From assembly GCA_903813345.2 (NCBI GenBank), contig CAIIXF020000004.1, positions 12,980,196 to 13,044,195 on the forward strand: DNA of 64,000 bases, given 5' to 3'. Positions 1-64,000 of the stretch are shown piece by piece. The DNA is from Owenia fusiformis. Lineage: Eukaryota > Annelida > Polychaeta > Sabellida > Oweniidae. Both the position numbers and the translations under genes were made by a program. The notes beneath the pieces were generated by a model, which saw only the letters and a program-made list of their open reading frames with translations, did not search any database and was not told the DNA's origin. Each line of letters starts with the position of its first letter. The stretch's first letter is position 1.

Positions 1-3000
1 TCAATTCTTCGAAATCCACCACTGAAATGTTGTTCATCTATGTCTTCTTCTGGATCATCCTGGAAAGTATCTCCTAAAAGTTCATCATCCAGGGTCTCTC
101 GATCATCAGCCACACTGTTTGCACTTGCATCTGGACTAAAACAGATAAGAAAACAATTTCCCCCATTACAATGCATAGATAAAACAGATAGGGAGATTGC
201 TAAATATAAATGTTTATATTTTTGTCATATCTTTGAGATATAGAGGTTCTTATATCAGTACCTGTGCAAGATCGTCCATTCTTGATGAGCTTTGATAATT
301 CTTCTTTATTGAGTTGAAGACGAGATAAAGAAACATTATCAAAGCAAGTCAAGAATGGACGATATTGCACAGCTACGAGTACAAGAAAGTTTTTCTCATA
401 TGACTCTGTATTATAGACGAGTAGGGATTTGCAAAAAATAAAATAAAAAAGGATCGACTGACCCTGTTGGGTTTCTTGGTATTTTTGGAAAGCTGTGCAT
501 CACCACAACATCTTCTACTTAATAAGAAGTTCTGAAAATGGTCCCGTTGTCATGGAAACGGACGCTGAATAAAATACCTGCTATTAACAGTATTCGAATA
601 ACCAATAACATCTTTTGTTATATAACTATTCCAGTTCTTATCTGTTTTAAATAATCGTGGTACCAAATGAAAGCATGTTGAGTGCTCTTTCAAATAAAGT
701 ATAATTTATGCAAATCAGCTCATTTGCATATCTTCTGTGACGTCATAATTGTGATTTTTCCTCATATTTTGAGCAAGTTATTAAAATACATGTTATAAAT
801 ACCCCTTTGAATTAAATAAGTGTAGTAAAGTTGTATATATTCATAAAATACAAATGTAGGAGAAACAGGCTTTATTTTGATATATATAACATATCTCAAT
901 CAGTTTAGGCGATATAGCCTACGTCCTTTTAATTAGTACATAACTGGAAAAATAACAGCAAAAGTAGACCTATTTTATGGTACAACTTGTATTTTACAAA
1001 ATATGAACTAGCCTTACGTAAATCATGGGGGGTTGAGACGGTAAACACTGATATTAGCAGGTAAACCTCAGACCCTACTGGGTATCTTTAGAAAGCTAAG
1101 CCTCTACTATATCTTCCACATAATGAGAAGTTCTGAAAATGGCGCCGTTGCCATGGAAACGGACGCCGATTAAAATACCTGCAATTAATAGTATAAATAT
1201 CATGTTTTATTTTATAACTTCTCCATTTCTTATCCATTTTAAATAATCTTGGTACCAAATGAAACCATGTCGAATGCCCTTTCAGAAAAATTATAAATTA
1301 TGCAAATTAGCTCATTTGCATATATTTTGTGATGTCATAATTGCAATTTTTCCTGATATTTTTTAGCAAGTTATTAAAATACATGGGATAAATAACCCCT
1401 TTAAATTATATAATTGTAGTAAAATTGAATATCTTCATTGAACACAAATGTAGCCTTGACAGGCTTTATTGAGATATATAGATCATATTTCAATCAGTCT
1501 TGGAGATATAGCCTACATCTTTTTAATTAGTACACAACTGGAAAAATACAGCAAAAATAGACCTTCTTATGGTATTTTACAAAATATAAACCAGTCTCAT
1601 ATAAATTATGGGTGCTGAGATGGAAAACGCTGATATGAACAGATAAACCCCAGACCTACTGGGTCTCTTGGTATCTTTAGAAAGCTAAGCATCTTTGCTC
1701 AATCTTCCGCATAATGAGACATTCTGTAATTGGTCCCGTTGCTATGAAAACTGACTAATAAAAACATATAAAAATAATACACTAGGTATTGGCAATATCG
1801 TGATCATGAACGAAAATGTTTGTCTCATAACTTTCCTATTTATTATCCATTTTGAGTAATATTGGAATCAAATGAAAGCTCGTTATTTCAGTTACAGTGC
1901 AATCTATGCAAATTAGCTCATTTACATATCCTTTGTGACATCATAACAGTAATTTTTCTCACATTTCGAGCAAAGTATCAAAAAATGTTATAGAAAATTA
2001 AACATTTGCAGTAAAAGTGTAATATATTCATGTATAAGATAACTGTAGGCCAAACAAGCCTTATAGTCTGGCAGAAATATAGGGTATTTTGACATTCAAT
2101 CGTTTTCTTCAGATTACAACTTATCAACATGAATATAGGATTAGGACCTCAAAACCACCGGATGTCGGAGCGGCACCCTTGGGCAACTCTCTATAGAGCA
2201 TTTCTTATACCCCCCTGATAAAATATACAGGGGGTACTATAAGAAACCCCCATATCTCAGATACTAATAAATATATCAACTTGAAATTTTCAGGAATTAG
2301 TTTTAGTATGATGCTTGACATGTTTGAAAAAAATCAAGAAAAAATCTTAATCCATTGCTATAGCAACAGTAACAGAACACTATTTGATACCGTAGAGATG
2401 CATTATTTTGCAACGTGCAACATTTCTTCATATTCTTGATTCGTAAACTAGCATATAGTATTACACTAGTATATAGGACACTGCATATTTTATATGTAGT
2501 ATATATACAGAATATCACATCATTTTGAGTGATATCATTTTTATCGCCGAGTTGATATCAAATATCAACACGAGTGAGCGAAGCGAATGAGTGTTGATAT
2601 TTGATATCTTCAAGGCGATAAAATGATATCACGAGAAATTATGTGATATTGGGTTTATCCCATGATTCTGAATAAGAATAAATTATCTGACCTAATTTCC
2701 AACAATATGGTGGCGCGAAATGCAAATGTGATATCACACGGATATGCGTGAGATAAACGATATCACACGCATATGAGTTTGATAAACGATTTTCTGGAAA
2801 ATATCACACGGATTTCAATAATATCAGAAATATCAATAGCTGTTATTGTACAGATAACACATTAATCGTGGGATAAACATGTATATTAAATGAAATCTAA
2901 TGAATTCATACAGTAATGAGGATGGCATATAGTCTAGACTTTGGAATGATGTCTTAACATTATAACCATTAGTTTTCCTCATCTGAGCAATAAGACTTTG

Positions 3001-6000
3001 GTGGTTATCATGTACAATAGTACAATAGTATATGCCATCAGTTTTATATTTAGTATATGTATCCCCATGACATCTAATGTATCATCTTAGCAATCAGACT
3101 ATGATGGCTACCAAATACAAGTAAAATTTTATATAGAGGTTTTATATTTAGTACATATATCATCATGAAATCTAATTTAATCATACAATAGATTAAATAT
3201 TTTAAGCATTCGTTTGCCTCATCTGGGTAATTAGACTATGGTGGTTATCATGTGTAAGTACAATTTTATATTCAGTACATGTATCAGCATGAACTCTAAT
3301 GTAATCATACAATGGAGAGGTTGACATAATCTAGATTTTGTTTTGGCATAGTGTCTAAATTTTATTAGCATTGGCTTTCTTCATCTGAGCAATCAGACTT
3401 CTTTGGTGGTCATCTCGCAGAAGTACAATTCTATATGTAAGTTTAATATTTAGAACATCCATCATAATGAAATCTAATGTAATCATACAATAGAGGGGTT
3501 GGCATAGTCTAGATTTTGGCATAATGTCTACATTTTATAAGCATTGGCTTTCCTCATCTGAGCAATCAGACTTCTGGGGGGGGGGGGCTGTATTAACTTC
3601 TGGGGGCCATTGTATAGCTTTTAAAGGCTTGTGAATATTTGATTTAACATTGAACTGAATTGGATATTTTCTTTAACAGTGAAATTTAATGGCCATGAAA
3701 CATTTCAGATTGACAGCACAGTGTCAATATTTTGACATAGCTTCTGTATAGTTTCTTGGGGCCATTGGGGGCCACCGTACAGCCTCTGGGGGCTACCATA
3801 TAGCTTCTGGGGGCTACTGGAGGCCATTCTATAGCTTCTGGGGGCCACCGTATAGCTTCTGGGGGCCAACATATAGCTTCTTTGGCCAACATATAGCATC
3901 TTGGGGCCACTAGGGGCCCCTGTATAGCTTCTGGGGGCCACTGTAAAGCTTCTTGGGGCCACTGGGGCCCACCATATAGCTTCTGGGGCTACTAGGGGCC
4001 CTCTGTATAGCTTCTAGGGGCCACCATATAGCTTTCCGGGGCCACTGTATAGCTTTAAGGGGCACTAGGGGCCACTGTATAGATTCTGGGGGCCATTGGG
4101 GACCACTGTAGTTTCTCATGGCTATCATATAGCTTTTCGGGCCACTGGGGGCCATCATATAGCTTCTAGGGGCCTTCAAGGGGGCACTAGGGGGCCACTG
4201 TATAGATTCTGGGGGCTATTGGGAGCCAATGTGCAGTTTCTGGGGGCTATCATATAGCTTCTGGGGGCTATCATAAAACTTCTGGGGGCTACTGGAGGCC
4301 ATCCTATAGCTTCTGGGGGCCACCCTATAGCTTCTGGGGGCTACTGGAGGCCATCCTATAGCTTCTGGGGGCCACCCTATAGCTTCTGGGGGCCATCATA
4401 TAGCTTCTTGGGCCCACCATATAGCTTCTTGGGGCCACTAGGGGCCCCTTTATAACTTCTGGGGCCACTGTAAAGCTTCTTGGAGCCACTGGGGGCCACC
4501 ATATAGCTTCTGGGGGCTACTAGGGGCCCTGTGTATAGCTTCTGGGGGCCACCATATAGCTTTCCGGGGCCACTGTATAGCTTTAGGGGGGCACTAGGGG
4601 CCACTGTATTGATTCTGGGGCCATATTGGGGGCCATATTGGGGACCACCGTATAGTTTCCGGGGGCTATCATATAGCTTCTGGGGCCACTGGGGGCCATC
4701 GTATAGCTTCTCGGGGCCCTGTATAGTTTCTGGAGGCCCTGTAAAGCTTCTTGAGGCCCCTATATAGCTTCTGGGGGCCCTTGTATAGCTTCTGAGGGTC
4801 ACCATATAGCTTCTAGGGACCATTTGGAGCCCCTGTATAGCTTCTGGGGGCCAACATATAGCTTCTGGGGGCTACCATAGGCCCCTGTATAGCTTTTGGG
4901 GACCACCTTATAGCTTCTTGGGGCCATTGGGGGAATTTGTATAGCTTCTGTGGCTACTGGGGGCTTCTGGAGGCCACAGGGGGCCCCTGTATAGGTTATT
5001 GGGGCCACTGGGGACCTAGTAAATTAATGTATTTTGCCAGTTTCACCAAAATCATCAAATTTGGTGGCTGGCGAGATGGGGTAAAATTAAGTTATAATTT
5101 TTTGAACAAATTCATGTGACTATTTATCTCTAAAGAGCACTTTCTCTTACCTAGGGAGCATAACCTTTTCAAGAAGTGTTATTTTGGACCACCTTTTTAA
5201 AGAAAGTGAAATGTAAAAACCTGATTATCAAGTGATGTTACCATAGCAACTGAAATGTTATATATATTATGCCATATTTTCACCATTTTATCATAAAACT
5301 GAGTGAAAAATAGTTTCAAATTAATTGATCTTCATCTTTCAATTGTAATGACGTCATAACAATATTGAAGAAAATACACATATACACGTTGCAACAAAGC
5401 TACATTGTTATGACGTCACAACTTTGTTTTGTAGAATTAGCATGGATACTCATAGCAACGGTGTGTCCGTTGCCATGATGTTAATGTTTATAGACCAGTG
5501 ATGTCACAAGTAAATCTCATCTTGCACGTGTGACTTTTTAGGATGAAAGATGGCAATATCTTGCATGGGGTAAAGATGGCTGTATCTTTGTTAGTCATAT
5601 GAGAAAAATAATTCTAACCTGTTTACATTGTAAATTAATGTTTTTGCCTTACCACAAAATTCATCTATAGCTCTATTGGTCAATATACAAGAATTATATT
5701 TTTTAGGTTTGATGTCACTTTAAAAGTTGAACATTTGGGCTCAAATATATATAGGTGAATATTTACATGATTTATGAATTTTAATTTTTTGTGATTGTGT
5801 TTCAATAACTTTTTTAAAAAGCATGCATAATTGTGATTGTACTTACCCAAGGCAAATATCTGGTTCATCACCAGAGTCATACTCTAAATCTTCATAGTCA
5901 GGTTCCCAATCACTGTCACTGTTTGGGTCATCCTTATTAGATGTTGAAGTATCTGATTACCCACTGATTTCATCCCGAAGCTTAGGCCTCAGTTCTACTG

Positions 6001-8753
6001 ACACACTGTAAAAAAAGTTAATTGATTTTTAACATATTTCTGTGCAATGAGGTTGCTATTATTCAATATTTAACAAGTGATACGAATAATATACTTAGTA
6101 CTGTAAAACGGGTATTGTTAGCGAGGGGTAATTGTTAGCGATTGTTAGCGATCGCTATAGTTTCGCTAAAAATTCAATTCGCTAAAATAAACCGGGGTTA
6201 AAATAAACCGGGCACTAAAATTTGCAAATTCACGGGAAACTACAGTAGTATTTAAGGATGCAGTACCAGGTCAGCGTAGAAAAAGTTCCAGACATTAGAT
6301 TTCGCTCATATTTTTTACAATGTATCACTATGATGTTATCATCATCCAAGTGCAATATGAAGAGGATTGACCGTCTGGTAATTACAAAATAAAAAAATTA
6401 TTTTACCCACCCAAAATGAATCTTTTTACTTTTTTGAGTTTTCAATAGAGCTGGCACCTTTCGAACCCTGGTTTTCGTATCCACTAATTGTGACTCAAGA
6501 ACAAGTTTTCCCATAAAAGTGAAAGGGATAAAATATGCTTGATAAAATGTTTGCAATTTAATTCTTTTCTGGAAACACCATTATCGAAATAAACTATAAT
6601 TTTTGAATAAGACTAAATGCGAAAACGACGTTCTTGGGAGCTAGCTTTCTCAACCCGGAAGTCAAACCTGCGCAAACAGACGTGAAAACCGACCCGGTAC
6701 TGCATCCTTAAGGAGCTTTTCGTTCAGTGCTCGACTTCCGGTTTGTAATTTGAAAAAGGTAAATATTTTTAAATCGTATGTTTCTTTCAATATCTGAAGG
6801 ATAAATAGCCATCCATCAGTGAAATAGTATTAGTAGTAAACATAAAGATAAAAGGTACTAATTGAACACGGTTCAACAACCAATGATATTGCTTAAATTC
6901 TCAAGTACCATAAGTGAGCAAATGCATTTCGCTAATTTGATTTTTTAAAGATTAATCTTCATTTCGCTATTTCCTGCGCTAAAACCCCCTAAAATTGAAA
7001 AATTGCTAAAATTTCCCGGTGTCAAAATTACCCGTTTTACAGTATATGTAATCATCAAATATTCTAAATCTTGAAACTAATATTAAATTACATGTACTAA
7101 ATGTGAGCTATATGTACTTGTTATAAATTACATTAGGTTATAGGCCTATTCAATAATTATGAACATTTCAAAATGTGTACAAATAGATAAACTTACCCGA
7201 TTGGATAGGGAAGAGTTTCTTCTAGTTCCAGTGCCACAGACTTCTTTCTATGTACTACTTTCTTCAGAACTGGTCGAGTCCGAAAGATCAAAATTAGGAG
7301 CTGACAAAGGACTTCCATACACATGTTTCACTGGCATGCCTGAGGCATGAGCAATGGGGCTCAAAATTGACTTGAATGGCCCTGATTTGTCTGATGATGA
7401 TGTATATGTACTGGAAAGAGGAAGGTTAAATAGGAAGGTTCAAATTGCAATCCAGTGACACTGTACATGTAGCTCGTTTACTCATCATTTCTGGACAAGA
7501 CTGAGGGGGAATAGACAATAGATGCAGTAATCAATGACCAATAGTTTACGCAAATGGTTTTATGTAACGAAATTAAATTAATTAAAATACTTAACGTCTG
7601 TACTTTGTGATTATATATAGCACTTTGAAATCTGTTTTGGTTAGTGTACCTTAACCTTTACTTTGTATTAAATTGAGAGGACTGCTCCATAATGATATGG
7701 ATAGGTGAAGATGAGAAAGGAATGAACAATATTACATACCTTGAAGTACTTTTGGCATCGTCACTGTCACTTTTCAGTTTGGGTTCTTCACGTTGTCCAT
7801 CTTCATCATCTTGTTCTACATCTGCTGTCCTAGTAAAATATCTACAATTGAATACATGAACAGCATTAATTTAGATTGATGGCATACATGTACACTCCTA
7901 CTTCTTATCACTCGTGCGGTCTCTATTTTTATATTCACAATCTATACAGGCCCGTAGCCAGAATTTTCCAAGGGGGGGGGGGGGGCTCACTTTTTGCAAA
8001 AATTCTAGAGGAGGGGTTCACTTTGGCAAATTTGGCCAAAAATCACTCAAAAAAATAGTCATATCGGTGAAAAACTGCATTGTTTTGAAAGAAATTATGG
8101 CCAGGGGGGGCTACAGGCCTGCTAATGGATATTTTGAGACCCTTTCTGTAGCAATTCTGGTGCCTGGCACAACCGTCACCATGTTATCAATATCATGTAA
8201 TGTTAAAGCCTGATATGACCGTGACAATGGTTGCAAGTCCTGTTATGACTGTGGTAATGTTAAAGTACAACATGACCGTGACAATATTCAAAATAATAGA
8301 CACGACTTGATCTAGCTCTAGACTAGACTACTACAAAAATATTCAAATGTGCACTCTGACCGAGACTGCCATAATGCATCCTAATTTCAAGGCATAGTGT
8401 ATTTGTTTAGACTTTAGAGTACCCTTACATTGTTTATTTTAAGTTTGTACGATGCAATGTTACAGATTACAGCCACAATTAGGCGATTAGTTTATATCCA
8501 ACATTTCATTTTCATAAAAACAAAAACTTACAAATTCAAAAAATATTTTGCCACTTCCGTATTAGTTTTTGCTCTGATATCAGCTTTCACGGTATTCCAG
8601 CGTCTGATTTCTGAACCTATGTACAACCGACTCTTATTAAATTTCCTTGTATATGCTTTAACCTTCTTTTCTTTTCACTAGTTGGTGGTTTAGGTGGTCT
8701 CCCTCTTTTTTTGGTTTAGGAGTTGTATCCATTTTGTTTTCTTCTGGCATCAT
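1..8753 (-). CDS. Unrecognised acidic protein with AT-hook-like N-terminus; 5 exons, 3' end outside window
   Basis: Exons on the minus strand are 8753-8532, 7841-7740, 7410-7197, 6005-5847 and 135 to beyond base 1. Each has consensus AG and GT borders and every intron is phase 2, so the frame carries through. Exon 1 starts MMPEENKMDTTPKP, then a Lys/Arg stretch resembling an AT-hook (KKRGRPPKPP in a neighbouring frame), then a segment with SRLYIGSEIRRWNTVKAD and TEVAKYFLNL. Exons 2, 4 and 5 are rich in Asp, Glu and Ser. Frame faults: two A-homopolymer sites in exon 1 (runs of 7 and 4 A) each look one base short, exon 3 is 214 bp where a multiple of three is expected, and exon 4 has an in-frame TAA after DEISG. 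These could be assembly errors or an early pseudogene. A nuclear DNA-binding role is only a guess from the AT-hook-like stretch. I do not recognise the family. Confidence 0.6.
460..2090. repeat. Tandem repeat, about 600-bp unit, 2.7 diverged copies
   Basis: Three direct copies begin near 460, 1071 and 1653, each with a GACC(C)T..TGGG start, then GGAAAGCT or AGAAAGCT, a GTTCTGAAAATGG-like block and GCAAATTAGCTCATTTGCAT about 250 bp further on. Periods are about 611 and 582 bp. Copies differ by many substitutions and small indels, so the array is old. The second and third copies share more features with each other than with the first. Confidence 0.75.
2531..2860. repeat. Hairpin-forming inverted repeat with GATATC motifs
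   Basis: Two arms of about 42 bases (2531-2573 and 2593-2636) are reverse complements, each containing TGATATTTGATATC-like sequence and GGCGATAAAATGATATCA. The loop is GAGTGAGCGAAGCGAATGAG. The motif GATATCACACGG and variants recurs in direct and inverted order to about 2860. It looks like a foldback or MITE remnant; no target duplication was identified. Confidence 0.6.
2880..3575. repeat. Tandem repeat, about 165-bp unit, roughly four copies
   Basis: The phrase CCTCATCTGAGCAATCAGAC or a near match occurs at about 2977, 3083 (degenerate), 3217, 3379 and 3553, each preceded by AATCTAATGTAATCATACA-like sequence and by TTTATATTTAGTACAT. Spacing between the better copies is 162-174 bp. The array runs directly into the G-rich minisatellite, which begins within the last copy. 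Confidence 0.7.
3576..5020. repeat. G-rich minisatellite, about 21-bp unit, about 60 copies
   Basis: The unit reads TATAGCTTCTGGGGGCCAC on the plus strand with many single-base variants (GGGGCCACTGG, CTACTAGGGG). It also shows a higher-order pattern, since blocks near 3930-4130 and 4430-4640 repeat the same variant order. Length not being a multiple of three in many units lets long spurious frames appear on both strands; these are not genes. Runs of four to five G on the plus strand recur every unit. It sits in an intron of the minus-strand gene, so the transcript carries the C-rich strand. Confidence 0.9.
6101..7042. mobile_element. Non-autonomous DNA transposon, TA target duplication
   Basis: The element starts CTGTAAAACGGGTA and ends TACCCGTTTTACAG, which are exact inverted ends, and is flanked by TA on both sides (6099-6100 and 7043-7044). 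Sub-terminal TTAGCG and CGCTAA motifs repeat several times near both ends. No transposase is encoded. It lies in intron 3 of the acidic-protein gene and contains a second element at 6256-6707, so its own length before that insertion was about 490 bp. Confidence 0.75.
6256..6707. mobile_element. piggyBac-like MITE with TTAA target duplication
   Basis: Inverted ends GGATGCAGTACC and GGTACTGCATCC are flanked by TTAA on each side (6252-6255 and 6708-6711). TTAA duplication is the hallmark of the piggyBac superfamily. The 452-bp body has no coding capacity. It is inserted inside the TA-flanked element at 6101-7042 and is therefore the younger of the two. Confidence 0.75.
7947..8121. mobile_element. 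Short inverted-repeat element with G-tract
   Basis: The left end CAGGCCCGTAGCCAGAATTTT and the right end, read in reverse complement as CAGGCCTGTAGCC followed by a C-tract and GGCCATAATTT, form imperfect terminal inverted repeats around a G12 tract and a 120-bp body. It lies in intron 1 of the acidic-protein gene. A diverged relative may lie near 60849-61000, where GGGGCATAGTCAG and CTGGCTACGCC face each other. Confidence 0.55.
8160..8300. repeat. Short degenerate tandem repeat of ATGACCGTGACAAT
   Basis: ATGACCGTGACAATG or close variants occur at about 8215, 8245 and 8272, separated by TTAAAG-containing spacers, with a weaker copy near 8170. Nothing indicates coding function. Confidence 0.4.
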
Positions 8754-8768
8754 CCGGGAACTCAAAAG

Positions 8769-8800
8769 TGACGTCATTTGAAGTCCGCCAGCCAATCAGA
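8769..8800 (-). promoter_or_regulatory. CRE palindrome and inverted CCAAT box upstream of the acidic-protein gene
   Basis: A perfect cAMP-response-element palindrome TGACGTCA (8769-8776) lies 16 bases upstream of the proposed ATG at 8753, and a CCAAT (read as ATTGG on the gene's strand) lies about 20 bases further upstream within GCCAATCAGA. An in-frame ATG inside the CRE (8777-8775) is less likely to be the start. Function as a promoter is inferred from position and motif only. Confidence 0.4.
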
Positions 8801-9914
8801 CTGGAGCAGGATATTTTAATTTTAATTTCGATTCTTTCGACTATCGATTGATGCAGGATGAAATTCTGGCTGTGAACAATCGTCAAATTGATGCCGTTAG
8901 CGAATGAGTTGAAGCCTAAACGTTGGCAAGTACACAGACAAACTTCTTTTACATATAACGTGAAAACATCAAGGGGCTTACTCTAATTGTGTTTTAGACG
9001 ACCCATTCTCTTTAAGTGATGTTTTGTGAAATAAATGGTGACTGAAGTGAGTTTAGAAAAATTGCTTGCATAGTTTTATCTTTAGTTGATCGGTATGGCC
9101 AATCAGAAAGTTAGCGGGCGCAGGCTTTTCAAAACTTGGCCCGCTGTCTTTTGAACAGTTTACACCATACATCATCATATGTATGTAATAACACACTATA
9201 TGTAGCAAACAATAATCTGAACAATGCATTGATTTCCCAATATTATAACGTTTCGATAATGAATAATTGTAACTCCTTGAGAGTATAAAACTTTGCTTCA
9301 ACTTTGAAAATAAATCATTTCGATTACTGTGAAAAGTTGTAACTTTAACAAAAATGCAATCCATCTGTAGCGGCACTTTCTGGATTTAACAGTAGTTTCC
9401 AAGGGCAAATGTCATGATGGTGTGAAATACAATTGTTCGTCAATAAGGATTGGCAGCCGTCATTCAATCTAGATCTTATGTTGCCTGGCGTGAAACAATT
9501 TGGTAACGATATTCTCCATGTCTTGAAGACTAGTACTGCTAGGGGAGTTTGAATACTATTTTATATCACCATAATACTCGCAATGTCCTCTTCCAATGAA
9601 ATACTCCGTTAAAAGGTGAACCTTATAGAAATATAATGACTTAATTGTTCCACGCCAGGAAACTGAAGATCGCGTTAAAGTAATGGGTTTCAACCCTCCT
9701 TGATTATTTGATCAACTGGAATTATTGACATTAAAAACTGTCTATCAAGTGATTCAAATGTTGTCAACCGACAAATGCTGTCGTCAAAAGCTGTCAATAC
9801 GATACAATAGCTGAACGTCAGGTAGCATTTATCTTTTCATCTTTATGTTTTTATACATCATATTCCAGCAGTTTGAGGAGGCATTCTCATACTGAAACAC
9901 CCATTGTTTCGCTT
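8801..9914. other. Intergenic region between two divergent genes
   Basis: About 1.1 kb separates the start of the minus-strand acidic-protein gene from the start of the plus-strand secreted-protein gene. I see no repeat or supported exon. A 107-codon open frame on the minus strand (9053-9376) has no recognisable domain and looks like chance. Confidence 0.5.
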
Positions 9915-12900
9915 ATGATGGAAGTTCCAAGAATCACGCTCATTGTTGCTGTTCTTTGGACGTCACTTTTGACAGTTTCAAGTCAAATGTGGACGACCGG
10001 TGAGTTTTTCGTGAGTTTTTAGAATGCATAATAAAATACAGATCAGCTACTATTATATGGCTCGCTTTATTTTGTTAAATGATAATTTTTGAAAATTGTA
10101 ATAGCGAAATCGAAAATCAGAGGTATAAGGTGTTCACTTGATGTTGGGGGTTCGACCATATAAAAACGGCTATATAAATGAAACGCTGATGAGAAATAAT
10201 TGCTGAAATTCATGAATATGCGGAGTGCAGAACATGATGCTTGTTTTCATGTTTTATATGCATTTAGGTCCAGGGATGAGATGTGGACAAATGTGTTCAG
10301 GTTTTACTGGACTGGTTCTTTTTATGGAATGCCTTCAGATCATCACCCCCGTCACACAGAACGGGGTGTGTCTACCGAGCGTGGATTCACGAGGTTGTTG
10401 CAGTGGCTGCGTTACAGGTAAGTTTATGGGCCATCCGTGTCATTAGCAAACATATTGGTAGTCAGGGGTAGAACTATGAAATTATAATTTGTCAAGAGGC
10501 GAAAATAGGATTGGTTGCGATTTGGTGAACTAAATTTATTTTCTATTGTTTTTTTGTACTATTTTTGTTTTTAGTATAATTTGTTTTTTTTTGTTCTTTT
10601 CTACCAATGCTCTGGAATGAAATACAACAACGAGGAATTTAAACCAACATCCCCAAATAGATAGTTGGAACTCCCCGAACCTCCGTTTGTGTTTTTCATG
10701 TTTTATTTATTTTAGATAACACACAAAAAACTAGCATAATATGTGTATTTCACACACACACAGGTTTGATTGACGCATCATCCGTAATTGGCTTTTTAGT
10801 CCAGTCTAAAACTCGTCACATTTCCGAAGCTACGGTATTTGATACCACCGAACAAGGCCTTATCGATCAAGTACTTGCTGACTTAGAGGGTATCGAGCAG
10901 TTTGGAAACTTGGAGAATATACTAAATAATGTAGATAACCAGATTGTTCCGAATATTTGTACTTGGGGCCAAACCTTTGCGACAAAATTGTGGCGTATTA
11001 AGGACGACATAGAGCGTGTCATCGCTTTAGTTGATGGTCGAGGTGGGACATTTGGATCAGAAAGACAGGATTTACAAGTTGTGATAGAGTTGGTCCATTG
11101 GTTTAAACAATGCCTTTTACCAAGACGTAAGTTACCATTCAACCATATAGGGTATATTGTCCACTTAAAACAAATGCTATATATTTCACTCTCCATTATG
11201 ATTTCCCCATGAAGAAAAAGTAATTCACCCGATTTTCAAAATGAAATACATTATGTCTGTCAAAATCCATTTGCATCCTTCGCATCCTTACATCCTACCC
11301 ACATAACTTATTAATAATGAAACACAGTAGTATAATCTTTGGATTTTGGACAAAGTTGTATGACATTTGATAGATGTAAAGCTAGCCCTTGGAGCATTTT
11401 TCAAAAGCCATTTTGTAGGGAAAAATTAATGATGAAATCTTGTAACTTCTTGTTCTTGCAAACGTCATATTTGCACATTTGATGAGATATACCATTTATG
11501 TCATATTGTGAATTTTTTTGATTCAGGCCATAGTGTATAATTGGTAAATTTGCATTGTCAATGTATGTTAATATTTTCATTGACCACATAACTTTAAATC
11601 AAAGCAATATAGTTTCTATATGCATGGATTGTCGCTTGGTGCTATGGTCCTGGAAAGTGAAAATGGAACTTGAATGGTGGTGGTATGTTACATTGTTTCC
11701 TTCAATGTTTGATTATTGTTTGGGATAGTTGGGTTTGTTTTCCTTATGATTGGTTCACACGTAGATGTCTTCCAATGGCACTCGGGCATACATATTATTT
11801 AGATTCACCAACAACAATTTAGATACACCAACAATAATTAAATTTATTCCAAACGCCTGGGGAGCATGCAGACATGTCCCTAGTACTAAATAATCCAAGG
11901 TTATACATACAGGGTGGGCCAAAACGCCACTGTAACTTTTTTAATTTTTGATATAAAATCATAATATGCATATCTAGCCATGGGTTATGAATTGTACACT
12001 TTTTCTTGAGTAAAATATGTAACCAGCGTCTCATTTAAATATGTGGCGTACCATGAGAAATTGACTACGAATACAACTTGTTATCAATTCCTAACCCATT
12101 GTAATTGAGGAGAAAATGGGAAAATTTGGATATAAAGTGAAGTAACATCTCTCATCATGTCGTATAGACATTTTGCTCCCCCCTCCGTCCCCTCCCCCTC
12201 CGTCCCATTTTAATTATTTTCGATTATTTTTTATACAACATATGGAAACATATTTTGTAAAGCAGCGTTTTATTTAGTGTTACCAAAAAGTGGGTCCAGT
12301 GGACCCCACGGTAAAAAAAATAGAGTCCAAACCCAAAAAAGTGGGTCCGAAAAATTAAAGGCCTGAAACTAATTAAAAATGAAAATTGTTTTCCTAATTA
12401 CTTTGTTTTTCAATGTTGCTCCTTGTTCCTCCTCACTCTGATGTAAATTAATAAACTCAATATTCCTTTCTGACACATTATCAATCTCAATGAAATATAA
12501 AGATCAACATTCAATAGTTTGATATGTATTTTTGACTTGTAATATTTTATTTGTTTTCAAATGTTGCCCTTTGTGCTTCCTCACTATCATGTAAGTAAAT
12601 GCCAAAAAGATCAATTGTATTAATTAAACAGTTTGTTATCAAGTTTATGTGTAATACTTATTGTTAATAATTCACAGTATCCATTGAAAGATGGCAGGAC
12701 AGTGATAAAGGTTTTTTGCTACTGACCCATTAATCTCAAAGCAATGAAGTTTTGGTTTTAGAGGTCAATCAAAATGGTGGCCGAATTACAGTAAGATAAT
12801 TATCTCAGTGTTTCTCTAAAACACTGCTGATTATCTGCCTATTATACTTAGATTTTGTCTTCACAAGGTAGGCTAATTTATATTCTTTCATTTGATATGT

Positions 12901-15900
12901 TTAACTAAATTGAAAGGTAAGATTTTTAGAAATTGCTGTGGAAATAAAGTGCGTCCAAGGGACTCGGGAGTTTTTTATTTTTCCGTCCAGCATTATTTTT
13001 TGGGGTCCATCTAATGTAAGGACGGCGTTAAATAAAACGTAGTAAAGTCATTAAGGTCATTAATTTTATGATGATAATATTATATACACCCTTGGTATAC
13101 GCAGCTAACGAAAATTGACCGGTACGGGTCAAAAACTGGACCGGTACGGGTTAACGGTTTTATTTTAATTTAAAATAGCCATAACTTGCTCAATATTGAC
13201 TTCCTCGTGTCTAATTTGAAATATATGATGCCTCCCGATGCTTTTAAGTACCCCATTTATTTTACAAATTTTTAAACGGACCAAAACTCTCTAAATTTCA
13301 CGATAACTTTTATTTAGTACTTCTAACATATAAGATCTATTTTTCCCCATCAAGGTATGATGTAAATGACATGCTATTTACATCTTGTGAGTTTCAATGA
13401 CACGCGTTTGATTTTATAAAAATTGCCAAACTTTGTGACAAAGAATTTCATCCTGCTTGCAGCGAGAAGACGGACCGGTTTGGGGCAATCTGCTTGCAGC
13501 GAGAAGACAGACCGGTTCGGGGCAATAGCTGATGAAATTCTTTAGAGAGTTTTGGTCCGTTTAAAAATCTGTAAAAAATTGGGGTATTTAAAAGCATCGG
13601 GAGGCATCATATATTTCAAATTAGACACGAGGAAGTCAATATTGAGCAAGTTAAGGCTGTTTTAAATTCAAATAAAACCGTTAACCCGTACCGGTCCAGC
13701 TTTTGACCCGTACCGGTCAATTTTCGTTAGATGCGTATACCAAGGGTGATATACGAGCGTATGTCACTTACAAATATTTATTGCAGGTTGTGTAGACCGT
13801 TGATGCTTGATTTAAAGCAAAACATTGACTTTTGCACGTTGGTGGCGTTGCGCCTTTTTAATAGATCTTATACCTAAGAAGAGAATCGGCTAAAAAAAAA
13901 TCGTAAAATACGTGACATATTTTACCATACCGTGCGCCTATTCGTTTAGCAATTAAATCATAAACCTTTTCTTGAAAAAATAATTTTTGCAGATTTGTTC
14001 ATTTTTCTACCAGAAATTGCTTGCTCCCCCCCTCCGTCCCATTTTCCCGATCACCGGGCGTGAATTTGTAATTATTAATGGAAACCATGGCCAATGGCTT
14101 CTATTGCACCCCGGAATAGCTTGACAACGGTTTAAAGTCAGATACCGTTGTCACAAATGGCGGACATAACTGTCGCTTCAATTAGATTTTCATGAACTGT
14201 ATGTTTAATAGAGCACCTAGACTAAATTCCTTTGGAACAACAATCAATCAAAATGTCTTAATACTCATTGTACAGTTCATAATGTTCTACCATCGAAATA
14301 AAGTATTTCATTAAACCGATCAAAATGGAACAACGGACACTGTAATTACCATACACAGTTGTCTTTCTAAATTACTTATATATGTCATGATATAGGGAGA
14401 AAATCAATAAACTCAAGGCCTGTGTTACACTTGCTAACTGTATATTGAATGCTCTTACTATGCTAGAATATTTTCTGTCCCTATATCTTGACACTGTTAA
14501 AATTACTCAAATTCAGATTCCGTTGTCGTTGACGATATCGAAGGCGATATTCACCTTTCCACAAAGTAAAGAAAATCTATAATTTCCGGTGCGCTGATTG
14601 GTTGTATGCAAATGAGTCAAATCAATGACGTCAATGATGGAAAGTTTTGAAGAATTAGTACAGCCAGCATAGGAATATTTTTAATTAACTGCAATAAAAA
14701 AGGATTCTACCAGGTAAATCAATAAGTTCCCGGAAAAAGGCTGTAATCTCTTTAGTTTTGTACTAATCTTCGTGAAACTTTCACAGATGAAGGATAATTT
14801 AGTTTCTAATTACTTCCTGCAATATGAGATTTTGTCAACCAATCATTCTTAAGGCATGGTTGTCATAGCAACCTGAAAAAACGGCCCGCGGGCAATTTTT
14901 TGGGGTCTCCGAGTGAGTGCTAGATTCATTCATTAATCTTTTTATCTTTTCTGAATTCAGGTTTTAGTTGTTCTATTACATCATAGTCAGCTCCTTTGTT
15001 CTTTCACACAATATGGAATATGACATAGAGACTCGGTTATCTGATTAAATCAAGATCAAATGCAGAAAATGGAGTCCGAACGGAAAATGACCAGCTCTCA
15101 AGACAAGAACTCTTAACCCAGATCAGAAGGTCCATTAGATTTTGTGTATTAAGGAATATCTCAAAGAAAGACACAGTGACTGAAGTACAAAAAGGCTATG
15201 GTGATGCTATTAAGAAGAGTGCAATCTATGATTGGTACGCCAGGTATTCCGAGGGCTGACGGAAAGTGAGTGACGTCCCCAGATCAGGACGTCCCGTCCA
15301 GTGGGTACGCCGGCAGGAACTCTGTGTGTAGCATCGTGGTGACTATTTTGAACATCTAGAGTAAACATCTATCATAGAATGTATGCTACTTAATAGACAT
15401 CACATGATAATGTTTGAAGAAGTTTATATATAGTATCGATAAAATTGATCTTTACCATACATTTTGGTTTTCGACATAGATTTTCTCCCATTATTCACCA
15501 TTTAAAAGTTGCCCCGCAGGGCGTTTCTTCAAGTTGCTATGGCAACCGTGTCTTAAGAAGGATTAGCCGAAAAAATTTCATATTCCACAAAGTAAGGAGA
15601 AACTAAATTATCTTTCATCTGTGAAAGTTTCAATAAGGTTGGTACAAAAATAAAGAAATGAGAGCCTTTTTCCGGGAACTTATTGATTTACCTGGTATTT
15701 GCCAAACGCACTAATTATTTTAATCAAATATGAAATATGGACGGGGCACTTTCATGTTATTTAATTTAATCATTTTTGATTATTAGAACTATTGTTTATT
15801 AAGACTTCTCAGACCAGCCTCACATACTGACATACCCGGGCAAATGCCATAGTTTTCTCCTGATGACCATTGTGAATTGTTGTGTTTTATGGATTATGAT

Positions 15901-18900
15901 GACGCCTTTGCGAACGGATGTTGACCCTTTGAATTGCCTATGGACTTCGAGACTGGATTTTATCTATCCCACATCATTTGTGACTGAATACTCTATCTTT
16001 TATGAGTACTAGTATCTACTACTATTTTTGATGTTATGAGTATTGGCTATCAATTTTTTCAATTTTTCTTCAACATGTATTGTGATGACTTCAGTATGAA
16101 TGCAATGTGATGATGATGATTGTGAAATTGGTTCTCGATTGGAGGGGGGGGGGGGATGTTAGACATTGTTTCATTTTCACGTTAGATTATGGTTTTGGGA
16201 TATATAGGGTATACTTTTCTTTTACACTTACAGTTTGCTTTTCTTGTTGGGTTTCTTTAAAGTTTTTAGTCACCCTTCCTTTTGGCATTTGTGCTTATAT
16301 ATTCGTGCGATTGTAAACAAAAAATGTAAATTGTGAAGTTACAAACAACTCGGTTGAATTATCTGATAGTGGTCATATACTATCCTGTTAAATGGTTATT
16401 ATGTCGTAGTAAGAAGTTCCATCAGAAATTCACAATGAGTGACATCCGCGCAATACCTTTTGGTATTTATTCGCCATCAGCGATGTTAATAATGATCAGC
16501 AATGTCAACATATCATCAATAAACATTGTATGATATATGCTTTTTCTCCGAAATCTTCCCAGTGATCATTATTCAAAACCGATCATCACATAACTAATTA
16601 ATCCAATGACAATAAAAGTGAGGCATCACAAGTGAAATCAGGACACCCATATCCATGTTTGTTTTCTATTTAGCGTTCTCATTCTCATTATTTTCGAGGA
16701 ATCCATCATCATTTTGGTTAAGAAGAATTTTACGGTCTGCTGGATCTATTTTGACAGTTTTGCTTTAGCAAGATATTTTAACAAATTGACTGTTTCTACA
16801 CTGAATAAAAAACATTTCCCCGGGAATATTTGGATCTGGAGATACGCAGCGGGAAATATACATTGGAATACATAGGGGTCATGCACTGGGAGGTTTTGGA
16901 TACAAGGAATCTTCTGAGGGATGTATTGTATACCTCAAGGGATATTTCCTGTATCAAAACCGACAGTGCATAACTGTTGTATTCCATACCTGATAAGGTT
17001 TGAAATAATAAGCATGTATCCATATGCTATGGTGTGTTTACTTGCAAAATATGTTATCATTTCCAAAAAAAAATTCAATTTTTTTCCAAATTTGAAAAAA
17101 AAATAAAAAAATTCCCAATTTTTTTTTCAATTAATTTCCCAAATTTTTTTTCAAATTTGTTTTCACATTTTTTCCATAATTTTTTTTCAGAATTTTTTTT
17201 TCAACATTTTTTTACACAATTTTTTTTCAAATTTTTTTCCCGAATTTATTTTTTCAATTTTTTTCCCAAAATCTTTTTTTAGTGGGACATACGATTTATA
17301 TGTCCCGGCGCTCCGTTGGAGCGGGACATACGAAAAATATCTGCCCAGATATGGAATATATTCCCGGTTGATATGTCCCTGAAACCTCATCAGGTATGGA
17401 ATACATATATATATAGAGATTATTCTATATGAGGTTCAGGATATTGGGATTATCCCGAGGCCAATATAATATATCTGCCCGAGGGCCGCAGGTCCTGAGG
17501 GAAAATATATTATATTGGCCAAGGGATAATCCCAATATCCTGAACCGACTATAGGATAATATGTTCATCCCATTCCAATCTTGGTCATCTGGTTCACATT
17601 GTTCAATCGTGGAAATATTTTAGAATAATCATGTCCAGTTTTCTTTTCTTGGCCGTGGGCGGATTTTCCTGCTCTCTCAAATAATCCCACATTCGAATTT
17701 TTGATTGATTAATTGGATGCTTATTCCCTTTTTTAAACCATCAAACAGATCCCGATGGTCTGTGTTTTCTCCATTGTCGTTTGCAGTCATTACGCGAACG
17801 TTACAACTTATGAACACATATGCGAGCGTCGATGTAGCGGGCAGATATACTATATCTGCCCGCTCGGAGCGGGACGTAAAGCTATATCTGCCCGCTGATG
17901 AAAATATAAGTTTTAACAAACCGGCTTTATTTACCTGTAACACATCCAAGTATGGGATAAATATGTTTATTCCATACTTGGACATACACGTATATTGGAC
18001 GTATATTGGGATTTTTTGAGAGAACAGGAAAATCCGCCCATGGCCAAGAAAACAAAACAGGACATGAATATTCTAAAATATTTCCACGATTAAACAATGT
18101 GAACCAGATGACCAAGATTGGTATGGGATAAACATATTATCCTATAGTCGGGCAGATATATTATGTTTGCCTCGGGATAATCCCAATATCCTGAACCTCC
18201 TATAGGATAATCTTTATATATGTCACGCTCCTCCAAGATATCAATTCTATATCCCAATGTTTTCAAGTATAATATTTTCAAGATACGATCTGATATGACT
18301 TGCAGAAATAAATAGGAAGTAATCGTTTAGTTGATCGAATTATGGAAGTAGTGAAGTCAATGATTTAATGAATAAGAGCAAATGTTTTTAATTTGAACAG
18401 GTCATTCATCAAATGACACTGAAGATTAACTTAAAATAGATTGTCTATCTATATGTTTTTATGCATGGGAGACATGTTATAATGTTGGTGAACTAATGAT
18501 TATGATAATTTCACCTGTTTACATCCCATTCCTATCATGATTGAAAACTGACCGGGAGTAATTCTCTTCATATTATTTACTCATTGTGAACAGAAATTTA
18601 ATATTTAAATCGCTTAGAAGGCGTAAATAAATGTCAATTTGGGGTGTATTGGGATATGATCATATCTCATGTTAAGTCAATACATGTCAAATCAATACTA
18701 GTACACCCTTGCTGAACTTAATGACCTCAACCTCAGCCCATGTGAGTCCAAACGCTTAATCAATTTCCAATGTGTTATGTGACATTATATTCTTTATGTC
18801 ACACCTTAAAATGATTCATTCTGACCATAGGGATATTTGGCCATAATTGCACATTTCTTGCATACATCACCGGGTTTAATGATGTTGCATATTATAATGA

Positions 18901-21900
18901 ATAAGACAAGCGATCTGCTTACTGAATTGAGAAACAGAAGTTACAGCTGATGTCTTCGAAAGACGATATGAAGGATGGTTCATACTATTTACAGAAAGAG
19001 ATAGACAAATAACCATATTTAGATCTATTTTTGGACACCCAATATGTGCTAATAATCATCTCATAATCTGTAGTGCTTGATCTCAGTGACTTGGAGTGTT
19101 TCAAAGACGATTTGGGTTGCGATGGACGTCCATTCTGTAAAGCCGACTGCAGATCATGTTCGGAATGTAAATCGAACAACGACTGTAACGAACCAAGCAG
19201 GCCAAACTGCAGAAACAATCAAGCAGGGATAATGATATGCGGGGATCCCCACATATCTCAGACCATTAAAGGCGCCGACCATCGACGACTTTGCTACGAC
19301 TTTGTGGGAAAACCCGGTTCAGCATATCTGTTCTTCAGAGATTACGAGATAGGTAGATATCTTCGTTAAATTTTGAATGTCCTCTCCCTTAGATATACCA
19401 TCTGTTATTGAGCTTTTGGCTAGTTGAGACTCAATTTTGAGGATTAGCAGCAGGTATTTTAAGTCTGTAAGTAGCTATACACTGTGTGCCCACGTTACAT
19501 TGGAAGTCACTAATTCATATCAATTTCACTTTTAGATATCAAAACAACATTCATCGAGAACGAGGACGCCAACCTTGAATCTTTTATCGAATACATAGGG
19601 CAAATTAATGTAACAAGAAAGGACATCGAGATATCGATCTCACCAGATCAGGTAATCATGAAAACATCAGAATGTGAAACAATTTACCATTGGAAAGAAG
19701 ATACCGTTAAGCTCGAAGGCGGATTAATGATGATTGGAAAGAAAAACATCCGTGTTTACTTCAACAATGACACGGTTGAGCTTATTGTCACTCGTAAAGG
19801 ACGCGCAAAGGGAACTTCTTTCCTAAACTTTGGTGTCACAGAAATAACAGGCATGTCTATCAACGCCGGTGGAGTTATGGGTAAGTTGATTCCAATATTG
19901 GTTATTAAGATAATAATACACCATTTTTACGTATTAATTTTGAGTACATCTCGAATCCATTCTCAACAAAGCGTTCTCGAAATTAGTATTCGAAATGTTT
20001 GAGTTCGGGATGATAAAATTTAAATATGGGTTACAAGGGCCATTGTTGAAATTCAGAAATCTAGGTCATATCCCCAAAATTGCTTCACCAATATGTAACA
20101 GAACATCAAAATTATCATTTACACGTTTGCTGATAGGTTTATTGAAAATAATTAACCAAAGGCTTTCTTCAATTGTGACACCATTTTTAGTATGTTGAAG
20201 AACATACGAATATCGAATGTTGACTAAGTTACTTGACTTGACCGTTTAAAGCAATAAAAGGGTAGCGATGAGTTGAGTGTGAGTTTCCGAAAGTAGTCAC
20301 ACTTCTCTAATATTTAAAGCTTGATCAAGGTATTCCTTGCCATACCATTTGTCAGTTTTTAGTGCCGATTTTATTTTATGAAAATTCCTGGACTCCCACA
20401 TGTTCACATTTTCAGAATACCTCCAATGTAGATTACGTTTTTACACATTGTCATGCGCCCTTTGTTGACTCACAATTAAAATATTAAGTTTGTGCATTTA
20501 ACATTGTGACAAAGGGTTGTTCAAAGAGTTATTATTGTGAGAATTAGATTTCCCCTTCATTTTTAGAATCTGATTAGATCAATTCCATTTCATTAAATGA
20601 TGCATGGATATAAAGAAATGCCTGTCTAAATGATCAGAAAATACCTAGAATCAAGCAATGGATTTAGCTTCATTGCCTAGTAGTTGTTCTTTAACAATTT
20701 GGGATATTATTCATGTACAGGGAGTCCAAAAAACAGGGCCGTAAGAAAGTTAAATAACTCGGTCAGTTTTGCATATTTTGCCTAGAAATTTCAGAAATTT
20801 TTAGTTCATTCAATGTGAATTTTGTTGTGAAAGTTTGATAATAATCTGCAGTTCCTCACAAAACATGCCTCAAATGTATGGTATGGTATGGTTCTTTATT
20901 TCCTCCAATTTGGAGAGCAAATTGATACAAAAGACAAATTATTAAATTACAATATATACATTAGATACAATAGATACAAAATAACAATATGTGGCGAAAT
21001 GAGTAAGGCAAGGTAATATTTGCTTACGACGTGAATTATTTAAGCATAGCGCTTATTTGATTGGAACAAAGGTTAATGAATTGTTGCCATTCAGCAAAAT
21101 CGTAATTCTGTAGTACATCTGTGCGACTACCCAATAAACATTCTACTAAGACATCATCGTCAGAGTTTAAGATGTTAATTGAGTCTTCAACAGGTAGAAG
21201 ATTAACAATCTTTTCAAAAAATATATCTCTTGTTGCTCTTAGAGATGAACATTCTAAAATAAAGTGTTTTACAAGGTCGTTTGTTGTTTTGGCACAGGCT
21301 AGGCAATACTGCTCTTCTTCAGTAGAGAATACAATGATATATAATAATTGGGCATATTCCCATAATCTGGAGGGATCCATTATCCCAAGTTTCCAATGAA
21401 TAATTGGCTCATAGTCTACGTGTGTGTTAGCAAACCTGAGGTATCTTCCTACACACATTTCTTTTTGTATGGACAAGTTTATCCCAATAACAATTGCAAC
21501 TGGGGCTTACATTCTCCTGATGAAGTGTTACAGCATTCATTGCATTCTGAACAATGTACTGCCTGGGTGGCAATGAGGAAACATGGAATCACCAGTCCTT
21601 TTTGAGTCGAAGATGACTGGGGACGTGCTTTCCCATAAACAAGGACCAGTATATTCAAGTTCTCACTAATTTTTGGAGGTCACTAAGCACCAGAAGGGGC
21701 ATCTAAGGAGATAAGCAGTGGTTTCAACAAGCCAATACCACCTTAACACTTCAAATGATACGCTGAAATGGCTTAAGCAATGCTTTGGTGATCAGCTCAT
21801 CAGTGACAGAATGCAAAACATATGGGCAGCTCATTCACCAGATCTAAATCTCTCAGATCTTTATCTTTATCTTTGGGGATTTGTCAAAGCCAATATGTAC

Positions 21901-22684
21901 ACTGACAGGCCCCAAACAATCTTAAGAGGGCAATAATTACCCCAATTCGTACCATCCACATTGATGTGTATATGTCAGGGTCATAAACAACTTTGTTTGC
22001 AGGATTCATTTGTGCATAGAGAGAAGAAGTGCCTATTTTGAGCATGTTTTGTAAAGTACTGTAGTTTTTGACACAATCAACAGATTATCATGAAACTTTC
22101 ACAACAAAATTCTCATTGGATGAATTAAATAATTCTAAAATTTCAAGGGGAAATATGCAAAATTGACCTAATTATTCAACTTTCTTACGGTCCTGTTTTT
22201 TTTGGACACCCTGTAGTATCTTTAACTTCTTTCATTCATTTGACCAGATATATTATGTTCCAGGTATGAACCATAAGGGGCTTTTTGCATAAGCTTGTAA
22301 AATATTGTTTTTGATATTTACACTTTACACTTAATAGCTTGGGTAAAAATAGGACCTTATACAAAGTTTTGCAGAACACCACATGGTGATGTTCTTTCAT
22401 TAGATTTTATATTGTCGCGTGTAAAAGTTTGTCTTTGATATTTACATTTTATATATACAGTGTTTATATCAATATCTTTTGATGTAACTTTAAACGCGTG
22501 AACAATTGTTACAGGATGGATTGGTAACAAGGCTGTTTACAAGGATGAAGGCCCTCATTCTGGTTACATAACATTGGGAGAAGTCACAATTCCTGTTTAC
22601 GACAATAAAGACGGCTGCATGAAAATAGATGAAGCGTATTTGGACGAATTCAGCTATTTTCTTCATTTGTTCGAAATGGACTAA
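9915..22684 (+). CDS. Secreted cysteine-rich GDPH-motif protein with VWD-like C-terminal half, 6 exons, 463 aa
   Basis: Exons are 9915-9999, 10268-10417, 10764-11126, 19074-19352, 19536-19880 and 22515-22684. All have GT-AG borders, all introns are phase 1, and the sum is 1392 bp ending in TAA. Residues 1-23 are a signal peptide (hydrophobic TLIVAVLWTSLL, cleavage probably after VSS). Residues 29-78 contain seven cysteines including GCCSGC; residues 80-199 look mostly helical with Cys/Trp in ICTWGQ. Exon 4 has ten cysteines, then GDPH at 256-259, the motif that opens von Willebrand D and related extracellular domains. The remaining 200 residues are beta-type sequence. The role is unknown; a secreted or extracellular-matrix protein is inferred. 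Phase-1 exons suit modular extracellular proteins. Intron 3 (7.9 kb) and intron 5 (2.6 kb) carry transposons. Confidence 0.85.
11910..11945 (+). repeat. Solitary Tc1/mariner-type transposon end
   Basis: CAGGGTGGGCCAAAACG preceded by TA matches the style of mariner ends elsewhere in the window (49120, 20718). I could not find the matching opposite end nearby, so this is either a truncated element or a diverged one. Confidence 0.35.
12266..13039. mobile_element. Possible DNA transposon with 11-bp inverted ends
   Basis: CGTTTTATTTA at the left and TAAATAAAACG at the right are exact inverted ends of a 774-bp segment. Purine/pyrimidine-rich GTGGGTCCAGTGGACCCCAC near the left and TTTTGGGGTCCATC near the right are sub-terminal. 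No target-site duplication or coding frame is visible, so this is tentative. Confidence 0.35.
13087..13748. mobile_element. MITE with about 220-bp terminal inverted repeats
   Basis: The ends CACCCTTGGTATACGC and GCGTATACCAAGGGTG begin long inverted arms that stay matched through GACCGGTACGGGTC, TAACGGTTTTAT, TCAATATTGACTTCCTCG and GGACCAAAACTCTC. ATATA flanks both sides and may be a target duplication, though it lies in AT-rich DNA. The centre has two direct copies of a 36-bp unit (GCTTGCAGCGAGAAGAC..CCGGTT..GGGGCAAT) at 13459-13528. There is no coding capacity. Confidence 0.7.
14710..15695 (+). mobile_element. Mariner-like transposon remnant with about 200-bp inverted repeats
   Basis: TA (14708-14709 and 15696-15697) flanks ends CCAGGTAAATCAATAAG and its reverse complement. 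Inverted similarity runs about 200 bp inwards, through GAAACTTTCACAGATGAA and GTTGTCATAGCAACC. The middle (about 15060-15320) translates in pieces to a transposase N-terminal helix-turn-helix region: segments SIRFCVLRNISKKDTVTEV, AIYDWYARYSEG and DVPRSGRPV resemble mariner DNA-binding domains. The catalytic part is missing and stops interrupt the frame, so it is dead. Confidence 0.75.
16797..18290. repeat. Composite of nested palindromes (foldback cluster)
   Basis: At least three inverted repeats overlap here. One is centred near 16925, with arms containing ATTCCATACC and CAGTGCAT. One near 17485 pairs GATATTGGGATTATCCC with GGGATAATCCCAATATC around GGGCCGCAGGTCC. The third has arms at about 17560-17700 and 18005-18130, containing GGTCATCTGGTTCACATTG and its complement. 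A further copy of the GATTATCCC block lies at 18170-18195. Repeated GGGCAGATAT(A)T and GGGACATA words link the pieces. No protein is encoded; the series of open frames reflects palindromic DNA. Confidence 0.65.
17041..17281. repeat. Low-complexity T-rich tract with AAATTTTTTTCC-type units
   Basis: About 240 bases of short phrases such as AATTTTTTTCAAATTTTTTTCC in tandem. A Phe-rich open frame across it is an artefact of composition. A similar tract lies at 54480-54690. Confidence 0.75.
20718..22213 (+). mobile_element. Tc1/mariner-type transposon, dead, interrupted by a LINE fragment
   Basis: Inverted ends CAGGGAGTCCAAAAAACAGG and its counterpart ending GGACACCCTG extend about 65 bp inward and are flanked by TA (20716-20717, 22214-22215). 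The right-hand half encodes, in broken frames on the plus strand, transposase pieces such as NCNWGLHSPDE, LHSEQCTAWVAM, SNDTLKWLKQCFGDQLISD and WAAHSPDLNLSDLYLYLWGF. The last matches the region around the final catalytic acidic residues of IS630/Tc1/mariner enzymes. The 5' half of the transposase is absent. A LINE 3' fragment occupies about 20878-21480, so about 890 bp belong to this element. It sits in intron 5 of the secreted-protein gene. Confidence 0.8.
20878..21480 (-). mobile_element. LINE 3'-terminal fragment (5'-truncated)
   Basis: On the minus strand a 146-codon frame (21476-21036) ends a reverse-transcriptase polyprotein. CLACAKTTNDLVKHFILEC gives the C-x2-C..H..C knuckle typical of LINE C-termini, in the same style as the C-terminus of the LINE at 24379. 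After the stop come about 150 bp of 3'UTR, then a tail of ACCAT repeats at 20878-20892. The 5' truncation and tail are as expected for target-primed reverse transcription. It was inserted into the mariner element, so it is younger than that element. Confidence 0.75.
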
Positions 22685-22806
22685 AAAATCAGTTATTCAA
22701 AACTTTTTCGAGGACTTTCTTTAACTAACTTGAATATTCGATCATCATAATTAATGGAAATGTTCATTTATTTATCAGTATTTAGCTATTGTATTTCTAC
22801 GAATTA

Positions 22807-23137
22807 TGGCTAATAACATACACTTTGGCTATTAACACACATTTTGGCTATTAACATACACTTTGGCTATTAACATACATTTTGGCTATTGACACACTTT
22901 GGCTTTTAACATACTTTCTGCTATTAAGACACATTTTAGCTATTAACATACTTTTTGGCTATTAAGACACATTTTGGCTATTAACATACTTTTTGGCTAT
23001 TAAGACATATTTTGGCTATTAACATACATTTTGGCTATTAAGACACATTTTGGCTATTAACATACTTTTTGGCTATTAAGACATCTTTTGGCTATTAACA
23101 TACTTTTTGGCTGTTAACATACGTTTTGGCTATTAAA
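22807..23137 (+). repeat. Minisatellite, about 21-bp unit, in the 3'UTR of the secreted-protein gene
   Basis: TTTTGGCTATTAACATACAT and close variants (AAGACACA, ACACACA in place of AACATACA) repeat about 16 times. The array starts 120 bases after the stop codon and ends just before the AATAAA signal, so it should be transcribed into the mRNA. Alternating variants suggest a 42-44-bp higher-order unit in the second half. Confidence 0.85.
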
Positions 23138-23144
23138 ACAATTC

Positions 23145-23150
23145 AATAAA
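23145..23150 (+). terminator. Polyadenylation signal AATAAA
   Basis: AATAAA in TTCAATAAAATGCATGG lies 461 bases after the stop codon of the secreted-protein gene and is the first canonical signal beyond the minisatellite. The assignment is by position. Confidence 0.5.
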
Positions 23151-24256
23151 ATGCATGGATAAACAGATATAAACGTGTTGTTTCATGAATGTAGAAGCAG
23201 TGATCTGGTAATCTTTCTATTATCATTCAGCAAATCATGCGTCCGAGGATTTATATAATTAATTTGATTCTTGTGATAAGAAGTGTGTGCCACTCAGTGT
23301 AATTCATTCGATATAATGTTGAACTGTCAGGAACACATAGATACTTGAACGTTGTTGATTTATCCTAATTGCCCATGGGCATTTAAAATAATAGTCACAT
23401 CCCAACTCTTAAAACATGCTCAGGATACCTTTGGAGTCATAAAAGGCAACATACATTTTTGAAACAGGAAAATTTAGTCCCCCTAAAAATGCCCATATGG
23501 GGATTTATTCTCAAGATTTTCATGTAATTTCCCTTGAGAATTTATTAAAAATATTTTTATTTACATTCACGTGTCTCATTACCAGTCCCAATCAAAATTA
23601 AGCCAATTGCCTTCATTTCTTGTATTAGAAAATGGAAACATTTTGACAAAAATAGCATCTCTCAAAGTTGACCTTTAAACCACCCTAATGTCAAGGTCAA
23701 ATGCCTAAATTCTCAGAAATCACATTTTATGTAATAAGTCACACTTCCTTTTCAATTCGATGTCAATAAATACTTTTTTTGTTTGGGGTCTAAAAGAGGG
23801 GTTTACCGCCACCTGTCCTTTAAAGTTTCCAGCCGTCCCGACAAGCTTCTGCTAAACATCGTCATATTTTGCCCGCTTGGGCTCATTAGATTCTCCATTT
23901 CGTTCTTCCAAAGGGACTGTCAGTTCAACTAGGGTAGCATTATTCGTTGACAATATCAGGTCTTACGTTTGTGATGGCTAGTTCTTGAGAAAAGATGAGC
24001 TTCTTGGTTAGATCTATACTTTCATCAGAAGTCCAGTCTGTAGCTGAGTGTTGAATACCTATATTCTGGGTTTCGGTTGCTGTTTAACCATTGTTTTCTC
24101 TGTAGATTTCTGGAAACTGATGATTGGTCTGTCATTCGAAAGGGTTTTGCTACTTTCCAGTATACGTATCGTTGTATACGTATACGCTCGAGGGTCCGTG
24201 AAATTTCTATAAGAACCTGGGCATGACGCCATGTATACCCATGTGACCTGAAGTCT
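23151..24256. other. Intergenic, nothing recognised
   Basis: About 1.1 kb of AT-rich DNA between the secreted-protein gene and the LINE. I see no open frame of note, RNA gene or repeat. A short palindromic TATACGTATACG cluster lies near 24165-24190. Confidence 0.5.
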
Positions 24257-24378
24257 ATATATTTTATATTATATTTATTTATTTATTACAGTGTCACCCG
24301 TAATTATACGGCCAGCCTCCAAAGGCTTATGAGACACAATTACAATCATATTATAAGCAGATAAGTCAGAATTAACAC

Positions 24379-27300
24379 TTACTTTAATCTATTTTTAGCC
24401 TCCAAAGACAAAAGCAAAAAATTTGAAACATATTTACAGAGTGATTTAGAATTCAATAAGTACATTGTTTTCTTTTCATTATCACAAGACTCAAATAGAT
24501 CATATATACCTTTTACTTTACAAAACATTTCCTCTCTTAATTTATGATTAACTTTACACTTGAATAAAAAATGAAACTCATCACCTATTTCATTCTTACA
24601 TTGCCTACAATATCTCTCTTGACTTGGTATATTCTGCCACCTACCCGTTTCAATCTCTAAAGGTAAAGTGCCAGATCGAAATTTAGCTAAAACAGATCTT
24701 TGTTTTCTATTCAAAAAATTACAAAATAAATATTCAGACCTTTGAAAAGATAATTTAAAGCTCTTATAAAAAGTCAATTTTCTTTTTTCCCTAATTGTCT
24801 CCAACCATTGAGTTTCATGTAATTTCATTAATTTTCCTTTCATTTGATTCACAAATTTTTTTAAATCTTTACATTTTTTAATATCATCATACATATTCAG
24901 CATGTCAACACTTTTACATATGCTCTGGATTTCTTCGTTCCAGGTAAAATCACATTTCAATTTGGCTAAGCTTAAATCCCATCTAAATGCTTTCTTTGCC
25001 ATATTGGCTTCTTCACAATTAACAACTAATCTATACAATAATCGAATACCTTCTATATAATGTCTTATATAATTTGGGGTCCATCCACACTCGCCTTCTA
25101 AAAAGCTGATAGGGCATTTTTTACCGACACCCAAGAAGGTCCTTATGGCATTAAATTGTACTTTATTGGTAAAACTATGAGTTTTTCTATGCAGACCCCA
25201 GATTCCAGATGCATAATCCATTACCGATGCGACTGTGCTGTGATATAATTTTGTGTAAATATCAAAGTGTAAACCCTTCAATTGTAGGTACTTTGACCTC
25301 ATAGCTCCAAGCGCTTTACTTCCAGAATAACTTACTTTTTCAGCAGTTAAGGAAAAATCTAAGTTATATGTAATATCTATACCAAGATAGTGATATTTAT
25401 CTGTTACATCAAGTGAAGATTTACCATATTTGAACTCTAAACTTTCAAAGTTTTCATATTTCTTTTTTGATACCACCATCACCTTGGTTTTATCAGTATT
25501 AATTTTCAACTTCCAAGTATTTGACCAACGATATAATGTATCTATCTGTTTTTGCAAACCATCTTTACTACTCGATATCAAAACAACATCATCTGCATAC
25601 ATTAACAAGCTTAACATGCCTTCATTACCCATGTGTACACCACATTTTAGGTTGTTAATACTTTCACTTAAATCATCGATATAGATAGAAAATAGGGTCG
25701 ATGAAACGCTATCACCTTGTCTTATACCCTTTTCCATCTCAAACCAATCAGTTTCTATGTCATTTAGTTTAATGCAACCTTTTACATTTGAATACAGGGT
25801 CATTATAATATCTAACATTTTTCCGTTTATACCTTTCATCTTCATTTTATGAAACAATAGATCCCTATTTACAGAATCAAATGCACATTTGAAGTCGACG
25901 AAACAGAAATAAGTATCCATATTAAAATATTTTCGTATTCTAGCCACAGTCGTTAATGTAAAAATATGTTCTATGCATGAACGAAACTTTCTGAATCCAT
26001 TTTGCTCTATACAAAGTATCTTGTGCTCATTAAGAAACCTCACTATTCGGCTATTTAAAATAGATGTAAATGCTTTAGCAACAGTTGATAATAAGCATAT
26101 TGCTCTATAATTTAATGGAACTTTACTGTCCTTTCCTTTTTTTAATATAGGATGAATGATAGAATATAACCAAACATCTGGAATAATGTTGTTTGTAAAA
26201 CAACCATTAAAAAGTTTATACAATAACATTTTCAGCGATGGTAGTTTCAGTATCTCATTTGGAATATTATCCATACCAGTACTTTTCTTATTTTTCAATT
26301 TCGATATGGCATACCCAACCTCTTCTAGAGTAATGGTACTGTTTAACAACTCGTCTTCTTGAATATTCTCTTTTGCTATATGCTTATTTTCGTCAAGCTC
26401 AAACAACGCGTTAATATTATCTACTTCAATTTTATCATTATCATCTTTCTTGTAAACTGTTTCAAAATCTTGTTTCCACTTTTCCAATATAACATTCTTA
26501 TCTGTTGAAACTTCATTATTTTCCAGTATCACAGATGCAAAAGTATTCATCGATTTCTTTTTTGGAAAAGTCTCATTTAAATATTTCCAAAATGACGATC
26601 CATCGTGTCTAAAATTAGACAAATTGTTACGTATATTAGAATAATGCTGCCGCTCCTTTTGTCGTAATAGCTTATCAAAATCTTTTCTGATTTGTATATA
26701 ACGCATTCTAAGGTTTTGCTTATCTTCATGCTTTCTAGTCTTTGAATACAGTCTTTCAACATTGACAAGTTTTTTTCTCATCTCAGATAGTTCAGCATCC
26801 CACCATGGTTTATTTCTTTTTATTAAACGTTTCTTTGATTTGGGTTTAACTTCTTTGAATGGTAAGCTTTCATCCATTTCAGAATGAATTATATCTAAAA
26901 TTTCACCAACAATTTCATTTATAGAACTGTTCATTGAATCATAATCGTCTAATTTTGTAATCATACTTGAGATTCCTGATCTGAAGTTTTCGTTATCCAG
27001 AATGTCTTTTTTCATATCATTCATAAAGTACCTTTTTTTCGGGATTTTATTATTCTCTGTACACGGCATGTTAGCGCTTCGCCATTGTTTATCGTCCTTG
27101 TGATCAATGGGTTTACTGTAATGTACACTCGGCGATATATTAATGGTACAGCATAACAATGAATGATCTGGCTTATTTTTTAATGGTAACATTAAGTTAA
27201 ATCGTTCAGCCAACTCACTAACCAATAAAACATCGAACGATGTAAATAAATCAAAGTACAGTAAATGTGTGAAAAAATAATCAACTACAGATTTACCTAT

Positions 27301-27996
27301 TTTCGACAAATACGTACAATTATCTAAACCCTTAAATCTACCATTAACTACACACATATCGCTATCATGCAAAAATTCTATAAAATATTTACCATACTTA
27401 TTTTTAACATCGTCAATAACCGATCTTTCTGGAATATGTACAGGTAATGAATCATATGCAATATCATTTAAATTTCCTATTCTACCATTCACATCACCAC
27501 AATAGAATGTAGGAAAATCATCATCAAATATGTGAGTAGTATATAAAAGTGTGTCATAAAAATGTTGAGCATTGTCACCTCTACTAGATCCTTCGGGGGA
27601 TAAGTAGCATACACATACTTTAAAGCTATTGGTATCATCATTTTTATCTGAAAATTGCACAAGATAAATGTCATCACATGCTTTATACAATTCCGTCAGA
27701 TTATACATATTCAAAATAGAGTCCTTAACAAGTATTCCAACGCCACCAGACCCCCGAGGACATCTTGGATTTATATCGTGTGACCTGTTGTTACCATACC
27801 ACGTATACCCATCTATGTTAATACTTTCATCTTGCTTTAGGTGAGTTTCACAAAGGGCAATAATATCATAGCTTGTTGCTTTAATGACATCTCTTCTGAA
27901 TGTCACTGAACTAACGTTGGATTCATACCAACCACCTATATTCCATTCTGCTATCGTTAAACGTCCATCATGATCACTTGGAGACTGGCTCCTGTC
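24379..27996 (-). CDS. LINE ORF2: endonuclease, reverse transcriptase, zinc knuckle
   Basis: The frame stays open for 1205 codons after the ORF1 stop. The endonuclease opens with LTIAEWNIGGWYESN (the conserved Asn start of APE domains) and has LCETHL (catalytic Glu), CGDVNGRIGN (Asp/Asn), VVDYFF and PDHSLL (His). Reverse transcriptase motifs follow in order: ICLLSTVAKAF, FVDFKCAFDSVNR (first Asp), GIRQGDSVSSTLFSIYI, and MYADDVVLIS (catalytic YADD). The C-terminus has CRQCKNEIGDEFHFLFKC. It has no ATG before the catalytic Glu: the first ATG, in ILNMYNL, lies about 67 codons into the domain, so translation must start upstream or pass the ORF1 stop. ORF2 nicks target DNA and copies the element RNA into it. 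Confidence 0.9.
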   Translation of the reverse strand, partial: DRSQSPSDHDGRLTIAEWNIGGWYESNVSSVTFRRDVIKATSYDIIALCETHLKQDESINIDGYTWYGNNRSHDINPRCPRGSGGVGILVKDSILNMYNLTELYKACDDIYLVQFSDKNDDTNSFKVCVCYLSPEGSSRGDNAQHFYDTLLYTTHIFDDDFPTFYCGDVNGRIGNLNDIAYDSLPVHIPERSVIDDVKNKYGKYFIEFLHDSDMCVVNGRFKGLDNCTYLSKIGKSVVDYFFTHLLYFDLFTSFDVLLVSELAERFNLMLPLKNKPDHSLLCCTINISPSVHYSKPIDHKDDKQWRSANMPCTENNKIPKKRYFMNDMKKDILDNENFRSGISSMITKLDDYDSMNSSINEIVGEILDIIHSEMDESLPFKEVKPKSKKRLIKRNKPWWDAELSEMRKKLVNVERLYSKTRKHEDKQNLRMRYIQIRKDFDKLLRQKERQHYSNIRNNLSNFRHDGSSFWKYLNETFPKKKSMNTFASVILENNEVSTDKNVILEKWKQDFETVYKKDDNDKIEVDNINALFELDENKHIAKENIQEDELLNSTITLEEVGYAISKLKNKKSTGMDNIPNEILKLPSLKMLLYKLFNGCFTNNIIPDVWLYSIIHPILKKGKDSKVPLNYRAICLLSTVAKAFTSILNSRIVRFLNEHKILCIEQNGFRKFRSCIEHIFTLTTVARIRKYFNMDTYFCFVDFKCAFDSVNRDLLFHKMKMKGINGKMLDIIMTLYSNVKGCIKLNDIETDWFEMEKGIRQGDSVSSTLFSIYIDDLSESINNLKCGVHMGNEGMLSLLMYADDVVLISSSKDGLQKQIDTLYRWSNTWKLKINTDKTKVMVVSKKKYENFESLEFKYGKSSLDVTDKYHYLGIDITYNLDFSLTAEKVSYSGSKALGAMRSKYLQLKGLHFDIYTKLYHSTVASVMDYASGIWGLHRKTHSFTNKVQFNAIRTFLGVGKKCPISFLEGECGWTPNYIRHYIEGIRLLYRLVVNCEEANMAKKAFRWDLSLAKLKCDFTWNEEIQSICKSVDMLNMYDDIKKCKDLKKFVNQMKGKLMKLHETQWLETIREKRKLTFYKSFKLSFQRSEYLFCNFLNRKQRSVLAKFRSGTLPLEIETGRWQNIPSQERYCRQCKNEIGDEFHFLFKCKVNHKLREEMFCKVKGIYDLFESCDNEKKTMYLLNSKSLCKYVSNFLLLSLEAKNRLK

Positions 27997-29253
27997 CTAC
28001 CAATCACTAGTATCATTTCTCATCTCCCTGACATCATATTCATCATCATAATAGCGGCCTCTGAAGTTGTTGTTAGCTCCGTAATAGCCTCCTTTATGAT
28101 CATCATTGTTGAAACGACCTCCGTAGTCAGGATGCTTATTATCATAGTAACGATCATAAGCAGGATAACGATTCCTGTCACTATTGTTGAAATAACGACG
28201 TCCAGAGTCGCGGCTCTCGAAGTGACGATCTCTATGATAAGCGTCATTATTGCCACCATTGGGATCTTCGAAATCTTCGTTGCCACGGTAACGCCCTCTA
28301 TTCGGGTTATTTTGCTGTTGTCTGTAGTTGTCACGTGTAGAGCCTCTTTCTATTTGCAGCCTCCCACTATTGGTAAAAGAGTACGCTTTGTTTTCAAATC
28401 CGGGTATATTATTCAGTAGTTCCTTACAATTGATCTCAATCAATCTCTCCTCATGCGATTTTGACGGTAGGAGGTACACGTTTTTGAAGCGATCGTCATT
28501 CTTCAACATTTGCTTCTTTTTTAGAATTTCTATTTTGGCTTCCGGGTTTCTGACCTGCATTTTTACAACACCAGGCTTGTGTCTATATCGCTGTCGACAC
28601 CTTGCAACATTTGAAATGATGTCAGGTGACATATTCAGGCCATCCCTCATCAATACCTTTATTTTTTCGGATATATTCTCATTTTCCTTTTGTGGAACAT
28701 TTAGTACAATTATTGTCGTCTCCTTTTCAAATGGATATTCAGCCATCCGAGATGGCTTTTCATGAACATTATTGGGAGAATTTTGCTTTCTCTCATTACC
28801 CTTTACGGTAGCTTCCAATTTTTGTATTTTACATTCCATTTGGCTTATTTGCTCTTTATATTTACGTTCTATGTCGTCTAATCTATTCTCTAAGCTCTTG
28901 AGCTCTTTTTCAACTTTGTGTTCAAACACAAGACAGCCCTCCTTTACAGTTACAAATTCTCTTTTGATTATTCCTTCATATTTTGTTAACGTAGGTCTTA
29001 TAGCGTCAAAAACTTCCTTTTTAAAGGATTTTAGTGTTTTCATGAATTCTTCAGCTTGCGAGTTCGACGAGGGGTCCGACGACGACGAGGGGTCCGTTGA
29101 AAATAGGTCAGGTGATATAGGAAGCTCATCTAATAGATTGTTATTGATAATGTTTATGTCATCATCCAATACACGCGGATATGTTGGACTGGAGGGACTA
29201 TTCAGCTTTTGTTTTGCCTTGCGGCGATTACCTCTAGAGTTCCTTGGTTTCAT
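27997..29253 (-). CDS. LINE ORF1: coiled-coil RNA-binding protein
   Basis: 418 residues from the ATG at 29253 (MKPRNSRGNRRKAKQ). A basic N-terminus and Ser-rich stretch are followed by a probable coiled coil (about residues 70-155). Next comes a domain with TTIIVLNVPQ and VVKMQVRNPEAKIEILKKKQ that resembles the RNA-binding fold of L1-type ORF1 proteins. The C-terminal 120 residues are rich in Arg, Gly, Asn, Tyr and Asp (GRYRGNED, RYYDDEYD). It likely packages the LINE RNA. It ends NDTSDW then TAG, and the very same frame continues open into ORF2. Confidence 0.85.
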   Translation of the reverse strand: MKPRNSRGNRRKAKQKLNSPSSPTYPRVLDDDINIINNNLLDELPISPDLFSTDPSSSSDPSSNSQAEEFMKTLKSFKKEVFDAIRPTLTKYEGIIKREFVTVKEGCLVFEHKVEKELKSLENRLDDIERKYKEQISQMECKIQKLEATVKGNERKQNSPNNVHEKPSRMAEYPFEKETTIIVLNVPQKENENISEKIKVLMRDGLNMSPDIISNVARCRQRYRHKPGVVKMQVRNPEAKIEILKKKQMLKNDDRFKNVYLLPSKSHEERLIEINCKELLNNIPGFENKAYSFTNSGRLQIERGSTRDNYRQQQNNPNRGRYRGNEDFEDPNGGNNDAYHRDRHFESRDSGRRYFNNSDRNRYPAYDRYYDNKHPDYGGRFNNDDHKGGYYGANNNFRGRYYDDEYDVREMRNDTSDW

Positions 29254-29300
29254 GTTCACCGGTTATATTTACCACAGTTGCGAATTTTTACTTATGTAAA

Positions 29301-29843
29301 TCTCCCGGGATATATTTACACTGAACGAAAAGATTCCTGGGCTACGTGACACATTCCATTACGTTATAGGCTTTTATATTGATTGGAAGAGGTCTCTTTT
29401 GCACTAAGCAGGGCCAAGGTCAACATTTTCCTCATTCCTCGTACAATGTTTTACCACCTGATTTGTCCAATAATTTCGACTTTCAGTAAATTATGATATA
29501 ATTATATGACACTCCATCTGCCGAAAGTATGTTATTTTCCCAGTGATACGACCTTCTTGCCCTGACTCACCAATAATCAAATACGTATATCACCAGATAC
29601 AGAAATTGTCTGCAATAAGTGCACGGATCGCCAGGTACTGATGTAGAAGTTCGATTTACACTGAGGCTCTAGTGTCCTGATATGTAATTTACTCCGGTTT
29701 CTAATGTTCCAATAGATTCATCCTAATGGTATCATCTCATGAACTTAATACAATAGTATTTGGCAGCGTTAATTCCGTTATAATTTGTTGACAAATGGAG
29801 CACAAAATAAAATGGTCTGCCATTTTGGAAGACCCCTTGGCGT
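29301..29843. other. Region between LINE and assembly gap, nothing recognised
   Basis: About 540 bp that may include the LINE's 5'UTR. No supported gene, RNA or repeat. Confidence 0.4.
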
Positions 29844-29866
29844 NNNNNNNNNNNNNNNNNNNNNNN
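29844..29866. other. Assembly gap, 23 N
   Basis: A run of 23 N. The true length of missing sequence is unknown. It directly abuts the inverted copy of exon 4 of the secreted-protein gene. Confidence 1.
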
Positions 29867-29870
29867 TGTG

Positions 29871-30122
29871 CGGCGCCTTTAATGGTCTGAGATATGTGGG
29901 GATCCCCGCATATCATTATCCCTGCTTGATTGTTTCTGCAGTTTGGCCTGCTTGGTTCGTTACAGTCGTTGTTCGATTTACATTCCGAACATGATCTGCA
30001 GTCGGCTTTACAGAATGGACGTCCATCGCAACCCAAATCGTCTTTGAAACACTCCAAGTCACTGAGATCAAGCACTACAGATTATGAGATGATTATTAGC
30101 ACATATTGGGTGTCCAAAAATA
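29871..30122 (-). pseudogene. Inverted copy of exon 4 region of the secreted-protein gene
   Basis: Read on the minus strand, these 252 bp match 19026-19277 with no difference that I can see. The match takes in 48 bp of intron 3, the AG acceptor and exon 4 up to the GDPHISQTIKGA segment. Similarity stops abruptly at both ends: after CCAAAAATA on one side, and four bases from the run of N on the other. It cannot make the whole protein. It is either a very recent duplication or an artefact of joining alternative haplotypes at the gap. Confidence 0.8.
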
Positions 30123-31189
30123 AAAGAAAAAGTCACCATGCCAATACTTGTGGAGAAATCATCTGAAAATATGATACATACATTCTCCTAAATTAATGAG
30201 TTAATAATTTATTATTCAACTGTTTATTTGATTGATATGATTACAATGATTACCATATATGGCGGCATTCGGAACCGAAATCTTTGTATAAGTATAAAGT
30301 GAAATGAACTATTGAAAAGATAATATTCTATTTTTATTGATTACCCTGTATTTAGATGTCAGACGACACCAATTATGCGATACATACAGTATAACTGATC
30401 TGAAACAAGTGCAGTGAAACAAGGGACGAGGTGCCTCTTCCGGGGTATTGTACCTTATTTGAAACCGAGATAATCGTGGTTCCAAAGCAGACTCAGTACA
30501 ATGAATTCATGACGTAAATATCCACATTGCTAACATCACAAGGGCAAGCCCTCTAGTCTATCCACTTATCAGGTGCCTACGCTTGTTAAACGTGATATAA
30601 CTAAATAGCGCGTTTATACAGGGTGGACCAAAAATAGAACACTCGTATTTCAAAAATAAATATTGATTTTCTTCATGAAAACACGTCATATGTCATACCA
30701 GTGGATAGGGAATTTATTTATCTTTAATTTGGCATATCATAAGTTCAGATTTATTATAATGTCTATCAACCAGCGTCCATAATATAAATGACGTCATTTT
30801 CATTTTATATTAGTGTGAATACTATTTGTGTATTTTGAATACTCTTTGAGATATTCACTTGCGTATTTCTATTTTGCATATGGCAGTGTTGGCATTTGTG
30901 CATAGACATTTCATAACATTACATTTTTGTCAATAAATATATAGTATCCTAACATTGTTATTTGTGACAACAACTATTTAATAACTTTTATGTCATTTCA
31001 TTTGACTTATCTTGCCATACTTATTTTCTAGCCACAGGTCTACCAGTGGGTTACTAGTGTTAATACTCACCACCCTTTTGAGATAGTATTTAGGTACTTT
31101 CATATTTCATTATTGTAAACCTTCACGATGTCTTATTAACTCCATTTAACGTCATTACATTTGATACAGTAATTAAAATTTATAAAGTT
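30123..31189. other. Intergenic, with a solitary mariner-type end at 30618
   Basis: CAGGGTGGACCAAAAATAG preceded by TA at about 30618 looks like one end of a Tc1/mariner-type element; no partner end is visible. The rest of the kilobase shows nothing recognisable. Confidence 0.4.
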
Positions 31190-32250
31190 TGACGAAAATG
31201 TGTACGACTGGTGTGAAGATGCAAAAATAGCCAAAAAGAGTATCAAAAAGAATGATGAAAATATTGACTAAATGATCCACCACGTAGGACCAAATCCACG
31301 ACATGAAATAAGATTTACACCCAAGGATATCTTCAGAACATTGAATGACCGAGCTCTACATGAAGAAACAAAACCACAACGAAACAATATCACAGTATTC
31401 ACAGTCGTTAATGAAGCTGGTGGACATTGTAAAACAAAGCCATGAACACCCAGAAGGAGGTAAATCACTGAAGGAACAGCTGATAGTAGGAGCCTATGCG
31501 CCTAAACTAAGATGGGAACGAGATGAGTTGAATGAAAATGAGCAGTGGAACGTTTCTTCAAGTGCAGTTAGCTCAAGAGACAATGACTCATCACTACAAA
31601 TTACACTACAAAAGATTTTGGATAAACAGGAAAAGATCGAGAAGGAGATCAACCATCTTAAGCGTAGTAACAATGACAGCTCTGAAAATAACTCAAACAA
31701 TTTCAACAACAATGCCTTTAAAAAGAAACTAGCAAAGCTTTAGGGGTCATAATTACTTCAACAATGGATTTGGTTGAGGACAGAACAGGGGTCAGTACAA
31801 CAACAGAAGGGGTTCTGGCAGCTCAAGAGGATTTAACTACAATAGAAGAGGATACAATCAATTCAACAACAATCAAAGTAATCAAGACGTAGACAAACAG
31901 AGTAATACAGAAGCCACATCAAACGAAGTGATAACAAATGTAACAGCTGGTACAACTGTTCATCCAAACATGGAAAAGATTATTGGAAAAACACCAGTAT
32001 GGAATATATAGAAAGGAGAAATTCAAATAACTGGAGTAATGGATTCCGGCAGTAGTGTTACCCCGATGTCTAAGGAATTCTACGAGAAACACTTCAACAA
32101 AGAACTTCAACAATTTCAAATGCTGGATCTCAAAGCTGCGAACAATCTCAACTTACCATATACAGGTCCATTAATTGAAAATATAACAATAAAAGATGTC
32201 TCAATAAAAGACTGCGGAATCCTAGTACACTCAGAGTCAGGAGCCTAAAA
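31190..32250 (+). mobile_element. LTR-retrotransposon-type fossil (gag and protease parts)
   Basis: Plus-strand fragments resemble part of a gag polyprotein of an LTR retrotransposon (about 31340-31740; a Gln/Asn-rich, partly coiled-coil stretch). An aspartic-protease-like segment follows with the DSGSS catalytic signature (about 32039-32245). The order gag then protease fits Gypsy-like or Pao-like elements; the family is unresolved. No reverse transcriptase, integrase or LTR was found, so this is a partial and broken relic with several breaks. It is moderately old, judging from the decay. Confidence 0.55.
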
Positions 32251-32269
32251 TTATAATGTTACCATCCAA

Positions 32270-32457
<188 letters not shown>

Positions 32458-33987
32458 TGTGGTCGGCCATGATGATAGTCTGATGTGAGCCGTCCATCCT
32501 CGAATATTTTGTGACAAGCATGCACTCTTTGCTCATACATAATAGAGTCATCAAAGGCATTTCTCAAAGACCTAATTGTATCATGTACTCTCTAAATGGC
32601 TACCATGACAAATAGATTGGTTTTCGCTCGCATGTCCCATTATCTTGTGAACAATGAGCACCTATGACATACATAACTACATAAATATATGTACAACAGG
32701 AAATTAATTATTTAGAAAACTAGTACATAATTTCTAAAATATTCAAATTTCAAATAATTCAATCACTAACAGCTGTGACAAGAATGGAAAAATACAAAGT
32801 TGAAATAAAATAAAATGCCGACCAGGAGGTGAGAGTCATCGCCCCAGGTAGCATACCCCTATGTTACTTAGGTAACTACCAAATCATACATATTGTAACA
32901 TGTATCGTGTCTCTCAGTAGTTAAAGGAACTTATTTTGGCAGATTTTTGCCAAATATTATGTTATACAATTGAAACCTCTTTAAATGGAAGCATCATTAT
33001 CATTACGTATTGATCACCCATGTACTTATGGATATGTTATGGCATACTCTTGTACATACTCTAGAATGCTACTTAAAACAATATTAACAGATATCTACAC
33101 CGACCTATGAGACACCCGAGTTATATACATGTTAGAGACAATAAGTGTAAATAAGTCAGTAAAATTACATAATATGGTCCATTTTTTTATATTTCTTTTA
33201 TTAAGACATTACTTCACAGATGGCGCTGTTGAAAATGTTCAGAGAAAAATCTAAATCTAAAAGTGATGTGAGGTGATGGTTGATTGAATTAACTTTTATC
33301 AGTACAAGTACCAATGAAAATGCACTTTCATAATTTACTTCATTTATCATGTGTATATAATTTAGAAAAAACGTATAATGAAAACTACAAATATAGATGT
33401 ATAACCCTTTGTCATGGTGGCCTTGACATTGAAATATCTTGAAATGGTTGGATTTCGAATATATGGCAAAACATTGGCAAAAGAATTGTCAGAACATTTG
33501 ATCCCAGTGTCACTTTTACTCAAATACATTTCTAGCTTTAAATGAAACACGGGGGTACCCCCTGGAATATGATATTAGATAACGAACATCTATTTTTATA
33601 ATAAATCCTAAGATTTTAGTCATGTTTCTTAGGTGAATTGGAGAGTACGATAATTGCATTAACTTGAATGTAGATATATAGATATTTTCTGTCGTGTGTT
33701 TCTGTAAGATAACATGATTCTTGTTCCTCGGACACATTCTAACTAAAGCAACCGAACAAAGGCCGTAGCTTCCCAAAATCCTGGGAAATATGCAACATAA
33801 TATGTAGGGACAAGCAGTAGGATGTAGGTTTTCTGCAGCGCGCGATTTTGTGAAGTCATGGTAATCGTATATCCGTCGTAGGGCAAATGTAACTGAGACT
33901 TAAGTGTATACGATATTCAGCGTTGATTGTTAGAATCCTAATTGATTGTTAGATATCCTATGCTAATTTCTGGACATACAATGTCGA
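32458..33987. other. Intergenic, nothing recognised
   Basis: 1.5 kb of AT-rich DNA between the microsatellite and the 3' end of the FMO gene. No supported open frame, RNA gene or repeat. Confidence 0.5.
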
Positions 33988-33993
33988 TTTATT
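33988..33993 (-). terminator. Candidate polyadenylation signal of the FMO gene
   Basis: AATAAA on the minus strand, about 163 bases after the FMO stop codon. The assignment is by motif and distance only. Confidence 0.4.
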
Positions 33994-34155
33994 ACTCTTA
34001 TGTGTTGATACGTCCATTGAGAAACCAGCTCTGAGATATTGATAAGTATTGTCAAACCTTGTCAAACATTGACACAACTAAAGTTCTACGACAACTGGAC
34101 GTCTCATTTGGAAAGACGTCTATTTGGATTGTTTGGTTAAATCTTAGACAATGGT

Positions 34156-37100
34156 TCACATGAACATTTTGTATAAGAAAACGATCACCATGAATAATAG
34201 CATCTGAAAGATAAACGTCTTTAGCCGTGATTCACCACCTGCGTCATTTCCGGTTGGCCTCGTTTTCAAAGGGGCGTATACCCTTTCCCATTGGGTGTTA
34301 ATGGCGTCTTTGGCTCCACTCCATGGTTTCCTACCTTGTAGCCGATACTGGTAAGGAGTACATGGGCCAAATAGACAATTAAGAGCACAGCGAGGATCCT
34401 CTTTGAAAAGTTTCCCTAAAAGCAAAATGTAGTTTTAGACACTTGTGGTGTTTACCAAGCTGCTACTGGTTTCAATTTTTTGTTTTTTTTCTTGATGTCA
34501 AAAGTGTTACAGTATCAGTCTTGCATTAACTTTAGTAATCTCGAAACATAATGTATCAATAACGTATACGAGTCTAACGTTGAAGACCGGACCTATAGAC
34601 AGCAGTATTGTACTTTCAGACAAAATATACAAAGCATTGACAGTTCGTATTCCATATATTATAAACACATATTGTCAATTTCCAAACATAGAACATCATT
34701 GAAATACTTTGTACATACATTGAGCACGAGGTATATAGATGAACGTGTTCTATTGAATGACCATGAGGAACAGATAACGGAAATTTTCTTCAAAAGGTTC
34801 ACGTATCTACCAATGAACGGTGTCATGGCACATGGATAACCATAGAATTGGAAATACAAATATAAAACAACCAAACAAACAAAATATATACTTACATAAA
34901 TCTGGTTTACACTGAGCTTGTTCTGCAATCTCATCCATGAATGGAATCCAATCTACTTGAATTGTGTGTCGCTGTGATTTCACATATCTCTCAGACATGT
35001 CTTCTTTTTTCTTTTTGATATCCTCACACATTTCCTCCCTTGGTGGGAGTTGGATGTCCCCCTATATGAGGAAGTAAAGAATCGATGACAAAACACAGCG
35101 TTGGAATCCAGAAAACAAAGAAAACAGCATTCAAAATTGATTGTGACCAAAACCTTCAGAATCTGCATTACCATATAACAGGATCTTAAGAGGTTCTGGA
35201 CAAATCATTTGATTCTGGACTTGACATTTTTTTTTCCAACGAAATCACATCCAAGGGTTGAATTTTTATTGGATATTTAGAGAGCGAGTCCTGTATTGAT
35301 TTCAATAAAAAGGTTAAAATAGAACGCTATTTGAGAGTTAATCTTATACTTTCATTACATTGATAAATTAAGGCAAATTCTGAAAAATGTTAAAGTGCAT
35401 TTTTTATGAAATATTATCCAAGTATTTAGATGAAACGGTCTTATTTAAATACAAATCATAACATGATGATATTTTTTCATAAAATATTTCTTCAAGAAAT
35501 TCAATTGAAGGCTCAAGATAAAACGAGCTAATTTAGGTGAAAACCCTTACATGATGATGTGTTTTCATGACTTCTTTCATAAAATTCCATCAAGGGGTGA
35601 AAATAAAATGATCGAATTTAAGTGATTTAAGGATCACGAGGATAGGTTTTCTTGGATATTTTCTATGAAATCCCATCCGGTGGTCAAGGTAAAATTTTTA
35701 TTTGGTATATTTGGTCACATGTTCGAACCCATAGAACCATATAGGAACGTCATTTTGAATGTTACGTGATAAATCCATATAAGGCTTTTAGAACAATGTG
35801 GGGAAAGATGAGGGGAAACCCCTGACACCTGTTCACGATTTTATCCGAACGTTCATCGGATCATTTCGGTTTTTATGCACTTCATTATTTTACCGAAGTT
35901 TGCCGATTCGATTCGTCGTATTTCGGAATATTGGGGACAATTTTATACTCCATTGGGAGTATTTTTAATCTACTTCTTATTACGAAGATTCCCGAACCTT
36001 GTTCGGATTAATCCGGATTTTCTGACCTACTTCATCTACCGAGATTTAACGAGTTTACATTCGGCTCATTTCGGAATCCTGGTGACAATTTTATACTCCA
36101 TTGGAGTATTTTTGATCTACTTCTTATGACGAAGATTTCCGAACCTTGTTCGGATTAATCCGGATTTTCTGACCTACTTCATCTACCGAGATTTAACGAG
36201 TTTACATTCGTCTCATTTCGGAATCCTGGTGACAATTTTATACTCCATTGGAGTATTTTTGATCTACTTTTTCTGGATTTTGCCCTACTTATTATATCTT
36301 TACAACAAGCAAATCAAAAAATTCGCCATGAACGGGTCTCGATCGACTAACCTAGAGCATGGAAGCTAGGCACGTTAGCCATGAGGCTAACGTGCAACCG
36401 ATACGAAAGGATAAAAGTATTATATATTTATACCGAGCGTCAATTCAAAATGATCTTCACTTTTGACTGCACGTAAATACAACTCGTCAGTTGTATCCAG
36501 AATAGATGAACGCCTGTGGTACTAGTGAATAACCAAGTCCCAGGCGAGTGGTTCGCACCCCACCGTGATATGTTATTTTTGCTTTTTTAATACGACAGAA
36601 AGGAGCAAGGTCACTGGCATGTAGCGGTCCTGATATCGATACATTCTACACGCAATAAAACCAGATACCTGCGTGTGATTAAACTACATGTTAGAGCGTC
36701 GATATCCTACAAATCCTATTTTTTCATAAAAATATTTTTTCATGAAATCCAATCGAAGGGTGAAGATAAAACGATCTTTTAGGTAAAACAGCTTTACATG
36801 ATCTGGTGATGTGTTTTCATAACTTTTTTCATAAAAGACCATTCTCGGTTTGGAGAACAAAGTTCGTCACTCTAATTGAGCGTTATCCCTGCTTCGGACA
36901 AATTTGATTTTTTTACATAATATAGATTTGAATGTCTTCTTTTGAATAGTCATAGTTTAATTTGGGTAATATTTCTAGATTTTTCATATAAAAATTCTAG
37001 TGAAACACCCAACGTCGCTTTTATGATTCGTACCACTTTTTTAACTTGGTGTATTGCATATTTCCGTGGGTTGATTTGAAAAAAAGACAAACAACGTATA

Positions 37101-40100
37101 CATGAATATGTCATAAGCATATAGTGAGATAATTGTTAGATTAGGTTTGCTATAAGTGACTTTAAAACAAAAAAATAAAAAACATTAGTTCACGTGTTAA
37201 AGTCCCATTGACCACGACATCAAGGAAAATTGAGCTTTTTGTCATCAGACATCTTTATAGATTGAACTAGCTATGTACTACATTTTTAAATACACTCACA
37301 TTGTACATGTAGCTGTAATATCTAAGATGTTATTTTTATTGATGAAAAGATTCTTACATACTAAAGTTACATTAAAATATCAATTGCAATAGCCACCTGT
37401 TTTTAACATCCCTTTGTCACTCATCCCTTAATTATCTCTGTGTATCTTAAACGTGTGTGTGTTCGATGTTGATAGCACCCGAGTGCAACCTAAGGAGCAC
37501 ATACAATACATTTTGTGTATGCCCAGTCTGGCCGCCTTATATCTGCCTGCACCGAGAAATGGGCGCAGCTTTGACAATTAACGAATGATATAACGATATC
37601 ACGGATTTCACCGAATGTTATTCATCCCTAAATAGCTTTTTTATTTAGTCTTATGATCCGACTGATGTTTCAATTTTTTGCAGTGACTCTGAAATTGCTG
37701 CGCCAGATATGACATCACAGCGACTCATTTTCCTACATTTAAATCACTAAACTAAATCAATTGAAACATAATCATTAAAGAATGAGGACCTTGTATTTTA
37801 CTTTGGACGAGGGTAGTGGCCATGTCTTGGCATGGCTAGTTGTGCATTAACGTTTGATACTGTTGTGCGGATAAAAATAATGAATATATGTTAAAGTAGC
37901 ACTAAACAGATACTTTTAAAGTTAAAAGAATATAGTTACATTTAAAGAATGGGCCCAACGAATAGATATTGAATATAGGACTCGTTTGATGAAACGTTCG
38001 TTCTTTTAATTCTAATAAACCTAGAAATCAATCAACGATTAAGTAAATTGACAAGACTTCATGTTCAAGTTGGCTGAATTTCGTGTAACTTAACTCCGTT
38101 ATGTTTCTAGATTTTACATATGGAGAACAGAATTCGAAATCATAATCACAATCGTATTTTAAGGCAAATAGGCCATGAATATGCTTTTAGTTACACGGTG
38201 GATGATCAAATTAACACATTTTGGATGTTGAATTTCATTTGAAGTTCATTCGAATTAACGCATTATCGTGGGAAAGCCCATGGCATTATCCAATAAAATT
38301 GATATATATACTGTCTAGGCTGAGACTAACATATATAATGTTATTTAATGTATTTAATATACAGGATATATCTGAGAAAGTTATGCAATATATCTACACG
38401 AGAAATAGTAGGGACCGAGGGTTGATATATTACCTTTACCTGTCGAAAATCGAGTATAAACTATGAGGATTAGATACGCATTGAATGTAATGGAACCGTC
38501 ATGTAATAATTAGAAATGATAATCACAATCAAATCATGAATATTTTATCTAGATTTAAAGTGCTTAAGATTTATTTTTAAAACTCAACCGAACTATTAAC
38601 ATTTAAAAGCACCGAACGAATTTTCTGGGGATGATGAGCGGGTGGGATGGGATGGGAGGGATAAAATGAAATACTAGATAAAATATTGATACCTTTACGC
38701 ATGTCAATCTCAAATTAGAATGCATATATCATTATCTCTTTTATTCTTCTGTATTGTAATACGATAGTCTGATTATTGTCAATATCCTATACATGAAATA
38801 ATGTACAACGTGTATTCTACATTGAATAACAAACGAAATAAAACTCATCTTTGTACGAATTTATTTTTCATATGACACAAAGTAACATAACATTGTTATA
38901 TGTTGCATTTACGACTACTACAGCAAATCAGAAAATTCGTACAATATCAAACGTAAGAGTTGTTCACAAATACATTGGTATTTTGATATGAGTATCATGT
39001 AGTATTAAAATATTAAAATCATATGATCAGCAAGTTTATAAGCTTAATATTGTATTGTTTTTTATTTAAGTGTCGCATGCTAATTTCATACATATACATC
39101 TGTACAATCATCCAAAAAGCCTCGAGCCACCAATGGCTTATGAGACACTGCTAATCAAAATAAATCATATAATATTATATAATAAGATGCATAATATGAG
39201 TCAGTTGCAGAAATAGGATTATGAACAAAGCAAAGTTCATGACCTCTATTACGAACATTGTTTGATGAACTCGATCACTCAGTCAGTTGTTGAACATATG
39301 CAAATGTGGTCAGGTTATAAATATAAGTACAATTTAAGTCCATGATATTTTCACATATTGAACATAACACTCAGTTCACAAAGAGATGTATACAAATCTA
39401 ATCCACAAGTAGAAATGATTGTTTCATGCTGTTTATGCATTGTGTATAAACTGTAATCCAAAACATGAATAAAGTGGGCAAGAGGTGGTTGTATGATGGC
39501 CCATAAAATTACATTATGTAACACCGGCACCCTGGTTCAATATAGTGCAGTGGCCCATGTTTGATATACGTACATCAAAACTCATGTTTTTTCAAGGAAA
39601 GAAGCTAGATTAGTGATATATTGAAAAATCAAACTACTATACCCCAATACTGTAGCCCGTATTTCTTTAAAAGGAATACAGGCTACAGTGAAGTTGCAAA
39701 TGGAGGACCTTTGTTTATTTCCATAGTTCTGGAGGAATACTAGATTTTACATTGTATAGATTCATCGAGCAGTTTGCAACGCACTATCACCAGAAAAGTC
39801 CTATGGAAAAGGACAAATAATACCCGCTCTATTTGCAACTTAACTGTACCCTGTATTCTTTTTAAATGTGTTCACGTGGTAGGGTAGTGTGATACTCCCT
39901 CTGCCTATGCCTACATCGTTCAATCTTTTTTTCATAGTATAACGCCTTATTAATACAACAGTTATTGAGCTGTTAAGAAAACATACTAACAAACAAACCA
40001 CCGAGTTTAGAGTAAGACATATACATGTATTGTTCTATTATCAAATCATATATTGTGTCCCAATTCTAAAACGTTAACAGTTTATGGTGTACAATAAAAC

Positions 40101-43100
40101 TATTACTATTAACCACTTTAATATATTTAGACATAAAATATCAAGTTACTCATCAGCCAACAAATCTCAAAATATCGAAAAATGAAAAATACGAGGTACT
40201 TGTTCACTCAAATCTAGGAGTCAATTGGTAATGTGTACCTATAGATAGTTCTCAAAGTAAATGAGCAAAAGCGTAACATTTGTATGTAGCATGCTTCATA
40301 AAACACTAAACTTAGCCCAAAAAGTAAGCGTGCATTTTGTTCCTGGCACTGATTGGTTAATAAGTGAATACAATTCGTTGAATGCACGATGCACTCAAAA
40401 GATTAGCAGCTTGGAAAGGCTATTGAACAAAAAGTACGCTTTCGTACTCAAAAAAGGATTACCCTTTTACAACTTTGAAGCATGAACTTCGGAAGATGTA
40501 ACGAAATGTACTTACTGTTACCCTGTGGATCCCAGGGTTTTGATATGTTCTACAAAGTCATGCAAAGACAGACCATATATGCACTAAAAATATCTGTGAC
40601 ACTTGTATGATATGTATTCCACTTTGAACCACCATCTATTTCAATATTGTGAAAATATATATTTCCCAAATTATGAAATAAAGGAGCTTGTATTCGCGAA
40701 TGCCGCTAACGCCTGTCGGCTACCGGATAAACCTACTTTACTATTTTATGGGCAATTCATTAAAATATTAATGGAATATTGTCAGGTTCTTTTCATATTT
40801 AAATGAGTCGCCCATAGAATGGTAGGTTAATCCGGAAGCTGAAATCTTCCATTCCCAAATCATAGTCTTAGCTTGTATTCGCAAATGCAACTAACGCCTG
40901 TCGGCTACCGGATTAACCTATTATTTTACTGGAAACTCATGTCAATACGAATAGTACCTGCCACTATTCCATTCATATTTAAATGACTTGGTCATATTAT
41001 ACTGGGTTAATCAGGTAGCCGGAAGGCGTTAGTTGCATTCGCGAATATAAGGTTAGCTTGTATTCAATAATGCAAGAAACGCCTGTCGGCTACCGGATTA
41101 AACTACCTCTGGAGACATCGGGATTTTAAAGCGGCGTGCAAAGCGTAATCGGGTACACCCCAGTTCTCCGAAACCCAGTTGTCCGAAACCCATTACTCCG
41201 AAAAATAAAGTCATAATTTACCAGAGAAAGCGGGGGGCGTAGCTTACTTAAACTTACGTCAGTTTCATGCCATGTATTTGGCCAAATTAATGGCATGGAC
41301 GCATTCTGTTATTCATAGATCTCTCTCTCACTTTGAATTGCATCCATTGCATGGCGTTACCAGAATGGCAGGAACGGGGGATTTATTTTACATTGTGATT
41401 CTAAAAAAAAGGTTATTAAAACACAATATATATTACGGAACAGTTTATCTTATCTTCTTCAATCTCTTTTATATAGGCAAAATAAAATGAAACATTTTGA
41501 AACAGATAAAATAATTTATCTGACTTAGCATATTTAGCCTAATTTTGCAATGATGTCAACGTGATTCAAATGTTATGCTGTCGTGATTCGCAGAGGTTGC
41601 GACAAGATTCGTTTTACAACAGATGTAACTATGAGAACATGAAAGCTCATAATCCTGATTATGCAACCTTATACAATCGTTATCTTTGGGACAAGAGCCC
41701 AAAAACAAGGTACTCGTGAACGAGAGTTGAATTTGCTCCGTGAACGATAGGATACGCTGTTCCCCACCAACAAAATACAGACATATGCTTCAGTGTCCTC
41801 AACGCAGATTGTAGAGAACAAGAGAAAAAATGAAATATACTTACTGTTAAAGTATTGTTTATTAAGTTTATTAAGTTTCACAAATAACTTTTAAATGCCT
41901 TCTTTACCGTCAACGGACACTCAAATAAATACACAATACAATGCAATGCAATGTAATACAACGCATTACAATACAAACTAAATTAGAGTATTTGTGCATA
42001 GCATTTTCCCCTTTTGTTTGAAGGATATTTTAAGAATAATTCCAGCGTTCGTACACACCTGGAAATGTCAGGGTTTTGATTTAATTTTCCAAGTGCCTGA
42101 AATGTCAGAGAATTTTAAAATAAGGTCAAAAAGGGCCAAAGAGTCCGGGAATTTTGAAACTGTAGACATGTCATGGAAATGTCAGGGAAATTTGTATCAG
42201 TGTTGAAAAAATGATGTTCCAGAAAAATAAATTTTAGGACTATGACAGGATCTCAATGAAATCCAAAATGTAACATTTAGTTGATTCCACACGGGGCGTG
42301 TACATTGTCTAACATATATCTAAAAGGTTTACACTGTCTTGATTAATGAACTTCTTAGATCTAGTCGCGCTTCAGAAGTGGAAATCCTTCAATTATCAGA
42401 GGTTAATGTTTCTAAAACTGTATTGAAATAAACGTACGTCTTGTTTTCAAACCTACACCTTGCTCCTTTCTGTCGTATTAATAAAGCAAAAATAACATAT
42501 CACGGTGGGATACGAACCACTCGCCTGGGATTTGGTTATTCACTAACACCATAGGCGTTCACCTATTCTGGATACAACTGACGAGTTGTATCTAAGTGGA
42601 GTCAAAAGCGAAGATCATTCTAAATTGACGCTCGGTATAAATATATGATACCTTTATCATCTCACATTGGTGAACGTTAGCCTCATGGCTAGCGTGTTTA
42701 GCTTCCACTCTCTAGTAGTCGATCGAAACCCGTTCATGGCGAACTTTTTGATTTGCTTGCTGTCAACTTATAATAAGTAGGGCAAAATCCAGAAAAAGTA
42801 GATCAAAAATACTCCAATGGAGTATAAAATTGTCACCAGGAATCCGAAATGAGACGAATGTTAACTCGTTAAATCTCGGTAGATAAAGTAGGTCAGAAAA
42901 TCCGGATTAATCCGAACTGATTCGGGAATCTTCGTCATAAGAAGTAGATCAAAAATCCAGAGAAGTAGATCAAAAATACTCCAATGGAGTATAAAATTGT
43001 CACCAGGATTCCGAAATGAGCCGAATGTAAACTCGTTAAATCTCGGTAGATGAAGTAGGTCAGAAAATCCGGATTAATCCGAACAAGGTTCGGGAATCTT

Positions 43101-46100
43101 CGTAATAAGAAGTAGATTAAAAATACTCCCAATGGAGTATAAAATTGTCCCCAATATTCCGAAATACGACGAATCGAATCGGCAAACTTCGGTAAAATAA
43201 TGAAGTGCATAAAAACCGAAATGATCCGATGAACGTTCGGATAAAATCGTGAACAGGTGTCAGGGGTTTCCCCTCATCTTTCCCCACATTGTTCTAAAAG
43301 CCTTATATGGATTTATCACGTAACATTCAAAATGACGTTCCTATATGGTTCTATGGGTTCGAACATGTGACCAAATATACCAAATAAAAATTTTACCTTG
43401 ACCACTGGATGGGATTTCATAGAAAATATCCAAGAAAACCTATCCTCGTGATCCTTAAATCACTTAAATTCGATCATTTTATTTTCACCCCTTGATGGAA
43501 TTTTATGAAAGAAGTCATGAAAACACATCATCATGTAAGGGTTTTCACCTAAATTAGCTCGTTTTATCTTGAGCCTTCAATTGAATTTCTTGAAGAAATA
43601 TTTTATGAAAAAATATCATCATGTTATGATTTGTATTTAAATAAGACCGTTTCATCTAAATACTTGGATAATATTTCATAAAAAATGCACTTTAACATTT
43701 TTCAGAATTTGCCTTAATTTATCAATGTAATGAAAGTATAAGATTAACTCTCAAATAGCGTTCTATTTTAACCTTTTTATTGAAATCAATACAGGACTCG
43801 CTCTCTAAATATCCAATAAAAATTCAACCCTTGGATGTGATTTCGTTGGAAAAAAAATATGTCAAGTCCAGAATCAAATGATTTGTCCAGAACCTCTTAA
43901 GATCCTGTTATATGAAATTAAACAATTGTTGACATATTATGGAAAGCAACACTGGACATCAAAACTCGCCACCAGACGAACGTCTGGGGTGGTACTGTAA
44001 CACTATGCAACCACCCCTTTGTGATGCCAAACAATTAATAATTACGCCCCTTCTTGTGCTTCAGTTATTGAGTCGGAACATTCAGTGCTAATTAAGACAG
44101 ATCATTTCATTTCAATATATTTGAACCAATACAATAGATTTATACTATATATGTATACAATACTGACCTTAAAGTACACATTGATCATATTTGTTTTTTA
44201 TATCAGGTGAAAATATTACTATTTACATATAGCAAGATACGTGTATGATATATAACAGGCAAGCCTATAAGAACGCAATATATCGGGTGTCCCAAAAAGT
44301 GAATAACTTTATGACAAGTATTTTCTCAGCAATTGATGTCTTTTTATCAAAATTTTCTCTTAAGTAGCCACAGGGTATCATTGGCAAGTTTTTGGAAACA
44401 GAGAAGAATGAGACAATTTAATAAACCTAGCACAGACAAGCTGTTTTTATATTGGATTTCTTTACATGGGTTTTTGAAGTTGCTAAAACTCACATATTGT
44501 GGATCTGATCTCTTTCATATTTGTTCAACTTGCTAATGATACTGTTAGGCTATTTTATAGGCATTTCCAATAAATTTGAGTCATCAATTGCTGAGAAAAT
44601 GCTTGTCAAAAAGAGATTAATTTTTTGGGATACCCGATATATAATGTATTCTATAATTATGTATCTTATAATAGAGGAACGGTTACTTATAGGTTCAGTA
44701 AATTCGTATCCACCAAAATGGTTCGTATTGTTTATTATCCATATGAATATATACTCCATGTACACCCGACCCTGGCTTATATATACCTTGAAAACAGCCG
44801 CAGCCCATCGACACTGTAGTTCTGCGATTGGATTAATTGCACCCCATGGCTGGATACACCCTATGACCGCTAGTGTAGGGTGTTCCAGATCAGGAGCCCA
44901 TGCATATTTGTACAAATCAACATGATTATCGTGTACATCAAGAACGCTGTCGTCTAGAAACGGGAATCCAAATTTGTAACCTGTTGCTAGAAAAACGACA
45001 TCTGCTTCGACCTCGGTTCCATCTACGAATTTCACGCCATTTACCGTAAAGTGATCTATATCTGGTCGTATTTGTATGGCACCACATATAATTCGGTTTG
45101 GTAGATCATCGTTTACCATAGGATGTTGTGAATAGAATCGATGGTTTGGCCTTAACGAGTACTTTTCGTGGTCGAAACGTTTCTCTATAATACTCTCGGC
45201 CACGGAATTTACCCAGGATATCGGAAGTAAATCTTTGAGGAGCTCATTAACGCGTTTGGTGAATATTAGGTCTTGTGGGACACCTGCCGACCCTACTCTA
45301 TTTAATACCCATGAACCCCTCCTCGTACTCAAGTACACCTGTAAATCAGAATAGATGGATATATCATTAAGAATACGAACACTCACGATCAGACTCCATT
45401 GAAATATCTTGATGCATTGATTTTGAGATGCAGTGAAGTGCGCATATGGTTTCAGTCAATATTTCATATTTGTGTCATATTAATAGTTCAATACAAAATG
45501 TCATGTCAGAAGCATGACGTATATTCAATCTCTATAAAATGTATCGATTTTCTTTGCTAACAGCTTGTGTTCACAACGTCCACATAGCTCTACGAACGTT
45601 TACAAAAAATGTCATAACCACATCGCTCAAGAATTTGCTCCATCATCATAAAAATGTCAACAATTCGTCTTAACAGAAACCAGACATACTCTCAAACAAT
45701 CGTTTACCTCAAAACGGCGGCTTTGAACAAATAAAGTTATGTGCCCACATATAGTCAGTCATAAAGTATACTTCGTACACGCACCTGCTTAGCAACACGG
45801 CTTAGTTCTACAGCGGCATCTCCACCAGAATTTCCGATTCCAACAATCACAATATTTTTATCCTCATAACCTCTCAAATCTTTGTAGTCATGACTGTGAA
45901 TTATACGACCTGTACATTTTAAAACAAAACAGATTAGACCTACATTCACTGGGCGAAGTGACTAAATATAAACAATTTCAATCACCAATAATCAGTGAAT
46001 ACATGATTATTATCTGGTTAAAACCTATTATCGAGACTATTATTGCTGATTATCACTGATTATCGAGACTTATTAATCAACAATAACTAGTGTTTTAACT

Positions 46101-49100
46101 GGTTTTTACGATAATCAATTTTTATTAATGTGTAGCCAATGGCAAGAATCGAACTGATTATCGAGTCAAGTGATTATTATTTGTTTTCATTAGGAATTAA
46201 GAACTGTCTGCCACTTATCCATCCAGTCCTTCCAATAATTATCCGTTAACAAACAAAGTAGCTTTTGTCTAGCTTAAGAATATGAACTTTTGGGAAATTG
46301 GATTTTTTATTCAAACATCATATTTTTTAAGTTCATTGTCAACCAAATGAAAGAAACATATTTTTGTAATTTCATTAATGTTCAATTTTATTTTCATTTT
46401 ATTGAGCTGTCCGTCAAGCCTATAAACAAAGATAATATAACAGTGACAATTCACATGCCATGAACTGCTTTACTACATGCATAAGACATTTTTATTTAAT
46501 TTACTCATATTTATTTATTCTTGTCATGCAAGACATACATGTATCTCTAAGAAAAATAATGGTTTAAGCCTATTCATGGCAAGTTTTAAATGATTTCCCC
46601 TCTTGACGGTTCAGAATATCTAAATACTTTCTCTAAAAGTTGCCTAGCTTGAATAATATTTCTTTTCAGGTTTCGCATCTAAATTACAAAAAATTTTCAT
46701 CAAAATGACAAAATATTGAAAATCATATCAAAGTTTTGAAAGATACTTCCTATCTCAGACAGGTTGATCATTTCATTTAGACAAGAGATTATATTCCAGC
46801 CGTGCCATTTGTAATTAGCCCTTTGAAGTTTAATCAGTCTCAATAATCAGTTGGTCGGTTATTCAGTAAATAAAAGTTATAATTAGGTCAGAACCAGACT
46901 ATGTCTGGTTATTAATGATAATTATGTGTTAATTCCAACCTGTTTGTCCAGTGATTTACCCCCATATCACACCAAACTCGTTCTTACCCGTTCTTGCCAG
47001 TCCTACGAAAACGTCGTAAAACGGGCTCAATCTGGCTGTGGTCGGGAAATATGTCTGAAATAATTAGCTTCTTCGTTCTTAAACAGTCTTCAATACGTTC
47101 TTCTCGTTCTCAGTTCGTTCAGGTCGCACCACGTCGGTGTGCAACGTAGTAGAACGCGTCCCTTAGTCTAGAAGGTCAACATGACCTGATTACAGAACGT
47201 TATGGTCGCCATCGAATTTTGAATCGATTCAAAATTCTAAAATCACATTCCCGTCTGAGAACGATCATAAAGTTCGTAAATAGACCTTAGAAAGTTGCAG
47301 CTACGTTCATTCCGTTCGCACACAGTTTTGAAGAACGCAGTGGCAACTTGTTTGGTGTGATAGCTATATTTTTGCCAACTCGTTCATAAGCAGTGTTAAA
47401 TACGTTCTCAATCAGTTTAAACCTGTTTGCAATTAGTTCTACCTCGTTCTCAACACGTCCTCAGACAATTCAACTCGTTGTTAAAACGTCCCTAGTAGGA
47501 TTGAAGTACGACGGTTCCGTTCGTAGTACGTCCAGCTCGTCGTTAGTACGTTGTCACTCGTTCTAATTGTAGAACGTGACGACCACGAGAACATTTTGAG
47601 CATTGTCTAAGTTCTAGAGGACCTACCCGTTCGAGTACGTTCGATGAAGTTTGTTAATAGATCCCAAACGGTTCTTAGTAGGTCCAGTCCGTTCGTACAC
47701 AGTTGAAGCCCGTTTTTAAGAACGTAGTGAGAACTAGTTTGGTGTGATAGTAGGGTTAGTGAGTTAAACGGTGGATATGGTCACTTTGGCTGATTAACTC
47801 TTTATGACTGGGAATTTAAAGATACCTCTTTTAATGTTCTTCTTACCAAGTAATGTGTCCCATGCAGACATGGTGTCAGCTTAGGGATAAATATGTACCT
47901 TTAAAATTTTCCAGTCCGGGCATTTTTGGAATATTTATGTCTGCATGATGGCCTGTACAAATTAACACTGCGTCGTATATTTCAACTGTCTCTGCATTGT
48001 TATTTAGGTCTTTAATATGTAGTTGCCATTGACCAGTTTTGGCGAAGTCGTCTGCCTTTTTAACTGACGTCACCTCCGTTCGAAACCTGCGATGGAACAA
48101 TGATTTTTGGTGAACTTTCGTAACAAATGAGGTCCGAAAAAGCAGCTATTTAAACCGAAATAAAACAAACATTGAAGGAACCTAAGGGGACCTCCCCATG
48201 ATTTACCTGTGAATAACATTTATCAAATATAGGCGGTGGGGTTTAAAACACTGTTTCTTTTCACTCTAGATTATGGTTTTGAATAGTTTGGGTTTGTTTT
48301 TCTAATGACCGGTGTACTCTAAGATGTTTTATTTTTCTTCCTGTGTTCTGTAACTATTTCTTTACAATTAGTACTGTTGCATACAGACATACATACACAC
48401 ACATACACTAGTCAGCCAATCGACATGTGTCAAACCCATAGTTGAGTTGCATTAGCTTACAAAACATGTCCGATTTCTTCGAGTTTAATGATGTCTCATG
48501 TTCTGTAACTATTTCTTTACGATTGACACTGTTGCATACAGACATACATATACACACACATACACTAGTCAGCCAAGTATGACATGTTTCAAACCCGTAG
48601 TTAAGTTGCATTGGCTTACAAAACATGTCCGATTTCTTCGAGTTTAATGATGTCTCATGTTCTGTAACTATTTCTTTACGATTGACACTGTTGCATGCAG
48701 ACATACATACACACACATGCATAAGTCAGCCAAGTATGACATGTTTCAAACCCGTAGTTGAGTTGCATTAGCTGACAAATACACACATATACACTAGTCA
48801 GCCAAGTATGACAGGTTTCAAACCCGTAGTTGAGTTGCATAAGCTGACAATACATGTCCGATTTCTTCGATTTTAATGATGTCTCATGTTCTGTAACTAT
48901 TTCTATACGATTGACACTGTTGCATACAGACATGCACACACACATACACTAGTCAGCCAATCGACATGTGTCAAACCCGTAGTTGAGTTGCGTTAGCTGA
49001 CAAAACATGTTCGATTTCTTCGAGTTTAATGATGTCTCAAGATATTTCTCACATATGTAGTGAGATCATATGCAATGTTATTCCACATTATTGTATACCA

Positions 49101-52100
49101 AATGCATGTTTGCAATCTACAGGGTGGGCCAAAAAAAACACCCCCTAGCCATTACTCCTGATAAATATTTATTTTTTAACATGTACACCAACAATGATAT
49201 ATCATTTTAAAGATAATTTAATTTGCAACAAAATGATATATAACAGCACCATTTTCAACCACTCCATATAGAAATATAACCAATTATGTGACATGGGGGT
49301 CAAAAAACACCTTTTCAATTTTCATTGATTTTGCGAACAAAAGCCTTTTCCTACCAAATTTTACTGATCAGTTAGAAATTGCAACATTTTCATGAGTCTT
49401 TCATAATTGTATATTATATATTGTTTTCATTCAGTTTTTGAACCATGCATGTTCAATTAACATGTGTATGCTTATAAAACAAATTAATTTCTTCTTCAGT
49501 CTGTCCAAATATGGCTCAATAGACCCATCCCCCGGACCCATCCTCTGATCAGATTATTCGCTTAAGAAGCTGAAGCCATTGGTTGATGGCATAATTGATG
49601 GATGTATGCGGAAGTACCATTCAACTGCTAGTTATTCTTTCTTTTAGTTCCTCTACATCCCTGATAGGCTGGGTATCTTTAAATAACAACTGTTCTAGAT
49701 GCCCCCAGGTGTGGTAATCAACATTATTGGCATCTGGACTGTCAGTAAGCCATTTGTCAGGGCTAAAGATGGTGTCATTTCGAATCTCCAAAAACTCCAG
49801 GGTAGCATTGGACCTGTGTGATGAAGCACTTTCCTATCAGAAAATGAAATTTCTTTCACATGTTTTTTATATCCTTGAGGAGTCCTTTTTAACACCTCGT
49901 GTCATTAACATTCAGAGTATATTTTTGCTCCTGGTTCAACAAAAACAGGGCCTGTACGGTCTTTCCTTTTTGGGAAACTCCGAGTGGACACCACTACCCT
50001 TTCAGAAAAATGTCATCTCGATTTGGGAACCCTTTTATCGCAAATGTACCTATTCTTGCTTACTGATATATAGAGTCTATCCTGTTGATTACATGTATAG
50101 TACTTCGGGCATTTAGAACAGTTGATCTATGAAGATCACTAGCCTATCGGGGATGTAGACAAACTGAAATAATGAATAATAACGAGCTCTATGGTACTTC
50201 CACAGAGATCCATCAATTATACCAATGGCTTTCACGTCTTTAGCGAATAATACGATCAGAGGATTGGTCCGGGGGTTGGGTCTATTGAGCCATATTTGGA
50301 CAGACTTAAGAAGAAATTAATTTGTTTTATAAGCATACACATGTTTATTGAGCATGAATGGTTCAAAAACTGAATGAAAACAATATATAATATCCAATTA
50401 TTAAAAACTCATGACAATGTTGCAATTTTTAACTGAACAGTAAAATTTGGTAGAAATAGGCTATTGTTCGCAAAATCGATGAAAATTGAAAAGGTGTTTT
50501 TTGACCCCCATGTCACATAAATGGTTATATCTCGAACCAGGGTTGTTGAAAATTGTTCTATTATACGAGGGTTGTCCCAGAAGTAATGCACTATATGCTT
50601 TAACTTTATCAATGGTTAATATTTTTCCATGAAATTTTCAGTAAATGTTCCTTAGAGACATTTTGATCATTCTACAAATTTTCATGTTGACTGATAAAAC
50701 TATATTGATGTTATAATAAAATCAAGTTGGTGAGTTTGGGTAGGGCGAGACAGGTTATACAGTCACATCAAAAGGAATAAAAAATTGAAAATATGAAATA
50801 ATTAATCAACAAATACCATTTTGTGTAGCTATAAGAAGTATGCCCAAAAATACATTTTAAGATACTAAATTACAATGAGCACATCTTAGATTTTATGGAT
50901 GTATATACACAGTGTCTCATTTCACATTTTCTCAAAATATTGCCCTTTGTATGTTATGTACTTTTGATGCCTGTCATGTCAAACACTCTTGGCAATTTCT
51001 TCCACTGTGACTTGTGAAGTTTTTGCCTCCAATGTTTGGAGTTGTCATCCAGGGTCAAGTCGTCTCTTTTAAATCTCTTCTGCCACTTCATAATTGTAGT
51101 TCTATCTGGTATATACTCCTTATATACTTTCTTCATGGTGGCATACGTTTTGCGTGGCTGTGAGTCCAAGTGAAGTATGAAATTAGGCCACCAAACGCAA
51201 GGCTTTCTGTTATCAGGTGAGAATTTCAGCCATTTTTGCAATTTTTTGACTTTGACTGTATTTGAATTTTTGACTATTGAACTGTGATGTTATGACAACA
51301 CAGTGCTAAATGTCATTATTTGTACTTGTTTAACATCATGCTGAATAAATTTTACAATTTCCCAAACATTTTGATCATTTAAAAGAAAGAAATATTAATA
51401 AAATAACACTTTGGATCTTTTCATAATTAGATAAATTGTTACCTGCCCCGCCCACCCCTACCCCCATGTTACTATAGCAACCATATTAAGACTTGATATT
51501 AATGTTTGATGCTGAAACTTCAGGATATAATAGACAAGACTTCAATTGTTATATACACAAAATTTCAGCTGAATTGAAGAATATTGAAGCAAGTTAGAAC
51601 ATATAGTGCATTACTTCTGGGACAACCCTCGTATATCATTTTGTTGCAAATTAAATTATCTTTAAAATGATATATCATTGCTGGTGTACCTGTTAGAAAA
51701 TAAAAATCTATCAAGAGTAATGGCTAGGGGGGTGGTTTTTTTTGGTCCACCCTGTAGGTGCTAATTGACCATTGATAGTCGCGTGACATGAGAAAAATGA
51801 AAATCTCTTACTTGATGTGTTTTAACAAGTTGAATTTATCTGCATAGAGGCGGAAATATTTCTGTACATATGTATTATGCATGAAGTTGGGGTATTCTTT
51901 TGGAATTATAAAGTCGCTGTAGCACATCATCTCCTTGGAAGTGTTGATCACTGTGGATTTGGCTACACATGCTTGGTCCTGAAACAAAGATATAGTAGAC
52001 CTTTCCGATAAACCATGCCAAATGGTATCCATATCAATTGCATATCAAAATGCATATCAATTTGAAAAAAGCTAAAATGATCTCCATAATGATTCGTTGT

Positions 52101-53056
52101 AGGTTGCAATTTTTCAAATAAAAAAGGATAAATTTAGACCTTCTGCATTAAGTTGCTGCTAATTTTACAAGTACACCCTCTGGTATTACCCATCTATCAA
52201 ATATATCATAGTTTCTTTGAAATAGCAAAGGTGGCCTGGTTTATTGGAAATAAAGGTATAGGATTTAAAGTAAATCAACACTCCCCTAAAAGGTATGGAG
52301 AACGGAAAACCCACTTTGATCACCCGTTAAGAATTTTGTTATTCGGTGATCTAATTAGAACTATGACTCAAACATAATAAAACGGCCTTTAAAGTGGAAT
52401 TCTTTATGCAGGAGGGGTAAACTGGATATTATTAGCCGATATGTAGTATAAATAAATAATATAGTATAAACGAATTGATTGATTGCCCTCTTTAAAAGAA
52501 AACTATTCGCATCGCCCTTTAGCCCATGATAAGTATAACGATCAATACCGTGTACGTACCAATTCAAGAACACATCTCAAATAGTGAGGTCGTCAAATAC
52601 CTTCATAAAGAGAGAACTACTCTTTTAAATAGATTCTAAAGAAAAATATATGTGTTAAAAGGCCATCCATACAGCCACAATTCAGGCTGCACAATTCTAG
52701 CAAGACAACATACTCCTTTCCTTAATAATCTACTTAATCAGGGTCTCAGAAAGAACACATAAAAAGAGGACTCATTCAATGGTCTTCTCTTACAACGGCG
52801 ACCATTATTACCAAAGGTTACACACACACTCTCGGAAACCCCAAAATTCCCAACTATGAAGTGAAATGACTTCAAATGGGACGTAAATAACGATATAATA
52901 TCTACTTACTTCTCGAACTTCCTCTGTGAAATTCCACAGACCACCGATGTCATTAGTCCGCTCGAAGCACACAGGGGCCAAACCCTCGTCATTGCAGCTC
53001 TTAATTGCCGTCAATCCACTCGCTCCAGCGCCAAGAATCGCTACCTTCTTGGCCAT
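34156..53056 (-). CDS. FMO: Flavin-containing monooxygenase, 7 coding exons, 534 aa, complete
   Basis: Exons on the minus strand: 53056-52910, 51978-51812, 48086-47899, 45909-45785, 45338-44787, 35061-34896 and 34415-34156. All have GT-AG borders and join in frame to 534 codons plus TGA, the usual FMO length. It uses FAD, NADPH and O2 to oxygenate nucleophilic N or S atoms of xenobiotics or metabolites, normally on the ER membrane. Visible motifs: FAD site GAGASG (9-14), FMO signature [11 protein letters not shown] (166-176), NADPH site GIGNSG (191-196), FLATGY (325-330), [23 protein letters not shown], and a hydrophobic C-terminal anchor [15 protein letters not shown]. The start is the ATG of [11 protein letters not shown]. 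Exon 5 reads open past its donor into a MITE, but splicing at AAG/GTATAT gives the canonical continuation. No defect was seen. The substrate and paralogue class cannot be told. Confidence 0.95.
35172..36611 (+). repeat. Left inverted arm of the 8.7-kb element
   Basis: The outer part is AT-rich with recurring TTTTCATAAAAT phrases. From about 35845 a roughly 170-bp module repeats two to three times (GAAGATTCCCGAACCTTG, CGGATTAATCCGGATTTT, GAGATTTAACGAGTTTAC, TTTATACTCCATTGG). The inner end has a hairpin-like CACGTTAGCCATGAGGCTAACGTG and GTGGTTCGCACCCC, which resembles a pol III B box with one mismatch. An 84-codon frame at 35875-36129 follows the module and is not convincing as a gene. A diverged direct copy of part of this arm continues at about 36720-36845. 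Confidence 0.8.
39061..39165 (-). repeat. Fragment resembling the 3' end of the LINE family
   Basis: The minus strand reads GTGTCTCATAAGCCATTGGTGGCTCGAGGC, closely resembling the 3'UTR of the LINE at 24257-29300, which reads GTGTCTCATAAGCC followed by TTTGGAGGCTGG. Only the 3' end is present, as expected for a 5'-truncated LINE or a SINE that borrows the LINE tail. Confidence 0.5.
39650..39688. repeat. Short near-perfect hairpin
   Basis: CTGTAGCC..GTATTCCTTT-type arms of 18 bases pair with two mismatches around a 2-3-base loop. Nearby text (TTGCAAATGG..CATAGG and CCTATGG..TTTGCAACTT, up to 39850) is also inverted, so this may be one end of a small foldback element. Confidence 0.45.
40685..41105. 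mobile_element. Three adjacent copies of a CGCGAATGC-type palindromic MITE
   Basis: The consensus end is AGCTTGTATTCGCGAATGC followed by AACTAACGCCTGTCGGCTACC. Copy 1 (40685-40860) has a degraded right end. Copy 2 (40868-41054) has both ends in inverted orientation. Copy 3 (41055-41105) is a left half only. Other copies lie at 53231-53381, 58799-59115 and 61519-61653. All are non-coding. Confidence 0.75.
42457..43914 (-). repeat. Right inverted arm of the 8.7-kb element
   Basis: Inverted counterpart of 35172-36611. The roughly 170-bp module occurs in the same style here but with a different copy junction (TAGATCAAAAATCCAGAGAAG near 42950), so the arms differ in module arrangement although their outer parts match almost base for base. 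Confidence 0.8.
44283..44637. mobile_element. Tc1/mariner-type MITE, 355 bp
   Basis: Inverted ends TCGGGTGTCCCAAAAAGT and its counterpart TTTTTTGGGATACCCGA, matching further inward at CAGCAATTGATG and AAGTATTTTCTC. TA flanks both sides within TATATA. No transposase. It lies in FMO intron 5, about 150 bp past the exon 5 donor, and supplies a run of open frame beyond that exon. Confidence 0.75.
46967..47747. mobile_element. CpG-rich inverted-end element with TCACACCAAAC termini
   Basis: The ends TCACACCAAACTCGTTCT and its counterpart AGTTTGGTGTGA are flanked by TA (46965-46966, 47748-47749). A second copy of the right end (GTTTGGTGTGA followed by TA) lies inside at 47350-47362, suggesting a composite of two copies. 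The body is dominated by CGTTCT, ACGTTC and TCGTTC words with far more CpG than its surroundings. There is no open frame. It lies in FMO intron 3. Confidence 0.65.
48344..49040. repeat. Tandem repeat, about 156-bp unit, about 4.4 copies
   Basis: GTTCTGTAACTATTTCT recurs at about 48344, 48500, 48659 and 48888, and CACTAGTCAGCCAA recurs with it. Periods are 155, 159 and 229 bp; the last is a unit plus a 72-bp partial duplication at about 48722-48794. CATACA/ACACAC stretches occur in each unit. The open frames across it are repeat artefacts. It lies in FMO intron 2. Confidence 0.85.
49120..51754 (-). mobile_element. Tc1/mariner transposon remnant with long inverted arms, split by a second mariner
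   Basis: Ends CAGGGTGGGCCAAAAAAAAC and the counterpart ending GGTCCACCCTG are flanked by TA (49118-49119, 51755-51756). Inverted similarity extends over roughly 500 bp, the right arm being interrupted by the element at 50566-51631. Between the arms the minus strand encodes transposase pieces ([48 protein letters not shown]) from the C-terminal catalytic region; frames are broken and the N-terminal half is missing. It lies in FMO intron 2. Confidence 0.75.
50566..51631 (-). mobile_element. Mariner-like element inserted in another transposon
   Basis: Inverted ends CGAGGGTTGTCCCAGAAGTA and its exact reverse complement are flanked by TA (50564-50565, 51632-51633). On the minus strand 51241-50954 encodes a piece with [19 protein letters not shown], resembling the helix-turn-helix of mariner transposases, but no catalytic domain. 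At 1066 bp it is slightly shorter than full-length mariners. It interrupts the right arm of the 49120-51754 element and is the younger insertion. Confidence 0.8.
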
Positions 53057-53230
53057 GATCAAGGCACTTTATAATTTGGATATGAACTCGGAGAAGTGTA
53101 CATGTTTACACTCACACACAAACACACACAGATACACACACCTCACGATTAATCATTAAGCACCAAGAGATTAATCGTTAATTATCAATCGTCTATAGGG
53201 AATATTTTATTGGTAAAAATAACTTCACCT

Positions 53231-53381
53231 GTTTTCACGAATGCAAAATTCGACTGTCGGCTACCGAATTAACATCCTATTTAATGACCGATTCATTTAA
53301 AGATGAATGGAATAGTAGCAGGTTCTATTCATATCTAAATGAGTTGGTCATCATGAAATAGCATTCGCGAGTACAAGCTCA
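53231..53381. mobile_element. CGCGAATGC-type MITE copy
   Basis: Starts with CACGAATGCAAAATTCGACTGTCGGCTACCG-like sequence and ends GCATTCGCGAGTACAAGCTC, with the family's ATTCATTTAAA..GAATGGAATAG centre. About 150 bp, non-coding. Confidence 0.65.
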
Positions 53382-54479
53382 CACTTCGTGCTTTTTAGTT
53401 GTTAAGTTTCAAATGAGAAAATGCACACGTTTCAACTTAAATAACTTGAGGTACTTTTGTTTCTTTCATTTAAAGGAATTATATCAGTAATATCACCGGA
53501 TAATATAGGCCTCTGTCATGTTACGAAACACAATCTCCTTTATGTAGTCATAGATGTGTATAAACTATGTAGAATGCATGTATATGTGAGGTAATCGCTT
53601 AATGTTTCATGAAGTATTCTACAAATAGTCTTTTCAAGCGTTCTCTTATGAGTTCATTTATTATCGAATCCAACGTTTCAATCTTTTTGCTGTATTGCTC
53701 TTTAAATCTTTACAACTTTGATAGGATATCTTTAAGTTTATGTTAATCACTATCACTAACTATGCTAAATATCAAATTGACATTTGACCTAAACGTTTTA
53801 CATAAAATCAAATTATCATTAAAGTAGTAAGGTTTAATTTAAACGTACTGTCCAATAAAGTGTACATACTTTCTGAACTTATCAAAGTGCAAATATTTTA
53901 TCAGAAATTACACTCCCAGCCATATGTTTGGCAACTTGAAGTTTTTACAAGATGGCAAATCAAAAACTGTCAATATTTTGATCCCAATTATATGCCTTTA
54001 TTACAAAGTTAGGAAAATAACAATACATTGACAAGTGGTCCAAAGTTATGAGAGGGAGTGGTTCATGACGAAAGAATTTCTTGTAGGGAATTACTATTAG
54101 TTTGCAGATTGTGCACTGCAAAACCATAGCATTGGTAAGGCCATTAAGGTCTGTCAGGTTATTGACGTTTGAACCTATATCTATATCTCCTTCACAGAAA
54201 TAAAATATATTAAAATATATTTCATGTTTTGTCTTAAAATCTTCAGAGTTGAGAAATAATTGAATGATGTATCACTGGCAAAAAATCATAAAGATTTCTC
54301 TATAAAAAGTATTTGTTTAAAAAGCGTCCATTATTTATTGATCAAACCTCGTAGTATAGTAAATACACTTTAAAACGAGCCATATCATATTTTTATTCCA
54401 TAATACTACTGTTTTCCCTGGGAAATAAAATCATATTATCCCTCTTAAAATCATATATCATATATATGCGAAAATGATA

Positions 54480-54690
54480 TTGTACCTATTTTTTTAAAAA
54501 GTTCATTTTTTCAAAAAGATTTCAGTTTTTCCAATTTTCGAAAAAAAATTAAAAATTTTCAAATTTTTTATCTTTTCAAGAAATAACACTTTTTCAAAAA
54601 TGTTCATCTTTTCAAATTTTTGGATTTAAAAATAATTTTCATTTTTAAATTTCTTTTTTTAGTATTCCCTGTTCCTTGAATTCTTTTAAT
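54480..54690. repeat. Low-complexity tract of TTTTTCAAAAA-type phrases
   Basis: Alternating T and A runs separated by single C or G, similar to 17041-17281. No function is seen. Confidence 0.7.
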
Positions 54691-55493
54691 ACTCAAAAAT
54701 AAAATTATGGAATAAAAAGGTCATTTCATGGTTGATTTTCAATATGAATTTTATTCCACGGGAAATATGACATTGACCTCGGTAAATAATGCTACCATAT
54801 CTATTTTAGTTTTGTATAAATAATTTTATTTTTCCATTCCGTGGCTATGTTTAGTCATTTCCTCATATATTCTGTCATCTTGAATGGCCCTATTTGTTTT
54901 GATATCTTAAATAAATCAGTAAACCTGGAACAAGAAATGCGATTCTATATATTATTTTGATATATACTGTACCTTTAGAACCACATGGCATCTACAATTA
55001 GAAGCAAAAGAAATCGAGAAATTGGTCAATGCTCGAACCTCTGGCTTAAATATGCTTATTTTCAATATATTCAATTTTCTAGGTCCTAGACTGTGTTTTG
55101 TCTCCCCTCCCCCATTTTTCGGTATTTCATTTATTCAGATTTTCAACCAAAATTCATTAGTGTTATAAATGGAGTACCCATGGCCCTCTTCCCACCTTCA
55201 GTATGAACCTTCAGAGGAATATATGTCCTGACTTTCAACCAAAAATATTGATTTGTGGTTTTGAACTTTGAGCGAATTTTGAGAAACTCAGATAGCATAG
55301 TTTGTGAACTAGTTTAATGACCTTGACCTTTTGAAAAAAGGACCTGTTTCAGATTACCACATCCCCATAAAAAATATGAACTCACCTAGTATTTCAAAAT
55401 GTATGTACTGGTTTAATTATATTACATTTATGTGTACATTAGTATCTTGTAGCTTGACCTATATTTTGCACTGTATTGATGGTTGACATTTCA

Positions 55494-55556
55494 TCTCAAC
55501 TCCAAGTCAAGCCAACCCCAAGTCAAATCAACCCCAAGTCGAGTCAACCCCAGTAA
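55494..55556. repeat. Single arm of the CAACCCCAAGTC repeat family
   Basis: CATCTCAACTCCAAGTC followed by repeated CAACCCCAAGTC and ending CAACCCCAGTAAAACTC. It matches the left arm of the element at 60532-61444, but no inverted partner is present here. Confidence 0.6.
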
Positions 55557-57320
55557 AACTCATGTCACCATCACAACAAGTAACAATCGCAAACTTTTTG
55601 CGACGGCATCCGGTGGTTTGAGTTCGGCATCTGTCATGGTACCAAATGGGAGAAAACATATTTTTCTACTTGATTTAGTATTTTCTTAAGTTGACCACAC
55701 AACTTACGTCTTACATCATCAATGACCGGTGAATGTGGAAGATTTGTATTTGAAGTCTGAAACTCTGTCAGATTTTCATTCTCATTTGACATTTTATATA
55801 TTTACACGTCGCACAAAACTGGGGACAATTAGCGTAACATTATGGGGGCAAAATACCAAAACAAAACAATGGGCAGTATATGGCGCAAAGAGACTTATAA
55901 CGTCAAAAACGACAAGGGTTACATTTTGTCAAGTTTAGTCAACCTAAAAATAAGATGCGTTAACCTTTTTCAATCCTGGTAAAATTCACAAGGAAACAAG
56001 ATCTTGAGGACAATATTTTTCTAAAATGTTTTTGATTTTTTAAAAACGGTCAGGAAATCCACTTTAGGCGTTAGTTAAAATTGATATGTATGGAATTTGT
56101 GGAAGAAAATCGATGCGTTAAATTTTTTCAAGGCTCTAAAATCAGCTCTCATTTTGATATTATTTAAAAAATAAAAAATTCGGTTATTGATTTGTAAATT
56201 TCGCCATGACAATATTGTTCAGTTAATCTTTTTGAAATCAGACCTAAATTAGAAGGTTAAATAAAGGTAAACTTATTGCTTGTCTCCTTCGATCGCCCTC
56301 AAAACCTTACACAATTTAAATTTTTTTAAAAGCGTTCATATAAGACAATTTGAACTGTAGCTGTTATGCAATTGTGACGTCATAAATGCACATGTTCTCA
56401 GTATTTCGAAAGTTATCCCGATTTCAACGAACCGTGTAAGCGTGAAATGTGACGTCTTACAGCGTATTTGACGATGTCGGGGTACATTGAACTGGTAGAT
56501 CCCAACAAAATGTTCAAGGAAAAATAATTTCAGTGAAATGTGAATAAAAAATACTTCAAAATGATATATAAAGCAAATAGTTAGCTATTTAAATAAGGCA
56601 GATATTAACGCTTAAAACTGAGATTAGCCCGTATTTCCCGAATTGTCCCCAGGTCCGTGCACGTCATAATTGTGTTTACTGCGTTAGATGAGGTTGAAGC
56701 GAATTCAACAACCGCATTCGTAAACCTTTAAACAATGAGGTTTGCAAAACTCGAAAAATATAAAATAACTCATTAGTAAGGTTCTTCCTTTTTACTGGAT
56801 AATCTTTTTTCATTAAATGATGCAGTAAATGAGATGTGTATCTTTGTATAACCATTTGAAGACTGCTCGCTGGAAATATTTGTAGTGGGCTTAATTCGAC
56901 GTATCTTATAAATAAACTACTAAATGTAAAAATAAATAAAATTTGAAACTTTTAGATATTTTTCCAAGTCTATTCAGAGTCATCGTGAGATGTATTTAAA
57001 CAATATGAAAGAGATTGATAACGATTGTACCTTTCAAATCCCTCGCATATTCACCCATTTTAAGTCAAATACCCGTCCACATAGTTAGCTAGTTAGTTAG
57101 TTAGTTATTTAGTTAGTAAAATATTTAATAAAGTTTCACACTCTAAACAGTCTCATACAATAATTAACAGTCCCGCCGGCTTCACCGTATGAGCGACTAT
57201 ATATATATATTTATATGAAGTGATCGTTAAAAGCTAAAAGATGCCAATGGTTATATAAATATCAACATGAAATAGGTTTTTGAAGGTTCATTGAGTTTCA
57301 AAATAAGTTGCTCTTACATG

Positions 57321-58240
57321 TAGTTACACCCCATGCAGACAGATCGCCTAAAAATACATTCGTATGATGCGAGACTAGACTTTTACTAGGAAACTAGAAA
57401 CATTTTGCCACTCATGAAGCAAAATCATTTTGATTGCTTAAATGACAGTAACATTGAGTTCTATAAGTATGAGAATAGCAAGACGTTTTGATATTTCAAG
57501 GTATCTCGTTTGAATAGTGATTGCGGTGACTGAAATTACGATTTAAAGATAAAACCGCAACGAAATATGTGTAGATTTCTTTGAAAATTAAGAAATATAC
57601 ATCACATATCGAATTTTCGAAAACAGAAAAAAGATGTATAAAAAGTAAAGTCTGCAGGTCAGATTCCATTCCCCCTAGTAGCATAAACACCAGTCTTGTG
57701 TATGTCATACAATTAATATTTGAAAGACTATTATTCGAACTTATGATCAGACATAAATATGATGTGCATTTCAAGATAATAAAGTAATATCATACTAATG
57801 TCCGATCATAAGTTCGAATAATAGTCGCGATTCAAATATTCATTGCATGGCATATAAGAGGCCAATGTTAATGCCACGAAGGGGAATCGGACCTGCAAGC
57901 ATTACTATTTATACACGTTTTTTCTGTTTCGGAAAATTCGATATGTGATGTAGATTTCTTAGTTTTTCAAAGAAATCTACAAATATTTCGTTGCAGTTTT
58001 ATCTTTACATCGTAATTTCAATCACCGTCATCACTTTTAGAAGTCCAGTTACTTTGAAATATCAAGACGTCATGCTATTATCATACATATAGAACCTAAT
58101 TTAACTGTCATTCACCATTTATTAAGCAGTAAAAATTAATTTGCTTCATAGGTGACAAGTTATTTCAAGTTTCCCGGTGAATGTCGAGTCTCACATCATA
58201 CGAATGCAATTTTATGCGATCTGTCTGCATGGGGTGAGTT
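57321..58240. repeat. 0.9-kb palindrome upstream of eIF5A
   Basis: Left arm about 57321-57754 and right arm about 57798-58240 are inverted copies with a 43-base spacer. Matching landmarks: CCCATGCAGACAGATCGC with its complement at the outer ends, GATTTCTTTGAAAA and ATCGAATTTTC in the middle, and CTATTATTCGAACTTATGATC at the centre. Arms carry scattered mismatches and small indels. It ends about 160 bp before the eIF5A start codon. No coding frame; it is probably a foldback element or inverted duplication. Confidence 0.8.
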
Positions 58241-58398
58241 ACAAATAACTATGCACATTAACGTGTACGTATTTATTTGAATGAATGTATTAACCGGGTT
58301 TAGGCAAAAATAGTCCAGTATACATCGAACGGGTAAACAGGATAATAATTTATTAACAGCCACATTGGACAGTCGACGACAACACAAGAAGATCAAAA

Positions 58399-60513
58399 AT
58401 GGCAACCACGGAGATGCAAAGTTCGGCTCTCAAGAAAAATGGCCATGTTGTTTTGAAGGGAAGACCATGCGAGATTATTGAAATTGCAACATCTAAATCA
58501 GGCAAACATGGTCACTCCAAGGTAAACAATTTCACTTAACACCTCTTTGTTTTTTTTACTTGATGTAACAATCAGCTGATTTACTGAATTACCTGAAGTG
58601 CTAATTATCTTATAGTTTTTGTTTGATAAGATTAGCTTCAATCCTTTTAATTAGTATTTTACTTCTTTTTATAAATTGCTATAATGTACACTGATACGAA
58701 GTCCTTGGTAAGATTATATACATGCCCCTCCCCCTTAGTGGACTTAAGTATATAATTGGTATTATATCAGGACTACAGGTGCGTTTTATTAGTTTTGAAG
58801 CTTGTATTCGCGAATGCAACTTTCGGCTACCGAATTTACCTATTATTTAATGGGAAACTGTTTTTTTAATTACTTTATTGTCAAACAAAACATATTTACG
58901 CAAGGGAGATTTTTTTAAATAAGTGATTCATACATACTGAATTATCCACATTTGAAGTATTTACTATTAATAATAACAATTACTACATTACCTAGAAGAA
59001 TTTTTAAATTAAAATCATTATCATTTTCGACCCCGGCCGGCTGTTGAGCTCAACTCTTTGATATATAAATAATACCTGTCACCATTCCATTCATTTTTAA
59101 ATTCGCGAAAACAAGCTTATTGCCTTAGGCTGAAGATAACGCTAACGATGATAGTTGTTGATATCAAAATAACTTGGTCAATTAAAAGGAACCAAGACAA
59201 ACTCAAAGATTTATCAAGAGATTTTGCAATTAGAATTAATATTCTATGATATTTTTTCTTAAAATACACTAAATAGTTTTTAATATTAAGTAATGTATAA
59301 TCGATTTTTTATTTGCCTTAAAACAATTTTTTCTCATGCGTTTGTCATTCAAACGTGTTACAGGTCTATAATCCGAACTATCCTGTACCTTACCTATTAT
59401 TTACCATATACATATAATGGTGACTATTTTACTATTCAATGACCGTGAAATATGCTCTCAGTTTAAATCCTCTTAAATATAAAAGTTAGTCGTTTATCGA
59501 TGTAATACTGGGTGTCCCAGAATAAACTGTACCAAAGACAAAACATAGAATTGATCTGTGAGTGATGAGTGATAACACTTATTTTCATGAATTTCAACTG
59601 TTAATTGAAAAATGATTTTTTTTATCATTTGCAAAGTTCAACTTTTCACGATGAAGGAAACATAGTTATCAATGTATCATTTTGGGGCACCCTGTATAAT
59701 ATAATCAATAATATACATCGTATTATTTCATATAATACCTCACTTTAAGTTTGTCCAGTTTGATTTGTTGTTAGAGGCGGAATTTAGTTATTATGTTGAT
59801 TAACTTTTTAAGTAAATTATCTAAAATAGTAGAGATATCGCAACTCACTTATATCATGTTTATTATTTCCGTATAACATATAACTTATAAAGCGTTTGAT
59901 TATGTCATAATTTATTGCGGAGCTCTAGACGTACATAAGTGTGGTATTCTGACATATAGACGACGATTTATAAGAATAGCACACTTTTGGACGTACAGAG
60001 CTGCGCAATAAATGATGACAGAATCAAAAGTTTCATAGGGTATACGTTATACAGGAATAATAAACATCTTTAAGTGAGTTGCGAAATCTCTCTAAAATTA
60101 GAGGGTTTCAAATTGTACAACTGTAAAACTTTAATGCGATTATTTTTTTCTGACAGCCATTTAGAAGATGTTTGTTGACTCTGGTCATTGCCATTTACAT
60201 GTTAGGAAGCCCACTCATCAAATGTTTTTACTTTCATGCTCTTATCAGAGCGTACAAGTTGTGCAACTGTTTAACTTAAAAGTCACCCATCTTGAATTCT
60301 AGCATTCATTTGTATACACGCCTATTACACGAAGAAACACGTATATTCGAAATAAAGGAGTATGGACGGTTTTTTCAAAATCATTCATATTCACATATTT
60401 CTTAATTTCAGGTTTTCATAACTGGTAAAGATATTTTCACAAGTGAAAAAATTGAGGACATGTTCCCTGCAACTCACAACGTTCAAGTCCCAACTATAAG
60501 CAGAGAACAAAAG
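58399..60513 (+). CDS. EIF5A: Eukaryotic translation initiation factor 5A, first two coding exons (gene runs off window)
   Basis: Exon 58399-58521 (41 codons) and exon 60412-60513 (34 codons), both phase 0 with GT-AG borders. The first contains [16 protein letters not shown] and the hypusination loop [11 protein letters not shown] with the modifiable lysine at residue 36. The second, [19 protein letters not shown] then THNVQVP, aligns with the family's next segment. eIF5A binds the ribosome and relieves stalled peptide-bond formation; it needs the hypusine residue. The N-terminus (MATTEMQSS) is about 14 residues shorter than in human, and the sequence looks more divergent than usual for this conserved protein. 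The C-terminal OB-fold (about 75 residues) was not found before base 64000, so intron 2 would exceed 3.4 kb. A CAG just before CCACATTGG (about 58357) could be an acceptor for an upstream exon. Confidence 0.9.
58799..59115. mobile_element. CGCGAATGC-type MITE copy with an internal insertion
   Basis: The left end GCTTGTATTCGCGAATGC and the right end AATTCGCGAAAACAAGCTT are present, but about 180 bp of unrelated A/T-rich DNA, ending near CCCCGGCCGGC, separate the halves. It lies in eIF5A intron 1. Confidence 0.6.
59508..59694. mobile_element. Tc1/mariner-type MITE, 187 bp
   Basis: Ends CTGGGTGTCCCAGAATAAA and TTTTGGGGCACCCTG are imperfect inverted repeats flanked by TA (59506-59507, 59695-59696). 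It is non-coding and lies in eIF5A intron 1. Confidence 0.65.
59820..60102. mobile_element. Palindromic MITE or foldback, about 280 bp
   Basis: Arms of about 125 bp (59820-59950 and 59978-60102) are inverted copies, with shared blocks CGCAACTCACTTA, TGTTTATTATT and AATTTATTGCG/AATAAA-type variants, and a spacer of about 27 bases. No target duplication was recognised. It lies in eIF5A intron 1. Confidence 0.65.
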
Positions 60514-60531
60514 GTATGCTATATGCTTCCT

Positions 60532-61444
60532 GGTCATCTCAACCCCAAGTCAACTCAACCCAGTCCAACTCAACCCCAAGTCAACTCAACCCCAAGTCAA
60601 GTCAACCCCAGTAAAACTCAACCCTAAGTCAACTCAACCCTGTAAAACTCAACCCCAGTAAAACTCAACCCCTATATTTCTATAATTGATAAACTTTTAA
60701 GAAAGTTTATTTCATAAAAATAATTTTGATTATTCAGTTTGTGATTTTCATTCTTAGACCACTGCCTTTTTAGATTAAAGTTAATAATGAGTGTATCTCC
60801 AAAATCTCAACATGGTACTAATAGGATTAAAATATGGGTCACTTTCCAGGGGCATAGTCAGCTTTCAGTCAGGAGGGATGCGACCGCCCAAAAAAATCAG
60901 GTTTTCAGTCAGGGGTGCCGATCGTGGCATATTCTAGCCAAAAAAAGATATGTTTTGACAAGAAATGATGCACCTTCCTGGCTACGCCTATATGCTTTCA
61001 GTCTATTAATTAGTAAATGTTAATGATTTTGTTAATGCATGTTCATATAAATAAAAAGTTATATTACATTGTTAATTATTTCTAAATTATCATATAAATA
61101 AAAAAAGTTATATTACATTGTTAATTATTTCTAAATTATCTAAAATTTGATTTCAAAAGATGTCTTAAATTAAGTAATAGTGACAACTTGATGAATTATC
61201 CTTGAGCTTAACCGTTTTTTGGAATACTTTTACAACTTTCTATTCAAAGTATCATGCAAAATGCTAGATTTTCAGAAATGAATGACTTAAATTATTCATC
61301 ATAAAAAAATTAAATTAGACATTGCACAAATGAATATGGTTGAGTTTTACTGGGGTTGAGTTTTACAGGGTTGACTTGACTTGGGGTTGAGTTGACTTGG
61401 GGTTGAGTTGGACTGGGTTGAGATGACTTGGGGTTGAGATGACC
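60532..61444. mobile_element. Element with inverted arms made of CAACCCCAAGTC repeats
   Basis: The left arm (60532-60672) and right arm (61335-61444) are inverted copies starting GGTCATCTCAACCCCAAGTC. Each consists of 11-12-base units CAACCCCAAGTC, CAACCCAGTC and CAACCCCAGTAAAACT in nearly the same order. The 660-bp interior has no open frame of substance and contains a 54-bp tandem duplication (61030-61140). It lies in eIF5A intron 2, starting about 20 bp after the exon 2 donor. A single arm of the same family lies at 55494. Confidence 0.7.
61030..61140. repeat. 54-bp tandem duplication
   Basis: ATATAAATAAAAAGTTATAT followed by TACATTGTTAATTATTTC occurs twice in direct tandem with one A-run length difference, so it is very recent. 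Confidence 0.85.
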
Positions 61445-61518
61445 TGTCACCTGCTATATCATAGGATCGCCGCGGTTATAATACAACGCACACTATTTAA
61501 TGAAATGTATTAAAACTT

Positions 61519-61653
61519 AATTGTATTCGTGAATGCAACTAACGCATGTCGGCTACCGGATTTACCTTCTATATTAATGGTTACCCATTTAAATATGAAT
61601 GGTACGTGCCACGGTAGCCGACAGGCGTTAGTTGCATTCGCGAAAACACAGTC
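61519..61653. mobile_element. CGCGAATGC-type MITE copy, compact
   Basis: ATTGTATTCGTGAATGCAAC followed by TAACGCATGTCGGCTACCGG, and at the right CGGTAGCCGACAGGCGTTAG followed by TTGCATTCGCGAAAACA: well-matched inverted ends around a short centre, 135 bp in all. It lies in eIF5A intron 2. Confidence 0.75.
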
Positions 61654-63617
61654 AGTCTGAGTATGTATGAGAAGATCAAGACCGCGTCTTTGAACTACCC
61701 GCTGGCGAGTGCATTGCATAATATATAATAGTAATAAAGGAATTGACAACATTTTTAAAATGACCTCCTGTTCAAGTTCCAATCATTTTTATAGATTATA
61801 TTGATAGATTTAATATCACTGAATATGGTATTGCTTGTTGGGGACCACACAACATAACCGTTTATCATTTATTTGAGATTTAAGCAAAGGTCCATTTTCA
61901 AAGAAATAATCGTTTTAAAAGATTTCTTGTGAATAGATAATAAATAAGTACAAAAAGTATGAATTCTAATATATCAAGAGCATAATGTAAAATTTCAACT
62001 GAAAAATTAGATCAAAATGGAATCAAAATTCACAGTGGGTTGTATAACTCATCAAACACTGTATAATTTTTTAAAGCTTATTGTTACAGTCTAATGTTTT
62101 AATTTGCATTTGTTAGTTAGGATTATATCATTGACCATTTATAAATTTTTGAGCACCATACAAGGTTACAGCACTTCATTTATGAACGATTTCAGCAGGG
62201 GTCTATTTTACGAAACTTATATATTTTTCTGGATAGTTCTTAGATGAAAAGCTAGTATATTGTTACGATTAAATTACATCATTAAGGTGTATAAATCATG
62301 ACAACAGGTTTCATCCTGATGTCTACAACCTTATTCGTATAACGCCAAGTCACAAGGGGGGGGGGATTGACCTCTTTATTACTTATATAATTTTAATATT
62401 ACAATAATGTCGGTATCATTATAAACAGGCACTAAATAAGTGTAGACTAGTATGAATATGTTGACAGCAAGAAGATTTATACAATTTAAACTGTAAAAAT
62501 GAGATAACAATGGGCTCTAAAATCACAATGATTGGTATAACTAATCAAATGTTTACTTTTTAAGCTTAGTATCATATTCTAACAATTTAAATTGGTTTAA
62601 ATAGTTATAATTGAATCATTTGCAGTTTCTGAATTTTTCGAATATATCGTAAAATGGTTCAGATTTTCATTTATTGAAGATTTAATTCAAGTCTTATTCA
62701 AAAAGATGAATATTTTTGTGGATAGTTCTCAGATCAATTACTATTATTACCACATTGCCGGGTATGTTACAGGGGTATTAGTGCTAGTTTAGAAGGCATT
62801 TATGTTACTATATCGACCTGAGTAATATATGTGACGTCTTAGTGGCGGGCCAATAACGCATTAGGTTGGAGACTTCAGAAGAGTTTCCCATAGATGACCA
62901 TTATAACAGTTTACCCCATATCCTATTAACGGTTAGTATCCAAGCCTAGCGCAACATACCACAGTGTTCGAGAGAGAGACTTGCATAGCCTGCTATAACA
63001 AACTTACCATGGGTTGTCCATCGAATTTTTGAGATAAATAAACTTGAAGACACTAACCCCCTCTATCGTCAGATTTCTCAGAAAATTCTGGTAAAATCGC
63101 CAAGGTCAAAATCACTCCGCCGCCAGCTTAAAATGAGATTTCTCACTGAATGTTGACATGTTTCAGATGAATTAGGACCTGACTTATAAATATTGAGTCC
63201 CGATTCACTTCCCAAATGGCGCTCCAATGCGGTAGGGAAGGAGAAAAGTGACTTTTTATGCAGAAAACCAAATCACTAACCACTAATATCCTTACGCAGG
63301 ACTATATCCTAATAGTAAAATGAATTAGTTTGTTCTCTTCCAACATGGTTATATTAGTATTGCAGGCATTATCCCGATCACAATGGTATATAACAATGCT
63401 ATATTTGAGAAAATGCACGGGGGAAGAATCAGGGAATTTCAGGAAATTTGATTTTGAGATTTCTTGAAATTTCTTCAGGGTAGGGGTGCACCTTACAGAT
63501 TGCATCTCAGATTGAGTGCACCAGACTGAGGTGAACGTGGTAATATGGAGTATCATTGGAAAGCCATTTCTACTATCTTTAAAGTGATATCCATGTCAAG
63601 ACGTTCGATTTTTGTCA
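61654..63617 (+). other. eIF5A intron 2, remaining part: nothing recognised
   Basis: AT-rich DNA without supported exons or elements. I looked for the C-terminal eIF5A exons (expected FQLI/DGYLSL-type segments) and did not see them. A G10 tract lies near 62357. Confidence 0.45.
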
Positions 63618-64000
63618 GATCAACAAAAAACAAGATGATGTTAAAAGAAAGTGAACTAAATGGAGCCATTGTTTTTAATCATTTTGAATGCAAAATATAA
63701 TCAGACGGACAATCTTATTTTGAATTAAACAGATAAAATCAATATGTCATACTAATAAACTTTCCAAAAGCCGATTAATGAGTAGATGATCGGTTGTAAA
63801 CTTCAAAAATATCAAAATCTAATATTTTTGTTGACTCATGTTAAACCCCTCAATAATAACTAACCTAATGTTGACAGGTCCTCAACAGGTAAAAATGTAT
63901 GTAGACATATATGTTTTATCATTTAAACATATCAAAACAATTGGCGGATCAACAAAAAACAAGATGATGTTAAAAGAAAGTGAACTAAATGGAATCATTA
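63618..64000. repeat. Start of a direct repeat with a 329-bp period, running off the window
   Basis: GATCAACAAAAAACAAGATG followed by ATGTTAAAAGAAAGTGAACT occurs at 63618 and again at 63947, identical for about 50 bases up to the window end apart from GGAGCC versus GGAATC. Either a tandem array begins here or two copies of a short element lie close together. Confidence 0.6.

Follow-up and report, generated by a model that had tools for sequence, protein, structure and literature searches.

Organization of the element

The 64-kb stretch of Owenia fusiformis contig CAIIXF020000004.1 that was analysed (the window, to which all positions refer) carries on its minus strand the coding region of a LINE whose ORF1 and ORF2 lie in one frame and are separated by a single TAG. 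ORF1 (28000..29253, minus strand) has 418 codons from the ATG at position 29253, within a same-frame open stretch that spans 29262..28000. It is followed by the in-frame UAG (27997..27999, minus strand), which is the proposed readthrough site, and by the 1205 codons of ORF2 (24382..27996, minus strand) that end at a TAA (24379..24381, minus strand). An earlier note on this DNA had described the TAG and the frame that stays open beyond it for 1205 codons, covering endonuclease and reverse transcriptase, as well as the lack of an ORF2 ATG before the start of the endonuclease or its catalytic Glu. Both descriptions are confirmed, with the TAG at 27999-27997 and the first in-frame ATG at codon 97 of ORF2. 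The landmarks of ORF2 are the motifs LTIAEWN (from residue 13) and CETH (from residue 49), followed by the first Met at residue 97.

The element extends beyond the span first noted (24379..29253): two full-length copies share the sequence from about 545 nt 5' of the ORF1 ATG through a (TAAA)n-like tail. The 5' UTR of about 545 nt (29254..29798, minus strand) has an approximate 5' end, placed where the alignment of copies L076 and L077 starts. The 3' UTR of about 100 nt and the tail occupy 24256..24378 (minus strand); copies L076, L077, L078, L080 and L082 share this sequence as far as the tail. A very short 5' UTR combined with a 9-bp target duplication was rejected because the two copies share the ~545 nt upstream of the ATG, and no convincing target-site duplication was found in L076 or L077. 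5'-truncated copies occur, and 36 of 47 genomic matches start from the 3' terminus of the element used as query. At 23000-31000, the 20 repeat families listed include no long direct repeat flanking the element that could represent LTRs, and Rfam gave no match within the 64-kb window at gathering scores. A reverse transcriptase with YADD, an endonuclease N-terminal to it, the lack of LTRs and the (TAAA)n-like tail identify the element as an APE-type LINE (non-LTR retrotransposon).

Predicted proteins

The 418-residue ORF1 product features a long coiled coil (residues 63-156), a middle part and an RG/Y/N-rich tail that reaches the UAG. Residues 63-156 form a helix in a single-sequence structure model, with ten-residue mean pLDDT values of 64-95 in a model that is poor as a whole (57.8). 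Searches of ORF1 against Pfam, NCBIfam and PDB profiles gave weak matches only (under the curated cut-offs wherever such are defined), several of them to coiled-coil proteins, and no Pfam or PDB-profile match to the RRM or CTD of type II ORF1. By eye only, the middle part looks like an L1-type ORF1p.

ORF2 codes for an APE-type endonuclease (27277..27960, minus strand; far end approximate) that starts 12 codons after the UAG, and for a reverse transcriptase (25375..26142, minus strand; ORF2 residues 619-874, with YADD) recognized by Pfam RVT_1 at 7.3e-32. The endonuclease is matched by Pfam Exo_endo_phos at 1.8e-5 when the 240-residue N-terminal piece of ORF2 is searched, and at 2.5e-4, below cut-off, with the whole of ORF2. 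Its residues N19, D44, E50, D168, N170, D239 and H278 are invariant across 19 sequences; a catalytic role is attributed to N19, E50, D168, N170, D239 and H278. The best relatives with solved structures are human LINE-1 ORF2p (2.4e-23) and R2 (4.4e-22).

Conservation of the ORF1-ORF2 junction

One search of this genome gave 75 matches, 50 of which were read (11 near copies and 39 distant loci). The TAG is kept in all five genomic copies that span the site, the window copy included, which rules out a private mutation of the latter. One of them, another full-length copy, matches the window copy at 99.77% identity over 4875 nt (10 mismatches and one 1-nt gap), in keeping with the "young-looking" state ascribed to the element by the earlier note; its ORF2 frame is interrupted, with 968 open codons. 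In L083 a 1-nt deletion lies shortly after the TAG. Note that for L079, L081 and L083 only the TAG codon was used; their substitution counts relative to the window were discarded because broken loci had been aligned.

In the distant LINE loci an in-frame TAG is found just 5' of the endonuclease in 32 of 39 cases. Five of the other seven lack the endonuclease start and two have other stops (TAA in L094, TGA in L114); the latter two look 5'-truncated, since the open codons upstream number 8 and 0, respectively. The earlier note had set against its own proposal the cases in which most copies would have the ORFs in different frames, a proper ORF2 ATG or a sense codon at this site; none of these was found in the loci read.

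Grouping at 80% DNA identity gave 21 families, namely the window element and 20 others, all from one genome. Protein identity between families is 30-60% (19 compared) and the junction TAG is present in 21/21. The stop at the end of ORF2 served as control: in the 15 families where it was read it is TAA in nine, TGA in five and TAG in one (L113), so that UAG occupies the junction in 15/15 and the ORF2 end in 1/15 of the same families (Fisher p 2e-7). Coding is kept on both sides. The same-frame open stretch of ORF1 has at least 290 codons in 16 of the 21 families and 81-182 in the other five; by blastp, the window ORF1 has an in-frame homologue in 14 of the 20 other families, and ORF1 matches that of some other family in 18/21. 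The low dN/dS either side of the TAG that the earlier note had looked to as a check was found, with values of 0.19, 0.13 and 0.22 across the stop region (pooled over 8 families, with few changes). On a tree of 19 families (14.6 substitutions per site, several weak nodes, L107 and L132 left out) the distance between UAG and endonuclease changed at least seven times, by whole codons each time and with no stop between, and the ORF2 end stop at least five times (16 families). In L132, ORF2 is broken 19 codons after the UAG.

The single-copy arrangement alone is not strong evidence, because a same-frame stop-free spacer has a chance of ~0.13, the product of 0.38 (13 codons free of stops in random sequence of the same composition) and 1/3 (frame). 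It is far more than chance only when the related copies are considered. The same UAG stands at the same place in twenty distant families and therefore looks like a control signal of retroviral style and not like a defect.

Sequence context and candidate structure 3' of the UAG

Counting the U of UAG as +1, the 3' context in the window copy (27976..27996, minus strand) has G at +4 (27996), a purine at +5 and CC at +12/+13 (27988, 27987). The G at +4 is shared by 20/21 families, the purine at +5 by 21/21 and the C at +13 by 19/21. The C at +12 is found in 18/21 families, compared with 4.0 expected (P 1.2e-11); it falls on the wobble position of codon 3, whose encoded amino acids vary between families.

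A candidate stem (27926..27990, minus strand) would pair a 5' arm at 27990-27980 (+10 to +20) with a 3' arm at 27937-27926 (+63 to +74). In the window copy alone no significant structure was detected (131-nt fold z +0.37, MFE z +0.71, duplex z -0.40, the duplex amounting to -8.7 kcal/mol). The stem test pooled over 20 families, with L132 left out of folding tests, ranked the junction first of 330 windows (Stouffer -3.96, for an arm position chosen after inspecting the data). The arm scan gave scores of -3.3 to -4.9 for all starts from +4 to +12, and up to +2.4 for later arms. The whole-fold test over families was weak (Stouffer -2.49; eight controls, -1.51 to +0.88), and the location of the 3' arm differs between families, from which no single covarying stem emerged. 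A downstream stem is a prediction with moderate support, which comes from the pooled families.

Expression of ORF2

The earlier note had proposed that ORF2 is made by readthrough of the UAG or by restart after it and not from an ATG of its own, a proposal supported by the TAG in the five copies and in 32 of the 39 distant loci. Programmed readthrough of the UAG, yielding an ORF1-ORF2 fusion like that of gammaretroviral Gag-Pol, is very probably how this element expresses ORF2. Most ribosomes would terminate at the UAG and release ORF1p, while a minority would decode it by a near-cognate tRNA and go on in frame to produce an ORF1p-endonuclease-reverse transcriptase of ~1624 residues. In this way a single stop codon would keep RNA-binding protein well in excess of enzyme, as it does for Gag and Gag-Pol in gammaretroviruses. 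The proposed signal consists of UAG, the +4 G, a spacer of ~8 nt and CC at +12/+13, which in many families could begin the downstream stem. The sequences show a shared frame, coding maintained to either side of the stop, a strictly conserved UAG with its 3' context and, in 19/21 families, no ORF2 AUG ahead of the endonuclease W; readthrough by ribosomes, its rate, the residue inserted and the action of the stem are inferred. Extension of this reading to the whole clade of 21 families is reasonably likely: a conserved signal (UAG, +4 G, ~8-nt spacer, CC-led stem) would generate a minor ORF1-EN-RT fusion, as a particle component of Gag-Pol type, in a retrovirus-like expression system that arose independently of gammaretroviruses.

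Termination at the UAG followed by reinitiation at a neighbouring non-AUG codon, so that ORF2 protein is made separately, is improbable. Restart is known or proposed in LINEs, as with UAAUG in SART1 and AUG-independent initiation in LINE-1 (PMC5972666, PMC5009743). In the window copy the +1-frame AUGAUGGACGUUUAA ends in UAACG, which overlaps an in-frame ACG at codon 14, and this keeps restart as a minor rival. In two families (L098, L105) codon 11 is an in-frame AUG, shortly before the endonuclease W, and L103, L105 and L129 have an out-of-frame AUG 1-2 nt past the UAG. However, no in-frame AUG precedes the W in 19/21 families, in-frame ACG occurs before it in no other family, L095 and L121 have there neither AUG nor any near-cognate tested, and no restart codon is common to all. 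Restart needs neither the UAG nor a fixed frame, yet both are kept in 21/21 families. The comparison of sequences favours readthrough over restart because the stop is always UAG with its +4 G and C at +12/+13, the frame is always kept and no restart codon is shared.

Removal of the UAG from part of the transcripts by splicing or RNA editing is compatible with the DNA data but leaves the strict UAG, the +4 G and the +12 C unexplained, which makes it very unlikely. Still less credible is a suppressor tRNA that would render UAG a sense codon in the host or a tissue: it would account for the choice of UAG, but not for the +4 G and the CC at +12/+13, and the ORF2 of L113 ending in TAG argues against sense decoding; ARAGORN found no tRNA within the 64-kb window. 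Two last readings, a conventional dicistronic LINE that has a short spacer and has lost the start codon of ORF2, and a nonsense mutation private to the window copy, deserve almost no credence: only the chance of a same-frame stop-free spacer given above speaks for them, and an arrangement common to 5/5 copies and 21/21 families contradicts them within the genome.

Comparison with known systems

At the sensitivity of the searches no relatives were detected in phages, prokaryote genome contigs or viral contigs; 75 pattern matches in viral contigs included no tblastn match to ORF2. Tca2 of Candida is an LTR element. Its gag-UGA-pol arrangement has a possible 3' pseudoknot, and bypass of the stop is called unclear in the abstract (PMC2194720); Tca2 and the Owenia LINE both have a stop between ORFs, which is UGA in the former and UAG in the latter. 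LINE-1 has a 63-nt inter-ORF spacer and an ORF2 AUG (PMC5972666). The Owenia element resembles it in that a single RNA carries ORF1 and, 3' of it, ORF2, and in having LINE-1 ORF2p as best solved relative, and differs from it by the single frame, the conserved UAG and the lack of an in-frame AUG before W except in L098 and L105. SART1 couples stop and restart by UAAUG at the ORF1 stop, aided by downstream RNA structure (PMC5972666). Unlike in SART1, no AUG overlaps the stop in the 21 families, and this stop is UAG rather than UAA.

The nuclear code of Paramecium uses UGA as only stop. The closest precedent found is Paramecium LINE Group 3, whose ORF1 and ORF2 share a frame and whose ORF1 stop, in the authors' suggestion, is read through (PMC5405496). 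This group belongs to a ciliate lineage; the passages of PMC5405496 considered give no conserved stop context.

The Owenia element differs from MuLV in being a LINE with EN-RT and not a retrovirus, in having no protease among its Pfam matches and in a 3' structure that is here a candidate stem. Readthrough in MuLV inserts glutamine at the UAG. The gag-pol junction of MuLV combines one frame, UAG and an 8-nt unstructured spacer followed by a 3' RNA structure (PMC4178896). The geometry at the Owenia junction is similar in that both ORFs lie in one frame across the UAG in 21/21 families, and the CC at +12/+13 of most families would follow a spacer of ~8 nt. How LINEs make little ORF2p and much ORF1p from one RNA is, to our knowledge, an old and largely unsolved question, which a conserved, compact and transferable signal in this clade opens to direct tests by ordinary reporter assays. 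Should an ORF1-ORF2 fusion be the product, a covalent bond would join the enzyme to the RNA-binding protein in this clade, which could simply explain cis preference. Readthrough of the gag-pol kind would then extend to a large group of LINEs, whose 21 natural variants would allow the signal to be read.

Organization of the LINE in the window

The sequence of the window places ORF1 of the LINE on the minus strand, where it starts with the ATG at 29253 and is closed by a TAG (27999-27997). It is followed in the same frame by ORF2 (27996-24382, minus strand), whose 1205 codons span the endonuclease and the reverse transcriptase and end at a TAA. This bears out the earlier note, which had described a single frame across the TAG, open through both domains, and no ATG ahead of IAEWN or of the catalytic Glu of the endonuclease: LTIAEWN and CETH start at codons 13 and 49, and the earliest in-frame ATG of ORF2 comes at codon 97. 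In one copy by itself the arrangement is only mildly unusual (frame and openness have a chance probability of ~0.13). A run of 23 N lies at 29844-29866, ~50 nt past the estimated 5' boundary of the element. A 19-nt unit with TTTTGGCTATTAA is repeated in tandem at 23000-23162, ~1.1 kb beyond the 3' end; the stretch examined started at 23000, so the array may begin earlier.

At least 47 DNA matches to the element are present in its own genome (498 Mb, 525 contigs). Five copies span the TAG, namely the window's, a second full-length one (L077, 99.77%) and three partial ones (L079, L081, L083), and all five keep it, as anticipated if the arrangement is shared. No in-frame ATG occurs within 150 nt after the TAG in the window's copy, L077, L079 and L081; L083 has lost one base after the TAG, which breaks the frame. 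The two full-length copies are alike over a stretch that begins ~545 nt ahead of the ORF1 ATG and reaches a (TAAA)n-like tail; in L077 a 1-nt gap is present and ORF2 has 968 open codons.

Four other open frames were seen in the window. That at 21036-21506 (minus strand, 156 codons) has, by eye, a LINE-like C-terminal zinc-binding end (C-x2-C ... H-x4-C) and is probably a remnant of another LINE. Those at 44550-45455 (minus strand, 301 codons) and 31345-31743 (plus strand, 132 codons) resemble by eye part of a flavin-containing monooxygenase and a retroelement gag fragment, respectively. The frame at 4377-4871 (minus strand, 164 codons) consists of imperfect GPQKLYxG repeats, which may reflect repetitive DNA instead of a gene.

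Related families and conservation of the junction UAG

A protein search of the genome with 599 ORF2 residues gave 75 matches, of which 50 were examined: 11 are near copies, and the other 39 are distant loci with 28-36% identity to the query. An in-frame TAG is found 7 to 19 codons before the endonuclease Trp of LTIAEWN, or its equivalent, in 32 of the 39. The endonuclease start is absent in five (L111, L116, L127, L130, L131), and two have a different stop at the ORF1/ORF2 junction (L094 TAA, L114 TGA), which are read as 5'-truncated because only 8 and 0 open codons precede it. Note that two further rows of the 75 (C5:39383139, C7:39293460), each with one TAG inside a match starting upstream of the usual site, stand outside these counts. 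The 32 loci form 20 families at 80% DNA identity, 21 with the window, and protein identity between families is 30-60% (19 compared).

Taking the best member of each family, ORF1 stays open in the ORF2 frame for at least 290 codons in 16/21; the remaining five have 81 to 182 open codons. By blastp it matches the ORF1 of at least one other family in 18/21, with no such match for L096, L123 and L132. The open frames and blastp matches together show that ORF1 shares the ORF2 frame, which is kept though ORF1 tail lengths differ by more than 100 residues between families.

The junction stop is TAG in 21/21 families, which were picked for it (the other-stop loci being L094 and L114). The ORF2 end stops of 15 families are TAA in nine, TGA in five and TAG in one, with TAA in the window. 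Fisher p values, guides only since families share ancestry, are 2e-7 for junction against ORF2 end in these 15 families and 1.7e-9 for 21/21 against 1/16. A tree of 19 families, with 14.6 substitutions per site and weak support at several nodes, shows no change of the junction stop, whereas the ORF2 end stop changed at least five times in the 16 families compared for it. The spacing between UAG and endonuclease changed at least seven times on this tree, each time in whole codons and with no stop arising; since the spacing was measured in the ORF2 frame, this argument rests on the shared frame. The comparison indicates that the junction stop is selected as UAG.

RNA context and candidate stem

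Numbering the U of UAG as +1, +4 is G in 20/21 families, +5 a purine in 21/21, +12 C in 18/21, +13 C in 19/21 and -1 A in 15/21. Position +12 is the wobble base of codon 3, which encodes various amino acids (G, R, L, N, S, C, Q, Y). Codon usage predicts C there in 4.0 families against the 18 observed (P 1.2e-11); among the 16 codons tested, codon 2 (P 0.0016) and codon 4 (P 0.0045) come next. This excess under varying amino acids argues that the constraint at the junction acts on RNA, not on protein alone. The sister families L099 and L103 have the shortest spacer (7 codons) and are without CC at +12/+13, so any 3' signal of theirs must be a different one.

By eye, the CC can pair in many families with a downstream GG, in several that of a UGG Trp codon of the endonuclease motif. 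Synonymous-codon randomisation in 20 families (all but L132) puts the pooled z at -3.8 to -4.0 for the duplex whose 5' arm spans +10 to +20, an arm picked after inspection of the data. This duplex is the first of 330 codon-step windows, the 329 controls having mean -0.07, sd 0.98 and minimum -2.99. Arms starting at +4 to +12 score -3.3 to -4.9, with the minimum at +5; for starts from +13 onward the signal weakens, and it reaches +2.4 around +40. The whole-fold test is weaker (-2.49), the 3' arm position differs from family to family, and the window's copy alone gives no structure signal in fold or duplex tests. A stem is likely in several families and a candidate as a general feature, and a pseudoknot is a possibility.

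Start codons and coding constraint

An in-frame AUG between the UAG and the endonuclease Trp is absent in 19/21 families, and L095 and L121 also lack CUG, GUG, ACG, UUG, AUA, AUC and AUU in frame there. For these reasons a common in-frame restart codon before the Trp is excluded. L098 and L105, sister families, have an AUG at codon 11, shortly before the Trp, possibly the beginning of a change in expression mode. An out-of-frame AUG lies 1-2 nt past the UAG in L103, L105 and L129.

Low dN/dS on both sides of the UAG, put forward in the earlier note as support, was found: 0.19 over the final 60 codons of ORF1 (from 10 synonymous and 7 other changes; three pair comparisons below 90% identity dropped) and 0.13 for the first 40 codons after it (8 and 4), with 0.22 for ORF2 codons 41-400 (54 and 46), all pooled from within-family pairs of eight families that give small numbers and are not independent.

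Mechanism and comparison with known systems

Programmed readthrough of the UAG is the simplest account. ORF1p would be the main product and an ORF1p-EN-RT fusion, made by UAG readthrough, the minor one.

In the open-licence literature covered, one direct precedent for same-frame or read-through ORF1 stops in LINEs was found, the Paramecium Group 3 LINEs, whose authors suggest that the ORF1 stop is read through (PMC5405496). We know of no other earlier report, but one may exist elsewhere. A recoding review gives AUG-independent initiation as the likelier route to mammalian LINE ORF2 (PMC5009743), SART1 has a stop-restart site with downstream structure (PMC5972666), and in Zorro3 the ORFs are non-overlapping and altering the first ORF2 ATG reduces transposition to below 5% (PMC1965478). 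The 2A-type skipping known in sequences of non-LTR elements (PMC5972666) is another kind of recoding than UAG readthrough. A study of Jockey-superfamily ORF1s (PMC4120745) assigns type II ORF1 to the L1, CR1, L2 and R1 clades, so the window's LINE would not be placed in one clade by its ORF1 type.

All relatives surveyed come from one genome. The layout resembles that of gammaretroviral Gag-Pol, in which a single frame holds a UAG, an 8-nt unstructured spacer and a 3' structure, and readthrough, inserting glutamine, is 5-10% (PMC4178896).
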